Shown in pieces: positions 1-58,177 of a stretch of 58,177 bases of DNA. A program made the position numbers and the translations under genes. The notes beneath the pieces are model-generated. The model searched no databases, was not told the origin of the DNA, and worked only from the letters and a program-made list of their open reading frames with translations. The DNA comes from an uncultured archaeon. GTDB taxonomy: Archaea > Nanobdellota > Nanobdellia > Woesearchaeales > CAIVOO01. Location: assembly GCA_903904885.1 (NCBI GenBank), contig CAIVED010000006.1, positions 1 through 58,177 on the forward strand. Reading direction: 5' to 3'. Position 1 is the stretch's first letter, and every line of letters starts with the position of its first letter.

Positions 1-1
1 A

Positions 2-1573
2 TCCATGAGAAAGATGCTTCTTGCAACTGCAAAGGACATCAGAATCATAATCATAAAGCTCCTGGACAAGCTGCACAATATGCGGACCTTGGAGTATCTT
101 TCAAGGGAGCAGCAGATAAGAATCTCAAAGGAAGTTATGGGGATATACGCTCCTCTCGCCTACAGGCTTGGAATCCAGAGGGTCAAGAACCAGCTTGAGG
201 ATCTTGCTTTCAGGTACATTGAGCCTGAAAAATACAATGAGCTTAACAAAAAAGTAAAGGCCAAGATAAAGGAAAGGGAGAAGGACATAGAGCATCTAAG
301 AAAATTGCTGGAGAAGCTTCTGAGGAGCCAGGGGATAGCTGTAAAAGTCATTGGCAGGATAAAAACAGTCTACAGCATATACAGCAAGATGGTCAAAAAG
401 GATAGGTCATTTGACGAAATTTTTGATGTAATTGCACTAAGGGTTGTAACAGACACTGTTGAAAACTGCTACAGGATTCTGGGGGTAATACACAGCACAT
501 GGAAACCGATTCCAAGAAGATTCAAGGATTACATAGCGATGCCGAAGGTCAACATGTACCAGTCGCTTCATGATGTGGTAATAGGCCCTGAAAGCAAATT
601 AATTGAGATACAGATAAGGACAAAGGAGATGGATGACATTGCAGAGGAGGGAATCGCGGCACACTGGCAGTACAAGGACGTGGGCAAGGGAACTGTTTTT
701 GACAAGAAGCTTTCATGGCTGAGGCAGATAATGGACTGGCAGCAGGAATCGGGAACAGCCAAGGAATTTGTCGAATCGCTGGAAATTGATTTTTTCAAGG
801 ATGAGATTTACACATTCACCCCGAAAGGGGATGTCATAGAGCTTCCGAAAGGCTCAACGCCCCTTGATTTTGCCTATTCGGTTCACAGCGCACTGGGCGA
901 CCACTGCATGGGCGCAAAGGTCAACGGCACCTTTGTTTCGCTGAGGCACGAGCTTAATACAGGGGATGTTGTTGAGATAATAACCGCCAAGACCCAGAAC
1001 CCGAGCAGGAGCTGGCTTAACATAGCAAAAACATCAAAGGCTATCCAGAAAATAAAGAAATTCCTCCAGGAGCATGAGAAGATTCCTGCCAAGGCGCTGA
1101 AGGCAGTAAGCAAAGAAAAGCAGGAGCCGAAAACAGGGGGGATAATCCTGTGCGAAGAGGTAAAAAATCCGGAAATCAGGCTTGCCCACTGCTGCACGCC
1201 AAATCCCGGGGACAGGATAATCGGGATTGCCGCAAAGACAGGCATAGTGACTGTGCACAGGAAAGACTGCGAGATGATTGACAAGGCAGTAAAGAAAAGG
1301 GTTACTGTTGAATGGAGGCAGAGTTTCACAGAAGTCATAACTTTGAAAATAGAGGCCCTTGACCGGGTTGGATTGTTCGCAGATATTCTTAACAACATTT
1401 CAAGCATAGGGACTGCAATCCAGAGCGCAAATGCAAAGGTGCTTGGCAACAACATGGCTGAGGCAACTTTCAAGATAAAGGTAGACGACCTTGAGCATGT
1501 CAAGGAGCTTATCAACAGGATAAAAAAAATCCAGGATGTAAGAAAAATTTACATCGGTGCGTTGGGAATGTAG
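2..1573 (+). CDS. relA: RelA/SpoT-family (p)ppGpp synthetase/hydrolase, 5' end cut by window edge
   Basis: A long RSH enzyme that makes and/or degrades (p)ppGpp. The frame is open to the left edge, and the first visible residues (RKMLLATAKD) match the interior of the HD hydrolase domain, so the ATG at base 5 is not the start. Visible order: end of the HD domain with the conserved Asp in KLLDKLHNMRTL (residues 18-29), synthetase domain about 110-225 (GRIKTVYSIYSKM, DYIAMPKVNMYQSLHD, EIQIRTKEMD, AAHWQYK), TGS about 265-328, zinc-finger-like RLAHCCTPNPGDR about 392-425, and a C-terminal ACT domain about 440-522. The helical region between TGS and ZFD looks shorter than in bacterial SpoT. Long RSH proteins are typical of bacteria and rare in archaea. 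Whether both activities remain cannot be judged because the HD histidines lie outside the window. Confidence 0.93.
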   Translation, partial: SMRKMLLATAKDIRIIIIKLLDKLHNMRTLEYLSREQQIRISKEVMGIYAPLAYRLGIQRVKNQLEDLAFRYIEPEKYNELNKKVKAKIKEREKDIEHLRKLLEKLLRSQGIAVKVIGRIKTVYSIYSKMVKKDRSFDEIFDVIALRVVTDTVENCYRILGVIHSTWKPIPRRFKDYIAMPKVNMYQSLHDVVIGPESKLIEIQIRTKEMDDIAEEGIAAHWQYKDVGKGTVFDKKLSWLRQIMDWQQESGTAKEFVESLEIDFFKDEIYTFTPKGDVIELPKGSTPLDFAYSVHSALGDHCMGAKVNGTFVSLRHELNTGDVVEIITAKTQNPSRSWLNIAKTSKAIQKIKKFLQEHEKIPAKALKAVSKEKQEPKTGGIILCEEVKNPEIRLAHCCTPNPGDRIIGIAAKTGIVTVHRKDCEMIDKAVKKRVTVEWRQSFTEVITLKIEALDRVGLFADILNNISSIGTAIQSANAKVLGNNMAEATFKIKVDDLEHVKELINRIKKIQDVRKIYIGALGM

Positions 1574-1575
1574 CG

Positions 1576-1674
1576 AAAACCCGAACTATTCCTAGACTAA
1601 ATCGTTCAGGGTTTTCTGACTCAATCGCTAGAAAAACGAAGTTTTTCTGCGCACAGAAAACCATTAGGTTTTCT
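1576..1674. repeat. Three consecutive hairpins after relA, including a repeated double-hairpin module
   Basis: The relA-to-ORF gap holds three stem-loops. The first starts 2 bases after the relA stop: AAAACCCGAAC (1576-1586) pairs with GTTCAGGGTTTT (1604-1615) with one bulged A. The second is AGAAAAAC/GTTTTTCT (1630-1637 and 1641-1648) with a 3-base loop. After the 6-base spacer GCGCAC comes the third, AGAAAACC/GGTTTTCT (1655-1662 and 1667-1674), with a 4-base loop. The second and third match the layout of a module at 23496-23544. It may act as a transcription end, a structured RNA or a small palindromic repeat family. Confidence 0.6.
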
Positions 1675-1724
1675 TGTGTTTCTCGCCGAAGAGTTGGACT
1701 TTAAAACCCTCGAAAATTGAGTAG

Positions 1725-1985
1725 CTACTCCTTTTTCTTCTTCTCTTTTCTTAAATTGCTTTTGCTTTCAGAGCCCTCTGCAAAGCCCTCTTCCCAGTCG
1801 TCAATCTCATCCTCTTCAAGCTCCTCTTCCCTTCCTTCCTCAGAATAAACATTATCCTCTTTCTCGCCTTTTCTTATCTTGAGCTTTTCATCTTCATGGG
1901 AGCCTTCATGCTCCTCTTCCTCATCTTCCAGGCCGCTTTCCTTGGCAAGTTCATCTTCTTCATCCTTTATTTTCTTCTTTTTCAT
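1725..1985 (-). CDS. Small highly charged, acidic low-complexity protein
   Basis: An 86-residue protein made almost entirely of Glu, Asp, Lys and Ser, with basic ends (MKKKKIKDEE and RKEKKKKE) and an acidic middle. No fold, membrane segment or catalytic motif is visible and it is probably disordered. Its ATG overlaps the SerRS stop codon as ATGA (1982-1985), so translation is likely coupled to serS. It could be a tail cut off from a larger protein or a charged chaperone-like peptide. It may also be a chance reading frame in biased DNA. The coupling is the main argument that it is real. Confidence 0.5.
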   Translation of the reverse strand: MKKKKIKDEEDELAKESGLEDEEEEHEGSHEDEKLKIRKGEKEDNVYSEEGREEELEEDEIDDWEEGFAEGSESKSNLRKEKKKKE

Positions 1986-3268
1986 TTTCCCTCTTTTTTT
2001 CCAATAAGCTTTTTCCCGTTCATGTAAGGAATCAGGACATCAGGCATCTTTATTGTGCCGTCCTTCTGCTGGAAATTCTCCAGGAATGCCACAAGCGCCC
2101 TGGATGTTGCAACGCAGGTGCTGTTCAGCGTGTGAACGAGCCTGTTGCCGTCCTTTGCCTTGTATTTTATGTTCAGCCTGTTGGCCTGGTATGTGGTGCA
2201 GTTTGAGCAGGAAACAACTTCCCGGAATGTGTTCTGGACAGGCATCCAGACCTCCACATCATATTTTTTTGCAGCCACAATTCCTATATCCCCTGTGCAG
2301 ATGCTGATTGTCCTGAAATGGAACCCGAGAGATTCAAATAGTTCCTCTGCATTTTTTCTCAGTTCCTCATGGAACTTCCAGGAGTCTTCCGGCTTGCAGA
2401 TTATTATCTGCTCAATCTTGTTGAACTGATGCACCCTGAAAATGCCCTTTGTGTCTTTGCCGTGAGAGCCTGCCTCTTTTCTGAAGTTTGTGCTGAAACC
2501 TGCCATTTTTATCGGCAGCTTTGTCTCGTCCAGAACCTCATCCATCCACATGGATGTGAGCGGATGCTCGGATGTGGCTATTAAGTATAAATCTTCTCCT
2601 TCAATCTTGTAGAGCATCTCCTCAAAATCTGCCAGTGAAGTTACACCTTCATAGGCTTTCCGGTTAATCATAAAAGGCGGGATAACAATTGTGTAGCCCT
2701 TTTTGTTCATGAAGTCAATCGCGTATTTTGTTATTGCCATCTCCAGCAATGCAAGGTCTCCTTTCAGGAAGTACCATCTTGCGCCAGAGATTTTTGCTGC
2801 CCTTTCCAGGTCAACCCATTCGTTCTGCTCTGCCAGATCAGCATGGGATTTAAGCTCAAATTTAAATGCCGGTTTCTTGCCGAATGTTTTTACAGTCACG
2901 TTGTCTTCTGAGTCCTTTCCTTTCGGAACTGATTCATGGAGAATGTTCGGAAGCCGCATCAGGTAATATTTTATTTTATCTTCCCTTTCTGCAACTTCTT
3001 TTTCAATCTGCTCAATTTTTTTCGGTATTTCCTGGGCTTCCCTGATTATTTTATCAGCATCTTTTTTCTCTTTTTTGAGCTTGTTAATTTCCATTGATAG
3101 CGCGTTTCTTTTGCTTCTCAGTTCATCAGCTTCGCCCTTCAGCTTTCTCCATTCATTGTCAAGCTTCAGGACCTCATCCAGCCATCCCAGTTTCTCAGAA
3201 TCGCCTCTCTTCTGGAGGTCTTTTTTTACAATTTCAGGATTCTCCCGTATGATTTTTATTTCCAGCAT
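1982..3268 (-). CDS. serS: Seryl-tRNA synthetase, bacterial-type
   Basis: Charges tRNA-Ser with serine in the cytoplasm. From the ATG at 3268 the protein is 428 residues, the usual bacterial-type length. The reading frame continues upstream but would run through the oppositely oriented FKBP gene, and the product clearly begins MLEIKIIRENPEIVKKDL. The N-terminal antiparallel coiled coil that grips the long variable arm covers roughly residues 25-105. Class II motifs follow: motif 2 around FRKEAGSHGKDTKGIFR and motif 3 around NSTCVATSRALVAFLEN. A cognate tRNA-Ser(GCU) lies at 7315-7425. The stop overlaps the next ORF as ATGA. Confidence 0.95.
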   Translation of the reverse strand: MLEIKIIRENPEIVKKDLQKRGDSEKLGWLDEVLKLDNEWRKLKGEADELRSKRNALSMEINKLKKEKKDADKIIREAQEIPKKIEQIEKEVAEREDKIKYYLMRLPNILHESVPKGKDSEDNVTVKTFGKKPAFKFELKSHADLAEQNEWVDLERAAKISGARWYFLKGDLALLEMAITKYAIDFMNKKGYTIVIPPFMINRKAYEGVTSLADFEEMLYKIEGEDLYLIATSEHPLTSMWMDEVLDETKLPIKMAGFSTNFRKEAGSHGKDTKGIFRVHQFNKIEQIIICKPEDSWKFHEELRKNAEELFESLGFHFRTISICTGDIGIVAAKKYDVEVWMPVQNTFREVVSCSNCTTYQANRLNIKYKAKDGNRLVHTLNSTCVATSRALVAFLENFQQKDGTIKMPDVLIPYMNGKKLIGKKEGK

Positions 3269-3415
3269 GGGAATTAAATTGCTATTTGGGTATTTAAAGG
3301 TTTTTGTATATTTTACCAAAACCCTTTTAAAACAATATACTTTTTGCTGCCCCAAATCGTTCAAATAAGAGTTCTTATTTTTACGGTTATATCTTACAAA
3401 TAACTGGGTGATAAA

Positions 3416-3847
3416 ATGGCAGTCAAGAAAGGAGACAAGGTAAAGGTTGACTATACTGGGACATTTGAGGACGGCACTGTTTTTGATGCCTCGGAGAAGC
3501 ACGGCCAGCCATTGGAGTTTGAGGTAGGCGCAGGCCAGATGATTGAGGGTTTTGACAAGGCAGTTGTAGGCATGAAAAAGGGCGAAGAGAAGGAGATATC
3601 CATCAAGCCGGAAGAGGCCTACGGAGTTCACAGGCCGGAACTGATGAAGAAAGTCCCGAAAGAGGCTATCAAGGGAATGGACCAGGAGCCGAAGCCGGGA
3701 ATGATGCTTGGCTTGGCTGCGCCTGATGGCAGGCAGTTTGCAGTCAAGATTGCGGCTGTCAGCGAAAAGGAAATAACACTCGACTTGAACCATCCTCTTG
3801 CAGGGAAAACGCTGAAGTTTAAGATTAAGGTTGTGGATGTTTCTTAG
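3416..3847 (+). CDS. FKBP-type peptidyl-prolyl cis-trans isomerase (SlyD-like)
   Basis: A 143-residue folding helper that isomerises prolyl bonds. The FKBP half-domains are VKVDYTGTFEDGTVFDAS with GQMIEGFDKAVVGMKKGE at the N-terminus and LDLNHPLAGKTLKFKIKV at the C-terminus. Between them, about residues 70-125, is the insert-in-flap chaperone domain typical of archaeal short FKBPs and SlyD. There is no signal peptide, so it acts in the cytoplasm. A TATA-like stretch (ggttatatctta) lies about 25-30 bases before the ATG. It diverges from serS. Confidence 0.95.
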   Translation: MAVKKGDKVKVDYTGTFEDGTVFDASEKHGQPLEFEVGAGQMIEGFDKAVVGMKKGEEKEISIKPEEAYGVHRPELMKKVPKEAIKGMDQEPKPGMMLGLAAPDGRQFAVKIAAVSEKEITLDLNHPLAGKTLKFKIKVVDVS

Positions 3848-3874
3848 GTTTTTTATTTTCTTTAATTAAAATCC

Positions 3875-4037
3875 CGGTTGCTGGTTCTTGCATTACCCTT
3901 GCTGTTTTTCTGGCTTCTTCTGCCCGAGTGCCATGCAAGAAAATAATATTAACTGCTGAAAGCAGGTTAGTGCAGTTCTGGCAATGAGGGCAAACAGAAA
4001 AAACAAGGTTCAGGGTAAGAACTGCGTAAAATAACCG
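3875..4037. ncRNA. Candidate structured RNA element, copy A
   Basis: The 229-base gap after the FKBP gene contains nested complementary segments in perfect order. CGGTT 3875-3879 pairs with AACCG 4033-4037; GTTCTT 3884-3889 with AAGAAC 4017-4022; ACCCT 3895-3899 with AGGGT 4012-4016; CTGTTT 3902-3907 with AAACAG 3992-3997; GCCC 3922-3925 with GGGC 3988-3991; TGCCA 3929-3933 with TGGCA 3979-3983; AACTGC 3951-3956 with GCAGTT 3972-3977. This predicts one long branched hairpin. Its left half is clearly related to the copy at 23401-23640. The transcribed strand is unknown. It does not match tRNA, SRP, RNase P or C/D-box patterns that I can recognise; a MITE-like repeat remains possible. Confidence 0.55.
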
Positions 4038-4076
4038 TTTTTGTTTAAAGAAAGTGTGCTAAGAAAATAATTAATC

Positions 4077-5888
4077 TTACTCAACAACCCTGACCTTCTC
4101 CCCGTAATTCAATGCATTCAGAATTGTCTTGCCGATTTGGTTGTTGTTTTTTATCCTGATTTCGCCTTTCTTGCCGACGTTTACAGTCAGCAGGTATTCT
4201 TTTCCGATCATTATGTCCAGGTTCCTGCCAAAATATCTCCCGTCAACAAAAAGGATTATGCTGTTTCCCCTCTGGTCCATCTGGTAATGAACATCCTTTC
4301 TTTGCTTTTCCTCCCGCTCTCCAAGAGCTCTGACGTCAATGCCGATGCCAAGCTGCTCTTCAAGCTTGTTTATGTTCTTGCCCTCTTTTCCGATTATCCC
4401 GGCAATTGCCTTGTCCGGGACATAGACCGCAACCTTGTTTTCTGAAACAAATTCAACATTTACATCTTCTGCGTATCTCTGGAACTCGCGGACAATCTGC
4501 TTTTTTGCCAGTTCTTTCAAGGGAGTTTCAACAGCGCCCTGAACAGGAATCACCACGGTTTCCTCGCCGTAGCTGTAAATCTCGAATTCCGGCTTTCCGT
4601 CCTCAAAATCAGAGACAACCACAATCGGCCTTGCAAGGTCGCTTTCGGTCATTCCCGAAGGAACCTTGACCTCCATAATAACATTGAACACCTTTTCAAC
4701 GCCTCCGTTTTTGATGAATACGACCGTGTCCATAATGTGCGGAATAACTCCCAGTTCAATCCTGCCGAGGAATCTCTGGATGGCATCAATCGGCTTTGTT
4801 GCATGAATAACCCCGACCATTCCAACCCCGGACAACCTCAAGTCAGAAAACAGCCTGAAGTCCTCTGTGTTTCTCATTTCATCAAATATTGTATAATCCG
4901 GGCGTGAAAGAAGTAAAATGTCATGTATTTCCTGAGAGCTTCCGTGGGAAATCGAAAGCTGTGTGATGCTGTCCGGCAAGACCAAGTCCCTCGGGGCCTC
5001 AACTGTCTTGACAATCTTGTTCATATTGGCATAATGTTCAGCAAGCGCCTGAGCAAATGTGGATTTGCCCATTCCAGGAGCTCCTGCAATCAAAACCCCC
5101 TCTGCCTGGTCTTCAATCCTTTTTTTCAGCTTGTCAGAAAGTTTATAATCCTCAAGATTCAATTTTTTGACCGGTCTCACAGCAGTTATCTCCCAGCCGT
5201 CTGAGAATGGAGGTCGGGTTATAACTGTCCTATAACGCCCAAGCTGGACAATTGTGGAGCCCGGCCTGTCAATTTCTATGAAGCTGTCCCGCCTAGAGTT
5301 TGCTTCTTCAATTATTTCTTTTGCAATTTCCTTTACTTCGTCATGCTTCAGTTTTTCATTGTTTATCTTGACAAAATCCCACTCCCCGGGCTTTCCCTTC
5401 TTTGCAAAGGGCTCAACATTCTCTCTCAGATGAACACTCATGGTGTTGCTGTCAAAATAGCTTTCAAGCCGGATTTTCCTGGGTTTAATCTCAAGCTCTA
5501 TGAAAATCAGGGACATACCCTTTGCCTCGGCAACCTTTGCCTGCACCTTGTCCGCGGTTATCAAAGTGCCCTCGTTTTCATAGGCAAAATCGCGGATCAT
5601 GGCGTCTACTTCGCCCATTCTCGCGTATTTTATCTCAGAAGCCCTGGGCCTTGTGCCTGCAAATTCAACCTTAAAATCGAATTTCTTTGAAAGCTCCTTT
5701 ATTTTCTTGATTTCATCAAGCCCGAAGTAGCCAACGGTCTTGTTCAGGTTTGCCTGATGCTCCAGTTCTGCGAGAATTGCTTCATGGATTATTACAGTCT
5801 CAGGAACAATCTCCTTTTTCTCAATCTTCCTGGAGACAATTCCCTCGATTATTACAGATGTGTCCGGAACAAGCTTTTCTATTTTCAT
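4077..5888 (-). CDS. PIN domain-ATPase-KH protein (PINA family)
   Basis: A 603-residue archaeal protein with an N-terminal PIN nuclease-like domain (acidic residues D9 in PDTSVII, E41, D95, D113), a VirB11/PilT-type secretion-like ATPase (Walker A GAPGMGKS at 269-276, Walker B TIFDEMRN with D336/E337), and a C-terminal KH domain around 485-535 carrying the GKEGKN loop. Related crenarchaeal PINA proteins form hexamers and act at Holliday junctions; that role is taken from the family. The start overlaps the upstream gene as ATGA (5885-5888), so the two are probably translated together. Confidence 0.88.
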   Translation of the reverse strand: MKIEKLVPDTSVIIEGIVSRKIEKKEIVPETVIIHEAILAELEHQANLNKTVGYFGLDEIKKIKELSKKFDFKVEFAGTRPRASEIKYARMGEVDAMIRDFAYENEGTLITADKVQAKVAEAKGMSLIFIELEIKPRKIRLESYFDSNTMSVHLRENVEPFAKKGKPGEWDFVKINNEKLKHDEVKEIAKEIIEEANSRRDSFIEIDRPGSTIVQLGRYRTVITRPPFSDGWEITAVRPVKKLNLEDYKLSDKLKKRIEDQAEGVLIAGAPGMGKSTFAQALAEHYANMNKIVKTVEAPRDLVLPDSITQLSISHGSSQEIHDILLLSRPDYTIFDEMRNTEDFRLFSDLRLSGVGMVGVIHATKPIDAIQRFLGRIELGVIPHIMDTVVFIKNGGVEKVFNVIMEVKVPSGMTESDLARPIVVVSDFEDGKPEFEIYSYGEETVVIPVQGAVETPLKELAKKQIVREFQRYAEDVNVEFVSENKVAVYVPDKAIAGIIGKEGKNINKLEEQLGIGIDVRALGEREEKQRKDVHYQMDQRGNSIILFVDGRYFGRNLDIMIGKEYLLTVNVGKKGEIRIKNNNQIGKTILNALNYGEKVRVVE

Positions 5889-6376
5889 GCTGCTAATGCG
5901 TAATCAGCCTTTTTTTCTTCGAAATTCTTCCTGTTCACAATATTACGAGAAAGAGTTATAAAACTTTGCATGGCGGTATAGATTTTGCTGTAAACCTGGT
6001 TGAGGTCGGATATGAACTCTCTTTTGTCCCTTATGGGATTTTCAAGGTAATGCGCAACCATCCCCCGATAGCCTATTGCCAGTTTTTCTATATCCCCTAT
6101 CAGCTTTAATTGATCGTCAAGCGAACTAACAATTAGTGGAAATTTCTTGAATGCGATTTTCTGTTCGATAATTGCTGAGGAAAGCCTCGCAAGAAAGCTT
6201 GCAATAATCTTGGCGCTTCCGTTTTCAAGTTTATCTTGTATCTCATTCAGGGCACCAATTGTCTGGTAATTCCCCAAAACCTGAATAATCTCCAGGAGCC
6301 TTGCAAATGCATTTTGTTTTGCAGTTTCATACCTCTGCAGCTTTTCCATCTCTTTAGTTAAGTTGTCTATGCTCAT
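5885..6376 (-). CDS. Helical protein of unknown function in PIN-ATPase operon
   Basis: A 163-residue, almost all-helical protein with no membrane segment and no motif that I recognise. It ends in an ATGA overlap with the PIN-ATPase gene and begins right after the stop of the membrane-protein gene (6377), so the three form one tightly packed leftward operon. Helical bundles of this length often serve as partners or adaptors, but no function can be assigned from sequence. Confidence 0.7.
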   Translation of the reverse strand: MSIDNLTKEMEKLQRYETAKQNAFARLLEIIQVLGNYQTIGALNEIQDKLENGSAKIIASFLARLSSAIIEQKIAFKKFPLIVSSLDDQLKLIGDIEKLAIGYRGMVAHYLENPIRDKREFISDLNQVYSKIYTAMQSFITLSRNIVNRKNFEEKKADYALAA

Positions 6377-7024
6377 TTATTCCCTTCCTAGCAGGTCAGC
6401 TGTGCATGCTCCGATTATCGCAAGCAATGTTGTTGTTGAAACCTGCTTAAACCCCTCTTCAAATGACTGTCCGAATGTGGGCACGAAAAACCAAAGGACA
6501 ATCATGGACATCGCCACTGAAACAATGAAAAGCAATACCAGCCTTACCGGCAGGAGAACAATGATTTTTGGGTCTTTTATTTTCCTGAATCCCGTTGCAT
6601 AAAGGAAAAGCGCTCCCACCAGAAGCGAAAGGATGAAAAGCATCACTGCCTTGAAAAATGTTATCTGGTCCGCAACCTCAATCCCGTACAAAAAAGTGTA
6701 ATGGGCAACAGAGCCGAAAAGCGCTCCGATGGAGCCCCTTGCAAGGTCCTTGTAGGTAACTGCCCTGAGAGGATGCGGGGCAACTTCTTTCTTTACCTGG
6801 CTTTCGAGCCTCTCGAGCTTCTCAAGCTCGGAAATCTCCTTTTCTGCTTCTTTTTCAACAGTTTTTTCCTCAGCCAGTTCCTCTTCCCCAAGTTCTTCTA
6901 CTTTCTCTTCCTCTTTTTCGACTTTTTTCTGCTCTTTTAGGAGAACATCCAGTTTCTTGTTTATGTCTGACAGGCTTGTCTTTTTAGAAATAGCCACTGC
7001 CTTTTTCGCCTTCTTTTTCGCCAT
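6377..7024 (-). CDS. Membrane protein with charged coiled N-terminus (DUF2391-like)
   Basis: From the ATG at 7024 this gives 215 residues. A Lys/Glu-rich, coiled-coil-like N-terminus of about 75 residues (MAKKKAKKAVAISKK onward) precedes four or five hydrophobic segments (near FFKAVMLFILSLLVGALFL, VLLPVRLVLLFIVSVAMSM, TTTLLAIIGACTADLLG). The pattern TYKDLARGSIGALFGSVAHY resembles the DUF2391 membrane family. The ATG at 7066 is rejected because a TATA box (TTTATAAATA, about 7049-7060) lies between it and 7024, which places the transcript start near 7028. First gene of the PIN-ATPase operon. Function unknown. Confidence 0.72.
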   Translation of the reverse strand: MAKKKAKKAVAISKKTSLSDINKKLDVLLKEQKKVEKEEEKVEELGEEELAEEKTVEKEAEKEISELEKLERLESQVKKEVAPHPLRAVTYKDLARGSIGALFGSVAHYTFLYGIEVADQITFFKAVMLFILSLLVGALFLYATGFRKIKDPKIIVLLPVRLVLLFIVSVAMSMIVLWFFVPTFGQSFEEGFKQVSTTTLLAIIGACTADLLGRE

Positions 7025-7115
7025 ATCCGGGAATAATCTGATAATGATATTTATAAAACTATCCACTAATTCCGGCCTGACAATTTAAAAACAGGGCGTG
7101 ATTCTTTTGGCAAAT

Positions 7116-7189
7116 GGGCCTGTAGTTTAGCCTGGCAGAATACTGCCTTCGCAAGGCAGGGGTCGCGGGTTCAAATCCCGCCGGGTCCA
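7116..7189 (+). tRNA. tRNA-Ala (anticodon CGC)
   Basis: A 74-base cloverleaf: acceptor GGGCCTG with CGGGTCC, anticodon stem CTGCC/GGCAG with loop TTCGCAA (anticodon CGC, codon GCG), T-arm GCGGG-TTCAAAT-CCCGC. The third acceptor pair is G3:U70, the alanine identity element. Discriminator A; CCA is not encoded and there is no intron. Confidence 0.95.
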
Positions 7190-7220
7190 ATTTGATTTTG
7201 GCATGATTTTTACGTTGTAG

Positions 7221-7289
7221 AAACAATTGGCATTGGAGCCGGCGGACCAGCAAATCGCAATTTGCGCTGCCCGCCGGGTCCAGTTGTTT
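7221..7289. other. Long imperfect hairpin between tRNA genes
   Basis: AAACAATTGG (7221-7230) can pair with CCAGTTGTTT (7280-7289). Inside it GGCGG pairs with CCGCC, CAG with CTG, and CAAAT with ATTTG around a cgca loop. The right arm repeats 13 bases of the tRNA-Ala 3' end (CCCGCCGGGTCCA), so it may derive from a tRNA remnant. It could be a terminator or a small structured RNA; no promoter is evident. Confidence 0.4.
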
Positions 7290-7314
7290 TCTTTCCAAAT
7301 CATAGAATAAAAAG

Positions 7315-7425
7315 CGTCGGGACCGGGATTTGAACCCGGAAATCCTTGCGGAAACAGACTCTCAGCACTGCTCGCTAAAACCGCATGTAGCAGGCCTGCG
7401 CAGTACCAGGTTGTGCCATCCCGAC
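7315..7425 (-). tRNA. tRNA-Ser (anticodon GCT) with a 27-base intron
   Basis: The acceptor GTCGGGA pairs fully with TCCCGAC, with discriminator G as in archaeal tRNA-Ser. The anticodon stem is CAGGC/GTCTG, the anticodon is GCT (7391-7389), and the intron occupies 7387-7361, the canonical 37/38 site, with the splice helix on both sides. The long variable arm (TTTCCGCAAGGATTT, containing TCC-GCAA-GGA) is class II. The mature length of 84 bases is normal for Ser. Confidence 0.92.
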
Positions 7426-7505
7426 ATAGGAATCCAGAGATAAAATGATGCTATTTAAACATTTGCCAAACTTTTATAAATTAACCAAATTTCTTTAAAA
7501 ACCAT

Positions 7506-7580
7506 AGCGGGGTAGAGCAGCTAGGAGTGCTCGCAGGGCTCATAACCCTGAGGTCGCTGGTTCAAATCCAGCCCCCGCTA
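7506..7580 (+). tRNA. Initiator tRNA-Met (anticodon CAT)
   Basis: A 75-base tRNA with acceptor AGCGGGG/CCCCGCT. The A1:U72 pair and the three consecutive G:C pairs of the anticodon stem (CAGGG/CCCTG around loop CTCATAA) mark the initiator. T-arm GCTGG-TTCAAAT-CCAGC, discriminator A. A TATA-like stretch lies about 30 bases upstream. Confidence 0.95.
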
Positions 7581-7607
7581 TTTTATTTTCTAAGAATAAA
7601 CCGAAAC

Positions 7608-7991
7608 TTATCGCCTCTTGGAGCGGTCCTTGTCTGAAAGAATTGTTTTCTTTATTTGGTTTTCAAGGTTCTTGAATGCTTCGGCCAGCGATTTTGAGAA
7701 CTTCCAGTCCTTGTTTTTGGTGTGTGTTGCTGGCTTTGATGAGGAAAATATGTTTTTTGTCGGGGCAAGCACTTTCATGTGGATGTCAAATTTCCTTCTT
7801 TTTCCCATGTCGTCTTTACCGCTGCCTGTCTTTTCATAGGCCTTGAAATGTATCTGAATCTGGGTTACGTTATGAAGCGAGCGCTTTATTTTTTCGTAGT
7901 ATTCCGGCACAATCTTGTTAAGAAACTCCTTCTCTTCAGCATTGAGCAAATCCAGCCCCTTAAACTGCACCTCATCTTTTGAAAGCGACAT
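7608..7991 (-). CDS. Conserved small protein, possibly ribosome-hibernation/RaiA-like fold
   Basis: 127 residues. After a helical N-terminus, the body (VTQIQIHFKAYEKTG, KFDIHMKVLAPTKNIF, then KSLAEAFKNLENQIKKTI) follows the strand-strand-strand-helix pattern of RaiA/HPF proteins, in which a final helix with AL..LE.QI lies over the sheet. That assignment is only a pattern resemblance, and the N-terminal region is not typical. The C-terminus is basic (KDRSKRR), as in nucleic-acid-binding proteins. It stands alone between tRNA-iMet (convergent) and the nucleotidase gene. Confidence 0.6.
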   Translation of the reverse strand: MSLSKDEVQFKGLDLLNAEEKEFLNKIVPEYYEKIKRSLHNVTQIQIHFKAYEKTGSGKDDMGKRRKFDIHMKVLAPTKNIFSSSKPATHTKNKDWKFSKSLAEAFKNLENQIKKTILSDKDRSKRR

Positions 7992-8035
7992 ATTTCCAGT
8001 TGTTGTTTTATGATTTATAAAGTTTGTTAATCAGT

Positions 8036-8602
8036 TCAAAGCAATTCAGGCAGGACTTCTTTCCAGTTGCTCCAGTCGTAGTTTATTCTCCGCTTATCAG
8101 TTACATGCCGATTGTAAGGCCAGTCAACCAGCACCTGCTCCCAGTAGGGTGATACAACTGCGCCGGTTATTTCCGGCTTGTCATCAATAAGAATGTGCCC
8201 CCGGATCAGGGTCTTGTCAAAGGTTAGAATGAGCTGCTTTCTCCATTCAATTCCGCCAAACTGTTCCTCAACCCAGTCATATTTTTCAGCAGCAGAATGC
8301 TGGGTCTCTTTCAAAGGCGCACTGCAGAAATACACAAGATGTTTTCTGGCAATTTCTCTGATAGCTTCTATGCTGCCCGGAATGGGCGGTAATGACCTGA
8401 AAAATCCAGGTTCGGTTTCGATCTCTTTTATTATCTCCCTAAAATGCGCCCCGAATTTGGGCACATATTGCTCTCTTAGCTTGAATGTTGTCCTATCTTC
8501 TAGAGGGATATACGGCAAATCAGGATGTTTCTCCCTCAATCGCCTTAGGAATCCTGCCTCAAAATCCGCAGCTACGCTGTCCAGGTCAACATGGATTATC
8601 AT
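8036..8602 (-). CDS. 5'(3')-deoxyribonucleotidase-like HAD phosphatase
   Basis: A HAD-superfamily phosphatase of the NT5C type that removes phosphate from nucleoside monophosphates. Motif I is HVDLDSVAADFEAGF (nucleophile Asp plus acid/base Asp), motif II lies near YFCSAPL, and motif IV is LIDDKPE. The ATG at 8602 (MIIHVDLD) is chosen over the one at 8623, which sits only 2 bases from the TATA box TTTATAAA (about 8625-8632). 188 residues. It diverges from rnhB. Confidence 0.82.
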   Translation of the reverse strand: MIIHVDLDSVAADFEAGFLRRLREKHPDLPYIPLEDRTTFKLREQYVPKFGAHFREIIKEIETEPGFFRSLPPIPGSIEAIREIARKHLVYFCSAPLKETQHSAAEKYDWVEEQFGGIEWRKQLILTFDKTLIRGHILIDDKPEITGAVVSPYWEQVLVDWPYNRHVTDKRRINYDWSNWKEVLPELL

Positions 8603-8694
8603 GGGATTTTTTTTCTGAAGCATATTTATAAAATTTTACAATAGTGAATATATGGAAACAAAAATATAAAAACAGACCGCCATTTTAATAGTGT

Positions 8695-9342
8695 ATGCTA
8701 GTCTGCGGGATTGATGAAGCCGGAAGGGGTCCTGTAATCGGGCCCCTGGTTATCTGCGGCGTTGTTGTGGATGAGGAAGGCGAAGAATCATTAAAATCAA
8801 TAGAGGTAAAGGATTCCAAGCTTCTGACTCCAAAGCAGAGGGAAGTTTTGTTTGACAAAATAAAGAAGATTGTCAAAAAATATGAAATATTAATAATTTC
8901 TCCAAATGAGATTGACACTGCGGTTCTTAGCAAGGAGGATAACCTAAACTGGCTTGAGGCAAGGAAATCTGCTGAAATAATCAAAAAATTAAAGCCGGAC
9001 AAGGCCATCCTTGACTGCCCGAGCACAAACATAAAAGCATACAAAGATCATATGAAAGAGCTTTTGAAGGACAAAACAGAAATTATTGCAGAGCACAAGG
9101 CAGATGTCAAGTATCCTGTTGTTTCCGCTGCATCAATACTTGCAAAAGTAACAAGGGATGCGGAAATCAAAAAACTTGAGCAGAAATACGGCAGGCTGGG
9201 AAGCGGTTACCCTGCCGACCCGATAACCCACAAATTCCTCCAGGAAAACTTCAACAACCACCCGGAAATCTTCAGGCACAGCTGGGCAACCATGAAGAAG
9301 CTGAAGAAAGCCGGAGGGCAGAGGGGGTTGGGGGAGTTTTAA
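8695..9342 (+). CDS. rnhB: Ribonuclease HII
   Basis: Removes ribonucleotides and RNA primers from RNA:DNA hybrids. 215 residues, normal for archaeal RNase HII. Catalytic D7/E8 are in GIDEAGRGP, a further Asp is in AILDCPSTN, and the family block SAASILAKVTRD follows. A TATA-like AAATATAAAA lies 25-30 bases before the ATG. The last 4 bases overlap the convergent kinase-like gene. Confidence 0.95.
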   Translation: MLVCGIDEAGRGPVIGPLVICGVVVDEEGEESLKSIEVKDSKLLTPKQREVLFDKIKKIVKKYEILIISPNEIDTAVLSKEDNLNWLEARKSAEIIKKLKPDKAILDCPSTNIKAYKDHMKELLKDKTEIIAEHKADVKYPVVSAASILAKVTRDAEIKKLEQKYGRLGSGYPADPITHKFLQENFNNHPEIFRHSWATMKKLKKAGGQRGLGEF

Positions 9343-9857
9343 TTACTGCTTCTTTTCGTGATTATAAATTTTACAGCATTATCTGCTTTTGAGAAACTAA
9401 TTACTTTTTTGCGGTATTTCTTCAGCACTTTTTCCATTCTTAAAAAATCATTTGAATCCCATTTATGATTCCAGACCAGATAATCAATCATGCTGGAAAA
9501 AGTTTCCTTTTTCTGGCCCTTCTGAAACTGGCGTTTGAACGCTCTTTTCAGTATTCTCGCAGCACGGAGATGTTTTTTGCATTTCAGTAGAATTATCAAA
9601 TCTGCCTTTTCAAGAGCCGGCTTTGTCCATGAGCAGAATATTCCCTCAATAATCCACCTTTTCTTTTTGACAATATTTCTTAATTTTCCGTCCCTCTCTT
9701 TTTCAGGGGCCTTGATTTTGTAGTTCCTGTCCTCCCGGTGCCAGTAAATTTTGTCCATCTCAAAAGAAGCTAGGCCCGTCAGCCTGGAAAGCTTATTTGT
9801 TGCGTAGGATTTGCCGCACCCAGGACCGCCTATTATGTATATCCTGTCAATTTTCAT
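9339..9857 (-). CDS. Small P-loop kinase-like NTPase (FlaR/adenylate-kinase-related)
   Basis: 172 residues with Walker A GGPGCGKS at residues 8-15 and a WIIEGIFCSW segment and LIILLKCKKHLRAARILKR stretch as in 'topology modulation'/adenylate-kinase-related proteins. It probably phosphorylates a small nucleotide-like substrate, which is not identifiable. The start at 9857 is preferred: the ATG at 9899 lies upstream of two TATA boxes (TTTATAAA, about 9879-9895). It converges on rnhB with a 4-base overlap. Confidence 0.75.
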   Translation of the reverse strand: MKIDRIYIIGGPGCGKSYATNKLSRLTGLASFEMDKIYWHREDRNYKIKAPEKERDGKLRNIVKKKRWIIEGIFCSWTKPALEKADLIILLKCKKHLRAARILKRAFKRQFQKGQKKETFSSMIDYLVWNHKWDSNDFLRMEKVLKKYRKKVISFSKADNAVKFIITKRSSN

Positions 9858-9956
9858 AGCATCCCATAGCGGTTTAGGTTTATAAACATTTATAAACATC
9901 CCTGTTCAGATATTCAAAACCTTTAAAAAGAAGCAAAATTCCAGAATTGCTGTCAT

Positions 9957-12900
9957 ATGACCAAAATCACAAGACTTGTTATGCACGGTTTTAAATCCTT
10001 TGCCAAGAGGACAGAACTGCTGTTTGGCGATAATTTCAACTGCGTTCTTGGGCCCAATGGAAGCGGCAAGTCAAATGTTTTAGATGCCCTGTGCTTTGTC
10101 CTTGGAAGGAGCTCTGCAAAGGCTCTGAGGGCCGAAAAATCAACCAACCTCATCTACAACGGCGGCAAGACAAAGCAGCCTTCGAAAGAGGCTGAGGTGT
10201 CAATTTTCTTTGACAATGAGAAAAAGCTTTTCCCTTTTGACATCCCTGAAATAAAGGTTTCAAGGATAGTAAAACAGACTGGCCAGAGTGTATACAAAAT
10301 CAATGATAAAACAAGGACAAGGCAGGAGGTTTTGGAGCTTCTTGGCCTTGGAAAAATTGACCCTGAGGGATACAACATAATCCTGCAAGGTGACATAATA
10401 AGATTCTGCGAAATGTCGCCATTAGAAAGGCGCGGTTTAATCGAGGAAATTTCCGGCATCTCAATCTATGAGGAAAAGAAAAACAAGGCCCTGAACGAGC
10501 TAAACCATGTGGAGGAAAAACTAAGGGAAGCGGACATTGTCCTCAAGGAGAGAGATTCGCGCCTTAAAGAATTGAAAAAAGACAGGGACCAGGCATTGAA
10601 ATACAAGGATATCACAGAGAAATTAAACAAGAACAAGGGCTCATTAATCAATATCCAGCTGAAGAGAAAATACTCCAACCGGGAGGATTTTGACAAAAGG
10701 ACAGGCCATATCCAGGAAAAGCTTGACAAGCTGAATTCAGATGTTTCAGCAATCAAAAAATCAATCTCAGATAAAAAAGACGAAATTGAGAGAATAAACA
10801 AGGAAATAGAATCCAAGGGGGAAAAAGAGCAGGTCCAGGTCCATAAGGAAGTGGAATCGTTGAAGGTTGAGATGGCAACATCACTGAGCCGAAAGGACGC
10901 CTACGAAACTGAGATACAGAAAATAAAAGAGAGGATGCAGAATCTAACTTCTAATATTTCCGAGCTGGATGAAAAAATAAAAAAGCTGGAGGATGACAAA
11001 AAGCGGCTCCAGAAAGAAAATGAAATCAACCACCGGTCAATAGGTGATGTTGACAAGAAAATCGCAGAGTTCAGGAAGAAGCACAATCTTGAAAGTTTAG
11101 GCGACATTGAAAAGGAAGTGGAGAGCATTGACAAAGATTCTGAAGAAAAGCAAAAGGAAATCCTAAACCTGAGACAGGAGCATCAGGAACTGCTGAGAAA
11201 AAAGGACAGGCTTGAGTTCCAGATTCAGTCCATTGACGAGAAAATCTCAAAGGTTGTTTCCATAGAGAAGGAGCAGAAAGAGCAGCTTGACATTCTTAAG
11301 AAAAAGCAGTCGGAGTTCAAGAAAATAACAATGGAACTTAGCGAACTGCTGAACAGGGATTCTGATTTTGCAATGCAGCTGAGCGAGGCAAAGAAAAGGC
11401 TGGGAAATGCCCAGGAAGAGCTGGCAAAGCTAAATGCAAGAAATATAAGCATCCAGGAAACAGTTGCAGCTGATGTCGCAACAAAAAAGATTTCAGAGGC
11501 GAAGATAAAAGGGGTTTACGGCCCTGTTTCTGAGCTTGGAGAGGTAAGCTCAAAATATTCGCTCGCGCTTGAAATTGCCGCAGGAAACAAGATTAAGGGA
11601 ATTGTTGTAGATGATGACAAGGTTGCTGCCCAGTGCATAAAATACCTCAAGGATAACCGTTTTGGGGTTGCCACATTTTTCCCATTGAACAAGATTAAGC
11701 CAAAGCAGATAAGGCCTGAGATAGATGCCTTTAAGTCAGAAAAGGGGGTCAATGGGTTTGCTGTCAGCCTTGTCAAGTTTGATTCAAAGTTCAGGAATGT
11801 TTTCTCATTCATTTTCGGCGACTGCCTGGTGGTTGATGACATTGAGACCGCGAGGAGAATAGGAGTAGGAAATGCAAAAATGGTTACTGTTGACGGTGAT
11901 TTGTCCGAGCTCAGCGGGGCAATGCAGGGCGGCTACAGGGGCAGGAGAAGCGCAGGAATCGGCTTCAGGGAGCAGGACATAAAGGAGGGGATTAGCAAAT
12001 TTGAGAAAATTGTAGGCGATTCAGAGTCAGTAATTGATACTCTTGAAAACAGAAGAAAAGACGGAGAGAAGAGCATAGAGAAACTGAGGAAAACCAAGGC
12101 AGAGCTTGAGGGCGAAATAATCAGGATGGAGAAATCGCTGCATCTTGAATCAGGCGATGTTGAGGTCAACAGGAAACTAAGGCAGCAGATAGAGAAAGAA
12201 GGAAAGGATGTTGAAAAAGAGATGAAATCCATGCAGGACAAGATAGATTCCTCAACAGACTATCTCTCGGGCATAAAAATAAGGCGCCAGGAGCTGAAAA
12301 ATAAGATAATGGCATTGAAGAATCCTTTAATAATCGCAGAGCTTAACGCATTTGAAGAGAAGAAAAAAGAGCTTGGCACAGCTGTTCTTGAGAAAAATTC
12401 AGAAGTCAAAAACATAGATGTGCAAAAAATTACCATGATTGAGCCTGAGAAAGAGAACATAGGCAAAATAATAAAGCAGCATGAAAAAGAAAAGGAAACT
12501 TTCAGTTCCAGGCTGAAAGAGATAACTGAAAAGATAAAGGCTGATGAAAAAACTTTGAAGGAAAAGGAAAAAGTTGAGTCAGAATTCTACGGCAAGTTCA
12601 GGGACCTGTTCGGCAAGAGGCAGAAGCTGGACGAGGAGCTGAAAAAGCTTGACCAGAAGCTGGAGGGAACAAATTCCGGCTCAAGGGAAGTGGAACTGAA
12701 GCTTAATGAGGTTTCACTTGAAAGGGCAAGGCTGATAGCTGAGATAGAGGCTCTCGAAAGGGAGTTTGAGCCTTTTAGGAATCTTGAGCTTTTCATCCAG
12801 AAGGCAGAGGATGACCTGAGAAGGGAGATAAAGGATTCAGAAACATTCCTGCTTAAGGCAGGCAACATAAACATGAGGGCGCTGGAAGTTTATGATCTTG

Positions 12901-13502
12901 TTGAAAAGGAATACACCGAGCTTGTTGACAAGAAAGAAAACCTGAAAAAGGAAAAGGATGACGTTCTTGTCATGATGAACGAGATTGAAACAAAGAAAAA
13001 GGATTTGTTCATGAAAACATTTGATGTCATCAACGGCAATTTCAAGAACATATTCTCGGCGCTTTCAACAAAGGGCGATTCAAATCTCATAATTGAAAAC
13101 AAGGACTCGCCGTTTGAGGGAGGTGTTCTTATCAAGGTTAAAATCACAGGGAACAAATTCCTTGACATAAGAAGCCTTTCGGGAGGAGAGAAGACGCTTA
13201 CTGCGCTGGCGTTCATATTCGCAATACAGGAGCATGAGCCGGCATATTTCTATGTGCTTGATGAGGTTGATGCCGCCCTTGACAAGAGAAACTCTGAGAA
13301 GCTTTCAAAGCTCGTAAGAAAATATTCAGAAAACGCCCAGTACATAATAATTTCCCACAATGACTCCATGATTTCAGAGGCAGACCATCTTTACGGGGTT
13401 GCCATGGCAGAGGATGGGGTTTCAAAAGTTGTAAGCCTTAAATTCAACGGGTCAAGTTCTCAAACATCTCAGCCATCTTCTGAACAGTCAGCCCCCAGCT
13501 GA
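9957..13502 (+). CDS. smc: Chromosome segregation SMC ATPase
   Basis: A full-length 1181-residue SMC that compacts and organises the chromosome. The N-terminal head has Walker A GPNGSGKS (about 33-40). Long coiled coils flank a hinge at roughly 515-665 (starting GVYGPVSELGEVSSKY, with the Gly-rich SELSGAMQGGYRGR). The C-terminal head has the signature LSGGEKTLTALAF followed by Walker B YVLDEVDAALD. The last 59 bases run antisense over the 3' end of the neighbouring glycosyltransferase gene; the shared end encodes a Ser/Gln/Pro-rich tail of SMC. No ScpA/ScpB-like gene is adjacent. Confidence 0.97.
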   Translation: MTKITRLVMHGFKSFAKRTELLFGDNFNCVLGPNGSGKSNVLDALCFVLGRSSAKALRAEKSTNLIYNGGKTKQPSKEAEVSIFFDNEKKLFPFDIPEIKVSRIVKQTGQSVYKINDKTRTRQEVLELLGLGKIDPEGYNIILQGDIIRFCEMSPLERRGLIEEISGISIYEEKKNKALNELNHVEEKLREADIVLKERDSRLKELKKDRDQALKYKDITEKLNKNKGSLINIQLKRKYSNREDFDKRTGHIQEKLDKLNSDVSAIKKSISDKKDEIERINKEIESKGEKEQVQVHKEVESLKVEMATSLSRKDAYETEIQKIKERMQNLTSNISELDEKIKKLEDDKKRLQKENEINHRSIGDVDKKIAEFRKKHNLESLGDIEKEVESIDKDSEEKQKEILNLRQEHQELLRKKDRLEFQIQSIDEKISKVVSIEKEQKEQLDILKKKQSEFKKITMELSELLNRDSDFAMQLSEAKKRLGNAQEELAKLNARNISIQETVAADVATKKISEAKIKGVYGPVSELGEVSSKYSLALEIAAGNKIKGIVVDDDKVAAQCIKYLKDNRFGVATFFPLNKIKPKQIRPEIDAFKSEKGVNGFAVSLVKFDSKFRNVFSFIFGDCLVVDDIETARRIGVGNAKMVTVDGDLSELSGAMQGGYRGRRSAGIGFREQDIKEGISKFEKIVGDSESVIDTLENRRKDGEKSIEKLRKTKAELEGEIIRMEKSLHLESGDVEVNRKLRQQIEKEGKDVEKEMKSMQDKIDSSTDYLSGIKIRRQELKNKIMALKNPLIIAELNAFEEKKKELGTAVLEKNSEVKNIDVQKITMIEPEKENIGKIIKQHEKEKETFSSRLKEITEKIKADEKTLKEKEKVESEFYGKFRDLFGKRQKLDEELKKLDQKLEGTNSGSREVELKLNEVSLERARLIAEIEALEREFEPFRNLELFIQKAEDDLRREIKDSETFLLKAGNINMRALEVYDLVEKEYTELVDKKENLKKEKDDVLVMMNEIETKKKDLFMKTFDVINGNFKNIFSALSTKGDSNLIIENKDSPFEGGVLIKVKITGNKFLDIRSLSGGEKTLTALAFIFAIQEHEPAYFYVLDEVDAALDKRNSEKLSKLVRKYSENAQYIIISHNDSMISEADHLYGVAMAEDGVSKVVSLKFNGSSSQTSQPSSEQSAPS

Positions 13503-14592
13503 ATTGGGAAATTGATTCCCTTGCCTTCTCGCCCATTGACAGCCTTTTCCTGCTCTCTTCCATCAGGGTGATTATCTTCCTTGAAAGGTAATCAACATTT
13601 TTTGGAGGGAAAAGATATCCATTTACGTTGCTCTGAACATATTCTGTAAGCATGCCCACCGGGGTTGTTATTACCGGAATTCCTGTGGCCATTGCCTCCA
13701 GGGTTGCCAGTGATGTTGTTTCTGTAAGGCTTGGAAGGACAAAGATGTCCATGGCTTTAAGGTAGGGTATTACATCCTTTACAAATCCGGTAACTATTAC
13801 GTCCTGGGTTTTTTTGAGCTTTTTGGCATCTTCCCCTGAACCGTCGCCAACCAGAAGGAGGACAGTGTTTGGAAATTTTTCTTTTATGCCTACAAAAGCA
13901 TCTCTCAGCGTGAGCAGGTCCTTTTCTTCGCTTATCCTCCCGCAATAGCCGATTACAAACTTGTTTGGGTCTATTTTAACCTGTACCTTTGCAAGTGACT
14001 TGTTTTTTGGAGGCGAGAATTTTTCGAGGTCGACCCCGGAGTTTATGACCGCCTTGTCCGTGTATATGCCCTCTTTCCTGAGCTGCTCTGCTGTTGTTTT
14101 TGAGGGGACAAAAAGAAGGGAGCATTTTTTGTAGAGGGACCTGGCGATAATCTTTATGAGATTCCAGAAAAACCATTTTTTAATGGGATTGTCTGAGAAA
14201 ATCTCCCCTGCCTGCTCCCAGCTTATCTGATGGACATGGCCTATTACCGGCTTTCCGAATTTTTTCCCGTATGCTATGGCCAGCCTGCCCAGCAGTGCGA
14301 TGTCCTGGGAGAATACAATATCGCAATTTTTAATCTCCCGTTCAATAACCTTTCTCATTCTTTTGTTTTTGATTACCGGGCTGTAGCCTGCGATAATTTT
14401 TTCCTTGTCCACTTTGAACAGAATCTCGTTTACATTCTTTATGTCCAAATATTTGGAGCCGCCGTTGAAGTTGGGTGCTATCATGGTTATGGCATAATTC
14501 TTCGCCAGCCTTGGGACTATGTTTTCAAGAAACCTCACAACCCCGTCCTTTTTCGGGAAATAGGTATCAACTGCTATGACTATCCTTTTCAT
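13444..14592 (-). CDS. Family 4 glycosyltransferase
   Basis: 382 residues with the GT-B fold: N-terminal acceptor domain (DTYFPKKDGVVRFLEN), linker, and C-terminal donor domain with VIGYCGRISEEKDLLTL and the E-x7-E motif ETTSLATLEAMATGIPVI. It likely adds a sugar to a lipid or other acceptor at the inner face of the membrane. It is coupled to the upstream PIG-L deacetylase gene by an ATGA overlap (14589-14592), a pairing that suggests transfer of an N-acetylated sugar followed by deacetylation. Substrates are not visible. Confidence 0.9.
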   Translation of the reverse strand: MKRIVIAVDTYFPKKDGVVRFLENIVPRLAKNYAITMIAPNFNGGSKYLDIKNVNEILFKVDKEKIIAGYSPVIKNKRMRKVIEREIKNCDIVFSQDIALLGRLAIAYGKKFGKPVIGHVHQISWEQAGEIFSDNPIKKWFFWNLIKIIARSLYKKCSLLFVPSKTTAEQLRKEGIYTDKAVINSGVDLEKFSPPKNKSLAKVQVKIDPNKFVIGYCGRISEEKDLLTLRDAFVGIKEKFPNTVLLLVGDGSGEDAKKLKKTQDVIVTGFVKDVIPYLKAMDIFVLPSLTETTSLATLEAMATGIPVITTPVGMLTEYVQSNVNGYLFPPKNVDYLSRKIITLMEESRKRLSMGEKARESISQFSWGLTVQKMAEMFENLTR

Positions 14593-15230
14593 TTTGCCTT
14601 ATAAAAAACCTCTGCGAATTTTGTACTGTTCTGGATGCCGCTTGTGACCGCCCTTGTGTAAACGCTCCAGAGAAGGGATACCATTGAAACCTTCTGGCTT
14701 TTGAAGCATTTTAGCGCTTCTATCTTCCTGCTGAATGTTTTCGAAATGTCAACGTACAATCTGGGGGTTTTCCGTTTTCCGAGATTCACAGGGTTCCATA
14801 TGTCAAAGGTGTAGACGTCGCATTTGTGCCTTGATTTTTTAAGCGATTCCAGCACGGTGTTGTAAACTGTCTTGTGGTCCGGATGCGGGTCATCAATGGA
14901 ATGGGTGAATATTTTTACGGGTTTTTTTCTTTTGATAATTGCGGAAATTTTATTGTGGATGTCTTTTGTTTTGGAATCCTCTTCAAAATGCCCCTCGCCA
15001 AGCCCAAAAAATGTCAAACTCTTTGTGCCAAGAATCCTGCTGGCATCCTTTGACTCGGCTATCCTTGTTTTTACAACAAAATGCTTCTTCAGCCAGGGAT
15101 GGCTCTGCTCGCCGTAGGAGAATATAATCACGTCTATCTTGTATCCTTCCTGGGCATATTTGGCCACAGTTCCCCCTGCGCCGAATACCTCATCATCAGG
15201 ATGGGCGCAGATTACAAGGATGTTTTTCAT
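14589..15230 (-). CDS. PIG-L/LmbE family zinc deacetylase
   Basis: 213 residues. The zinc-binding AHPDDE motif is at residues 9-14 and the HPDH motif appears as DDPHPDHKTVY, both diagnostic of PIG-L. Members remove N-acetyl groups from N-acetylglucosamine conjugates. It forms a two-gene operon with the GT4 gene through an ATGA overlap. A substrate such as a GlcNAc-lipid or GlcNAc-inositol is plausible from the family only. Confidence 0.9.
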   Translation of the reverse strand: MKNILVICAHPDDEVFGAGGTVAKYAQEGYKIDVIIFSYGEQSHPWLKKHFVVKTRIAESKDASRILGTKSLTFFGLGEGHFEEDSKTKDIHNKISAIIKRKKPVKIFTHSIDDPHPDHKTVYNTVLESLKKSRHKCDVYTFDIWNPVNLGKRKTPRLYVDISKTFSRKIEALKCFKSQKVSMVSLLWSVYTRAVTSGIQNSTKFAEVFYKAK

Positions 15231-15273
15231 GGGTAAGCTAGAATCAAGATGGTTTTTAAAGATTTGCGGATTT

Positions 15274-15705
15274 TTAATCTTTTACCTGCCTTAGGGCCTC
15301 AATTGCCCACTCTTTGATGTTTGGCAGCAAATTCTCTTTTTCAACTTCTTCCAGTGAGAACCATTTCAAAGCAGTGCCTTCATCGCTTTCCTTCATCATC
15401 TGGCCGCCCTTGACCTTTGCAAAGTACATAAGGTTAATGTGCTTGTGGTCTTCTTTTATATGGTCTAAATTTATCTGGATGGGCTGAGCAATGTTTGCTG
15501 TCTTTGCCTTGTTCAAAGAAACTATTTCTATATCGAGTCCGGATTCCTCTTTTGCTTCTCTTATAACTGAATCGCAGGGCAGTTCATTTGGCTCAATATG
15601 GCCGCCGATGGGAATCCATATGTTGCATTTTTTATTCCAGGTAAGAAGAACCTTTTTATCTTTGACAACAAATACCGTTGATATGAACTCTCTTATAACT
15701 TCCAT
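15274..15705 (-). CDS. Nudix hydrolase
   Basis: 143 residues with a complete Nudix box, GGHIEPNELPCDSVIREAKE followed by ESGL (pattern GX5EX7REUXEEXGU intact). It likely hydrolyses a nucleoside-diphosphate derivative. The insert NIAQPIQINLDHIKEDHKHIN after the box is typical of Nudix proteins that bind a bulky nucleotide, but the substrate is unknown. It is a single gene upstream of the PIG-L/GT4 pair, separated by about 40 bases. Confidence 0.88.
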   Translation of the reverse strand: MEVIREFISTVFVVKDKKVLLTWNKKCNIWIPIGGHIEPNELPCDSVIREAKEESGLDIEIVSLNKAKTANIAQPIQINLDHIKEDHKHINLMYFAKVKGGQMMKESDEGTALKWFSLEEVEKENLLPNIKEWAIEALRQVKD

Positions 15706-15742
15706 GGCTTAACTATAAGCGAGGGGTATAAAAAGTTTTTGC

Positions 15743-16171
15743 TTAGGATGCAGTTTTATTTGCTGTTTTCAGGCACTTTCTCTGGTCCGGCCAGCTTAGC
15801 AGCTTTAATGCCTGCTGATAGCTGCACCATTTGAATTTATCATGTTCTTTTTTGCTTATCTTTATCTTGCCTTTTTTGACCTCGGCAGAAAAAAGAGAGT
15901 ATTTGAAACCCTTTACTTTCCATTCTGCCTGGGTTTTTTTGTCATAGGCAAAACTGCCCCTGACAGGAAATTGTTTGATATTAACTGCCCTAAGCCCTGT
16001 TTCCTCAAATAGCTCCCTCTTTACGGTATTCTCCGGCTTTTCCCTTGCCAAACTGCCCCCCTTTGGGAACTCCCATCCTTTCCAGTGCAGTTTTCTCTGA
16101 AGAAGAAGGTAGCGCAGCGGCTTTTTGGAGCAGGTTACGCAAAATATTCCTCTGCGGTATTTTTTGTGCAT
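15743..16171 (-). CDS. Nudix hydrolase, Ap4A-hydrolase-like
   Basis: From the ATG at 16171 the protein has 142 residues and begins MHKKYRRGIFCVTC. The Nudix box is GGSLAREKPENTVKRELFEE followed by TGL and fits the consensus. The surrounding sequence (LHWKGWEFPKGG and the Phe/Trp-rich end) resembles dinucleoside polyphosphate hydrolases. The ATG at 16219 would add a hydrophobic leader but lies upstream of the likely TATA element (about 16190-16200), so it is rejected. A CxxC pair (CVTC) near the N-terminus is unusual. Confidence 0.82.
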   Translation of the reverse strand: MHKKYRRGIFCVTCSKKPLRYLLLQRKLHWKGWEFPKGGSLAREKPENTVKRELFEETGLRAVNIKQFPVRGSFAYDKKTQAEWKVKGFKYSLFSAEVKKGKIKISKKEHDKFKWCSYQQALKLLSWPDQRKCLKTANKTAS

Positions 16172-16254
16172 TTTTAAGGTTAGCAATATTGCATATAAAA
16201 ATCTAACTAAAAAAAGCAATAGCTTTTAAATAAACATTTTATTTATGCCCAACT

Positions 16255-17355
16255 ATGATTAGGCCGCAGATAGACGGGCTTTACAAAAAAATATGCCCCC
16301 GGAGAAAGGTTCCAGATTCCATCAATGGCATTCCGCTCAAAAAAGCAGATATGCATGTCCATACATATTTCTCAAAGGAATACATTCCAGGAGGAAAAAA
16401 TCGGCAGCATGGATATGCTAAAATAACTGATTTGCTGCTGAAAATACTTTATGCTTACAGGAAGGCTTTTTACAGCAGGAACTTTTACGGGAAGCCGCTG
16501 AAAGTGCCTGACCTTAAAAATTATGAGCTTTACTTTCATCTGCCCTATACCCCGAAGCAGGTTTTTGACAGCGCAATAAAATCAGGAATGGATTTTGTTC
16601 CCATAACAGACCACGATACCATAGATGGCGCGCTTGACCTGATTAAGCGCTACCCCCATCTCAAGAAGAGAGTCATAGTTGGGGAGGAAGTTTCGGCTGT
16701 GCTTGACAAAAAATATGCAATGCATATTGGGGTTTACGGCATAAACGCAAGGCAGCATAGTGAAATACAGGCAAGAAAGCATGATGCAAGGCAGCTTGTA
16801 AATTACCTGAAGTCCCAGAATATTCTTTTTGCATTAAATCACATAACCGGCTACATCTGGGGGCAGATAAGGCCAATCAACATCCATGAAATAAAAAAAT
16901 GCCTTGAACTCTTTGACATTATGGAGGTTAGGAACGGGATTATGGAGGAGCATAACAACAAGGTTTCAGAGATTCTGGCAAGTGTTTGCGGCAAGGGAAT
17001 GACTGCGGGAACAGATTCGCATTCACTGAGGGTTGGGCAGACATGCACCGCAGCCTACGCACGCTCGAAGGAGGAATTTCTGGAAAAAATAATGGCTAAA
17101 AGGTCCTTTGCTCTTGGGGGGCACGGCAGCAAGAGAGTAATGAGCACAGAGCTTATCGACAAGTTCTCAAACTACAAAAATCTATTTTTGAATGGCGAGA
17201 AATTATTCCCTGTAGGCAGCCGGTTCCATGATTTTGTTTTTGACAGGATAGGCAAAAAAACCTCTGACAAGCTGAATGACTTCATAGGCACCGGCATTGA
17301 AAGGGAGAATTTAAAGTCTGTTATGGGATTCCTAAGGAAATCAGGCCTTCTGTGA
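16255..17355 (+). CDS. PHP-domain phosphoesterase
   Basis: 366 residues. Metal-binding PHP motifs: DMHVHTYFS (motif 1), VPITDHDTIDG (motif 2), the glutamate-containing IVGEEVS, ALNHITG, and the closing TAGTDSHSLRVG (motif 4). PHP proteins of this size hydrolyse phosphoesters such as nucleotide or histidinol phosphate, or act as nucleases; the substrate is unknown. A TATA-like TTTAAATAAAC lies about 25 bases upstream. Its 3' end overlaps the convergent gene by 15 bases. Confidence 0.87.
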   Translation: MIRPQIDGLYKKICPRRKVPDSINGIPLKKADMHVHTYFSKEYIPGGKNRQHGYAKITDLLLKILYAYRKAFYSRNFYGKPLKVPDLKNYELYFHLPYTPKQVFDSAIKSGMDFVPITDHDTIDGALDLIKRYPHLKKRVIVGEEVSAVLDKKYAMHIGVYGINARQHSEIQARKHDARQLVNYLKSQNILFALNHITGYIWGQIRPINIHEIKKCLELFDIMEVRNGIMEEHNNKVSEILASVCGKGMTAGTDSHSLRVGQTCTAAYARSKEEFLEKIMAKRSFALGGHGSKRVMSTELIDKFSNYKNLFLNGEKLFPVGSRFHDFVFDRIGKKTSDKLNDFIGTGIERENLKSVMGFLRKSGLL

Positions 17356-17814
17356 TTTTATTTCCTTTTCCCAATGCTCTACGATTTTGCTGTTCATGCT
17401 CTCGAGCTCTTTCTTTGCCTTGAGGTATGTCCTGAAGCTTTCAGAAATGAACTTTGCCTCTTCTTTTCCCTGACCCTTTTTGGCCTCAAAGCCTGTGGAC
17501 TCTCTTGTTATCTTTGTGAGAACGGCCATTAGCCTGAAAACCCCGTCCTTTTCATTTTCCCCGAATGCCTCTGCGTCCTTGTTGGCAATCAGTGACTGGG
17601 GGTTTGGGACAATTAGGGAATGCAGGAAATTAATCCAGGAATACACCAGTTCAGTGAACCTCCTTCTTACTGCGCCAAGAAGATTTTGCGGCAGCTCCCT
17701 TCTTTCAGAAAGCATGTCAATTATCTCAATTTCATCATCCAGCTCCTTAACCGATGGAAGGCTGTATTTTTCCGCCAGCTTTTCAAGCGCTTCCTGGACA
17801 GTTTTCGGGTTCAT
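17341..17814 (-). CDS. Helical protein of unknown function
   Basis: 157 residues, all helical by appearance and rich in Glu/Lys, with no membrane segment and no recognised motif. The first part (VQEALEKLAEKYSLPSVKEL) looks like a short helical hairpin and the last 50 residues like a charged helix. It is monocistronic, convergent with the PHP gene and upstream of tRNA-Gly. Reported as a real gene because of good length, archaeal-type promoter spacing and codon use like its neighbours. Confidence 0.7.
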   Translation of the reverse strand: MNPKTVQEALEKLAEKYSLPSVKELDDEIEIIDMLSERRELPQNLLGAVRRRFTELVYSWINFLHSLIVPNPQSLIANKDAEAFGENEKDGVFRLMAVLTKITRESTGFEAKKGQGKEEAKFISESFRTYLKAKKELESMNSKIVEHWEKEIKSQKA

Positions 17815-17890
17815 TTTCCCAGCAGCAGATTATTCGATATTTAAATCTATCAGTTAAGTTTATAAAACACTATATTTGAACTATTTTTGT

Positions 17891-17961
17891 GCGCTGGTGG
17901 TTTAATGGCAGAACTACAGCCTTCCAAGCTGTGTATCCGGGTTCGAATCCCGGCCGGCGCA
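17891..17961 (+). tRNA. tRNA-Gly (anticodon TCC)
   Basis: A 71-base cloverleaf without intron: acceptor GCGCTGG/CCGGCGC, anticodon stem ACAGC/GCTGT with loop CTTCCAA (anticodon TCC), T-arm CGGG-TTCGAAT-CCCG. Discriminator A. It ends 5 bases before the convergent glycosyltransferase stop. Confidence 0.95.
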
Positions 17962-17966
17962 TATTA

Positions 17967-19040
17967 TTATTTTTTAGCTGGGCTCTTTTCCAGAATTTCT
18001 TTTATTGTCCTGTCAACCCTCTCGAACAGTTGCTTGTTGCCTTCCTGCCTGTATTTTGCAAGATTTTTTTCATATTCCGGCAGATTCCTGAGAAATTCAT
18101 TTATGCAATGAATGTCAACTGTCCTGCAGTATTTTCCATAGCCCAGCTTTTCAACATTCATTGCATTTAAAATCTGCTCAAACTGGTTCCTGACGGGTAT
18201 CGAGAGAATCGGTTTGTGCAGGTAAATCGCTTCGCTTATGACTGTGAATCCGCCGTTTACAATTATTGCCCTGCATGATGCCAGGTCTTTAATGAACTGG
18301 CGCTCATCGAATTTCCTGAATGTAACATTTCCTTCCTTCTTTTCAGCATCAAACCCGTACACCAAGAATTTTTCATCAAGTTTATTTATCGAGTCTATAA
18401 GCTTTTTATTTGTTGCTGATGTCTGGTACACAACAATGTGCTTTCCCTTTGACGGCTTCGCATTTAGTATTTCCTCCCTCAAAACCGGAGGGACAAGCGC
18501 GGTTTTTCTGGGGTTCTTTAATTCTGGGTAAAAGAAGGTTGTTATTATGTGCCTGTCAGCCTTTATTCTCATCCAGAATTTAGTTGCAACCGAAGAGCTG
18601 AGGAACGAATGGCCATGCCTGAGAGGGATTTTAATCTTTCCCTCATGCATCATAAAAATATTGTCTATCGCTATTACGGGTATCTTGAATCTCCTTGCAA
18701 CAATGTTTGAGAACGGCTCAAAATCGGTTATAACCAGTTCGGGCCTGAAATCCTCGATTAGCTCTTTCAGCCGTGCGAAATTTTTCCTGTATGCTTCCGG
18801 GAACTTTTTAACATTCATTATGGCAGTTTCTATGTTCATAACCCTGTTATTCCGGTAAACTATGTTATAGCACAGGATGTCGTAAACATTCCTGAAGTTC
18901 TTAAATAGAAAATTAAATGCCCTCCCCCCTGCAACAATTGTCAGTTTGTGCTTTTTCTCCAGGAGATGCCTAATCACAACCTTGCTTCGGACAGCATGCC
19001 CCATGCCTTCCCCGTTTACAGCGTAAAGGATTCTTGCCAT
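17967..19040 (-). CDS. MJ1255-like glycosyltransferase (GT28-like)
   Basis: 357 residues of the archaeal MJ1255/VC2487 family, with a GT-B fold. The N-terminus MARILYAVNGEGMGHAVRS carries the Gly-rich acceptor-side loop and His, and the C-terminal donor site is AIIVNGGFTVISEAIYLHKP. It probably transfers an NDP-sugar to a lipid or glycan at the cytoplasmic membrane face. It is divergently transcribed from a second member of the same family 114 bases away, suggesting an ancient inverted duplication or a shared pathway. Confidence 0.85.
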   Translation of the reverse strand: MARILYAVNGEGMGHAVRSKVVIRHLLEKKHKLTIVAGGRAFNFLFKNFRNVYDILCYNIVYRNNRVMNIETAIMNVKKFPEAYRKNFARLKELIEDFRPELVITDFEPFSNIVARRFKIPVIAIDNIFMMHEGKIKIPLRHGHSFLSSSVATKFWMRIKADRHIITTFFYPELKNPRKTALVPPVLREEILNAKPSKGKHIVVYQTSATNKKLIDSINKLDEKFLVYGFDAEKKEGNVTFRKFDERQFIKDLASCRAIIVNGGFTVISEAIYLHKPILSIPVRNQFEQILNAMNVEKLGYGKYCRTVDIHCINEFLRNLPEYEKNLAKYRQEGNKQLFERVDRTIKEILEKSPAKK

Positions 19041-19072
19041 ATCAGCCCCCGTTGGACTTTGTTGCCAGGGTT

Positions 19073-19126
19073 TAAAAAGCTTTTTACATCCCGGGCATGA
19101 AGTTTATTTACCTGATTAATAAACTT
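19073..19126. promoter_or_regulatory. Divergent promoter region with two inverted repeats
   Basis: Between the two divergent glycosyltransferases lie a 14-bp palindrome TAAAAAGCTTTTTA (19073-19086) and an inverted repeat AAGTTTATT/AATAAACTT (19100-19108 and 19118-19126, 9-base spacer). TATA-like elements for each direction overlap or abut them (about 19068-19078 leftward, 19125-19133 rightward). This is consistent with one regulator acting on both genes. Confidence 0.5.
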
Positions 19127-19154
19127 TAAATATTCCGGGGATGACAGAGGATGC

Positions 19155-20231
19155 ATGGCAAGGGTATTGGTTTCACCTCTTAACTGGGGTTTGGGGCACG
19201 CAACAAGGGACATCCCGATAATTAGGGAGTTCCTGAAAAACGGCCACGACGTTACGCTAGCCGCAAGCGGCAGGGCACTTGAGTTTCTAAGGCAGGAATT
19301 TCCGCAATGCAGATTCATAGATTTCCCGGACTACAAGCCTCCCTACACCAAGTCAAAATGGTTTGTTGCCTATTTTGCGCTTAATCTCCCATTTCTTCTA
19401 AGGGCAATTGCATCAGAGAGAAGAAGGGCAAAAAAAATAATTGAGGACGGAAGGTTTGACTTGGTAGTAAGCGACAATAGGTTCGGGGTTTATCATCGCA
19501 ATGTGCCCTCATATTTCATCTCGCATCAGCTGATGTTTAACCTCCCCAAATACATTAAACAGGCGGAAAGGCTTACAAAATGGTTCAATAGCTACCACCA
19601 TCTTAATTTTGACGGGGTGATTGTTCCTGATTTTGAGGGCAAAAATAATCTCTCAGGAAAACTTTCCCATTTTCATAAAAGAAATCCGGAGGTCTACTAC
19701 GCGGGAATATTGACCAGTGTTGAGAAGAAAAAAGCAAAGGAAGACATTGACTGCCTTTTCATGATTTCCGGGCCTGAGCCCCAGAGAACCGAGTTTGAGA
19801 AAATCGTGATGTCCCAGATTGGCAGAATAAAGGGAAAAAAAGTCATTCTTCTTGGGACCCCGGAGAAAAAATCCAAAAAGGTTCTGGAAGACGGGACCCT
19901 GGTTTTGTCGCACGCTTCAAGAAAAGACTGCTCAGAACTTATGAACAGGTCAAGGCTGATAATAAGCCGTTCCGGCTATACCACAGTTATGGAAATAGCA
20001 GAGCTGGGAAAAAAAGCGCTGTTCGTTCCGACACCGGGCCAGACAGAGCAGGAGTATCTTTCGGGATATTATGAAACGGGCAGGCTGTTTCATTCTGTTA
20101 GCCAGTATGACCTGGACCTTGCCAGGGACATAAAAATTGCACAGGCGTTTAAGGGTTTCCCTGAGGTAAGGTCAACAAAATGGAATGTCAGGAAGCTGTA
20201 TGATAAACTATTCAGGAAACATCTTGGCTAG
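19155..20231 (+). CDS. Glycosyltransferase, paralogue of the divergent neighbour
   Basis: 358 residues, same family as the gene at 17967-19040: N-terminal MARVLVSPLNWGLGHATRD and donor-site motif LIISRSGYTTVMEIAELGKK, with a late PTPGQTEQEYLS block typical of MurG/GT28-like donor binding. Membrane-associated sugar transfer is likely; substrates are unknown. The start has a TATA box (TTTAAATA) about 25 bases upstream. The 3' end overlaps the convergent DHH gene by 20 bases. Confidence 0.85.
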   Translation: MARVLVSPLNWGLGHATRDIPIIREFLKNGHDVTLAASGRALEFLRQEFPQCRFIDFPDYKPPYTKSKWFVAYFALNLPFLLRAIASERRRAKKIIEDGRFDLVVSDNRFGVYHRNVPSYFISHQLMFNLPKYIKQAERLTKWFNSYHHLNFDGVIVPDFEGKNNLSGKLSHFHKRNPEVYYAGILTSVEKKKAKEDIDCLFMISGPEPQRTEFEKIVMSQIGRIKGKKVILLGTPEKKSKKVLEDGTLVLSHASRKDCSELMNRSRLIISRSGYTTVMEIAELGKKALFVPTPGQTEQEYLSGYYETGRLFHSVSQYDLDLARDIKIAQAFKGFPEVRSTKWNVRKLYDKLFRKHLG

Positions 20232-21240
20232 CATTCCTGGCCAGCTCTAAAAACTTCTCAAAATCATCCTTGTTTATGTTGCATCCCACTGCAACGGGAT
20301 GGCCGCCTCCGTAACCCTCAACCTTTGTGAGCGCATTCTCAAGAAATTTAACAAGATTTATTTTATGGGACCTCAATGAGCAGAGCATCCTGCCGGATTT
20401 CTCCCTGTAAATTATATACATTTTCTTGCCGGGAATTCTGTAGGGAATTTCCCTTCCCAAATCGCTGCCAAAGGTTATATCCCCTTCCTGGTACTTGAAA
20501 ATAAACGGGTCACCCTTGATTTGGTAAGCCTCCTTTAGAGTTGATTCATAGTCCTTGATTACTCTTTCATACCGTTCATATACAAATTTTTCATCCTTTG
20601 TTTTTGGCTCAAGAAATGCTGTGAAATCCTTTGTTCTTGAGAAGATGACGAGGGCTTTTTTTATGTCTGCAGTTTTTCCTTTCAGGTTCATTTCAAGTAT
20701 CCTTATCAGCTTCCCGAATTTTGTCTCAAATGTCAATTCAAACAGGTCCCTGTGCTTGCCCACCAGCCCAGCATACTCTTTGAAGAATTTTTTAAGATAG
20801 GGCTGGGGCGACAAATCCCCTGTTGTGCCTATTGCCCCAATAAGCAGGTCCTCTTTGAGAGCACTGTAGCAGATTGCTGAAACAGGGGTGTACTCTTTTG
20901 GATGCTTAATCCTTGGGTTGAAATATTTGACCCCTGGAATTTTTTGGGGAGTGTGGTGATCTATCCATACAACAGGCTTTTTAATATTTTTAACAAACTC
21001 CGGCGCCATGGTTGCTATGTCAAGAACAAAAACCTTGTCGCAGTCTTCGGGCACAAATCCTGCGAAGCGCTCCTCTATGAACGGCCTTTGCTTGACCATG
21101 TGCCACGTGCCTTCTCCCTTAAACCTGTAAAGAAGCAGGAATGAGCAAAGCCCGTCCATGTCATCATGGAAGAAGAAAAAGGGATTCTGGCATTCTACAA
21201 GCTCTTCTTTTATTTCCTCAAGCTGTTTTTTTGGTATCAT
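20212..21240 (-). CDS. DHH-family phosphoesterase (RecJ-like)
   Basis: 342 residues. DHH motifs: FFHDDMDGLCS, the VLDIATM Asp, VWIDHHTPQ (the signature), and IGTTGDL. The C-terminal DHHA1 domain ends with VEGYGGGHPVAVGCNI, which binds nucleic acid or nucleotide. Archaeal relatives act as RecJ-like exonucleases or nanoRNases. It is coupled by ATGA (21237-21240) to the upstream ThiI-like gene. Confidence 0.87.
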   Translation of the reverse strand: MIPKKQLEEIKEELVECQNPFFFFHDDMDGLCSFLLLYRFKGEGTWHMVKQRPFIEERFAGFVPEDCDKVFVLDIATMAPEFVKNIKKPVVWIDHHTPQKIPGVKYFNPRIKHPKEYTPVSAICYSALKEDLLIGAIGTTGDLSPQPYLKKFFKEYAGLVGKHRDLFELTFETKFGKLIRILEMNLKGKTADIKKALVIFSRTKDFTAFLEPKTKDEKFVYERYERVIKDYESTLKEAYQIKGDPFIFKYQEGDITFGSDLGREIPYRIPGKKMYIIYREKSGRMLCSLRSHKINLVKFLENALTKVEGYGGGHPVAVGCNINKDDFEKFLELARNASQDVS

Positions 21241-21851
21241 ATTCCTATAATTGTCATATTTTCCATACTTTCTTTTAAAAGTCTTTGCAAATCAAGCTTT
21301 TTTTCCTCATGTTCAATGATTTCTGTTGTTGAGCCTGTTGCCGGATGCTTCGGCCCAAGAACAGAGCACATTTCAGGTCCGCAGGACAGCTCGTAGGTTC
21401 CCAATTTCTTTGCCATTTCAACTGTTTCGTTCTTGTCATTGGAAAGTATTGGCCTTAAAATCTTGATTCTGACTGCCTTGTCAATAACCGTTAAATTGTC
21501 CAGAGTCTGGCTTCCAACCTGGCCGAGATTCTCGCCGGTTATAAGGAAGTTGCATTTCTCTTTTTCTGCTATTTTTTCAGCAACCCGCCACATGAGCCTT
21601 CTTGTTACTATGTAATAATATTTGTGGTTTATTTTTTTGACAATCTCTGCATGGATTTCGCCGTGCTTTACAACATACAACTTTTTTATCCCGATAATCT
21701 TTGCCAGCTCTATTGATTTTTTTTCCGCAGTGTTGTCTGTGAACGGCTCTAAAGAGAAATGAATTGCAACCAGGTCAATGCCTTTCTTCTTTGCAATCAT
21801 TCCGGCCACAGGGCTGTCAATGCCGCCTGATAACAGCAATAATCCTTTCAT
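21237..21851 (-). CDS. ThiI-like PP-loop protein lacking the THUMP region
   Basis: From the ATG at 21851 this is 204 residues, corresponding to the adenylating AANH domain of ThiI: PP-loop LLLLSGGIDSP at the N-terminus, then NFLITGENLGQVGSQTLDNL and ILRPILSNDKNET, both diagnostic of ThiI. The N-terminal ferredoxin-like and THUMP domains that hold tRNA, and the C-terminal rhodanese, are missing. It may act with a separate THUMP protein in 4-thiouridine formation, or on another substrate. CGPEMC is a possible thiol pair. The ATG at 21890 lies upstream of the probable TATA element. Confidence 0.82.
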   Translation of the reverse strand: MKGLLLLSGGIDSPVAGMIAKKKGIDLVAIHFSLEPFTDNTAEKKSIELAKIIGIKKLYVVKHGEIHAEIVKKINHKYYYIVTRRLMWRVAEKIAEKEKCNFLITGENLGQVGSQTLDNLTVIDKAVRIKILRPILSNDKNETVEMAKKLGTYELSCGPEMCSVLGPKHPATGSTTEIIEHEEKKLDLQRLLKESMENMTIIGI

Positions 21852-21901
21852 GCGGCGTATATTATGGTTAAATTTAAAAATCCCGCGCATAGAATATTGC
21901 C

Positions 21902-23122
21902 ATGTTCCATTCTTTCAGGCACAGGCGCGCCCTCAGTTCAAGATTATGGTGGATTGTTATCCTGACCCTATTCTGGACAATCGCTGACACTTCTCTGGAA
22001 TTCCTTTTCCCAACATATCTGGAAGGCCTGGGGCATTCGTATTTTATCATCGGATTGCTGATATCAATTCCTGCGATAATCGGAATGCTCATTGACATGC
22101 CCCTTGGCTCCCTTAGCGACAGCTGGAGCAGGAAGCGAATTATGATTTGGGGCTTGATATTGTCACCAATAGGTGGGGCGTTGATATTTCTTTTTAAGGG
22201 CAATGCGCTGATTTTCACAGCATTTATCCTTTGGGGAATTGGCTATCAGGTGTGGCATGTTCCTAGAAGCGCCTATTTTGCCCAGCTGACAAGCAGGAAA
22301 AAAAGGGCAGAGCAGTACGGGGTTGCGACAGAGTTTTCTTATCTCGGGGAAACAGTTGGGCCGGTCATAGGCGGGGTTTTGCTTTCATCGCTTGGCCTAT
22401 TTTACAATGTTAGCTTTTATGTTGCCCTTTGCTTTCTCCTGGCATTTCTGGTTTTTTTCCTGATAAAAGAAAAGCAGAGGAAGAGAAAGGAGAGTGTTAT
22501 TAAAACAGTGATAAAAAGCAGGGCATCATTCTCCGAGGACATTTCAATATTAAAAAAATCCGGTTTTTATGCATTTGTTCTTCTTTACATCTCTCTGCTG
22601 TTTACATTTTTCTGGGGGGCAATCTATACCCTGGAGCCGCTTTTTTACGGCTCAGGAAGCTTGAAGCTTTCCCCAGCCATTGGGGGATTAATTCTCGCAT
22701 CCTTTTCCCTGCCGGCAATATTCCTCGGGGCGCCCTTTGGAAAACTTGCAGACAGGTACGGGAAGAAAAATCTTTTGTTCATTGGAATGCTGATAATGGG
22801 GCTTGGGCTTGTTTTCTTCAGCGTGTCAGCATCCCCTGCGTTTTTGATAATATTCGCGCTGCTGACCTCTGTGGGGCTGATTCTCAGCCAGCCAGCTCTT
22901 TCAGGGATGATTGTTGACCTCTCCTACAGGCACAGCAAAGGAGCGCTCTGCGGAATATGGGAGTTTTTCAGCGACTTTGGTTTTATCCTGGGCCCCCTGC
23001 TTGCAGGGCTGTTTGCAGAGCTCTGGGGCCTGCAGGAGGCATTGCTGAGCATAGGCTGGATAATTGTAATATCTGCGGTCATTTTATTAATTGCAAGAAA
23101 AAAGCCTCATGCGTACTTGTAA
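21902..23122 (+). CDS. Major facilitator superfamily transporter
   Basis: 406 residues with about 12 hydrophobic segments. The loop between segments 2 and 3 reads GSLSDSWSRKRI and its repeat between 8 and 9 reads GKLADRYGKKNL, the paired MFS signature. It is most similar in style to drug or sugar exporters; the substrate is unknown. It sits between the ThiI-like gene (divergent) and a small convergent gene whose end it overlaps by 16 bases. Confidence 0.9.
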   Translation: MFHSFRHRRALSSRLWWIVILTLFWTIADTSLEFLFPTYLEGLGHSYFIIGLLISIPAIIGMLIDMPLGSLSDSWSRKRIMIWGLILSPIGGALIFLFKGNALIFTAFILWGIGYQVWHVPRSAYFAQLTSRKKRAEQYGVATEFSYLGETVGPVIGGVLLSSLGLFYNVSFYVALCFLLAFLVFFLIKEKQRKRKESVIKTVIKSRASFSEDISILKKSGFYAFVLLYISLLFTFFWGAIYTLEPLFYGSGSLKLSPAIGGLILASFSLPAIFLGAPFGKLADRYGKKNLLFIGMLIMGLGLVFFSVSASPAFLIIFALLTSVGLILSQPALSGMIVDLSYRHSKGALCGIWEFFSDFGFILGPLLAGLFAELWGLQEALLSIGWIIVISAVILLIARKKPHAYL

Positions 23123-23355
23123 ATTAGTTCAGAAATTTTCCTTATTTTATTTTCATCCCTTAAAGTCTTGAACCTTATTTCCCCGTATCTGTGGACAATT
23201 ATCTCTTCGCCTTCAATTTCAATCACGGCGGCAATGGGGGTTTCTGCCCTGATTTTGAACTTGTCTTTAAGCCTGGATAAATCCAGCTTTATGTTTTTCT
23301 TAGGCTTCACGCTGAAAGTTGCCCTTGTTTTGCAGGGCTTGATTTCGAGGTCCAT
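23107..23355 (-). CDS. Small conserved protein, function unknown
   Basis: 82 residues: a beta-rich N-terminus (TRATFSVKPKKNIKLDLSRL), a central strand pair (IAAVIEIEGEEIIVHRYGEI) and a C-terminal helix (DENKIRKISELIYKYA). No recognised family. Its order suggests a small alpha/beta domain of the kind found in archaeal nucleic-acid or sulfur-related proteins, but that is only an impression. It is convergent with the MFS gene. Confidence 0.6.
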   Translation of the reverse strand: MDLEIKPCKTRATFSVKPKKNIKLDLSRLKDKFKIRAETPIAAVIEIEGEEIIVHRYGEIRFKTLRDENKIRKISELIYKYA

Positions 23356-23400
23356 GCCAATTGAGTTGTCCTTAGCTTTTTAAATATATTTGATTAAAAA

Positions 23401-23640
23401 ATTCCGTTTGCTGGTTCTCGCATTACTCTTCCTGTTTTACGCGCTCTTATGCTGGATTGCCATGCAAGAAAAAATATCTAACTGCTGAAAACGCAAGAAA
23501 TTGCTCTGCAATTTCTGCGCGCAGAAAAGGCAGTTGCCTTTTCTTGCGTAACTGTTTATCTGTCAAGCGCAGCGCAGACAGATTAAGGCAGGCCTGGCAA
23601 TTGAGGCAGACAGCAAAAGCAAGAAGCGGTGTTAAGGCAT
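23401..23640. ncRNA. Candidate structured RNA element, copy B, with double-hairpin insertion
   Basis: Diverged copy of the element at 3875-4037. Shared blocks are TTGCTGGTTCT, GCATTAC, CTGTTTT, TGCCATGCAAGAAAA, AACTGCTGAAA and TGGCAAT with GAGGCAGACAG. Pairings include TTGCCA (23457-23462) with TGGCAA (23595-23600) and CTGT (23432-23435) with ACAG (23610-23613). The apical part, short in copy A, is replaced by ACGCAAGAAA/TTTCTTGCGT (23491-23500 with 23540-23549), a double hairpin (23496-23544) and ATCTGTC/GACAGAT (23558-23564 with 23577-23583). The outer stem of copy A is not clearly kept. Strand and expression are unknown. Confidence 0.5.
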
Positions 23641-23673
23641 GCCCAGAAAAAGGGGCTTTATTTTAAGAAAAAA

Positions 23674-24117
23674 TCATTTAAACAACTTAGCAGTAACCAT
23701 CCCGCTTAGCAAATACACGATCGCTCCTTGCACTGCCCAGGAAACAACCAGAAGCAAAGGCAGGTTGAATAGCAGAATCATCGAAAGCGAGCCGGGGATT
23801 AGCGCAATAAGAACAATCAACAGCCCATAAAACAAGCCCTTCTTGACTGCGCCTTTAATTTTAATTGCATCCTTAACATAATAATAAACAAGCGCAAACA
23901 AAATTCCGCCAATCAAACTGAACAACAATGAGTAAAGCGTGAACTCCATTGGAGGCGGGCCTGCGGTTGGCATCATGAGCTTGCTCCAGATTTTGAAATA
24001 ATTTGGGTCTGTATAATAGCCCATATCTACAAATGCGCCAAGCATGTGGATAACATAGCTTATGGCCATGAAAATAGCTCCTGCGAGAACAATCCTGCCC
24101 GCTTTTTTGCCGCACAT
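23674..24117 (-). CDS. Four-helix membrane protein of unknown function
   Basis: 147 residues with four hydrophobic segments: near residues 9-30, 60-82, 93-115 and 120-142. The short extracellular loop after segment 1 holds DMGYYTDPNYFKIWSKLM. It resembles small DUF1761-like archaeal/bacterial membrane proteins in layout only. There is no signal for an active site. Single gene, with the structured element B downstream of it. Confidence 0.68.
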   Translation of the reverse strand: MCGKKAGRIVLAGAIFMAISYVIHMLGAFVDMGYYTDPNYFKIWSKLMMPTAGPPPMEFTLYSLLFSLIGGILFALVYYYVKDAIKIKGAVKKGLFYGLLIVLIALIPGSLSMILLFNLPLLLVVSWAVQGAIVYLLSGMVTAKLFK

Positions 24118-24196
24118 ATGTGTTGTTTTGTTTTTTAGTTTTTAAATTTTTTGCTTTTCCGAAATGTTTAAAAACCCAGGCGGAATATCCTGGCAA

Positions 24197-24658
24197 ATGA
24201 AAAAACTGCTAATGCTGGTTTTGGTTGTTCTTTTTGCAGGCGTTGCATTTGCTTACACTGAGCAGGGTGCTTTGGACAAGATTGACTGGAGCAGCATTAA
24301 TGACGGCACCATTGTTCTGCTTTCAAATGAGTGGAATTTTAATAACATCCCGTTTATTGACTTTAATCCGTTTGTTAAGGATAACTCTTGGCAGGCTTTT
24401 GTTCCGAGCAAGGAGGAGCTTGTCAAGTTTTTGCAGCGTTATGATTTTGAGATAGTTCCTATGGAGAAGGATGGCAAGAAGGTATTTGTTATAAAAGAGG
24501 TCAAAAAGAGGGATTTGCCTTTGCCTGGCGCTTTTAATCTGCTGCCTTCTGAGGTGCAGGATGCTGCCATGAATCTTACGCGGCAATATTCATTTTCAAC
24601 CATTGGCGGCGGTTCTGTTTCTGGGTCTGGATTGATGTATACGCCTGAGCCAACCTAG
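24197..24658 (+). CDS. Secreted protein of unknown function
   Basis: The ATG at 24197 begins a classical signal peptide (MKKLLMLVLVVLFAGVAFA, likely cut after AFA) followed by a mature part of about 134 residues with no cysteine. It contains an aromatic-rich first half (NEWNFNNIPFIDFNPF) and a Gly/Ser-rich end (GGGSVSGSG). The ATG at 24164 is rejected: a TATA-like GTTTAAAAA at about 24167-24175 lies between the two. Function unknown; export to the cell surface is inferred. Confidence 0.72.
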   Translation: MKKLLMLVLVVLFAGVAFAYTEQGALDKIDWSSINDGTIVLLSNEWNFNNIPFIDFNPFVKDNSWQAFVPSKEELVKFLQRYDFEIVPMEKDGKKVFVIKEVKKRDLPLPGAFNLLPSEVQDAAMNLTRQYSFSTIGGGSVSGSGLMYTPEPT

Positions 24659-24686
24659 AAATAACTAATAAATGCAATAATGAGTT

Positions 24687-25511
24687 CTATTTTATGTTTT
24701 TTCGGTAAACATTATTTTCATCTGTTGAACTTTCAATAATTGAAGCCAAATGCTCGTCAATGTTAAATTCTTTTTTCTGTTTCAAATGCGGCAATTTAAA
24801 ATAAGCGATATTCTCAATTATTGTTTTAAGAACAAGCTTCTTTGACTCATGCCTGAGTTTTCTCTTTTTTTCATTGTCAATGCTTACCTTCCTGTTGTCG
24901 CTGACAATTAAGATGCCTGCTGCCCGCATTCCGATGTCTTTTGCCCGGGAATAGCAGGAAGCAAGCTCCATCTCCAGTGTTAAAGGCAGTATCCTCTGAT
25001 ACTCCTTGTTGGCATGGGGAAGCTGGAAACTTACTGCTGGAACAGAGATGTTTGGGCCGCTGGCAAATTTTATATTTTTCCTGTTGAACAGGCCTTCAAT
25101 TTTTTTCTTTAATTTTTTGTCAGGAATGTTGAACCTTCTTCCAGGTTCGATGTGGTGATAGATTCCCTCAAAATGATAGGCTTTCCCCGCGGTTACAATG
25201 GTGCCGACATCCAGATTCTCAAATCCCCCATAGGCATAGCCAACAAAAATAATCGTCCGGCATCCGCCGTCGTGCATCTCAGTAAGCACATCAACCATCG
25301 CAGGAGCTCCGTAAACATTAAAAACAATAGGATAATCCTTTCCGTTTTTCCTGGCCAGATGCGCATGGTAAACAGAGTCTTTGCTGGTCAAAACCTTGTC
25401 AAAAAATCCAAGAATGCTTTTTTCAACTTCAGGGGTATTAGTTCCGGCAACAACTATGCCGATGTCTTCAAATTTTTCCTTTCCGAACAGGGATTTTGCC
25501 CACTTGCCCAT
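24687..25511 (-). CDS. Nucleoside phosphorylase (uridine/purine phosphorylase family)
   Basis: 274 residues of the PNP/UDP superfamily, which splits nucleosides with phosphate into base and ribose-1-phosphate for salvage. Visible family blocks are GIVVAGTNTP, the central TIIFVGYAYGGFENLDVGTIV, and the closing substrate block LEMELASCYSRAKDIGMRAA with GILIVSDNR, whose Glu contacts the ribose. The C-terminus carries an extra charged extension of about 60 residues. It diverges from the nre gene. Confidence 0.85.
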   Translation of the reverse strand: MGKWAKSLFGKEKFEDIGIVVAGTNTPEVEKSILGFFDKVLTSKDSVYHAHLARKNGKDYPIVFNVYGAPAMVDVLTEMHDGGCRTIIFVGYAYGGFENLDVGTIVTAGKAYHFEGIYHHIEPGRRFNIPDKKLKKKIEGLFNRKNIKFASGPNISVPAVSFQLPHANKEYQRILPLTLEMELASCYSRAKDIGMRAAGILIVSDNRKVSIDNEKKRKLRHESKKLVLKTIIENIAYFKLPHLKQKKEFNIDEHLASIIESSTDENNVYRKNIK

Positions 25512-25566
25512 TTTACACTAGACATCAGGGGGCAATGTTTATAATTCTTTTTACTATATCAAACCC

Positions 25567-26799
25567 ATGAACGTCCGGAAAAACTGCATAAAATGCAAGG
25601 GGCGGCTGTGGTGTGGGGGCAGCTTTTGCCCTATTTTGAGGAAAACACAGGTTCTTGCCAGAACAGTTAAAGGGTTTAATCCTAATTCAAGCTCAATCTC
25701 AGGAGAAGCCCCAAGCGTGTTTGTCGGCAGGATCGGATATCCGGACATAAATGTCGGGATTTTGTCTGCCAATGATACTAATACTGCTGTTTACGATGAC
25801 CCCCGAAAGTGGGCCAGTGAGAATCTTGAAATCCCGAAAATAATTGATTATCGGGCTTCTTTGATAAACTCCCGGTTCAAATCGCATGTGAAGCAGACAG
25901 ACAAATTTCTTGAAACAAGCCAGGAGGTTGCGCTTTCATCAAAACCTGTTGAAATGGACATTGAGCTGAAAGACAAGCCACGATTTAGGGTTTCGTTTCA
26001 TTCAAACACGCCTCCCATGGGCCCCAATGCCCAATTGGAAAAAGCATACATGAAAGAGAATCCTAAAATCCACACAAAGGTTGAGAAAGTTAATAGCCAG
26101 AATGATTTGAAAGCGAGCGAGGCGATGAATTATCTGTTTGACCATGGTTTTGATGAGAATTTTTTATCCAGAATACTGAGCGTTGGAACCCTCGGAGTAA
26201 AACCCCAAAGGAAACTAGTGCCGACAAGGTGGGCAATAACTGCGACTGATGATACTCTGGGAAAAGAGTTGATAAAGGAAATAAAGGATTTTAAATCAGG
26301 GGATTACGAGTTTTATTTCGGCAACTATCTTGGCAACTATTACATGTTTATGCTTTTACCGGATGTCTGGTCCTATGAATTGTTTGAGACATACATGCCG
26401 AGAACCGCGTGGAATACTGAGAACAGGATACAATTCATGACAGACCATGAAACCTATGATGGCAGAAAATCCTATGCAGAAAACTGCGTTGGCGGTTATT
26501 ATTCTGTCCGGTTGGCATTGCTTGAGAAATTAAAATCAATGAAGCGGCAGGCAACTGTTTTGACGTTGAGATTTATTACAGATGATTATGCAGTTCCTCT
26601 CGGGGTTTGGGTTACGCGTGAGGCCGCAAGAAAAGCGCTGAACAGCAGGCCGATAAAATTCAATGACAAGGAAACAATGCTGAATTATGCAAAAGCCCTT
26701 GTGAAGAAAAAATGGGGCTATGATGCCCAATGCCTGTACAATGAAAGCGTTTTGCTGAGAAACATGAAAATGCAGAGGAAATTAATTGGCTTTATCTAA
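25567..26799 (+). CDS. Nre-family DNA repair protein with zinc finger and PCNA motif
   Basis: 410 residues, full-length archaeal Nre. The N-terminal zinc motif is CIKCKGRLWCGGSFCPIL (residues 7-24); the core includes GEAPSVFVGRIGYPDINVG and the conserved YLGNYYMFMLLPDVWSYE. The C-terminus ends MQRKLIGFI, fitting a PCNA-interacting peptide (Q-x-x-L-x-x-F-I). Halophile Nre proteins are linked to repair of DNA damage and bind PCNA; that role is taken from the family. It converges on the HAD gene with an 18-base overlap. Confidence 0.9.
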   Translation: MNVRKNCIKCKGRLWCGGSFCPILRKTQVLARTVKGFNPNSSSISGEAPSVFVGRIGYPDINVGILSANDTNTAVYDDPRKWASENLEIPKIIDYRASLINSRFKSHVKQTDKFLETSQEVALSSKPVEMDIELKDKPRFRVSFHSNTPPMGPNAQLEKAYMKENPKIHTKVEKVNSQNDLKASEAMNYLFDHGFDENFLSRILSVGTLGVKPQRKLVPTRWAITATDDTLGKELIKEIKDFKSGDYEFYFGNYLGNYYMFMLLPDVWSYELFETYMPRTAWNTENRIQFMTDHETYDGRKSYAENCVGGYYSVRLALLEKLKSMKRQATVLTLRFITDDYAVPLGVWVTREAARKALNSRPIKFNDKETMLNYAKALVKKKWGYDAQCLYNESVLLRNMKMQRKLIGFI

Positions 26800-27459
26800 C
26801 AACCTGGCAATGACAACTCCTAAATTTTCAGGCTTTAAAACCAATCGAGACTCTGGAATGCTGTATTCTTTCATCGCTGCTCTCAGAAGTTCCGGGCTGT
26901 AAAAACCCCCGTATCCTGTGACTATTGGAATCATTCCTGTTTCAACAGCAGCCTTGATGTCCTGAATCTCGTCTCCGGCGTAAATGCATCTTGAAGGTTT
27001 AATGTGCAATTCAGTTGCAATCAATTTCAGCAGCTCTGTCTTTGAGCTGCCATGCTCCTTTGTGCCGACTAAATCAAAAAGGCCTGCCAGTCTCTCTCTT
27101 TTCAAAAATGGGCCAATAATCCTCCCGGAATTGAGTGTTGCAATTGCCTGTTTTTTTTCTTTTAGCTTAACCGCATGCAAGGTTTCCCGCATCCCTTGGA
27201 AAAGCGGTGCAGGGTCCAGGTTAAAGTAATGTATGAATTCCTCCCAAATCATGTGCTCGTCTTTTTTCAAATCAAAGCCCATAATCCTGTAAACTTCCAT
27301 TCCAAGGCCCCTGCCCCTGAAGCCGATTATTTTTTCTTCGGGAGACTGCTTGCTGTATTTGTGGCATAAATACCGGAAAAAGTCATCCCTAACAGGATTA
27401 GAATTCACCATATGCCCGTCATAATCATGGATAACTCCAGCAATAGATCCATTTTTCAT
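26782..27459 (-). CDS. HAD-superfamily phosphatase
   Basis: 225 residues. Motif I is VIHDYDGHMVNS (nucleophile and general acid Asp), motif II AIATLNSG, the motif III Lys lies in KTELLKLIA, and motif IV is CIYAGDEIQDIKAA. A helical cap sits between motifs I and II, as in phosphoglycolate or beta-phosphoglucomutase-type enzymes. Substrate unknown. Downstream of it on the same strand, 170 bases of unassigned sequence separate the unusual P-loop array. Confidence 0.82.
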   Translation of the reverse strand: MKNGSIAGVIHDYDGHMVNSNPVRDDFFRYLCHKYSKQSPEEKIIGFRGRGLGMEVYRIMGFDLKKDEHMIWEEFIHYFNLDPAPLFQGMRETLHAVKLKEKKQAIATLNSGRIIGPFLKRERLAGLFDLVGTKEHGSSKTELLKLIATELHIKPSRCIYAGDEIQDIKAAVETGMIPIVTGYGGFYSPELLRAAMKEYSIPESRLVLKPENLGVVIARLLDKAN

Positions 27460-27628
27460 GGGGAAAAATGCAGCATAAAAGTTTATATAGCTTTAGAAAG
27501 GCTTTTAACTATTTGATCTTCTCTTAGGACTTTCTTTATATGCTCGATTTGGTCCATGAAAAGGTGGGAGGATACTGAAAAAGTGGTTATGTCATCTATG
27601 TATTATTTACCTACCTCCAGTGCTCTTT

Positions 27629-29569
27629 CTATAGCTTTCCAAGTTTTTTGCCAATTTTTTTGATATTCTCTTGCAATCTTGAAAGTTCGGCATGAAATTT
27701 ATCGTTGATGCTAATAAAATATCTTATTTCATTTTGATCAACAAGCTCTTTTCCTTCCGTTCTTTTGTTATAAAATGGGGCTATAAACTTAAAAAATTTA
27801 AACATGCCTCCAAAAAATTTCTCGGCATATTCCGAAAATGGGGCATAATTTCCATTCCAATAAGTTCTTACAAAATCATTGGGTTGTTTAAAAAAAGGAT
27901 ATCCATTTAGGGGGTCTTTCATCGCTTCTTCATTACTGGTAACTTGCAAGACAGTTTCTAAAAAATGATATGAGAAATGTGCGAGATATTTATCCACCTG
28001 TGCCGGATAAGAATCTTCTAATCCTTGTGCTATAACTATTTCAGCAGAACCATTTATCTTTTGGAGGGCGCCAAAAGCCTGCAAGGTTCTTGAAACAGGG
28101 TATATTCTAGAAAATCCGCTCAAATAGATTGACTGAAACTCTGCCATCTCTTTTAATGCGGTAGGCCAGTTCAAAATTAGCCCTCTTAGCAAATCAAGGG
28201 AATATTCATTGGCCCCCATAGACTTTTTTGTTTCCTCGCAAATATAATCATAGTAAGACTTGAGGGCGGAAGCTGCGGAGTCATAACCAATAGCAGAAGC
28301 GTATGAATGTGCCTCTTTTACGAGACCAATCTGGTAAAACAAAACTCTCGCTGGGTCTTCCAATATTGTTTCATTTATCTCACTTATAACCGCTCCAAAA
28401 TCGAGGGCCAGATTTAAAGTTCTCAGCACATTTAATTCTTCCAGACCAGGAATGCAATAATACTGGTATCTGAAGTCTCTTGCAGAGACTCCTTCAATCC
28501 CAAGTTTATCATGCCGTTCCGGGGAGACTAACAATCCTTCAAGATTTTCCCTTTTTTTCATTAGTCCAGCATATAATTGTTGCATCAGTATTGTTTCTAT
28601 AAACCCCCCTTGCCCAATTTTATTGCTGGCTACTCTTTGCAACCCTCCCATTATTTTACCGGCCATTTCTTGTAGTCTCTCTGGCTCGTTTAAGTCTGCG
28701 AGAAGTTTAAGCAGCATTAAAGGACCGACCGCTGCAAAATCCGCTGGGTGGTAATCTCTGGAAGATAATATCATATTTGATAGAAAATCGTTTGGAGCGC
28801 CTTCAATCAATGGATATGTCTTGAATAGCGCAAACCTCTCAGGGATTATCTGTTGCTGGATCCGCACTAGGCCTGAGATTGCCTTTTTTAGGCCTATCTC
28901 ATTTTTCATTAAATACTTTAAGGTTTCCCCGAGGGTTCCTTCTCTAAAGTCATATTCAACTTCCGGCATCTCATTTTTTTCTAATGAAATAATTATATCA
29001 TTAAGATACTTTTTAATCTCTTCAGGTTCAGAAATATTTGCTGGCTTATTTACTACAATAACATTAAAATTATCTATATTGTCTAAATATTCAAGAAGAT
29101 TCTTTTTGTTTTCTTCTTCTCTTTTCAGAGGGTCCTTCTTTTTTCCGGAAACCATTCTTTTTCTTATTTCACCAAGGTCTGAAAGAAACAATATTTTCCT
29201 GACCTCATAATCCTCAAAAAAATTTGCAATTTCATCTAAAATAGGATAGTAAACAATTTGTTCAACAACTTTCTCCCCCGCATCTAACGCTTCTTTAGTT
29301 TCTGTGATGGGGAAGCCATAAAAGTTGCCATTTTCCTGATTTGGGTAGCGATGAACCCCAATCAGTTCTCCTTTCGCGTTTTTATCCAAAAATTCTTCCT
29401 CTGTTACAAAGAAACCATGGGTTGATTGAGTTCTGTCATATTGCCTGCTGTCTATCTCTTCTTCCCTCTTGGCTCTGGTGGTCCAACGTAAAGAGCGGTT
29501 GATACCTCCTGTGCATGAAGTCTTTCCTGAGGAACTAGGTCCCACTATAAGTTCAAGTTTTCCTGGCAT
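27629..29569 (-). CDS. Guanylate-kinase-like domain fused to a large helical domain
   Basis: 646 residues, last gene of the array. The first 200 residues are guanylate-kinase-like: P-loop GPSSSGKT (10-17), then RSLRWTTRAKREEEIDSRQY, HGFFVTEEEFLDKNAKGELI and NGNFYGFP, which follow the GMP-binding order of Gmk. The remaining 430 or so residues are a helical domain with no family I recognise; it has several AFGALQ/LLKLLADL-like hydrophobic helices but no membrane segment. The ATG is 25 bases inside the end of the preceding gene and has a GGGAG site. Kinase activity is not assured; the extension may sense or bind a partner. Confidence 0.78.
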   Translation of the reverse strand: MPGKLELIVGPSSSGKTSCTGGINRSLRWTTRAKREEEIDSRQYDRTQSTHGFFVTEEEFLDKNAKGELIGVHRYPNQENGNFYGFPITETKEALDAGEKVVEQIVYYPILDEIANFFEDYEVRKILFLSDLGEIRKRMVSGKKKDPLKREEENKKNLLEYLDNIDNFNVIVVNKPANISEPEEIKKYLNDIIISLEKNEMPEVEYDFREGTLGETLKYLMKNEIGLKKAISGLVRIQQQIIPERFALFKTYPLIEGAPNDFLSNMILSSRDYHPADFAAVGPLMLLKLLADLNEPERLQEMAGKIMGGLQRVASNKIGQGGFIETILMQQLYAGLMKKRENLEGLLVSPERHDKLGIEGVSARDFRYQYYCIPGLEELNVLRTLNLALDFGAVISEINETILEDPARVLFYQIGLVKEAHSYASAIGYDSAASALKSYYDYICEETKKSMGANEYSLDLLRGLILNWPTALKEMAEFQSIYLSGFSRIYPVSRTLQAFGALQKINGSAEIVIAQGLEDSYPAQVDKYLAHFSYHFLETVLQVTSNEEAMKDPLNGYPFFKQPNDFVRTYWNGNYAPFSEYAEKFFGGMFKFFKFIAPFYNKRTEGKELVDQNEIRYFISINDKFHAELSRLQENIKKIGKKLGKL

Positions 29570-30564
29570 TTTTCTCCCTTGATAATTCTTCTCATTTCAT
29601 TTACATTCGATTCATAATCTCCTTGCAGCACATGATCAGCATGCTGTCTGTAAGTATTTATCCATTTCAAATCTGAAAGGAATTTTTTGATTCTTTTTGT
29701 ATCGTGCCGCGCGATAAGCCCTTGCTCAACCATGGATGGTTCGGTTAAAATAAGCACTGTCCTCACAAGATCAGGGAAGTCGGTCTTTAAATTAAATGCG
29801 GCCTCTGGATTGCAGGTATCAAACAACCAGCAAAATTTGCTCTGTTTGGCTGAAATAAGATCAAAAAGGCTCAGCCCGTATAGATTATACATATACTCAT
29901 GCGCAGCATATATTTTATCTTGCTTTAAATGCTTTTCAAATTCAGCTCTCTGAATGCTGACAATCCCATCTAAATCTCTCTCTTCTGAGAAACGATATTG
30001 CCGAGTGGTTATTTTGGGAATCTGGCATATTTCAACATTTTCTGTTAATTTTTTTATCATTGTTGTCTTGCCAGAACCAGTCGGACCGCAGATAACATAC
30101 AGTCTCGGTTTGGCATAGTTGGGGATAAGATCAAACCATGGGGGCAATTGGGCAGTAAGTGCGATTAGCATATCAAATTGAAGATGCCCAACCGCCCATT
30201 CATAATCTATGGTGTTTACATTTTTTGTTTTTTCAAATACTTCTTCTCCTATCTCATAAAGACAAACCTCCGTGTGTGCTAACCTTGTGAAGATTTTTGA
30301 GTCTACAGTTTCTGCCAGCATATCAGTATCTTTAGGGAAATGAGCGCGTGCCTGCCCAACTTCATTTACTACCTCTGAAACAACACTTTTTCTTTTAGCA
30401 AGTTCGGAAAGAGCAGATATATTGATTCCTTCTTCTCTTGAAAATCCGTATTTTAAAAAACCAAAGAGCCTAAACGCTCTCTCGCTTAACAATTCTAAAA
30501 GTTTAGCCTCCGCATCCAATTCAATTTTTTTCCTATTAGGAGTCATATTTGATGTGATTATCAT
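29545..30564 (-). CDS. Guanylate-kinase-like P-loop protein, array member 4
   Basis: 339 residues. The N-terminal 140 residues are helical and unassigned (LSERAFRLFGFLKYGFSREEG, then a linker helix EWAVGHLQFDMLIALTAQLPPW). From residue about 152 comes the array's core domain: LYVICGPTGSGKTTMIKKL (canonical P-loop), IPKITTRQYRFSEERD, LYGLSLFDLI, and CWLFDTCNPEAAFNL. The same blocks recur in the next three genes, so it is a paralogue. It lacks the receiver-like N-terminus of those. It is separated from the upstream gene by 76 bases, the only gap in the array. Confidence 0.72.
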   Translation of the reverse strand: MIITSNMTPNRKKIELDAEAKLLELLSERAFRLFGFLKYGFSREEGINISALSELAKRKSVVSEVVNEVGQARAHFPKDTDMLAETVDSKIFTRLAHTEVCLYEIGEEVFEKTKNVNTIDYEWAVGHLQFDMLIALTAQLPPWFDLIPNYAKPRLYVICGPTGSGKTTMIKKLTENVEICQIPKITTRQYRFSEERDLDGIVSIQRAEFEKHLKQDKIYAAHEYMYNLYGLSLFDLISAKQSKFCWLFDTCNPEAAFNLKTDFPDLVRTVLILTEPSMVEQGLIARHDTKRIKKFLSDLKWINTYRQHADHVLQGDYESNVNEMRRIIKGEKCQENLNL

Positions 30565-30640
30565 GTTTAGCTTCTCTTAGTCTCTTTTTCTCTTTCATTC
30601 TCCCTCTGTTCTCTCAGTTTAGTATTCTTGCTTTTTCGCG

Positions 30641-31804
30641 TCATTTTTTGTCTTCAGTGATTATTTTTATCATTTCTGTTACATTATCACTGACTCTTGT
30701 CCCTCTTAAAACAAAGTCAAGGTCTGGGAGGTATTTTTGGAACTCCTTTGCTTCCCGGAGTATTCCTTCTAGTCTATTTTTGGTCTGGACTTTTGTTGCC
30801 TCTGCTTTTTTAAGAGCTTCAAGTTCGTCTTGCATTGATGAAAACTGCTCAGATGGTTCATCTATTGCTTTGATTCTTTGTTCAAGGCCGAATCCTGCAA
30901 AAGAAAGTTCAGGAAAAACCCCAACCAGTTTTACAAATTCTGGAAATTGCTCTCTTAATTTATTGGCTGCTTCAAAATCACAGGTATCCCAGACATATGC
31001 TTCATGATTATCACTAAAAATTAAGCTGAGATCTTCTCGTCTTAGGCCGTAAAAATTTTTGTTATATGTATGTCCTGCTAAAACATTTTTCATTTTTTCA
31101 TGAAAAGCCAGTTCTGCAGGAGAAACAGAGATTATGCTCTGCCTGTCCTTTGATGATCTGTACTCTCTAGTTGTCAATTTAGGCAGCTGCTTAACTCCAT
31201 AAATTTGTAACTCTTCACTAAGCGAGCTTTTGCCAAAAGCTGAAGGAGCAACAAGAACATACAATTTTTTTGAGGTAGGTCTAAGAAAGTACTGTTCAAA
31301 TAAAGGCATTGGTTCTATAGTCGCTTCGCTAAAACCCGGGTACCAAAAATCCATTGAAAAAAGAAGAGGTTGTCCCTCATGCCTTGAAGATGCGAGGCCA
31401 GCTTGATACGCTCTTGCAAATGATTCCTCAACTTGCCCATCCAGTAAGTGAAATGCATACAAATAACAACCATTTTTCCAGCTTTGTCTGGCATTTTTGA
31501 CTGGTCGCAAGGTTATGGGGTCAGCCGGGACCGTAATGCCCTCTGAAGCACCACAGAAAATTGCTTTTGACCCAGAACAGGAACTAATAATATTTTTTGT
31601 TTCCGGACACAAATCTCTCTGAATCAACAACAAATCTGGTTTAGATTTTGACTCTGCGATAAAATTTGCAGCATCTTCCAGGTATAAAAAAATGCTCATA
31701 TTAACACCTGCTGACTCATCAATGTAATTATACCTCCGTTTTTCCGGAGCTTCCTCAACCATCATATTGTTTTTTTTGATCAAGTAAAGTATATTTTTTG
31801 TCAT
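30641..31804 (-). CDS. Receiver-like domain fused to guanylate-kinase-like domain, array member 3
   Basis: 387 residues. N-terminus NILYLIKKNN and then EDAANFIAESKSKPDLLLIQ with KAIFCGASEG and ITLRPV follow the strand/helix order of response-regulator receivers, but the phosphoacceptor Asp position is Gln, so it would be a pseudo-receiver. A helical middle section follows, then from about residue 176 the core: KKLYVLVAPSAFGKSSL, LPKLTTREYRSSKDRQ, FYGLRREDL, YVWDTCDFEAANKL, LVGVFPEL. The start overlaps the previous stop as ATGA. The receiver reading is inference. Confidence 0.72.
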   Translation of the reverse strand: MTKNILYLIKKNNMMVEEAPEKRRYNYIDESAGVNMSIFLYLEDAANFIAESKSKPDLLLIQRDLCPETKNIISSCSGSKAIFCGASEGITVPADPITLRPVKNARQSWKNGCYLYAFHLLDGQVEESFARAYQAGLASSRHEGQPLLFSMDFWYPGFSEATIEPMPLFEQYFLRPTSKKLYVLVAPSAFGKSSLSEELQIYGVKQLPKLTTREYRSSKDRQSIISVSPAELAFHEKMKNVLAGHTYNKNFYGLRREDLSLIFSDNHEAYVWDTCDFEAANKLREQFPEFVKLVGVFPELSFAGFGLEQRIKAIDEPSEQFSSMQDELEALKKAEATKVQTKNRLEGILREAKEFQKYLPDLDFVLRGTRVSDNVTEMIKIITEDKK

Positions 31805-32913
31805 CTCTTGTCCCTCATGATTATCTCGAGCATCTGGAGAACATTGTCTCGTACGTTGCCCGCATTAAGTAAATGGTCAAAACTTGGAATAAAAGGAAGA
31901 TAATTTTTTAATTCAACAAAGGCTCGGTCTAAACGCTGGTTTGTAGTCCTGACCAGTTGCTCATTTTTTTCAATTATTCTGTCTAATTCTGAAGTTGACG
32001 TTGCCAGGGTAATTACTGGCTCTGAGGCCTGGATTTTTCTCTTCTCTAATCCAATACCTACAAGACTTCTTCCTGGAAATATTCCTACCACTTTCACAAT
32101 ATCCGGGAACATCCGCTTTAATCCCAACGCCGTTTCAGGATCGCAGGTATCCCACACATGAGCATCAACCTCTTTTAAAAATACGCTTTCAATATCTTTC
32201 TTTCTTATGCCATAACGTTGTTCATGATACAAGTGTGAACCAACTATTTCTCCTTGGTTTGCTTCAGAAATGAAAACTTTGGGAGAAACGGAGAGTATAG
32301 CTCCGCTTAGCATTTCATTGCTTCCTGGGCGGTAAGGTCTGGTTGTTATTTTAGGAATAATTTTAACGCACAGGTGGCTAATATGATTGCTTATTGTGCT
32401 TTTACCATATCCCGAAGGAGCACACAGAACATACAATTTTCCTGATGGTTTTTTTGCAATGTAATCAGTAACAATTCTGGATCTAAATCCTCCAAATATC
32501 CAGCCATTCATATCATTTACCCTTAAGCTTCTACTTGCTATAGAGTTATGAACAATGTTTGAATACTGAAATGCTGTAACATATCTGCGGAGGTTTTCCG
32601 GAATCTCTTCTGAAACACGTATTGGATAGGAATCTGTGGTTACTGTGTGACCTCCATGACAATTTATAATTTTTAGTCTTTTGAATTCTTTTCTAAATTG
32701 GCGGGATACTTCTAGTGTGGGGTCTACGGCAAATACATAAACCCAGTCCTCAGAAAAATCCTTCGGCAGGTCAAGAATTCCTTTTAGTTTTCGAGTTCTG
32801 ACTGGCTTCAAGTCTTTTGAGTCCCAGTCAATTGAATATATGTGTTCAGTACCGCCTTTATTAAATGAGCCCATCTTATTATCTACATATAGGATCTTAA
32901 TTTCTTCAGTCAT
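31801..32913 (-). CDS. Receiver-like domain fused to guanylate-kinase-like domain, array member 2
   Basis: 370 residues, same layout as its neighbours. The N-terminus EEIKILYVDNKMGS begins like a receiver strand with VDN in place of the acidic pair, and VYVFAVDPTLEVSRQFRKEF occupies the place of the phosphoacceptor strand. Core from about residue 163: GKLYVLCAPSGYGKSTIS, IPKITTRPYRPGSNE, RYGIRKKDIESV, HVWDTCDPETALGL, VVGIFPG. Start and stop both overlap neighbours as ATGA, so translation is coupled along the array. It likely arose by tandem duplication. Confidence 0.73.
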   Translation of the reverse strand: MTEEIKILYVDNKMGSFNKGGTEHIYSIDWDSKDLKPVRTRKLKGILDLPKDFSEDWVYVFAVDPTLEVSRQFRKEFKRLKIINCHGGHTVTTDSYPIRVSEEIPENLRRYVTAFQYSNIVHNSIASRSLRVNDMNGWIFGGFRSRIVTDYIAKKPSGKLYVLCAPSGYGKSTISNHISHLCVKIIPKITTRPYRPGSNEMLSGAILSVSPKVFISEANQGEIVGSHLYHEQRYGIRKKDIESVFLKEVDAHVWDTCDPETALGLKRMFPDIVKVVGIFPGRSLVGIGLEKRKIQASEPVITLATSTSELDRIIEKNEQLVRTTNQRLDRAFVELKNYLPFIPSFDHLLNAGNVRDNVLQMLEIIMRDKR

Positions 32914-34121
32914 CTTTTGTCCTCTATGATTATTTGCAGCATTTGCTCAACATTTTCTTCAATAGTGCTGCCGGTTAAAACATGATCGCAATCAGGCAAA
33001 AAATGCATGTAAATCTTTGCTTCTTCAATGCTCTGGTCCAAACGTTTTATGGTGTCAGCAACTCCTCCGCGCTTTAGTTCAATTTGCCTTAGCTGCTCTT
33101 CGAATGTCTTGAATTCCTTATCGGGGTTTAAAAAATTAGAAAGTCTTAGCTCTAAGCCATAACCCGCAAAATCCAAGCTTGGAAAGATGCCCACTAATTT
33201 AACATTTTTGGGATACAATGTCCTTAAAGAATTTGTTGCATCAAAGTCACAAAAGTCAAGAGCATACGCATCAAACAATCCGTCATTTACAGACTCAATG
33301 TCTTCTTTCATAACCCCATAATATTGTCTATTTGGCAGGAAAAAGTGCCCTGCTAAAATATCCCCGTTTTGCTCTAATTGGTTGAAATAGGTAGTCGAGA
33401 TGGAAGCGGTATTGTTTTTCTCATCAGGCCGCTGTTTCCGAGTTGTAATTTTTTGGAGCGGTTTTATGCCATATCTCTCCAGATTTTTGATCATTGTGCT
33501 CTTCCCGTAACCAGGCGGAGCAAGAAAAACATATAATTTTTTTGTTGAGTCTGTCATGAAGAATTCTGTTAATAAAGGAAAAAGTTTAGGAATTACCTCG
33601 CTCGTATTATAAAACTCCAAATTAAGCAATCTGCGTATTCCTGCAAATTCGCCTTGTCTTTTTTCGTGAACCATATGCTCAACTTGTGCAGCATATAATT
33701 TCTCGTTGGCAAGCTTTGTGTCTTCCATAGGCATGCCTCCAAGTACGGAAAAGAAATTTGAGTCATGGGTTACTCCCATAGTATTGATTTTTCCAGACTG
33801 TATTCCTTCCAGACTTGCCATCCCACTGTCTATATGGTATGCCAAAAGAATTTTTGTTTTTGGATTTATTTTTTTGAAGGCTTGCATCGAATTTACAATA
33901 TCTTCATTTAATTCTTGTTCATTAATTAGAATTTTTATTTGGTGCGATGCCGGATCATTCAAAAACATTTTTGCAACTGCCAAAGAATACAAAAAAACTA
34001 TATTTGTTTTGGGTCTCTCGCATTTGATGAGTCCAAAATGCTTATCGGGATGCATTCTCTGGGCACCAGTATTTAATGCTGGCAAATACAATATGTCAAC
34101 GTCTACTCTTTCATTTAACAT
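32910..34121 (-). CDS. Receiver-like domain fused to guanylate-kinase-like domain, array member 1
   Basis: 403 residues from the ATG at 34121, which lies 11 bases inside the Nudix gene. A TTG at 34133 with a GGGAG just before it is an alternative start. The N-terminal 170 residues (VDILYLPALNTGAQR, HQIKILINEQELNEDIVNSM, KTKILLAYHIDSG) again look receiver-like without the Asp. Core: KKLYVFLAPPGYGKSTMIKN, LQKITTRKQRPDEKN, YYGVMKEDIESV, ALDFCDFDATNSL, LVGIFPSLDFAGYG. The C-terminal 100 residues are helical. The end IIIEDKR matches the ends of the next two genes. Confidence 0.73.
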   Translation of the reverse strand: MLNERVDVDILYLPALNTGAQRMHPDKHFGLIKCERPKTNIVFLYSLAVAKMFLNDPASHQIKILINEQELNEDIVNSMQAFKKINPKTKILLAYHIDSGMASLEGIQSGKINTMGVTHDSNFFSVLGGMPMEDTKLANEKLYAAQVEHMVHEKRQGEFAGIRRLLNLEFYNTSEVIPKLFPLLTEFFMTDSTKKLYVFLAPPGYGKSTMIKNLERYGIKPLQKITTRKQRPDEKNNTASISTTYFNQLEQNGDILAGHFFLPNRQYYGVMKEDIESVNDGLFDAYALDFCDFDATNSLRTLYPKNVKLVGIFPSLDFAGYGLELRLSNFLNPDKEFKTFEEQLRQIELKRGGVADTIKRLDQSIEEAKIYMHFLPDCDHVLTGSTIEENVEQMLQIIIEDKR

Positions 34122-34761
34122 AGCCTGAACCAATGAACTCCCTGAACACAGGAAAATGGTCTGCTCTGAAGTTCAGGGAAGTTATGTTTTTCTTTATTTC
34201 TTTTACACTCATCCAACTGCCGCTTTCCACCTCTGAAGAAGGTTTTATCCTCCCTCCTTTAAACCTCAAAAGAAAATATTTTACCTGCTCCTCTTGCTGT
34301 TCATCAACCACAGGCATTTGTCTTATCAGGCGAAGACCTGTTTTTGCAATTTGAACTCCAAGCTCTTCCTTGACCCCTCTTGCGGCTGCTGCTTCATAAC
34401 TCTCCCCAACTTTCGCATGCTCTCCAACGCTAAACTCATGGCATGAGGGATATAGGTCTTTGTCATCTGCTCTTTTTGGAATGTATAGGCTGCCGTTTCT
34501 TTCAAGAAGAACGTTAACTCCCCTATGAAAAAATCCTCTAATCCTTTCCGGGCCGTGGCATTGCCCCCTGTAAAAAAGAAGCTTTCTGCCATTCACTATT
34601 ACCTCTTCATCATCGTTGTCAAATATCTGGAATAATTCCATAGCATCTGGAGAAGTGGGCTGGAAATTGCTGGAATGGGCCAGCAAATAAGAACGTCCAT
34701 GCATCTTGAATCTTGTAGCAGTTCCTAGCTTTTCTTCAAGGGCGGATTTTGAGAGTTTCAT
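34111..34761 (-). CDS. Degenerate Nudix protein, first gene of the array
   Basis: 216 residues. The fold resembles IPP-isomerase/YfcD-type Nudix proteins (FFHRGVNVLLERNGSLYIPKR, then CHEFSVGEHAKVGESYEAAA and ARGVKEELGV). In the box, the conserved Gly is Glu (E114) and the first Glu of REUXEE is Gly (G129), while E132/E133 remain, so metal binding may be weak. An N-terminal domain of about 75 residues (PTSPDAMELFQIFDND) precedes it. The start lies 20 bases past a TATA box, so this gene probably heads the transcript for the whole P-loop array. Confidence 0.75.
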   Translation of the reverse strand: MKLSKSALEEKLGTATRFKMHGRSYLLAHSSNFQPTSPDAMELFQIFDNDDEEVIVNGRKLLFYRGQCHGPERIRGFFHRGVNVLLERNGSLYIPKRADDKDLYPSCHEFSVGEHAKVGESYEAAAARGVKEELGVQIAKTGLRLIRQMPVVDEQQEEQVKYFLLRFKGGRIKPSSEVESGSWMSVKEIKKNITSLNFRADHFPVFREFIGSGYVK

Positions 34762-34780
34762 GGGGTTAACATGTCAAAAC

Positions 34781-34789
34781 AGTTTATAA
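34781..34789 (-). promoter_or_regulatory. TATA box of the Nudix/P-loop array
   Basis: Read leftward the sequence is GATTTATAAAC, 20-28 bases before the Nudix ATG at 34761. It lies in the 47-base gap after the AbrB-PhoU gene. No other TATA element of this quality is seen in the array, apart from the unclear 76-base gap at 30565-30640. Confidence 0.5.
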
Positions 34790-34808
34790 ATCTTTCTAAT
34801 TTTTACTA

Positions 34809-35735
34809 TTAAGAAGTGGTACTAATTTCTGCAAGGTGCATTGTAAGAAGTGCACTCTTCATTTCAAAAACAGTTTCAAATAGGTTGATTAGATATGCCA
34901 GAACCAGTATGTTGCTGCCGCCTGCACTGCATAATTTTTCAATCTCCTTTCTTATTTTAACTTCCAGGGTCCCAAAGCTTTTTACTTTTTGGATGTTGAA
35001 ATCAAAAAGCAAATCATATAATCTTTCTATCATTACTATGATGTCTTGGAAAAGCTGCAGAAGCTCCTGGCGGAGAATGCTGTTATTTTTGATTATATCC
35101 TTTATTATTGTTTTAAATATATCTGCGGCTATTTCAGTTTCTTCTACAATAACATATAGGGGGGCGGTTAGTTTGTATCCTGTTTGTCCGCCGCGATTAA
35201 TGACTCTCCTGCAAAAATCAGTGTGCCTGTCCACGGTCTGGTCCTTTAATGGCAGGTTTTCAAGATTTTTATAGTCTCTTGCCTTGACAGCGTCGTAGGA
35301 TTCCTTTGCAATTGTAATGAATGCCTGGGCCATCTTTCTAAGAACCTGCTTGAATTGATTTTGGTCCAGCTCGGATATTGCTTTTATCTCAACCACATTT
35401 TCTTTAACATTCATTATCTCATAAACATGGCAGGAACGATAGACCGTGTTTTGGATGACTTCTAACTCCTGGGGGGTATTGTAAGTAATCCTTGCGTAAT
35501 CAAAACCTGATTTGTAAATCGCGGCTATTGTCCTGTTTAGCATAACCCCAGAATCAGACAAATCAATGTTTATCTCTAATTTTTTGGGGACTGTTTCTTT
35601 GGATATGATTACCCTGGACTCTTCTTCGGTCAGCTCTATCTCATCCCCTGCCTTGATTCCCTGGCCTTTCGCCCACTTGCTTGGTAGGCTTACCATGAGT
35701 GTGCTCGGTCCTATTTTGTTTACCTTTCTTTTCAT
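34809..35735 (-). CDS. AbrB DNA-binding domain fused to PhoU-like domain
   Basis: 308 residues. The N-terminal SpoVT/AbrB swapped-hairpin domain (MKRKVNKIGPSTLMVSLPSK, GIKAGDEIELTEEESRVIIS) binds DNA. After a linker, two helical PhoU-like repeats (about 115-210 and 215-300) carry the acidic E-x3-D-type positions that bind metal (ETEIAADIFK). Archaeal members are thought to regulate phosphate uptake genes. No pst transporter is nearby; the nearest genes are the P-loop array (downstream, same strand) and an Lrp-type regulator (divergent), so the target may differ. Confidence 0.85.
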   Translation of the reverse strand: MKRKVNKIGPSTLMVSLPSKWAKGQGIKAGDEIELTEEESRVIISKETVPKKLEINIDLSDSGVMLNRTIAAIYKSGFDYARITYNTPQELEVIQNTVYRSCHVYEIMNVKENVVEIKAISELDQNQFKQVLRKMAQAFITIAKESYDAVKARDYKNLENLPLKDQTVDRHTDFCRRVINRGGQTGYKLTAPLYVIVEETEIAADIFKTIIKDIIKNNSILRQELLQLFQDIIVMIERLYDLLFDFNIQKVKSFGTLEVKIRKEIEKLCSAGGSNILVLAYLINLFETVFEMKSALLTMHLAEISTTS

Positions 35736-35880
35736 TTTAGTGTAAATCCTCTGGTTTAACCGGAATATTTACAGATAATTGCAGCTTATATTTAAATTTT
35801 TCGGAAATGTTAGAATGTTATAATGTATTATTATAATTTAATCAAAATATTTAAATAAGCCACGCTTTTATTAACAGATA

Positions 35881-35901
35881 TCTTACAACCAATCCGTAAG
35901 A
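35881..35901. promoter_or_regulatory. Inverted repeat upstream of Lrp-like regulator
   Basis: TCTTAC (35881-35886) and GTAAGA (35896-35901), 9-base spacer, 14 bases before the ATG at 35916 and just downstream of TATA-like ATATTTAAATAA (about 35848-35859). The position suits autorepression. The 180-base gap 35736-35915 is AT-rich and serves both divergent genes. Confidence 0.4.
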
Positions 35902-35915
35902 CAACCGAGGCCAAA

Positions 35916-36374
35916 ATGATAAGCAAGAAGGATTTCCAGATTATAGCGCATTTGAGACGGGATGCCAGGATGCCATTGACCACCATGAGCAGGAAGACCA
36001 ACATCCCGGTTTCAACCATATTTGACCGGCTGAAAGACACTGAAAATAACCTGATAGTCAAGCACACCTGCCTGCTGGACTTCGGCAAGCTGGGCTATTC
36101 TGTGCGGGCCAACATAACTTTCAAGGCAGACAGGGATGACAAGGATGCATTGAGGGAATTTTTGCTGAAAAACAACTGCGTAAACTCCCTATACAAGATT
36201 AACAATGGCTTTGATTATCTGGTTGAATGCATTTTTAGGCAGATAAAAGACATGGACCAGTTCCTGGATGAGGTTGATAAGAAGTTTAGGATACAGGACA
36301 AGCAGTCGTTTTTCATAATCGAAGATTTGAAGCGGGAAGAGTTCATGAGCGACCCAAATCCTATTTTCGAATAA
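35916..36374 (+). CDS. Lrp/AsnC-like transcription regulator, first copy
   Basis: 152 residues. The N-terminal winged helix is ISKKDFQIIAHLRRDARMPL with the recognition part RKTNIPVSTIFDRLK; the C-terminal half (SVRANITFKADRD, NGFDYLVECIFR) has the RAM-like alpha/beta order that binds amino acids in Lrp. A paralogue lies 130 bases downstream. Their place next to aromatic amino acid genes suggests control by an amino acid such as Tyr or Phe; that is inference. Confidence 0.82.
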   Translation: MISKKDFQIIAHLRRDARMPLTTMSRKTNIPVSTIFDRLKDTENNLIVKHTCLLDFGKLGYSVRANITFKADRDDKDALREFLLKNNCVNSLYKINNGFDYLVECIFRQIKDMDQFLDEVDKKFRIQDKQSFFIIEDLKREEFMSDPNPIFE

Positions 36375-36448
36375 TTTCCAATTTTGTTCCGGGTATTTGC
36401 GGAATTCCCTGAAAAATACATATAAAAGGAATTTTCTTAATTTATCGC

Positions 36449-36571
36449 ATGGAAAATCCAGAATGCATAATCGTAGGCATAAAAAAACTGAATTTTTTTG
36501 TGAATGATGAAGAAAAAGGAGCAATTATTACTGCAGCATCTGAGGAAGAACTCCCGCAAGAGCCTGACTGA
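36449..36571 (+). CDS. Possible 40-residue upstream ORF overlapping the second Lrp-like gene
   Basis: A clear TATA element (CATATAAAAGG, about 36418-36428) places a transcript start near 36449, exactly at an ATG that opens a 40-codon frame ending at 36571 inside the regulator gene. The peptide (MENPECIIVGIKKLNFFVND start) shows no known motif. It may be a leader peptide that tunes regulator translation, or a chance ORF if the regulator uses its own promoter. Confidence 0.25.
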   Translation: MENPECIIVGIKKLNFFVNDEEKGAIITAASEEELPQEPD

Positions 36572-36941
36572 GATAAGCAAGGAGACGGGAGTGCCTGTGT
36601 CAACGCTATTTGACACGCTCAAGCGTCTTGAAGCAAACCTGATAACAAAGCACTTTTCAATTGTTGATTTCTCGAAGCTGGGCTACAGCATCAAGGTGAA
36701 TTTTGTCCTCAGTTCCAAGAAAAAAAAAGAGCTAAAGGCGTTTTTGGTTCAAAGCCAGAATGTGAACTCACTGTCTTCACTGATAAACGGAAGCGATTTT
36801 TTTGCAGAATGCATTTTTAAGAGTCTGAAGGACATGACTGATTTTAAGAGTCAGCTGGAAAGTTTTGATATTTCGGACATGAAAGAAATTTTTATAATTG
36901 AAGACCTTAAAAGAGAAGGCGCTTTACTGCCTGAAAATTAA
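36504..36941 (+). CDS. Lrp/AsnC-like transcription regulator, second copy
   Basis: 145 residues and clearly related to the gene at 35916: LLQHLRKNSRKSLTEISKET, PVSTLFDTLKRLEANLITKH, DFSKLGYSIKVNF, FAECIFKSLKDM and the shared ending FIIEDLKRE. The two probably arose by tandem duplication. No ribosome site precedes the tandem ATGs at 36504/36507. It ends 6 bases before the convergent prephenate dehydratase-like gene. Confidence 0.8.
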   Translation: MMKKKEQLLLQHLRKNSRKSLTEISKETGVPVSTLFDTLKRLEANLITKHFSIVDFSKLGYSIKVNFVLSSKKKKELKAFLVQSQNVNSLSSLINGSDFFAECIFKSLKDMTDFKSQLESFDISDMKEIFIIEDLKREGALLPEN

Positions 36942-36947
36942 AAAAAT

Positions 36948-37556
36948 TTATGATTTTTGGAATGCCATGAAGTAGGTTCTGTTGTTTTTGCCATTTTGTA
37001 TGTCTGGCACGGCAATCTTCAGGTTTTTATGGTATTTGGTTACATTGGCTGAGGATACTGCGGCTATTTGCCTGCACCCTTCTTCGCTTACATATCTTGC
37101 TGCTTCTGAAGTTGAGTAATCCCTTCTCTGCCCGTTTTCAAAATAAGAGGTTACAACATCAACTCCCATTTTTTTAAGAAATCCTGAGCATTGTTCAGCA
37201 GCTTTTGGGTGTGTTATCACCTGGATTATTTCTTCCAGAGAAACACCATCCAAGGTTATCAGATTTAATCTTATCGGGAGGAATGTTTCAGCAACCTTTC
37301 TGATTTTCCGGTCATTTAAAATGACTGAATTGCCGGAAACCTCGAAATTTATTATTTCCCTTGCCTGCTGTACAACATCAGCTATGGAATTGTAATAGGG
37401 CAGCACCCCGATATCTGTTTTGCCAGATACCACCGAATCATAAACCTCTTGCATAGAACCCAATAGCAAGATTGGTTCGGAAGGATAAAGATTTGAGGCA
37501 GCCTCTTCTGAGAAGCTTCCCTTTGGCCCAAGTGTTGCGACTTTTATCTTGTTCAT
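36948..37556 (-). CDS. Prephenate dehydratase-like protein without ACT domain
   Basis: 202 residues. The prephenate dehydratase fold is seen from VATLGPKGSFSEEAASNLY through VITHPKAAEQCSGFL and STSEAARYVSEEG to NRTYFMAF. Normal enzymes have GVVPIENS and a TRF motif; here these read GVLPYYNS (residues 50-57) and TYF (194-196), so catalysis may be altered. The C-terminal ACT domain that senses phenylalanine is absent. It lies between Lrp-like regulators and TyrRS, which supports a role in Phe synthesis or sensing of an aromatic acid. Confidence 0.78.
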   Translation of the reverse strand: MNKIKVATLGPKGSFSEEAASNLYPSEPILLLGSMQEVYDSVVSGKTDIGVLPYYNSIADVVQQAREIINFEVSGNSVILNDRKIRKVAETFLPIRLNLITLDGVSLEEIIQVITHPKAAEQCSGFLKKMGVDVVTSYFENGQRRDYSTSEAARYVSEEGCRQIAAVSSANVTKYHKNLKIAVPDIQNGKNNRTYFMAFQKS

Positions 37557-37704
37557 GCTATAATTACTGAAAATTTTTTAATAACCTCTTTGGAAGAAAA
37601 ATCGGAATAATTGCAATAACTGCAGAAAAATTTGCGGAATTTTGCTGGAAACCGCTATTAAACATAATCCTGAACAGGTTAATTATTCATTATTGGAGGA
37701 AAAA

Positions 37705-38937
37705 ATGGAAGATGAACAAATAAATCAAGTTATTAATTATCTTAACCGAGGGGTTGTGGACCTGATAAACGAAAGAGAGCTTGCCTGGAAGATAATTGAA
37801 TCTGATAGAGAAAAACGGTCAATGGTTGTGAAATACGGGGTTGACCCCACTGCGCCAGAAATTCATTTAGGCCACACAGTTACGCTAAGAAAGCTAAAGC
37901 ATTTCCAGGAGCAGGGGCACAATGTTACATTTCTCATTGGCGATTTCACCGCAAGAATAGGAGACCCCAGCGGGAGGGATGAGGCAAGAAAGCCTATGAC
38001 TGAGGAGGAAGTACTTGCAAATGCTGAAACATACAAAAAACAGATTTTTAAAATTCTCCAGCCAGAAAAAACCGTGATAGTGTACAATAGCCATTGGCTT
38101 AAGCCGATTGTCCTAGAAGACTGCCTTAAACTTCTAAGCAGGGGCACTGTTAATGATTTGATAAAAAGAAAAAGCTTCGCAAAGAGGTTTGAAGAAGGCA
38201 AGCCTGTTTCTGCAATAGAGCTGATCTATCCATTCCTGCAGGGTTATGACTCTGTTTATCTTAATTCGGATGTTGAAATTGGAGGAACAGACCAGCATTT
38301 TAATTTAATATTTGGGCGGGATTTGCAGAAGAAATATGGCCAGGAGCCTCAGGTGGTAATTACATTGCCTTTGCTGGAAGGGCTTGATGGAAGCGAAAAG
38401 ATGAGCAAAAGCCTGGGCAACCATGTTGGCATAGATGAGGATCCGAACACGATGTATGCAAAAATAATGTCTGCCAATGATTCTGTCATGTTCAAGTATT
38501 TCAGGCTATTGACTGACATGCCTTTAAACGAGATTGAAGCACTTGAAAACAGGCTTAAAAATGGGGAAACCCATCCAATGGACGTAAAGATGCTTCTTGC
38601 AAGGGACATAGTCTCGCAATATCATGGAATCAATGCAGCAAAGAGCTCTGAAAATGAATTTTTAAAAGTTCACAGGCACAGGGAATTGCCAACAGAGATG
38701 CCTTTGCATTATATTGACGGAAAAAACAATGAATATGACATATCCCAGATTCTTGTTGAGACCGGGCTTGCAAAATCAAAAGGACAGGCAAAAAGGCTAA
38801 TAAGCCAGAAAGGAGTCAGGCTGAACAATTTAGTCATAGAAGATCCTTCAATTCCGGTTAAAATAGAAGACGACGCTGTATTGAACATAGGCAAAAAGAC
38901 CTTTTTGAGGTTTAAGTACAAACGAGATGACAAATGA
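37705..38937 (+). CDS. tyrS: Tyrosyl-tRNA synthetase, bacterial-type with S4 domain
   Basis: Charges tRNA-Tyr. From the ATG at 37705, which has GGAGG 5 bases upstream, the protein has 410 residues; the frame extends to a TTG at 37642 but without support. The class I HIGH signature appears as HLGH in APEIHLGHTVTL, the KMSKS loop as GSEKMSKSLGN, and a C-terminal S4 RNA-binding domain spans about 345-410 (GLAKSKGQAKRLISQKGVRL). Archaeal TyrRS usually lacks S4 and is shorter, so this looks like a bacterial-type enzyme gained by transfer. tRNA-Tyr lies 4 kb downstream in the same cluster. Confidence 0.94.
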   Translation: MEDEQINQVINYLNRGVVDLINERELAWKIIESDREKRSMVVKYGVDPTAPEIHLGHTVTLRKLKHFQEQGHNVTFLIGDFTARIGDPSGRDEARKPMTEEEVLANAETYKKQIFKILQPEKTVIVYNSHWLKPIVLEDCLKLLSRGTVNDLIKRKSFAKRFEEGKPVSAIELIYPFLQGYDSVYLNSDVEIGGTDQHFNLIFGRDLQKKYGQEPQVVITLPLLEGLDGSEKMSKSLGNHVGIDEDPNTMYAKIMSANDSVMFKYFRLLTDMPLNEIEALENRLKNGETHPMDVKMLLARDIVSQYHGINAAKSSENEFLKVHRHRELPTEMPLHYIDGKNNEYDISQILVETGLAKSKGQAKRLISQKGVRLNNLVIEDPSIPVKIEDDAVLNIGKKTFLRFKYKRDDK

Positions 38938-39523
38938 GCTTAAAGAAATAATAGATAATGCTGAAAAATTAAAGTTTTTTGCTTTTTACGGCATTTCAAA
39001 AAAATTATTTGATTCATTAGGCGATGAAATTCAAACTATTGTTGACTGCTGCTGCGGGAATTCTTTTCTTGGCTGGCACTGGCTTGTTAACGATAATTCA
39101 TTGAACGTCCTTGCAGTGGATAACAGGGTAACAAACAGGTTCAGAGAGGTGAATCAGTACTTTAAACAGAATTTTCCCAATCTTTCTGAAAAACACTCAT
39201 TCATTGAGCGAGATGTCTCAAAAATAATATTTCCGGAAAGTTCCTTGGTCGTTGCTCTCCACGCATGTGGGAATTTAACAGACATTATAATCGAGAAATG
39301 CGTAGATAAAAGATTGCCTTTTGCCGTGATGCCCTGCTGTCCTAACAGCAGGAGAATATGGTGGAAAGACAAGTCAATTTATTTTGAAGGCAGCCTGAGC
39401 AGGTATATTGATAATTTAAGGCTTGAGTATATGCAAAAAAATGGTTATGCAGCTAAATTTGAACTTATAGACGAGAATATAACCCCGATGAACAGGATCA
39501 TACTGGCAAGGCCGCGCAAATAG
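38927..39523 (+). CDS. SAM-dependent methyltransferase-like protein
   Basis: 198 residues, start 11 bases inside tyrS, so co-translated. VDCCCGNSFLGWHWL is the SAM-binding loop, VLAVDNRV the acidic strand end, VVALHACGNLTD and VMPCCPNSR the motifs of the Methyltransf_32-like group. The three consecutive cysteines and the later CC pair could bind metal. Substrate unknown; coupling to tyrS suggests tRNA or an aromatic metabolite. Confidence 0.7.
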   Translation: MTNELKEIIDNAEKLKFFAFYGISKKLFDSLGDEIQTIVDCCCGNSFLGWHWLVNDNSLNVLAVDNRVTNRFREVNQYFKQNFPNLSEKHSFIERDVSKIIFPESSLVVALHACGNLTDIIIEKCVDKRLPFAVMPCCPNSRRIWWKDKSIYFEGSLSRYIDNLRLEYMQKNGYAAKFELIDENITPMNRIILARPRK

Positions 39524-39634
39524 CAGAGCATATCCGGCAAAACAAAGAACTTCTAAAAATCTTCCGAAAAGAATGGCATATCTTCCGTTATTGTCTGAAA
39601 AAGCCATTTAAAAAAGCTTCTCTTACTGATTATT

Positions 39635-40786
39635 ATGAAAAACTTAATCAGCAAAGTGGCTGAGGGATATATTGCAAACAAGACTAAAAGTTATGCCATA
39701 GAAAGCCAGCAGAATTCTGCAGCTGATTCTGAGATTCCAAAAATCCATCTTGACCTTGGGGAAAGCCTGATTGGCCCTTCGGCCAACGTAGACGTAAAAC
39801 TTAAATCACTGACAGGAAAAGATTTGCTGGACTACCCAGACACTGTACTGGAACAGCTTAAGACAAATATCGCAGAATTTTACAATACCCCCAAAAGAAA
39901 TGTAATTTTAGGAACAGGAAGTGACGGGATAATCGAAACAATCCCCCGATTATTTGTTAATCCTTCCGATCTTTCAATAGGCAGTTCTCCTGATTTTTTC
40001 AGGTTTGAAGATGCATGCAAAAGGGTGGGGGGCAAATTTCATTTTGTAGAGCGTGACGAGCATCAAAATTACGCATTTACACAAAAAATTGGAGTTCAGC
40101 TTGCTGAAGCAATAAGAGAGCTGAATCCAAAACTAGTATGGCTGTCAACACCGAATAATCCCACCGGCCAGGTTGCGCCTTTAGAACTAATCAGAGAAGT
40201 GCAAAGAGAAGCGGCGAATAAGGATTGCATTTTAATTGTGGATGAAGCCTATGGTGAGTTCAATGATTCCAGATCTAAACCTTACACCGCAGTTGATTTG
40301 ATTAACGAGGGCGCAAAACAATTGATTGTGCTCAGAACTTTTTCAAAAGCATACGGGCTAGCTGGCGCAAGAACAGGCTATGGCATTGTTTCAAATGATA
40401 TTGCTGAGGATAGCATATTCACTAAATGGAATTTGCCTTATGATAGCAATAATATAGGCGCTATTTTGGCCCCGCTGGTTTTGGAAGACCAGGAACACAT
40501 GCAGTTTGTAAGGGAAGAAACAAACAGGCTAAGGACTCAAATTGAGGACGCAATAAATTCAAATTCAAATTTGCATTATGTCAGGGGTTCTGTTACAAAC
40601 ACCTTAATTGCTAAATGCAAGAACCCTAAATTTAAGCTGGTAACCGAACTTGCAAATAACGGAATGGTGGTTTGCGACCAGGACAGGTATATGGGAACAG
40701 GGGGCAAGGGTTATTCGAGAATAACTGTTGGACGAGAAAATGAAGTTAAAACCCTGTGTGATGCGCTGAGGGAATTTCGAGGTTGA
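39635..40786 (+). CDS. HisC-type aminotransferase, probably for aromatic amino acids
   Basis: 383 residues, PLP fold type I. Blocks: PKIHLDLGESLIGPS, LGTGSDGIIETIPRLFV, WLSTPNNPTGQV, LIVDEAYGEFND, and the Schiff-base Lys in RTFSKAYGLAGARTGYG. HisC-like enzymes often act on tyrosine and phenylalanine as well as histidinol phosphate; with chorismate mutase and prephenate dehydrogenase nearby, conversion of 4-hydroxyphenylpyruvate or phenylpyruvate is the best guess. A TATA box (TTTAAAAAAG) lies about 25 bases upstream, so this probably begins a transcript with the next two genes. The stop is 1 base before the GNAT ATG. Confidence 0.88.
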   Translation: MKNLISKVAEGYIANKTKSYAIESQQNSAADSEIPKIHLDLGESLIGPSANVDVKLKSLTGKDLLDYPDTVLEQLKTNIAEFYNTPKRNVILGTGSDGIIETIPRLFVNPSDLSIGSSPDFFRFEDACKRVGGKFHFVERDEHQNYAFTQKIGVQLAEAIRELNPKLVWLSTPNNPTGQVAPLELIREVQREAANKDCILIVDEAYGEFNDSRSKPYTAVDLINEGAKQLIVLRTFSKAYGLAGARTGYGIVSNDIAEDSIFTKWNLPYDSNNIGAILAPLVLEDQEHMQFVREETNRLRTQIEDAINSNSNLHYVRGSVTNTLIAKCKNPKFKLVTELANNGMVVCDQDRYMGTGGKGYSRITVGRENEVKTLCDALREFRG

Positions 40787-40787
40787 A

Positions 40788-41627
40788 ATGCAAAATAAAA
40801 CTAATAACCTGGTAATAAGAGCCACAGATGATATGGCTGATTTGGAGAAAATAACTGATCTTCAAATTGAGGTATGGGGATTTCCTCCAAGGGAAGCTAT
40901 TCCTGCGCATTTGATGAAGTCAATTGGCAAAGGCCCATGCAAGCCAATTATCGCGGAATTGGGAGATGAGCTGGTGGGTTTTATATATGCATTTAACAGC
41001 CAGAATAACAAGGAATTGTATGTGCATATGATAGGTGTCCATCCGGGGTACAGGTCAAATCATATTGGCGTTGGGCTGATAGTTGCCCAGAAAGAAACTG
41101 CAGAAAAGCAAGGGATAGAAACCATATCCTGGACATATGACCCTCTTGAAGGCGCAAATTCAAACCTTTACGTTCGGAAGATAGGCGGAATTGTCGAAGG
41201 AGATTACCTGCGGGACAATTATGGTGATCAGCCGGGCAGAAACGAGGGACTGCCTTCTGACCGATTCGTATTAAAGGCAAGAATGCAAAATATTGGAAGA
41301 AATAGAAAATCTCTTAATACAAAAACTTTTGAAGAGCTTAAGAGGCTTCAGATACCTTTTGCGCTTAAGGCAAGATTGGAAAATGGACTGCAGGTTTGTG
41401 AAGATTATGCCATAATAGACAGAGGGGAGGTTCTTGTAGAGATACCAAGAGACTTTGTCGGGGAAATAAAGCCCAAGGATATGGACCAGGCAATAAAATG
41501 GAGAGCGGTAACAGGCGATTTATTTGAGACTTATTTCGCTAGAGGCTATTTTGCAACAGACTTCTTTTCGGTAAAAAACCAGAATAGGGAGAGAAGGAAC
41601 TTTTATCTGCTGGAAAGGCAAAATTAA
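40788..41627 (+). CDS. COG3375-like GNAT acyltransferase, candidate amino acid N-succinyltransferase
   Basis: 279 residues. The N-terminal GNAT domain (about 8-165) has the acyl-CoA loop around HPGYRSNHIGVGLIVAQ and the long ISWTYDPLEGANSNLYVRK typical of the COG3375 type. A C-terminal extension of about 110 residues (RLQIPFALKARLENGLQVCE, DFVGEIKPKD) is also typical. In bacteria this type sits beside N-succinylamino acid racemase and works as a succinyl-CoA:D-amino acid N-succinyltransferase. The ATG has GAGGTTGA directly before it. The same neighbours occur here. Confidence 0.83.
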   Translation: MQNKTNNLVIRATDDMADLEKITDLQIEVWGFPPREAIPAHLMKSIGKGPCKPIIAELGDELVGFIYAFNSQNNKELYVHMIGVHPGYRSNHIGVGLIVAQKETAEKQGIETISWTYDPLEGANSNLYVRKIGGIVEGDYLRDNYGDQPGRNEGLPSDRFVLKARMQNIGRNRKSLNTKTFEELKRLQIPFALKARLENGLQVCEDYAIIDRGEVLVEIPRDFVGEIKPKDMDQAIKWRAVTGDLFETYFARGYFATDFFSVKNQNRERRNFYLLERQN

Positions 41628-41667
41628 TAAACTTCAATTTTTTTAGCTTATTTAAATCTCAACAAAG

Positions 41668-42753
41668 ATGATAGTCAGAAGCATAATTGCAAGAAAAATA
41701 GACCTGCCATTGAGAAAGCCTTTTGTATTTTCTCTCGGCACAATTAAAGAATTAAATTACGGCATAGTTGAAATTACCGCTGAAACAAAACCCGGTATTT
41801 TCGAGAAAGGACTTGGGGAATTTGCATGCCCCTGGCCGGTCACAGGAGAAACCCAGGGGGGTTTTATCGATGTGGTTGAAAAGTTTCTAAAGCCTCTGCT
41901 TCTTAACAGGAAAATAGAAACTGTGGAGGATATTGAAGCGCTTAACAGGTCAATGAATAAAATAATCCCCCTCAACCCAAGCAGCAAGGCTTCTGTTGAG
42001 ATGGCTGTTTTTGATGTCCTAGGAAAAGAAAAAAATATGCCTGTTTACGAATTGCTTGGTGGCGCAAGAAAAGAATTCGTAAGTTTAACTTATGTTTTGT
42101 CAATCTCAAACGATGTCGATTACTGTATTGATGAAGCAAAGCAGGCAATTGCAATGGGATTTAATAGCCTTAAGCTTAAAGTTGGGCTTGATGACGAAAC
42201 TGATTTGATTAAAATAAAGGCCATAAGCGGGTTGCTTGATGAAAAAATAAGATTCTCTTTGGACGTGAATGAGGCATGGAAGACAGCAGAGAAAAGCCTT
42301 ACGATGATTGAGAATATTAAAGACTCCCGTGTTTCCTGGATAGAGGATCCGGTCAGGGATGTTGAAGAGCTGGCAAAGATTAAGAGGGAATCCCCGATAA
42401 AAATAATGGCTGATTCATCAGTATGGGGGCCGGAGGATGCAAAAAAATTGGCTGAAATGGATGCCTGCGATATGTTCAACATAAAACTTCATCTTGCAGG
42501 AGGCATTTTAAGGTCCAGGCAGATACTTGACATAGCCATAAAACACGGGATAAAATGCATTGTTGGCTCATGTATTGAAACAGCTATTGGGACGTCTGCA
42601 GGCATACAAATAGCATGCCTTAGCGATTCTGTTCTGACTACAGAACTTGTTGGAGTTTATGAAATAACAAAGAAAATTGCTGATGGCTTGAATTTCAGTC
42701 CTGGGAGGATTAATGTTCCTTCAAAACCTGGGTTGGGGATTGAGCTGGTTTAA
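41668..42753 (+). CDS. Enolase-superfamily racemase (NSAR/OSBS/dipeptide-epimerase type)
   Basis: 361 residues. The muconate-lactonizing subgroup layout is complete: capping N-terminus, KxK motif in FNSLKLKVGLD, metal ligands in FSLDVNEAW (Asp), SWIEDPV (Glu) and IMADSSVWGPED (Asp), and the second catalytic Lys in FNIKLHLAGG. Candidates are N-succinylamino acid racemase, o-succinylbenzoate synthase or dipeptide epimerase. Menaquinone genes are absent and GNAT and M20 genes flank it, so N-succinylamino acid racemase is favoured by inference. Confidence 0.86.
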   Translation: MIVRSIIARKIDLPLRKPFVFSLGTIKELNYGIVEITAETKPGIFEKGLGEFACPWPVTGETQGGFIDVVEKFLKPLLLNRKIETVEDIEALNRSMNKIIPLNPSSKASVEMAVFDVLGKEKNMPVYELLGGARKEFVSLTYVLSISNDVDYCIDEAKQAIAMGFNSLKLKVGLDDETDLIKIKAISGLLDEKIRFSLDVNEAWKTAEKSLTMIENIKDSRVSWIEDPVRDVEELAKIKRESPIKIMADSSVWGPEDAKKLAEMDACDMFNIKLHLAGGILRSRQILDIAIKHGIKCIVGSCIETAIGTSAGIQIACLSDSVLTTELVGVYEITKKIADGLNFSPGRINVPSKPGLGIELV

Positions 42754-42873
42754 AGTCTGATCAGAGAAAACATTCTAACTGAGCTTAAACTATTTGGATA
42801 AGATTGTCTATTCCGTAAAAATTCCGGAAAATAATAACAAAGCTTAAATAATCGGGAATTATGCTAATTAATT

Positions 42874-42972
42874 ATGCAAATCGTAAAAAATCCAAAAATT
42901 TTGATTTTGCATAGTTGTAACTCTGGGTTCTACTATATTTATTGAAAAGAGGATTCATCTAAATATGAATCC
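42874..42972. promoter_or_regulatory. Two inverted repeats upstream of tRNA-Tyr/tyrA
   Basis: The 246-base gap before tRNA-Tyr holds ATGCAAATC (42874-42882) facing GATTTTGCAT (42903-42912), and a perfect 8-bp inverted repeat GGATTCAT/ATGAATCC (42951-42958 and 42965-42972) with a 6-base spacer. The second overlaps the only TATA-like stretch (CTAAATAT) at the right distance from tRNA-Tyr (43000). It may be an operator for the Lrp-like regulators, or a terminator for the genes to its left. Confidence 0.45.
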
Positions 42973-42999
42973 TAACTAAAGAACTAGAGTTAAAAATAT

Positions 43000-43124
43000 C
43001 CCCGCTTAGCTCAACCGGCAGAGCGTTCGGCTGTAGAAAATGCAAGACAATCCCGCATGGGACACTGGATGATATGCATTCAGCTGAAACCGGAAGGTTC
43101 CCGGTTCAAATCCGGGAGCGGGGA
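43000..43124 (+). tRNA. tRNA-Tyr (anticodon GTA) with a 52-base intron
   Basis: The acceptor CCCCGCT/AGCGGGG includes the archaeal C1:G72 tyrosine identity pair. D-arm GCTCAACCGGCAGAGC, anticodon stem TTCGG/CCGGA, anticodon GTA at 43033-43035, intron 43037-43088 at the 37/38 site, T-arm CCCGG-TTCAAAT-CCGGG, discriminator A. It lies 36 bases before tyrA on the same strand and may share its transcript. Confidence 0.93.
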
Positions 43125-43160
43125 TCAATCAGAATCGGATTGAACAGAGGTAATGAGAAA

Positions 43161-43997
43161 ATGAAACCTGAAAAAATATCAATAATCGGCGGAAATGGAA
43201 AAATGGGCCAGCTTTTTAAGAGGGTATTTGAGCAGGACGGTTATGATGTTATGACAACAGGGTTAGATACAAAAATAACAAACATCGAAGCGGCTCAGAA
43301 AGGGGATGTTGTGATTGTAAGCGTTCCCATAAGGGAAACAATAAATGTTATAAAAGAAATAGGGCCTCATGTCAGGATAGAGTCTCTTTTAACGGATTTT
43401 ACTTCGGTTAAAATAGAGCCTGTTAAGGCAATGCTCAGGTATTCTAAGGCAGAGGTTATAGGGGGGCATCCTCTTTTCGGGCCTACTGTTGCGCTTGAGA
43501 ATCAAAATTATGTCCTTTGCCCTGCCAGGGGAAAGAATTATTTGGAGTGGTTTCAGTCTTTTTTAGAAGAAAAAAAGGTTAACGTAGTTGTAACAACTGC
43601 CAAAGACCATGATGAACGGATGGGAATTATACAATGTTTAACTCATCTCAGCAATATAGCGATGGCAGATACGCTGGAATCCCTGAAAATTGACGTGGGT
43701 AAAACTCTGGAATTCGCTTCCCCAATATACCAAATAAGAATGGGCATGATTGGAAGAATATTAAACCAGGACCCGGGGCTTTACGCGGATATACAGATAT
43801 TTAACCCATATTCAAGAAAAATTCTGAAACAATATTTAAAATCAATCAAAAAGCTTTCAGAGCCAATAAAAAGCAAGGATGTTGCGGTTTTTGAAAAATA
43901 TTTCAGGGTCATTTCGGAATATTTGGGAGACTTTTGCAATAGGGCGCAGGAAGAAAGTGATTACTTGATAAAGAAAATGGCAGAGAGAAAAAAATAA
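43161..43997 (+). CDS. tyrA: Prephenate dehydrogenase
   Basis: 278 residues. Oxidises prephenate to 4-hydroxyphenylpyruvate for tyrosine synthesis. NAD-binding ISIIGGNGKMGQLFKR at the N-terminus, VIVSVPIRETINVI, the substrate block VIGGHPLFGPTV, and the helical dimer domain (CLTHLSNIAMADTLES) follow TyrA order. The ATG at 43161 is chosen: the frame opens at 43074 but that lies inside tRNA-Tyr, and GAGGT sits 10 bases before 43161. No fused chorismate mutase; a separate one lies at 45244. Confidence 0.92.
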   Translation: MKPEKISIIGGNGKMGQLFKRVFEQDGYDVMTTGLDTKITNIEAAQKGDVVIVSVPIRETINVIKEIGPHVRIESLLTDFTSVKIEPVKAMLRYSKAEVIGGHPLFGPTVALENQNYVLCPARGKNYLEWFQSFLEEKKVNVVVTTAKDHDERMGIIQCLTHLSNIAMADTLESLKIDVGKTLEFASPIYQIRMGMIGRILNQDPGLYADIQIFNPYSRKILKQYLKSIKKLSEPIKSKDVAVFEKYFRVISEYLGDFCNRAQEESDYLIKKMAERKK

Positions 43998-44031
43998 ATA
44001 GTTATTTAAACTTCAAAACGGGGGAGATGGC

Positions 44032-45111
44032 ATGAAACCAATGGAAATATTGAGACTGCTTGTGGAGTCCAAATCTTGCGGGAAAGAAGATGCAAATAGC
44101 CTGCTGGAAAAAATGATTCCATTTTTGGACGGTTATTCAATTAAAAAGTATTTCTTTGAAGGCTATTCCTCTATTTATGCTTCGCTAGGGAATAACCTGC
44201 GTCCAAAGATTCTTTTTTTGGGCCATTTGGATACCGTCGATGCTAAAGGCTGGAAAAATTCTGATCCGTTTAGGCTTGAAACTAACGGAACAAGAGCCTA
44301 TGGCCTGGGAATTTATGACATGAAGGCAGGGGTTGCTGCAATGATTCACCTGGCAAAAATTTTTCCTAAAGAAAACCTAGGCTACCTTTTTGTAACCGAT
44401 GAAGAGATGGGGGGATTTAGCGGCGCTGCAAAACTTGCTGAGAAGATAAATCCGGAATTTGTAATTGCCCTGGAGCCAACAGGATTGGCTATAGAATTGG
44501 CTGCAAAGGGCGTTTTGAATATCAAGATAATTTCAAGGGGGTTGTCTGCACACAGTTCTATGCCTGAAAAAGGGGCAAATGCCATAGAGAAACTCTCTGA
44601 GTATATCGCAGAAATTAAAAAATTGCCTTTTCTAAATCAGAAAAACAGGCTGCTGGGGAGCTCAACAATGTCGCAGACAATAATAAAATGCCCTAACGAA
44701 AGGGAAAATCAAATACCTGATTACTGTGAAACGCTTGTAAACATAAGGTACATTCCCGAGCAAGACAAGGAAAAAATAACAAAATTGCTAGTTAAAAAAG
44801 CAAAACAATTTTCCAAGAAAGGGCTGGAGATTGCTGTCGAGCCTTCACAAATATGCGGCTATCCAGTTCAAACGGATAAAAACAATATCTATGCTAAGCT
44901 TTTGGCTTCAGCGATAAAGTCTGAACTTGGCAAGGTTGGTTATGTTGGCAATGCAGGAGCCTCTGATGCAAGATTCTTCGCAGAGAGAAAAATACCTGTA
45001 ACCTGCTTTGGGCCGGCAGGCGGGGAGATGCATGCTCCTCACGAATGGCTCGATTTGAAGAAGTATGAAAAATACATAAAAATATTGGAGAAATTTGTAA
45101 AGTCCATTTAA
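44032..45111 (+). CDS. M20-family metallopeptidase/deacylase, candidate N-succinyl-amino acid desuccinylase
   Basis: 359 residues of the ArgE/DapE/M20 type with two-zinc site residues in FLGHLDTVDAKGW (His, Asp), GIYDMKAGVAAM (Asp), VTDEEMGGFSG (Glu-Glu), ALEPTG (Glu) and the last His in MHAPHEWLDL. The dimerisation domain (ISRGLSAHSSMPEKG) lies between. M20 enzymes in NSAR operons remove the succinyl group from N-succinyl-L-amino acids. It lies 34 bases after tyrA, so it is part of the same operon. Confidence 0.86.
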   Translation: MKPMEILRLLVESKSCGKEDANSLLEKMIPFLDGYSIKKYFFEGYSSIYASLGNNLRPKILFLGHLDTVDAKGWKNSDPFRLETNGTRAYGLGIYDMKAGVAAMIHLAKIFPKENLGYLFVTDEEMGGFSGAAKLAEKINPEFVIALEPTGLAIELAAKGVLNIKIISRGLSAHSSMPEKGANAIEKLSEYIAEIKKLPFLNQKNRLLGSSTMSQTIIKCPNERENQIPDYCETLVNIRYIPEQDKEKITKLLVKKAKQFSKKGLEIAVEPSQICGYPVQTDKNNIYAKLLASAIKSELGKVGYVGNAGASDARFFAERKIPVTCFGPAGGEMHAPHEWLDLKKYEKYIKILEKFVKSI

Positions 45112-45243
45112 ATCAAATAAATTTCTTATTTTGGACAGGAAATATAAATAAGATTCAAAAAAAGATGAAAAAACCGCAAACTATTCGAATAATTTGAGAA
45201 AAGATATTTTAATATAATTCTGCAGGAGATTCTTGAGGTTAAA

Positions 45244-45516
45244 ATGGATATTGAGGAAATAAGAGCGCACCTTGACAGGCTTGACACATGCCTTGTGTAC
45301 ATACTTGCTGAGAGAATGAGCTACATCCCAAAGGTAGCTGAGTATAAACTGCAGAATAACCTTCCAAGATACCAGCCGGAAAGGGAAAAGCAGATTATAG
45401 ATGGAAAAAGAAAGCTTGCTGAGGACTTGAAAATTAACCCGGATTTGGTTGAGGATTTGCTAAGAAGGATAATTCAGGATTCGCATCGCATAGAAAAGGA
45501 TATTATTGGGGAATAA
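45244..45516 (+). CDS. aroQ: Chorismate mutase, AroQ class
   Basis: 90 residues, the size of a free-standing AroQ domain. Converts chorismate to prephenate, the substrate of the nearby dehydrogenase and dehydratase-like genes. Three-helix pattern with expected active-site residues: R7, ILAERMSYIPKVAEYK (R24, K35) and PRYQPEREKQI (R47/E48). GAGGT lies 5 bases before the ATG. It is separated from the M20 gene by 132 AT-rich bases with a possible promoter (TTTTAATATAA, about 45209-45219). Confidence 0.9.
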   Translation: MDIEEIRAHLDRLDTCLVYILAERMSYIPKVAEYKLQNNLPRYQPEREKQIIDGKRKLAEDLKINPDLVEDLLRRIIQDSHRIEKDIIGE

Positions 45517-45518
45517 AA

Positions 45519-45824
45519 TCACTTAACCCATCCGCATTTCTTTTCTTTTGTTACGCAGGCGCACCTGAACCCCTGGTCTGAAGGATGGTTTTCAACCATT
45601 TCGCAGGTTGAAAGCATGCCCTTGAATTTCTCAGGGTTGCTTGTGCACATGGTATGGCCGCCGCCACAGCCGAATTCTGTGGATTTGCACTGGGCTGCGC
45701 TTGTGCAGTTTCCGTCTGACCACTGGAATGTGAACTGGTTGTAGGCTAAAGAGGATTTGTCTATGCTGCAGCCGGCAAGAACCATGGTTAATGCCAATGC
45801 CGCCAAAATAAGCATATTTTTCAT
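45519..45824 (-). CDS. Small cysteine-rich lipoprotein
   Basis: 101 residues. Signal peptide with lipobox (LALTMVLAGC, lipidation at Cys19), followed by a mature part with eight further cysteines (NCTSAAQCKSTEFGCGGGHT, MCTSN, STCEM, CACVTKEKKCGW), so disulphide bonds or a metal site outside the cell are likely. Function unknown. It ends 2 bases after the convergent chorismate mutase gene. Confidence 0.75.
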   Translation of the reverse strand: MKNMLILAALALTMVLAGCSIDKSSLAYNQFTFQWSDGNCTSAAQCKSTEFGCGGGHTMCTSNPEKFKGMLSTCEMVENHPSDQGFRCACVTKEKKCGWVK

Positions 45825-45900
45825 TTTATTTGATATGCTTTCAGGTTATTTAAATTTATCTGAGGAAAACTTTAAAAATCCACCCATCACCCTTCTGAAT

Positions 45901-47667
45901 ATGGATTCAAAAGAGCTTAAGCAGAAGTATCTTGATTTTTTCAGGTCAAAGGGGCATGCTATAATTAAGTCTGCTTCCCTGATTCCTGAGAATGACCCAT
46001 CTGTTCTGTTTACAACAGCAGGAATGCATCCCCTTGTGCCTTTCCTGATGGGAACACCCCATCCGCTGGGCAAGAGGATTGCCGATGTGCAGAAATGCAT
46101 CAGAACCCAGGATATTGATGAAGTTGGGGATGAAACCCACACAACATGCTTTGAAATGCTTGGAAACTGGTCCCTTGGCGATTATTTCAAGAAAGAGGCA
46201 ATAGAATGGAGCTGGGAATTTCTTACAAGCAAGCAATGGCTGGGTTTGGATCCGAAAAGGCTGGCAGTAACTTGCTTTGAGGGTGACAAAGATGCCCCAA
46301 AAGATGAGGAAGCCGCTTCAATATGGCTAAGCCAAGGGGTTCCAAAGGAAAGAATTGCCTTTTTGCCAAAGAAAGACAACTGGTGGGGGCCTGCAGGGGA
46401 AACAGGGCCCTGCGGTCCGGATACCGAGATGTTTTACTGGAAGAAAAACAATGTTCCTGCCCCGAAAACCTTTGATCCTGAAGATAAAAACTGGGTTGAA
46501 ATCTGGAATGATGTTTTCATGCAGTACAACAGGACAAAGGAGGGGAAGTTCGAGCAGCTAAAGCAAAAAAATGTTGACACTGGCCTTGGCGTTGAAAGGG
46601 TAACAATGGTTCTTCAGGGGCTCGAGGACATCTATCAAATTGAGACCTTCAAGCCGGTTATGGACAGGATAAGAGAACTTTCCAAAATAAGAAATCCCGA
46701 TGGCGGCCAGATGCGCTCAATGAGGATAATAACCGATCACATCAGAGGCGCAACATTCATTCTTGGAGATGACAAGGGAATTGTGCCTTCAAACGTTGAC
46801 CAGGGCTACATAATTAGGAGATTTATCCGGAGAGCAATCAGGCACGGGCTTTTACTGGGAATTGATTATGAATTTTTGACACAGCTTGCGGAGATAATAA
46901 TTGATTTGTACAAGGATGACTATGAAGAGCTTGGGAGAAACAAGCATTTTGTCCTGTCTGAGATTGAAAAAGAGGACAGGAAATTCAGGGAAACATTGAC
47001 CAAGGGCCTTAGGGAATTTGAAAGGCTTGCGGAAGGTAAAAAAAATATCTGCGGGGAGGATTGTTTCCTGCTGTTCCAAAGCTATGGATTCCCGATGGAA
47101 ATTACAAAGGAGCTATGCGAGGAGAAAAAAATCTGCGCTGATGAGAAAGGGTTTAATGAAGAATATGAAAAGCACAAGGAACTTTCAAGGGTTGGCGCTG
47201 AGAAGAAATTCAAGGGCGGATTGGGAGACACTTCTGAGATGTCAATCAAACTGCACACAGCCACCCACCTGCTCAATGAGGCGCTAAGAACTGTTGTTTC
47301 AAAAGATATCGCCCAAAAGGGCTCAAACATTACTCCGGAAAGATTGAGGTTCGACTTCAACTTTGACAGGAAGCTTTTGCCCGAAGAATTGAAGAAGGTT
47401 GAGGATTTGGTCAACCAGAAAATCAAAGAAGCAATTCCTGTTGTGCGCGAGGAAATGTCTGTCAAGGAAGCAAAGGCAAAAGGAGCCCAGGCAGAGTTTG
47501 AAGAGAAATACGGAGAGAAAGTTTCGGTTTATACAATTGACACGTTCTCCTGCGAAATCTGCATGGGGCCTCATGTGAAGAATACATCCGAGCTTGGCCA
47601 TTTCAAGATAGTTAAGGAAGAAAGCGTTGCTGCCGGAGTCAGAAGGATTAAGGCCGTGCTGGAGTAA
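45901..47667 (+). CDS. alaS: Alanyl-tRNA synthetase, bacterial-type, lacking the C-terminal domain
   Basis: 588 residues, while standard AlaRS is about 870. The catalytic core is complete (FFRSKGHAIIKSASLIPEND, LFTTAGMHPLVPFL, FEMLGNWSLGDYFKKEAI, DTGLGVERVTM) and the editing domain keeps HTATHLLNEALR and CEICMGPHVKNTSELGHFK. It stops right after, with no DHHA1/C-Ala part that links the two halves on tRNA. The wording of the core resembles Patescibacteria-type AlaRS. The start MDSKELKQKYL at 45901 is chosen; the frame from 45757 runs over the lipoprotein gene. The tRNA-Ala at 7116 carries the needed G3:U70. Confidence 0.93.
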   Translation: MDSKELKQKYLDFFRSKGHAIIKSASLIPENDPSVLFTTAGMHPLVPFLMGTPHPLGKRIADVQKCIRTQDIDEVGDETHTTCFEMLGNWSLGDYFKKEAIEWSWEFLTSKQWLGLDPKRLAVTCFEGDKDAPKDEEAASIWLSQGVPKERIAFLPKKDNWWGPAGETGPCGPDTEMFYWKKNNVPAPKTFDPEDKNWVEIWNDVFMQYNRTKEGKFEQLKQKNVDTGLGVERVTMVLQGLEDIYQIETFKPVMDRIRELSKIRNPDGGQMRSMRIITDHIRGATFILGDDKGIVPSNVDQGYIIRRFIRRAIRHGLLLGIDYEFLTQLAEIIIDLYKDDYEELGRNKHFVLSEIEKEDRKFRETLTKGLREFERLAEGKKNICGEDCFLLFQSYGFPMEITKELCEEKKICADEKGFNEEYEKHKELSRVGAEKKFKGGLGDTSEMSIKLHTATHLLNEALRTVVSKDIAQKGSNITPERLRFDFNFDRKLLPEELKKVEDLVNQKIKEAIPVVREEMSVKEAKAKGAQAEFEEKYGEKVSVYTIDTFSCEICMGPHVKNTSELGHFKIVKEESVAAGVRRIKAVLE

Positions 47668-47670
47668 GAT

Positions 47671-47841
47671 TTACTTTTTCTTTCGTAAGCCTGCCACTTC
47701 AAGAAAAATCAGTATCAGCAGGAAATCGACAACAAGAAACTCAGGGGAGAACGGCTGTTTCATGAAAATATAGAACGCTGAAATCGCGAAAGTCAGTATC
47801 AGGCTGAAAAGGATGTTAATCAAATCGTTTTTAAGCTTCAT
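47671..47841 (-). CDS. Small two-helix membrane protein
   Basis: A 56-residue ORF between alaS and the Lys-rich gene: MKLKNDLINILFSLILTFAI, then KQPFSPEF, then a second hydrophobic run (LVVDFLLILIFLEVAGL) and a basic end RKKK. The positive-outside-membrane pattern and clean start suggest a real membrane protein. Function unknown. It converges on alaS with a 3-base gap. Confidence 0.55.
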   Translation of the reverse strand: MKLKNDLINILFSLILTFAISAFYIFMKQPFSPEFLVVDFLLILIFLEVAGLRKKK

Positions 47842-47935
47842 ACTTCTATTAAAAGTTAATGATGTTTAAAAGCCTTTCTTTTCCCAGAATATTTAAAACC
47901 TGAGAAGCATTATACCTGTAAAACGAGGTGATTCC

Positions 47936-48136
47936 ATGGCAAAGAAAAAGAAAGCTGTCAAGAAAAAGGCAAAGCCAAAGGTGTCAAAGGCATCGGTGTC
48001 AATCGAGAATGACATCAGGGACATAGTGAACTGGCTGGCTGTTTTCAAGGAAGAGTATGACATTCCAAGGGAGGCTGTCAGCGTGCTGAGAGCTAAATTG
48101 GAAGCGCTTGCAAGAAAGGCATCAGTTTGCCGATAG
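47936..48136 (+). CDS. Small protein with Lys-rich N-terminus
   Basis: 66 residues: MAKKKKAVKKKAKPKVSK followed by a helical domain (ENDIRDIVNWLAVFKEEYDI, VSVLRAKLEALARKAS). A TATA box (ATTTAAAA, about 47890-47897) and a strong GAGGTGAT site 6 bases before the ATG support expression. The basic tail suggests binding to DNA or RNA, as in small archaeal chromatin proteins, but no family is recognised. Its 3' end overlaps the convergent gene by 15 bases. Confidence 0.65.
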   Translation: MAKKKKAVKKKAKPKVSKASVSIENDIRDIVNWLAVFKEEYDIPREAVSVLRAKLEALARKASVCR

Positions 48137-48529
48137 ATTTTGTTTGTTAACTTCCTTATTCCACATCAGGCCTATCCTAATCATATCTTTCTGGAACTTG
48201 TCTGAGATGAAATACTGCTTCTTGTACAAATCATAGTCAATCATCCCCATTCCTTTCATTGGCGTCAGAATCCTGTCATAGAACTGCCTTTTGTTGTAGG
48301 ACATCTTTGTCCTTTCTTTTCTCATAACCGGTCCGGGCTTTGTTATCTCGACATTTACGCCTTCATGTAGCGCGTTTGCGAAAACAGACATTTCTGACTT
48401 GCCCATCATGGCGCCGTTTTTCTTCATTTCGCTAATTAGAAGCTTTGCAACAATGGCCTGCTGCTCTGTTGCGAATATGATGTCATAAACATTCTCCGGC
48501 AGGTGAAACTCGTCAAATAGTATTACCAT
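48122..48529 (-). CDS. Conserved protein of unknown function, possible winged-helix fold
   Basis: 135 residues. Helical start (VYDIIFATEQQAIVAKLLIS) and a later KRQFYDRILTPMKGMGMIDYDL plus YFISDKFQKDMIRIG that resembles a winged-helix order with a wing. DNA binding is a guess. A TATA-like ATATTTATATA lies just upstream (about 48551-48562). It precedes the XPD-like helicase gene in opposite context, with no operon link. Confidence 0.6.
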   Translation of the reverse strand: MVILFDEFHLPENVYDIIFATEQQAIVAKLLISEMKKNGAMMGKSEMSVFANALHEGVNVEITKPGPVMRKERTKMSYNKRQFYDRILTPMKGMGMIDYDLYKKQYFISDKFQKDMIRIGLMWNKEVNKQNLSAN

Positions 48530-48591
48530 AGAGGAGAAAATGGCACATTAGTATATAAATATTATCTTTTTGTATACTGGGGTAGGTTATC

Positions 48592-50424
48592 TTATTCTTT
48601 AGTTATTTGATTATCCCAAAACTCCTTTATCTCCCTCTCAAAATTCAAACTTGTAACATAATTGTCAGGGAAGCATCTCCGATAATTGGGCCATTCATAT
48701 CGCTCATCAAGGAAAACTATCACTCCCCTGTCTTTCTCGCTTCTTATGCACCTTCCTGCTGCCTGCAATGCTTTGTTGATTGCCGGAAATATGTATCCGT
48801 AGTCCCAGCCTTTCCCAAAAAGCTCCTGGTAGTATTCCATTGTTTTCTTTGTCTCCAAATCCGGCGGTTTCAACGGCAATCCAACAATAACAATTCCTTT
48901 CAAAACCCCAGGCAAATCGATTCCCTCTCCGAAAGAGCCGGATGCAACAGCAAGCATTACAGCATTGTTGTATGATTTGAACTTTTCCAGGAATTCTGCT
49001 TTTTCCTGCTTCGTCATCCTCTGGACTTCGCTGAATACAGTTTTCTTTGTCATGACTGACAGATGCTTTGAAATGTCATCCTTCATCTGATAGCTTGGGA
49101 AAAAAACAGCGCAGTTGCCGGGAATCAGCTCGATGATTTTCGAGCACAAAACCGCAATGTTCCTGAACTGCATTTCATTCCTTGCTGTGAACTTTGTTGT
49201 TGTCATTGGAACAATCAGGCTCAGCTTGTTTTTTTTCGGGAAGGGGCTTGCATACTCTTCCTCCCCGCATCTGTCAATCCCAAGAACTTCCTTATACATT
49301 TCAGTCGGGTTCATTGTCCCGCTCATGAAAATAGTGGAATGGGCCTCCTTGATAACCGGCTCTGAAACGATTGACGGGTCAAGGCACTTGTAGCTGAGTT
49401 TTATTGCCTTGTCAGAAATTGTCAAAATTCTTGCAAATCCGTCATCAGGGCCTTTCCAGTCCTGGAGGAATTTTGAGACGCTGCCAAGGAAGGAGCGCTT
49501 TTTTTCAATTCTCACCCCTTCTGCCACGGCCTCAAGGCTTTCAATAATCTCATCATAGCCTTTCAGCTTGCTCATGATTTCAAACCGCTCCACCAGGTCT
49601 TCCTTGCCCTCGCAGTTGCCTGCAAGATTGTTCAGAATTTCCTGGACAGAGTTAAGGTAGGGTATAAGTTCATTGGCGCCGGATGATTTTGCCTCGTGTA
49701 TTGCAGCCTTAATCAGCGGGCTTGACAGGATTGTTGACATATTGTTCCTTATCCTGTCCGGCAGGTTGTGGGCCTCGTCAACTATAATTATGCACTGGTC
49801 CAGCTTTTTCTGCACCTGGCCCAGCAGCTTGGTTCTTATTGAGGGATTGAAGATGAGATTGTAATCCCCTATTATGATTTGCGATTTTTCCGCCAGTGCC
49901 AGCGAGAGATAGTAGGCGCAGAGTTTTCTTGAGATGCATTTTCCTATGGCATCTTCTGCATTAATCGGGCTATTAAGCATTAGTTCTGAAATCAGTGCCT
50001 TGCCGTCGAATGTTAGCGCGTTTCCTTTTTTTGTCAGCTCATAGAAGCTGCAGCTTCCCTTTTCCCTGGCAGATTTGCAGTAGTCCGAGAAATCGCTGCT
50101 GTGCATAAGCTGGGCGCCGGGCATGGAGCACATGTTTTTCTTCCCTATCATGTCTGTTGCGGTGAAAGCAACTCTGTGTGTTTCCTTTATTTTCCGAAGA
50201 GTGTCTATGACAATCCTGTGCTGGGTGTGCCTTGATGTAAGGTAAAAAACAGTGAGATTTTTTTCAAGAGCATATTCCAGCACCGGGCTTATGGTCGCTG
50301 CGGTTTTCCCCAGGCCTGTGGGGGCATGCACAATGAGGTTCCGTTTTTCATTTACCGCCCTTCTAACCGAATTGAGAAGCTTCTCCTGCTCTGGCCTGAT
50401 TTGCTCATGGGGGAATAGGTCCAT
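48592..50424 (-). CDS. XPD/DinG-type DEAH helicase with candidate iron-sulfur site
   Basis: 610 residues of the Rad3/XPD superfamily 2 group, which unwinds DNA 5' to 3' in repair. Walker A HAPTGLGKTAAT (33-44), DEAH box IIIVDEAHNLPDR, FMSGTMNP (motif III/IV region) and the C-terminal motif VI AAGRCIRSEKDRG. Cysteines C99, C116, C125, C163 and C169 lie where XPD binds a 4Fe-4S cluster (spacing C99-C116 and the CAYY end match best). A 98-base gap with a 20-bp palindrome separates it from a winged-helix regulator transcribed away from it. Confidence 0.9.
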   Translation of the reverse strand: MDLFPHEQIRPEQEKLLNSVRRAVNEKRNLIVHAPTGLGKTAATISPVLEYALEKNLTVFYLTSRHTQHRIVIDTLRKIKETHRVAFTATDMIGKKNMCSMPGAQLMHSSDFSDYCKSAREKGSCSFYELTKKGNALTFDGKALISELMLNSPINAEDAIGKCISRKLCAYYLSLALAEKSQIIIGDYNLIFNPSIRTKLLGQVQKKLDQCIIIVDEAHNLPDRIRNNMSTILSSPLIKAAIHEAKSSGANELIPYLNSVQEILNNLAGNCEGKEDLVERFEIMSKLKGYDEIIESLEAVAEGVRIEKKRSFLGSVSKFLQDWKGPDDGFARILTISDKAIKLSYKCLDPSIVSEPVIKEAHSTIFMSGTMNPTEMYKEVLGIDRCGEEEYASPFPKKNKLSLIVPMTTTKFTARNEMQFRNIAVLCSKIIELIPGNCAVFFPSYQMKDDISKHLSVMTKKTVFSEVQRMTKQEKAEFLEKFKSYNNAVMLAVASGSFGEGIDLPGVLKGIVIVGLPLKPPDLETKKTMEYYQELFGKGWDYGYIFPAINKALQAAGRCIRSEKDRGVIVFLDERYEWPNYRRCFPDNYVTSLNFEREIKEFWDNQITKE

Positions 50425-50521
50425 GGGGTTGTTTTTTGAGATTGGGTTAAAAGGTTTTCTGTTGTCATTGGCTCATTATCCCGACGGGGAATTTGAATTC
50501 CTGTTTTTGCCGACGAAGCTA

Positions 50522-50541
50522 TTATATACTGCAGTATATAA
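50522..50541. promoter_or_regulatory. 20-bp perfect palindrome between helicase and winged-helix genes
   Basis: TTATATACTGCAGTATATAA is self-complementary over all 20 bases. It contains TATA-like sequence in both directions and lies 73 bases before the regulator ATG and 98 bases before the helicase ATG. Nearer TATA elements exist for each gene (ATATATATTTT about 50578-50588 and TTAAAAGG about 50446-50453), so this is more likely an operator bound by the adjacent regulator. Confidence 0.6.
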
Positions 50542-50613
50542 ATGTTTAAAAACAACTGATTTTGTGTATGATATCGCAATATATATTTTGCAGGACATAG
50601 TGGGTGGTTTTGA

Positions 50614-50880
50614 ATGGACAGAAAGATATTCAATACTTTTTTCAGGGAAAAGCCGGCAATGATGATGATAAAATTGCTGAACTCCAAGACAGGAATTTAC
50701 GCTTCTTCGCTTGCAAAATCCGTTGACTGCACCTATTCCCATGTTGTAAAGATTCTCCAGCAGATGGAAAAGGCCAGGCTGATTAACTTTGAGAAGCAGG
50801 GAAGGCTTAAGCTGCTGACCTTGACCAAAACCGGCCAGGAGCTGGCAGAGCACGTTGAAGCGATAAAGAATATTTCTTGA
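50614..50880 (+). CDS. Winged-helix transcription regulator (MarR/PadR-like size)
   Basis: 88 residues, a single winged helix: MMMIKLLNSKTGIYASSLAK, recognition helix CTYSHVVKILQQMEKARLI, wing FEKQGRLKLLTLTKTG, dimer helix QELAEHVEAIKNIS. It likely binds the 20-bp palindrome upstream and so controls itself and perhaps the helicase gene. The ATG follows a TATA box by about 26 bases. Its stop at 50880 abuts the convergent DUF2061 stop. Confidence 0.85.
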   Translation: MDRKIFNTFFREKPAMMMIKLLNSKTGIYASSLAKSVDCTYSHVVKILQQMEKARLINFEKQGRLKLLTLTKTGQELAEHVEAIKNIS

Positions 50881-51087
50881 TTAGTTGGACTTACCAAAAT
50901 TAATAGTGGTCCAGATTCTTTCATGAAAGTAATACAGTACAATCTTTGACAAAATTTCTGCAATGCTGACGCCTATCGAGAGGAGAAAATTTCCAGTAAA
51001 AATAAAAACGATTATTGCGGTAGTTAATGTTGCAAAAAACCTCCAGCTTATTGCCTTAACAATACTCCTTAAATGGTTCTCTTTCAT
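50881..51087 (-). CDS. DUF2061-family small membrane protein
   Basis: 68 residues from the ATG at 51087 (a TTG at 51093 would add two). KAISWRFFATLTTAIIVFIFTG, then a second hydrophobic stretch and the closing YYFHERIWTTINFG match DUF2061: two membrane helices and the HERxW end. Function unknown. Shares its terminator region with the winged-helix gene. Confidence 0.85.
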   Translation of the reverse strand: MKENHLRSIVKAISWRFFATLTTAIIVFIFTGNFLLSIGVSIAEILSKIVLYYFHERIWTTINFGKSN

Positions 51088-51117
51088 ACTCAATTATTTC
51101 ATTAAAATTAAAAAAAT

Positions 51118-51573
51118 TTACTCCATATACAGCCTTACGTTTTCTGAGTCGTATGTCCAGTCTTTTGGAAGGACTTTTTCTTTCTTGTAGTATTTCACAA
51201 GCCTTCTTATCTTGGACTCGGTCAGTTGCAGGCCTCTCTTTGCCGAGTAATCATGTATGTTTGTCTCCAGATGCTTTTTCAGGGAGATTGTCCGCTTCAG
51301 CAGCGACTGCATGTCTTCCGGAACCTTGCCCTTGACGCCCTTCTCTGCCAAAAGCTTTGTTATCGGCTTCCCAAGGAGCACCTGCACATCAGGAATCCCA
51401 TAGCTGTCCCTCAGATGCATGCCTATCTGCGAAGGCTTCAGGCCTTCCTTTGCAAGCTTAACTATAAGCATCTCAATCTCTTTGTCAGAATATCTCAGCC
51501 AACTTGGCTTTGACTTGCTTTCAGGCTTTAGGCTTCCTGCCTTGCCCTTTGCACCAGAATGCATTCTTGCCAT
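51118..51573 (-). CDS. rps15: 30S ribosomal protein S15 (uS15), archaeal type
   Basis: 151 residues, the archaeal/eukaryotic length with an N-terminal extension (MARMHSGAKGKAGSLKPESK) before the core. PSQIGMHLRDSYGIPDVQ and the end RRLVKYYKKEKVLPKDWTYD are typical. Binds 16S rRNA in the small subunit. Its archaeal form is one of the clearest lineage signs in the window. Confidence 0.97.
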   Translation of the reverse strand: MARMHSGAKGKAGSLKPESKSKPSWLRYSDKEIEMLIVKLAKEGLKPSQIGMHLRDSYGIPDVQVLLGKPITKLLAEKGVKGKVPEDMQSLLKRTISLKKHLETNIHDYSAKRGLQLTESKIRRLVKYYKKEKVLPKDWTYDSENVRLYME

Positions 51574-51702
51574 TTTTTATCCTCCTGGTATGGAAAAGTG
51601 TAAACCGTTCCACCCTATGTCCTGAGGAGAAAGGAGGTGGTTTATAAAGGTATCTGTCACCGGTGGGATGTGTCAGAAAAGTTTATAATCCTTTTTTCAT
51701 AT

Positions 51703-52251
51703 ATGAGTTGGATGGTAAGAAGAGTAGGTAATTGTAATGTAAGAAAACGCCCCAATCCATCAATGCATAGGCGGCCAACTTTTTTAAGCAAAACCGCAGA
51801 TGCTGCTGCGCCAGAAGAGCCAGTCGAACAAAGATACTATTTCTGCGACTGGATGGCTGAGGGGCCAAAGACAAAGGTTATTGCTAATAATGAACTGTCT
51901 AGGGACAGGCTGTTGATTAGATACTCCCCGGAATGCAAGACTCTGAATGAGATTTTCATTTACCGTGAGGGAGAGGGCATACATCATATTCGCTATGACA
52001 AGCATACCCGGGAAATTAAACTTTACAATATTGTCCGGGAGGTTAAAACTGCAAAGGTCAAGGAAATTGATATTGGCAGATTCGTAAGACAAATTCAGGG
52101 TATGAGCGAATCCAAGAAACTTGGTTTTCTCTCGGGCATTTTGGTTGAAGCGCATAACAATAGCGTTGGGAACCGTTGTCCATCAGTCTATGAAAAAAGA
52201 AGCCCGGACCTTAGAAGCCTAATAGATAATAGGTATGGAAGCGGGAACTAA
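51703..52251 (+). CDS. Protein of unknown function
   Basis: 182 residues from the ATG at 51703, which follows a TATA box (TTTATAAT, about 51680-51687) by 16-23 bases; the frame from 51637 lies upstream of that box and is rejected. The Arg-rich N-terminus (RKRPNPSMHRRPTFLS) is followed by a beta-rich domain (LNEIFIYREGEGIHHIRYDK, REIKLYNIVREVKTAKVKEI) and helices near the end. No family recognised. Its stop is immediately followed by the first copy of an 18-bp direct repeat. Confidence 0.62.
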   Translation: MSWMVRRVGNCNVRKRPNPSMHRRPTFLSKTADAAAPEEPVEQRYYFCDWMAEGPKTKVIANNELSRDRLLIRYSPECKTLNEIFIYREGEGIHHIRYDKHTREIKLYNIVREVKTAKVKEIDIGRFVRQIQGMSESKKLGFLSGILVEAHNNSVGNRCPSVYEKRSPDLRSLIDNRYGSGN

Positions 52252-52768
52252 TTTATCTCATCCCCTCGTAGATCTCAGAATATAAAAGCTAATTTATAAA
52301 CTGCGTATGCAATCAGGAGGATTCCTAATATCAACCCAGGCACAGCAGCTATGCGACTAACAGTCATCGCGTTTTTAATAATTGCTTTTGGATCTCTGCC
52401 CAGGACCCTGGTCGAAAAATACTCATCAGGATAGTTGTGTTTTATCTTGAATTTAGCTATTTCTCCGATTTTTTGCGGATATTTTATTCCTATGAGAGAG
52501 ATATTTATGAAAAAAATGCCGAATAATATTATAAGAACATAATCCATTGCTTTATTGGGATGAAAGTGGAGGTATATGATTAGGAGTATAATGATAACGA
52601 GGGGAGAAATTGTCACACTGTTTATATCAAACAATAAATCTCCCTTATCTTTCCTTTTTATGGAGTCATAGATCAGCAGAAAAGGAAAAAATAACATAAC
52701 AAAAAGAGTCACAAAATTTTTTTTAATCAGGTCCATAACACCCATTTTGGTTTATCTCATCCCCTCGT
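52252..52768. repeat. 18-bp direct repeats flanking a membrane-protein gene
   Basis: TTTATCTCATCCCCTCGT occurs exactly at 52252-52269 and again at 52751-52768, bracketing 481 bases that contain only the membrane-protein gene. The right copy is the 3' end of the HTH gene, including its stop; the left copy begins just after the stop of the unknown gene. This suggests insertion of the membrane-protein gene with duplication of the HTH gene's end. No transposase or terminal inverted repeats are visible. Confidence 0.6.
52275..52745 (-). CDS. Four-helix membrane protein between direct repeats
   Basis: 156 residues. Hydrophobic segments near residues 10-26, 44-62, 66-84 and 130-154, with a charged loop (KYPQKIGEIAKFKIKHNYP) between the third and fourth. 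No recognised family. It follows the HTH gene on the same strand with a 6-base gap, so it may be co-transcribed with it, yet the flanking direct repeats suggest it was inserted there. Confidence 0.68.
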   Translation of the reverse strand: MGVMDLIKKNFVTLFVMLFFPFLLIYDSIKRKDKGDLLFDINSVTISPLVIIILLIIYLHFHPNKAMDYVLIILFGIFFINISLIGIKYPQKIGEIAKFKIKHNYPDEYFSTRVLGRDPKAIIKNAMTVSRIAAVPGLILGILLIAYAVYKLAFIF

Positions 52769-53153
52769 CTATATCCTTTGCAATCCTTTTCAGTTCTCGA
52801 AGTGTGTTCAGAGAATCTGCTTCTATGTCGTCAACCAGTTCCTGCAGGTTGCTTCCGCGGAGAATGTATTTGTTCTTGACCACCATCACAATTCCTGATT
52901 CAATTAATCTGTTTAGGTGATGGACAACAGTTCCTCTCGAAAGATTCAGCCTTGCTGCCAGTTCATCCGAGCTGACAGGAACCTGCGCCTTTGTTGCCTT
53001 AAGAAGCTCGATGAATACCCGAAAGCATGACCTATCTTTATCCCGAAGGTTAAACAAGTCCAAAGAATTGCCGAACCACTGCAGTTCATCATTTATTACA
53101 TGGGCTGGCCGGGATATCTTTACTATCGTGATTCTTCGCTGTCTGATTAGCAT
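52752..53153 (-). CDS. Winged-helix regulator (ArsR-like)
   Basis: 133 residues from the ATG at 53153. A helical N-terminus (ELQWFGNSLDLFNLRDKDRS), then the winged helix FIELLKATKAQVPVSSDELA with recognition helix LSRGTVVHHLNRLIESGI and wing VVKNKYILRG, then a C-terminal helix. Upstream ATGs at 53168 and 53198 lie too near, or before, the TATA box (about 53179-53186). That box sits inside a 14-bp palindrome, suggesting self-control. Confidence 0.78.
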   Translation of the reverse strand: MLIRQRRITIVKISRPAHVINDELQWFGNSLDLFNLRDKDRSCFRVFIELLKATKAQVPVSSDELAARLNLSRGTVVHHLNRLIESGIVMVVKNKYILRGSNLQELVDDIEADSLNTLRELKRIAKDIDEGMR

Positions 53154-53175
53154 TTTGGGATATTTCATCCAATTT

Positions 53176-53189
53176 ACCTTTATAAAGGT
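53176..53189. promoter_or_regulatory. Palindromic TATA box/operator of the HTH gene
   Basis: ACCTTTATAAAGGT is a perfect 14-bp palindrome whose centre is the TATA box placed about 26 bases before the chosen start at 53153. A dimeric regulator bound here would block TBP/TFB, so autorepression is plausible. Confidence 0.5.
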
Positions 53190-53363
53190 TTGGTTCAAAG
53201 CAACGGTGTCCGTATAATCAAAATGTCCGTAAATTCAACTAAACGCATAAGTTATTGACGGGGACAGAATTATTTACAATAGGGAAAAGAATCAAAAATA
53301 AAAAAATTATATTTAAATAATTGAAGCCAAATTTAGAAGGTATAAACAAAATTTGGAGGTAAA

Positions 53364-53585
53364 ATGGTATATGAACAAAATAAACCGATTGATTTGCCTG
53401 ATGGCAAAAGGTATGTAACATATCAAAAAGATGGAGAACTAATAAAAATTCAGATTAAGGAGTACAAAAATATGGGACAGGAATATATTCTTAATGCAGA
53501 AGAAATTATTGACCTGTTAATTGATGGGGTAAAATTTAGGATTTTAAAAGAGGCAGAAGAAATAAGAAGAGAATTAGAAGAATGA
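53364..53585 (+). CDS. Small protein at the head of the restriction-modification island
   Basis: 73 residues with a GGAGGT site 4 bases before the ATG. Strand-rich start (GKRYVTYQKDGELIKIQIKEY) and helical end (AEEIIDLLIDGVKFRILKEA, then EEIRRELEE). No known family; size and place fit a small accessory, antitoxin-like or control protein. The stop overlaps the next ATG as ATGA, so the two are coupled. The base composition becomes more AT-rich from here. Confidence 0.6.
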   Translation: MVYEQNKPIDLPDGKRYVTYQKDGELIKIQIKEYKNMGQEYILNAEEIIDLLIDGVKFRILKEAEEIRRELEE

Positions 53586-54166
53586 ATTTCAAAAAATCTT
53601 TGCCAAAATGGATTTTGAAATATGATTGTGATGAAATAATAAGACCAAAGGAACGAGGAGATAAATTACTAAATGAACGAATTTTTGTTGTAGAAACTTC
53701 CTTGAATCCTTTTCTTGAATCATATTTCCAGTATAGATTTGCAGATAAAAGAAGAAAGTGTGCTCTTAATTTTCAAGAGTTGTTTATGAATGCAAAAAGA
53801 ATAATTTTTTTTACATACTTAAAAGATGTAAATATTGACTACGGAAAAATAAAAATAGTTAAATATAATTGCCCTGCGTGTTTTCCAGAAATGGAAATAA
53901 GTTTTGAAGTAGAACAATCATTTTCAATAAAAGTAAAAGAAGGAGATGCTGATAAAACGCTTAAAGAATCATTGTTTACCAATATTTTAATAATTGCAGA
54001 ACAGATTAAACAGTTAAATCAGAATAATTATAATTTTTCTCAATTAAACAATTATAGAATTATGCCTGATTACGAAATTCCCGAGAACATAAAACACATA
54101 ATGGAAACTTATGATAATGAAATAATCAGAATTGGAAAAGTATTGTCAAAAGGGATTTTGCCTTAA
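53582..54166 (+). CDS. Unknown protein coupled upstream of the restriction-modification genes
   Basis: 194 residues. A mixed alpha/beta protein with a CPAC motif (KYNCPACFPEMEISFEVE) in the middle that may bind zinc if joined by another subunit's residues, and a helical second half (ILIIAEQIKQLNQNNYNFSQ). No family recognised. It is coupled by ATGA to the small gene before it and ends 55 bases before the nuclease-methylase gene. It could be an accessory factor of that system or an unrelated passenger. Confidence 0.62.
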   Translation: MNFKKSLPKWILKYDCDEIIRPKERGDKLLNERIFVVETSLNPFLESYFQYRFADKRRKCALNFQELFMNAKRIIFFTYLKDVNIDYGKIKIVKYNCPACFPEMEISFEVEQSFSIKVKEGDADKTLKESLFTNILIIAEQIKQLNQNNYNFSQLNNYRIMPDYEIPENIKHIMETYDNEIIRIGKVLSKGILP

Positions 54167-54221
54167 TTTTATCTATAAAAACCGAAAACAATTTAAACCT
54201 CGGGTATTTCTATATATTATT

Positions 54222-56366
54222 ATGAGTGAAGAACTAAACCAAAGGGGGTTAAGTAAAAACGGAATTTTCATCGGGGAATATGAGTTCTTTCCCACCCACT
54301 CTACAACGTTGAATCAATACAAACAATTAAAGATAATTCCTCATAAAAATTATGGAAAATATGATACAAGAAAGCCAGATGGGTTACTCATAGATAGAAG
54401 GGATAAAACTAATCCTAAAGTGATACTTGTTTTAGAATACAAAAAACCCCAGGATTTTCAGAAAGACAGCCAGAAAAAGTATGCTATCGAACAATGCAAT
54501 GATATATGTCAAGTTTTGGACGCAAAGATAGGAATCATAACTGATGGTATTGTAACTTATTGGATTAATCCCAACCATATAGATAAAAAGAATGAATATG
54601 AAGATAGAACAACAAAGGTAAAGAGAAGTTATTCTTTTATTCTTAGTGATGACCAACAAAAGCTATCAAAAAAATTTCTTTTCAAGGAATCCAATCAGAA
54701 AGATGTAACCAAGTTAGATGAAGATGCAAAAGAGACTTATCAAATCATAGAACGCATATTAGAAGAGACAAACACTTCTAACTCCAGATTAAAACCAACT
54801 GAAAAGACAGACCCAAGTGGTCTTGCTAGAAGTGTTTGGCAGAGTATTTACATCAGCACAAAGGACAATCCAACGGCATGTCTTTACAATGTTGTAGAAA
54901 TTTTTATATTCAAGTTCTTAAGTGACTTAGGTGTATTGGAAAGAGATTTTAGTTTTAACCATATTGTAAAAATGTATTCCGATGGGTATCCAAACAAGGA
55001 AGTCCTTGAACATTATGCTACCAAATGCAGGAAGAAAATAAAGGAACTATTCAAAGAAGGTGATGATGGAACTGGGATAATTAATGGAACAATATTTGTA
55101 AACAAAGATGGAACGCCAGTATTATCCCAAGCCACACTATTCAAAGATACTATAGAAAAATATGAGAAGTTTGGGGATTTAAGAAACATCAAGAAAGAAT
55201 TTAAAACAAAACTTTTTGAGACTTTCTTAAAGCAGAGTAAGGATAAAAGCAAACTAGGTCAGTTTTTTACCCCCAGAAAGGTTGTCAATGCTATGGTTGA
55301 AATGGCAGACATAGATAAGGCACAATTTATTTGTGACCCTTTTTGTGGTGTTGGTGGATTTGTATTAGAACCGTTTCAAAGGTCATCCAACCTGAAAAAT
55401 CAGTATTCTCCAAAGAATGGAAGAATAAATCCAAAAACAAAATTGATTGGATATGACTCGGGGAGAGAAGACAATGATGAGCAAAGGAGAACAATTATTC
55501 TTGCGAAAGCAAACATGCTCATATATCTTTCAGATGTGGTTGAAAAGAATCCAAGCCTTAACAAAGAATTTAGTAGAATAATAAACAATACTTTTCATTT
55601 TTTATCAGATTCTAATCTCGGTACTTTGAAAATAATGTTTGAAGAAGAGGAGGATAAACCAGATTTGATACTCACAAACCCCCCATATATTACAAGCGGG
55701 GTTGCTACAATAAGAAAACAAATAAACGAAGAAGGGTTAGGAGACTTCTATACCAATAGTGGTCAGGGCGTTCAAGGACTTTGCCTTAAATGGATTTTAT
55801 CTAACCTAAAAAAAGGAGGTTCAGCGTTTATAATTCTGCCAGATAGTGTTTTTCAGATAGATGTCAACAAAGTATTGCGAGATGAAATAAAAAAATATTG
55901 TTTCATAAATTGCATAATCTCCTTACCCCTAAAGACTTTTTTCAATACGCCTAAAAAAACATTTATTTTGGGAATAACAAAAAAAGCGGATGAAAGTCAA
56001 AAACAGGATTTCCCAGTTTTTACCTATTTGGTTTCCAGCATAGGAGAATCTTTAAATGTGAACAGATTTGAAGAAGAAGACAATGATTTGTTCAAGGCAA
56101 AAAATTTATTTAACCAATATAAGGGAAGTCCAGACTCATTCGAGACAGATGACCCTCGTTGTAAAATTCAACCAATAAAAAATTTTGATGATGATTCATT
56201 CTGGAACATTGACAAATCATGGTCTCATGAAGAAAGAATTGTGCTTGGAATAGATGAAAAAATACCAATAATGACTATTGGAGAATTTGCAGATAAAGTT
56301 GCAGAATTTAGGATAAAAATAATTGAAGCAGAAGATAAATTGAGGGAGCTGAATGAAGATAATTGA
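54222..56366 (+). CDS. Restriction-modification fusion: PD-(D/E)XK nuclease plus N6-adenine methylase
   Basis: 714 residues from the ATG at 54222. The N-terminal HsdR_N-like nuclease shows the catalytic set P52-D53 (KPDGLLID) and E72-x-K74 (VLEYKK), then YAIEQCNDICQVLDAKIGII. A helical linker leads to the HsdM-like methylase: GQFFTPRKVVNAM (about 346), SAM motif I DPFCGVGGFVLEP (about 371), catalytic motif IV LTNPPYITSG (about 485). Fusion of both activities with a separate S subunit is the BcgI (type IIB/IIG) layout. No separate HsdR motor gene is present. It overlaps the S gene by 14 bases. Confidence 0.88.
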   Translation: MSEELNQRGLSKNGIFIGEYEFFPTHSTTLNQYKQLKIIPHKNYGKYDTRKPDGLLIDRRDKTNPKVILVLEYKKPQDFQKDSQKKYAIEQCNDICQVLDAKIGIITDGIVTYWINPNHIDKKNEYEDRTTKVKRSYSFILSDDQQKLSKKFLFKESNQKDVTKLDEDAKETYQIIERILEETNTSNSRLKPTEKTDPSGLARSVWQSIYISTKDNPTACLYNVVEIFIFKFLSDLGVLERDFSFNHIVKMYSDGYPNKEVLEHYATKCRKKIKELFKEGDDGTGIINGTIFVNKDGTPVLSQATLFKDTIEKYEKFGDLRNIKKEFKTKLFETFLKQSKDKSKLGQFFTPRKVVNAMVEMADIDKAQFICDPFCGVGGFVLEPFQRSSNLKNQYSPKNGRINPKTKLIGYDSGREDNDEQRRTIILAKANMLIYLSDVVEKNPSLNKEFSRIINNTFHFLSDSNLGTLKIMFEEEEDKPDLILTNPPYITSGVATIRKQINEEGLGDFYTNSGQGVQGLCLKWILSNLKKGGSAFIILPDSVFQIDVNKVLRDEIKKYCFINCIISLPLKTFFNTPKKTFILGITKKADESQKQDFPVFTYLVSSIGESLNVNRFEEEDNDLFKAKNLFNQYKGSPDSFETDDPRCKIQPIKNFDDDSFWNIDKSWSHEERIVLGIDEKIPIMTIGEFADKVAEFRIKIIEAEDKLRELNEDN

Positions 56367-57450
56367 AAAACCTCTAACTGAACTTTTTAGTACTGTACGA
56401 GGAAATCCAGACTACACAAAAGCTTATGGTAACAAAAATAGAGGTAAGTATCCTGTCTATTCAGCATCAAACACAGACCCCTTAACATCAATAAACCACT
56501 ACGACTATGATGGAATTTTTATGACCTGGTCAACAAATGGTTTTGGAGGATTTATCAGAATACTTGATGGACAATTTTCAATCAATGCGGATAGGGGAAT
56601 TTTAATTCCAAAAGAACCAAAAAAGATTAACATTGAATATTTTAGATATGTCTTGCAACCGATTTTAAGAAATCTAGCAAGGGGGAGGAAAGGAGAAGGA
56701 GGAAAAAATGAATTTACCAAAGTTCCTGTAGGAATGGTGCAAAGTGTTAATGTTCCTGTCCCAGTTGATGATAATGGCGAGCTTGATATTTCAAAACAAG
56801 AAGAATTGGCGAACAAATTCAGTCTTGTTGAAGACATTAAGAGAAACCTTGAGTCTGAATTTGAAAGTTTAGAAAAAATTCAGGTTTATGAATATTCAAA
56901 GAATAAAATGAAAAAGATTTTGTTAGGTGATGAAACTCTTTTTATGGTTGATAATGGAGAAAGAATAAGAAAAAAAGATATTGATAAAGCAAGAGGTAAT
57001 ATCCCCGTTTATAGTGCTTCCTTCAAAGATGGGACCTTGGGTTATTGTTCTGAACAAATAACTAAAATTGTTCCAAAAGCTAAGAAATTTACTGGTAGGT
57101 GTATAACCGTAAATGCTGATGGAAGTGATTATAGTGCATTCCTTCGTAACGAAACATTCTATGCCAATGATGTTCTTAATGTCATTAAGATTATACATCC
57201 AAAAATACATCCAGAATATATACTCTACACTTTAAGGATTCTGCTTTATTCAATGATGCTTTCTTATTCCAATAAATTGTATAAAGATAAACTTCGTCAA
57301 TTAGAAATTGAAATTCCGATAAAAGAAAACGGAGAGTTTGATGAAAAAGAACAATGCAGAATCGCAGATAAATACGCCCTAGTTGAAAATACAAGGAAAA
57401 TTTTAAAGGAAGAACTCCAACAAGTTACTACTTCTTTAGTTTCAGTGTAA
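56353..57450 (+). CDS. Specificity subunit (HsdS-like) with two target-recognition domains
   Basis: 365 residues in two similar halves: each has a KYPVYSAS or NIPVYSAS block (about residues 32-40 and 215-222), a recognition domain, and a long conserved helix (NKFSLVEDIKRNLESEFESL and DKYALVENTRKILKEELQQV). This is the S-subunit design that reads two half-sites of a split DNA target. It begins 14 bases inside the nuclease-methylase gene, so the two are made together. The recognised sequence cannot be read from the protein. Confidence 0.88.
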   Translation: MKIIEKPLTELFSTVRGNPDYTKAYGNKNRGKYPVYSASNTDPLTSINHYDYDGIFMTWSTNGFGGFIRILDGQFSINADRGILIPKEPKKINIEYFRYVLQPILRNLARGRKGEGGKNEFTKVPVGMVQSVNVPVPVDDNGELDISKQEELANKFSLVEDIKRNLESEFESLEKIQVYEYSKNKMKKILLGDETLFMVDNGERIRKKDIDKARGNIPVYSASFKDGTLGYCSEQITKIVPKAKKFTGRCITVNADGSDYSAFLRNETFYANDVLNVIKIIHPKIHPEYILYTLRILLYSMMLSYSNKLYKDKLRQLEIEIPIKENGEFDEKEQCRIADKYALVENTRKILKEELQQVTTSLVSV

Positions 57451-57497
57451 GAATTTATCTTTTCTTTTTGATTTGTCAATACACTTAGGTTGAACAA

Positions 57498-57608
57498 TCA
57501 TAAATCAGAACAATTTTCTATCCATTCCTCCAGGCAATGAAGGAAATATTCCTGCTGGTCGTTTGATTCCTTTATTGATATGCAACCAGAAGCATCTAGG
57601 ACATTCAT
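57498..57608 (-). CDS. Possible 36-residue ORF
   Basis: Leftward ORF starting MNVLDASGCISIKESNDQQE and ending in a helical, Cys-containing stretch (YFLHCLEEWIENCSDL). It follows the HTH gene end by 29 bases on the same strand and fills most of the 187-base gap after the S gene. No ribosome site is clear and no family is recognised; it may be a gene remnant. Nothing else is seen in the gap. Confidence 0.25.
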   Translation of the reverse strand: MNVLDASGCISIKESNDQQEYFLHCLEEWIENCSDL

Positions 57609-57637
57609 TAAAAAGATTCAGGCTTGATGGTGATAGT

Positions 57638-57874
57638 TTATAGCTCATCTTCTTCTTTTGGTCTCAATGCTTCCCAGCATGTTCTCTTGTTTTTTTTAAC
57701 TTCTCTGACTAATTTTTTCTTTTTTAGTTGGTTTAGATGATATTTTGCAGTTTCCCAGTGTATTCCTGACTGTCCTGCGATTTCATAAACTGTAAGAGTG
57801 TCATAGTACTGTCTCATTATTCTGATGATTCTATCTTCAAATACGTTTAGCTCACTTCTTCCTGTTCGTCTCAT
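57638..57874 (-). CDS. Small helix-turn-helix regulator
   Basis: 78 residues: EDRIIRIMRQYYDTLTVYEI, then AGQSGIHWETAKYHLNQLKK as the recognition part, and a wing-like KLVREVKKNKRTCWEALR. A winged-helix DNA-binding protein. Its start overlaps the end of the AbrB-like gene by 23 bases, so the two are coupled and likely act together, for example as a regulator pair or toxin-antitoxin-like control unit. Confidence 0.72.
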   Translation of the reverse strand: MRRTGRSELNVFEDRIIRIMRQYYDTLTVYEIAGQSGIHWETAKYHLNQLKKKKLVREVKKNKRTCWEALRPKEEDEL

Positions 57875-58094
57875 TTTCTCTTATAATCTCCATTTTGAAA
57901 TTAGGATATTTTTGTTTTGGTTCAAGAGGTATGAACTCAACTCGCAGAAGGTCTCCTTTTTTGATGTTTAGCAGGGTGACCATTTTTTTTGGTATTTTGA
58001 TTAAGTGTTGTTTATATTCCTTTTTGCCTTTTATTTTTGTTTCATGTATTGGAATGTCAATTTTAAGGTTTCCTATCGTATCTTCGCCACTCAT
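57852..58094 (-). CDS. AbrB-like DNA-binding protein
   Basis: 80 residues from the ATG at 58094. The swapped-hairpin AbrB/SpoVT pattern is visible in HLIKIPKKMVTLLNIKKGDL followed by LRVEFIPLEP, after a strand-forming N-terminus (GNLKIDIPIHETKIKGKKEY). A TATA box (GTATATAAA on the plus strand, 58118-58126) lies 24-32 bases upstream, next to a small palindrome AAGTACTT (58106-58113). First gene of a two-gene unit with the HTH gene. Confidence 0.75.
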   Translation of the reverse strand: MSGEDTIGNLKIDIPIHETKIKGKKEYKQHLIKIPKKMVTLLNIKKGDLLRVEFIPLEPKQKYPNFKMEIIRENETNRKK

Positions 58095-58177
58095 CTCCAA
58101 AAAGAAAGTACTTACTTGTATATAAATTTAACTATATTTTAGTACATAATTCTTTCACAAATCGATAGATTTAAATA

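Follow-up and report, generated by a model that had tools for sequence, protein, structure and literature searches.

The stretch of DNA analysed here (58,177 nt, hereafter the window) belongs to a DPANN archaeon with a tiny genome, from the order of Candidatus Woesearchaeota nzgw53. Positions 27629–34761 are occupied by a leftward unit in which a degenerate Nudix gene is followed by genes for five proteins with a guanylate kinase fold (GKL1–5), and all six ORFs of the original prediction are present. That prediction captured the Nudix and GKL genes but overlooked the key partner, an AbrB-PhoU regulator, and a divergent Lrp gene. The features of the locus are:

27629–29569, minus strand: GKL5, 646 aa, N-terminal guanylate kinase (GK)-fold core and a C-terminal region of ~440 aa (TIGR03263, E value 1.2e-10)
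29545–30564, minus strand: GKL4, 339 aa (Pfam Guanylate_kin, E value 1.3e-5), grouping in the tree with leucine-rich repeat (LRR)-GKL proteins of other genomes
30641–31804, minus strand: GKL3, 387 aa, core modelled as a guanylate kinase fold (AlphaFold)
31801–32913, minus strand: GKL2, 370 aa, N-terminal part and GK-fold core (ORF, profile and alignment)
32910–34133, minus strand: GKL1, 407 aa, N-terminal part and GK-fold core (ORF, profile and alignment)
34111–34761, minus strand: Nudix-fold protein (Pfam NUDIX, E value 3.6e-11), with Gly in place of Glu in the RE pair (RGVKEEL)
34783–34796, minus strand: putative BRE/TATA before the Nudix gene (GAAAGA TTTATAAA; GAAAGATTTATAAA), read from the sequence
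34809–35735, minus strand: AbrB(MazE)-PhoU regulator, 308 aa (MazE domain, PhoU PDB profile matches and pairing statistics)
35789–35803, minus strand: putative BRE/TATA of the AbrB-PhoU gene (CCGAAAAATTTAAATA), read from the sequence
35916–36374, plus strand: Lrp/AsnC-type regulator, divergent from the unit (Pfam HTH_AsnC, E value 8.9e-6; AsnC_trans_reg, E value 5.8e-6)

The genes had been described as overlapping, which applies to four junctions: GKL1/GKL2 and GKL2/GKL3 overlap by exactly 4 nt and two others by about 23–25 nt, but a 76-bp gap separates GKL3 from GKL4. The good promoter reported before the Nudix gene corresponds to the putative archaeal-like BRE/TATA sequence, ~21 bp 5′ of the ATG. 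The AbrB-PhoU gene lies on the same strand, 47 bp upstream of the Nudix gene, and has its own TATA-like sequence. The HAD gene at 26782–27459 was excluded from the unit on account of its own TATA-like sequence and a gap of ~170 bp.

The Nudix protein scores 43.6 bits against PF00293 (cut-off 21.1), placing it within the Nudix fold; its description as degenerate is borne out, as the RE of the GX5EX7REUXEEXGU box is changed to RG. The same Glu-to-Gly change is found in its relative from Candidatus Woesearchaeota nzgw53 (genome G037; RGCMEEL). This was the only genome matched when genome contigs were scanned with the closer cores; it repeats the order Nudix-GKL-GKL-GKL, supporting the assignment of the Nudix protein to the array, within the same Lrp/AbrB-PhoU/Nudix/GKL arrangement as the window.

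All five GKLs match TIGR03263 (E values 5.7e-6 to 2e-12), and the GKL3 core model returned guanylate kinases only, among the PDB matches listed, in agreement with the relationship first proposed. The GKL3 model has pLDDT values mostly of 76–92 in the core and mostly <50 in the N-terminus, while the single-sequence GKL2 model has a mean pLDDT of 36. Scores of 26–47 bits against an equivalog cut-off of 160 bits place the GKLs outside TIGR03263 proper, and the PhnN equivalog TIGR02322 (cut-off 156 bits) gave at best 14–18 bits, with a weak match for GKL5. The sequence blocks said to be shared by all five proteins are common to GKL1–4 (28–33 % identity to GKL1); GKL5 has diverged much further (17 % identity) and has kept no more of these blocks than P-loop, TTR and YG. 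Nor are the five alike in the tree, where GKL4 and GKL5 fall in other subfamilies. Multidomain GKLs range from 340 to 830 aa, and relatives of GKL5 measure 617 aa (L013), 527 aa (L045) and 625 aa (L058). The array members are spread over three subfamilies common to other families of the order, indicating that the array is old and speaking against the recent, purely local duplication that the original prediction had named as evidence against it.

The arrangement recurs in other families of the order. In genomes of the same lineage that were found by GKL search and carry multidomain GKLs, a GKL adjoins an AbrB-PhoU gene in 19/20, versus 1/17 single-domain guanylate kinase loci (Fisher, 2e-8). 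When loci were instead picked by AbrB-PhoU score alone, 14 of the 42 AbrB-PhoU genes had an immediate GKL neighbour (about 0.1 expected). Lrp, AbrB-PhoU and GKL occur together in G042, G045 and G299, and Lrp homologues adjoin AbrB-PhoU at loci L011, L012, L013, L045 and L068. The GKL/AbrB-PhoU pair is usually convergent, and an overlap of exactly 4 nt is found at 21/56 convergent AbrB-PhoU junctions versus 3/90 other convergent junctions of the same loci; convergent neighbours are not co-transcribed, however, and positional linkage alone need not imply one pathway. On the tree of the regulators, related proteins tend to have the same type of partner (15 changes, versus 26 when shuffled). Other AbrB-PhoU partners (n=30) are in many cases enzymes of phosphotransfer or phosphatases; they include His_Phos (5), PEP-utilising (4), HAD (2) and HATPase (1) proteins, and several are ordinary housekeeping genes. 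Neither the array nor a pairing of GK-fold proteins with AbrB-PhoU was found described in the literature searched, consistent with the initial impression of an undescribed layout.

A MazE (AbrB) DNA-binding domain is present in 18/18 members of the AbrB-PhoU family, of which there are 2–17 copies per genome. Pfam PhoU was detected in 2/18, with weak sequence scores, and the best natural PDB matches of a profile of 66 relatives were PhoU structures, also weakly (4q25, E value 0.002; 2i0m, E value 0.0037). Next to AbrB-PhoU, receiver domains are fused to GK or P-loop cores in L046 (1.4e-8), L078 (7.6e-9), L095 (two copies, 1.3e-26) and L091 (two copies), and LRRs are fused to GKLs in L011, L044 and, weakly, L064. 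Pfam detected no receiver domain in the window's own GKLs.

Alignment of 43 GKLs revealed a selective pattern of retention. The P-loop Lys is intact in 43/43, arguing for retained ATP binding or catalysis, and the Gmk phosphate clamp is kept (R38 in 40/43, R41 in 38/43, Y78 in 38/43). The guanine readout of Gmk is mostly lost: S/T occurs at position 80 in about 1/43, with a hydrophobic residue in nearly all, and E69, Asp100 and Y50 are found in 8/43, 4/43 and 2/43, respectively (single-domain guanylate kinase controls: T80 8/16, Y50 12/16). The ligand of the GK core is therefore probably not GMP, and the nucleotide substrate originally envisaged, taken as GMP, is not supported.

The interpretation that we favour, with confidence about evenly balanced, is that the array is an expanded form of an undescribed Woesearchaeota-type regulatory phospho-signalling module, in which GK-fold proteins act on or read a phosphorylated non-GMP ligand and thereby set the state of AbrB-PhoU. 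Its core would be a pair formed by AbrB-PhoU, with its DNA-binding AbrB/MazE domain and putative PhoU-like helical domain, and at least one multidomain GK-fold protein. Signals would be received by the domains that the GKLs carry at their N or C terminus (receiver, LRR, helical or others); judging from the conserved residues, the core would bind ATP through its intact P-loop and hold the phosphorylated ligand in the Arg-Arg-Tyr clamp. The state of the core, or its product if the GKLs are catalytic, would then be relayed to the regulator, possibly by physical contact, with the Nudix-fold protein probably also acting on that ligand or sensing it. Counting against this reading are the weak PhoU scores, the housekeeping genes among the partners of the regulator, the negative receiver search in the window's own GKLs, and the patchy occurrence of GK-type matches, with a decayed LRR-GKL in G045. 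The original interpretation as a whole is partly supported.

Three other explanations were weighed. It is unlikely, though the most credible of the three, that the GKLs are non-catalytic, MAGUK-like readers of phospho-ligands, whose GK fold would bind a phosphoprotein, possibly the regulator or a receiver in its phosphorylated form, and for which ATP would serve only in structure or switching. Such readers fit the loss of guanine readout beside a preserved clamp and the scaffold- or sensor-like look of the LRR and receiver fusions, and MAGUK and LRGUK/FAP42 proteins are among the PDB profile matches of the GKLs, ranked below true kinases. MAGUK GK domains, however, have degenerate ATP sites, unlike the invariably intact P-loop of the GKLs.

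We regard a metabolic role as improbable. In this scenario the GKLs would be divergent GMP kinases, or sugar-phosphate kinases resembling PhnN, that have multiplied to serve salvage, and the Nudix protein would be a phosphatase with housekeeping duties. The fold itself, the weak PhnN match of GKL5 (PhnN is known to have a GK fold and a substrate that is not a nucleotide) and the lack of any Guanylate_kin match in the window genome besides the array would suit this role. Nevertheless, scores lie far under the Gmk and PhnN cut-offs, and five copies, regulator pairing and the receiver or LRR fusions of relatives are unlike metabolic enzymes. GK-type matches are also patchy (33/353 genomes of the order), and as most genomes have none, this family need not supply the reaction.

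Least probable is a toxin-antitoxin or defence module, with the MazE-type regulator as antitoxin and the P-loop kinases as zeta-like toxins or LRR sensors of invaders: it could draw on the MazE/AbrB domain, the LRR and P-loop architecture, and the patchy presence with one decayed copy (the LRR-GKL of G045), but PADLOC gave no convincing match (only weak P-loop and Nudix cross-matches) and the neighbours are housekeeping genes (tRNA synthetases, SMC, Nre and similar), so that a defence island was rejected and the defence role first raised is not supported, while a viral contig scan found no GKL relative, and a multicopy 300-aa AbrB-PhoU protein, usually convergent with its partner, does not resemble an antitoxin-toxin operon.

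Tentatively, and with more doubt than conviction, we suggest that archaea have a new type of signal transduction: GK-fold enzymes with receiver, LRR or other inputs would synthesise or sense a phosphorylated second messenger controlling AbrB-PhoU, and in DPANN archaea with small genomes they would partly replace two-component systems based on histidine kinases. PEP-utilising enzymes and histidine phosphatases would be alternative inputs to the same regulators. For DPANN archaea of roughly 1 Mb genome size, whose means of sensing and regulation are largely unknown, the recurrent pairing of AbrB-PhoU with phosphotransfer enzymes offers a concrete, testable signalling hypothesis and would give a function to a GK-like family otherwise annotated, probably wrongly, as nucleotide kinases.

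Compared with known systems, the GKLs share with Gmk (TIGR03263/PF00625) the fold, P-loop, TTRxxR phosphate clamp and Tyr78, but differ in being multidomain, arrayed in five and AbrB-PhoU-linked, in scoring far under the equivalog cut-off and in having mostly lost S/T80, Y50 and the guanine-contact Asp. PhnN ribose bisphosphate phosphokinase (TIGR02322) is a GK-fold enzyme with a non-GMP substrate, but the match is marginal and no phosphonate genes were seen adjoining the array. Archaeal AbrB/SpoVT-PhoU regulators such as Thermococcus TK2245, listed as chromosome-associated (PMC7325993), have the AbrB DNA-binding domain in common with the window's regulator and combine it with a PhoU domain, the counterpart of the putative one here; no GK-fold partner of such regulators was described in the papers searched. 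Two-component response regulators resemble the receiver fusions to GK or P-loop cores of L046, L078, L095 and L091, except that here the receiver's partner domain has a GK fold; no receiver was detected in the window GKLs, and the window unit has no histidine kinase. Finally, eukaryotic LRGUK and MAGUK proteins also fuse a GK core to LRR or scaffold domains and reuse the phosphate clamp, whereas the GKLs are archaeal, keep an intact P-loop and are paired with a DNA-binding regulator.

The six leftward ORFs of the original prediction were all found in the window sequence (27629-34761), and the guanylate-kinase likeness that it claimed for five of their products (GKL1-GKL5) was borne out by matches to TIGR03263 (E value 5.7e-6 to 2e-12), though these reach 26-47 bits, below the equivalog cut-off of 160 bits. 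GKL2-4 share 28-33 % identity with GKL1, and GKL5 is more distant (17 %). The best PDB sequences for a profile of eight GKL cores were guanylate kinases of E. coli, Bartonella and others (E value ~1e-15), and only guanylate kinases were among the fold matches listed for the AlphaFold core of GKL3 (E value 3e-11; pLDDT mostly 76-92, the confident part excluding the N-terminal 170 residues). A domain search of the window genome returned no other Guanylate_kin match.

Two genes were absent from the original prediction, an AbrB(MazE)-PhoU gene 47 bp upstream of the array and a divergent Lrp/AsnC gene:

34111-34761 (-), Nudix gene, first of the array
34809-35735 (-), AbrB-PhoU gene (308 aa), DNA-binding domain joined to a putative PhoU-like helical domain
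35916-36374 (+), Lrp/AsnC gene

Archaeal BRE/TATA-like sequences precede both the AbrB-PhoU and Nudix genes; hence, the Nudix-GKL genes could use their own promoter or that of the regulator. A downstream HAD gene was excluded from the unit on account of its own TATA-like sequence. Elsewhere, the window encodes:

1982-3793 (-), seryl-tRNA synthetase-like protein extended by ~175 residues at its N-terminus
54132-56366 (+), N-6 DNA methylase at the end of the window, where it may belong to a restriction-modification locus

Searches of archaeal genomes revealed a recurring pairing of GKLs with AbrB-PhoU. GKL profile matches occurred in 33/353 genomes of the order, and a phylum sample contributed few more. 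AbrB-PhoU adjoins at least one multidomain GKL in 19/20 genomes having such GKLs, vs 1/17 loci of single-domain guanylate kinases (Fisher 2e-8, a guide only, as the hand-made counts come from related genomes and contig ends shorten some single-domain windows). Genomes typically carry 2-6 AbrB-PhoU genes (17 in one). When loci were picked by AbrB-PhoU score alone, 14/42 genes had an immediate GKL neighbour (~0.1 expected from gene numbers), a rate inside one clade because the profile was built on GKL-linked regulators; three of these neighbours (L072, L075 and L108) are very divergent, with no recognisable P-loop. Outside the window, the commonest arrangement is convergent, making its co-directional array the less common form. 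Interlocked stop codons (TTAA, CTAA, TTAG or CTAG) give an exact 4-base overlap at 21/56 AbrB-PhoU convergent junctions (e.g. L047:7736-7739, L048:7943-7946 and L051:3858-3861) vs 3/90 convergent junctions between other genes of these loci.

Gene order in Candidatus Woesearchaeota nzgw53 (G037) is that of the window: Lrp, one small gene, AbrB-PhoU, Nudix, two GKLs and a GKL fused to leucine-rich repeats (LRR-GKL). Lrp, AbrB-PhoU and GKL are also grouped in G042 and G045, while G299 has Lrp/AbrB-PhoU/GKL5-like at one contig end and GKL5-like/LRR-GKL/LRR-GKL at the start of another, probably a single broken array. In the tree, GKL1-3 group with two G037 proteins (support 99), GKL4 is placed with LRR-GKLs and GKL5 joins G045, G299 and G301 proteins (support 97). 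These groupings with other genomes' proteins show that the array did not arise by recent duplication confined to this locus, the outcome that would have undercut the original prediction. Two further loci were observed:

L013:5124-6104 (-), G045, degraded LRR-GKL gene that has in-frame stops and no longer encodes the P-loop
L059:5038-6775, G329, two GK cores in tandem within one protein; overlaps a Nudix gene, and no AbrB-PhoU gene is adjacent

Yeast and bacterial guanylate kinases hold the GMP phosphate by Arg38, Arg41, Tyr50 and Tyr78 and read guanine by Ser/Thr80, Glu69 and Asp100. Of the 43 multidomain GKLs aligned, all retain the P-loop Lys and most retain Arg38 (40), Arg41 (38) and Tyr78 (38); Tyr50 is nearly always gone, Thr/Ser80 is mostly replaced by Ile/Val/Leu/Phe, and Glu69 and Asp100 are mostly gone, the alignment being less sure there. 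Single-domain enzymes of the same lineage retain Tyr50 in 12/16 and Thr80 in 8/16. The simple reading is that the GKL ligand would be phosphorylated but other than GMP. Gly replaces Glu of the RE pair in the Nudix proteins of the window and G037, which may therefore bind rather than cleave; Nudix proteins near GKLs in other loci vary.

Non-GKL neighbours of AbrB-PhoU (n=30) are often phosphate-handling proteins: five histidine phosphatases (Pfam His_Phos_1), four PEP-utilising (Enzyme I-like) proteins, two HAD proteins and one histidine-kinase-type ATPase, the remainder being mixed and including housekeeping genes. Convergent examples are:

L080:5639-7483, L092:2-2200, L103:323-1969 and L107:5692-8682, Enzyme I-like, four genomes
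L074:5400-6323, L082:6018-6635 and L088:5810-6604, histidine phosphatase-type

By eye, the partners L085:6013-9381, L098:5789-8650 and L068:4320-5288 look like aminoglycoside-phosphotransferase-type kinases, without Pfam support. The Enzyme I-like partners suggest a second kind of phosphotransfer input into the regulator family. In the AbrB-PhoU tree, partners of like class fall together (15 changes vs 26 in shuffles); pairs are thus co-inherited, apart from occasional switches. Fusions of the GK or P-loop core to receiver domains (L046, L078, L091 and L095) and to LRRs (L011, L044 and, weakly, L064) point to signal transduction. Classical histidine kinases may be absent from the window genome, as its only two HATPase_c matches lie within long ORFs, possibly encoding topoisomerase- or MutL-like proteins.

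The best-supported reading, ahead of the rivals (MAGUK-like phospho-readers, metabolic kinases and toxin/defence modules), is a phospho-signalling module with AbrB-PhoU as its output, for which the gene anatomy, the pairing, the residue pattern and the age of the array are direct observations. From these we infer a ligand, catalysis, a direction of signalling and contact between the partners; structurally, the weakest point is the putative assignment to PhoU.

Full-text literature searches found no published account of the GKL/AbrB-PhoU pairing. A list of chromosome-associated proteins of Thermococcus includes an AbrB-PhoU protein (PMC7325993), and in Pyrococcus PhoU-type proteins form one of the larger families of regulators (PMC6316755). 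A wholly new signalling class is a possible, more novel reading; the component folds are already known, and what is new is their combination.
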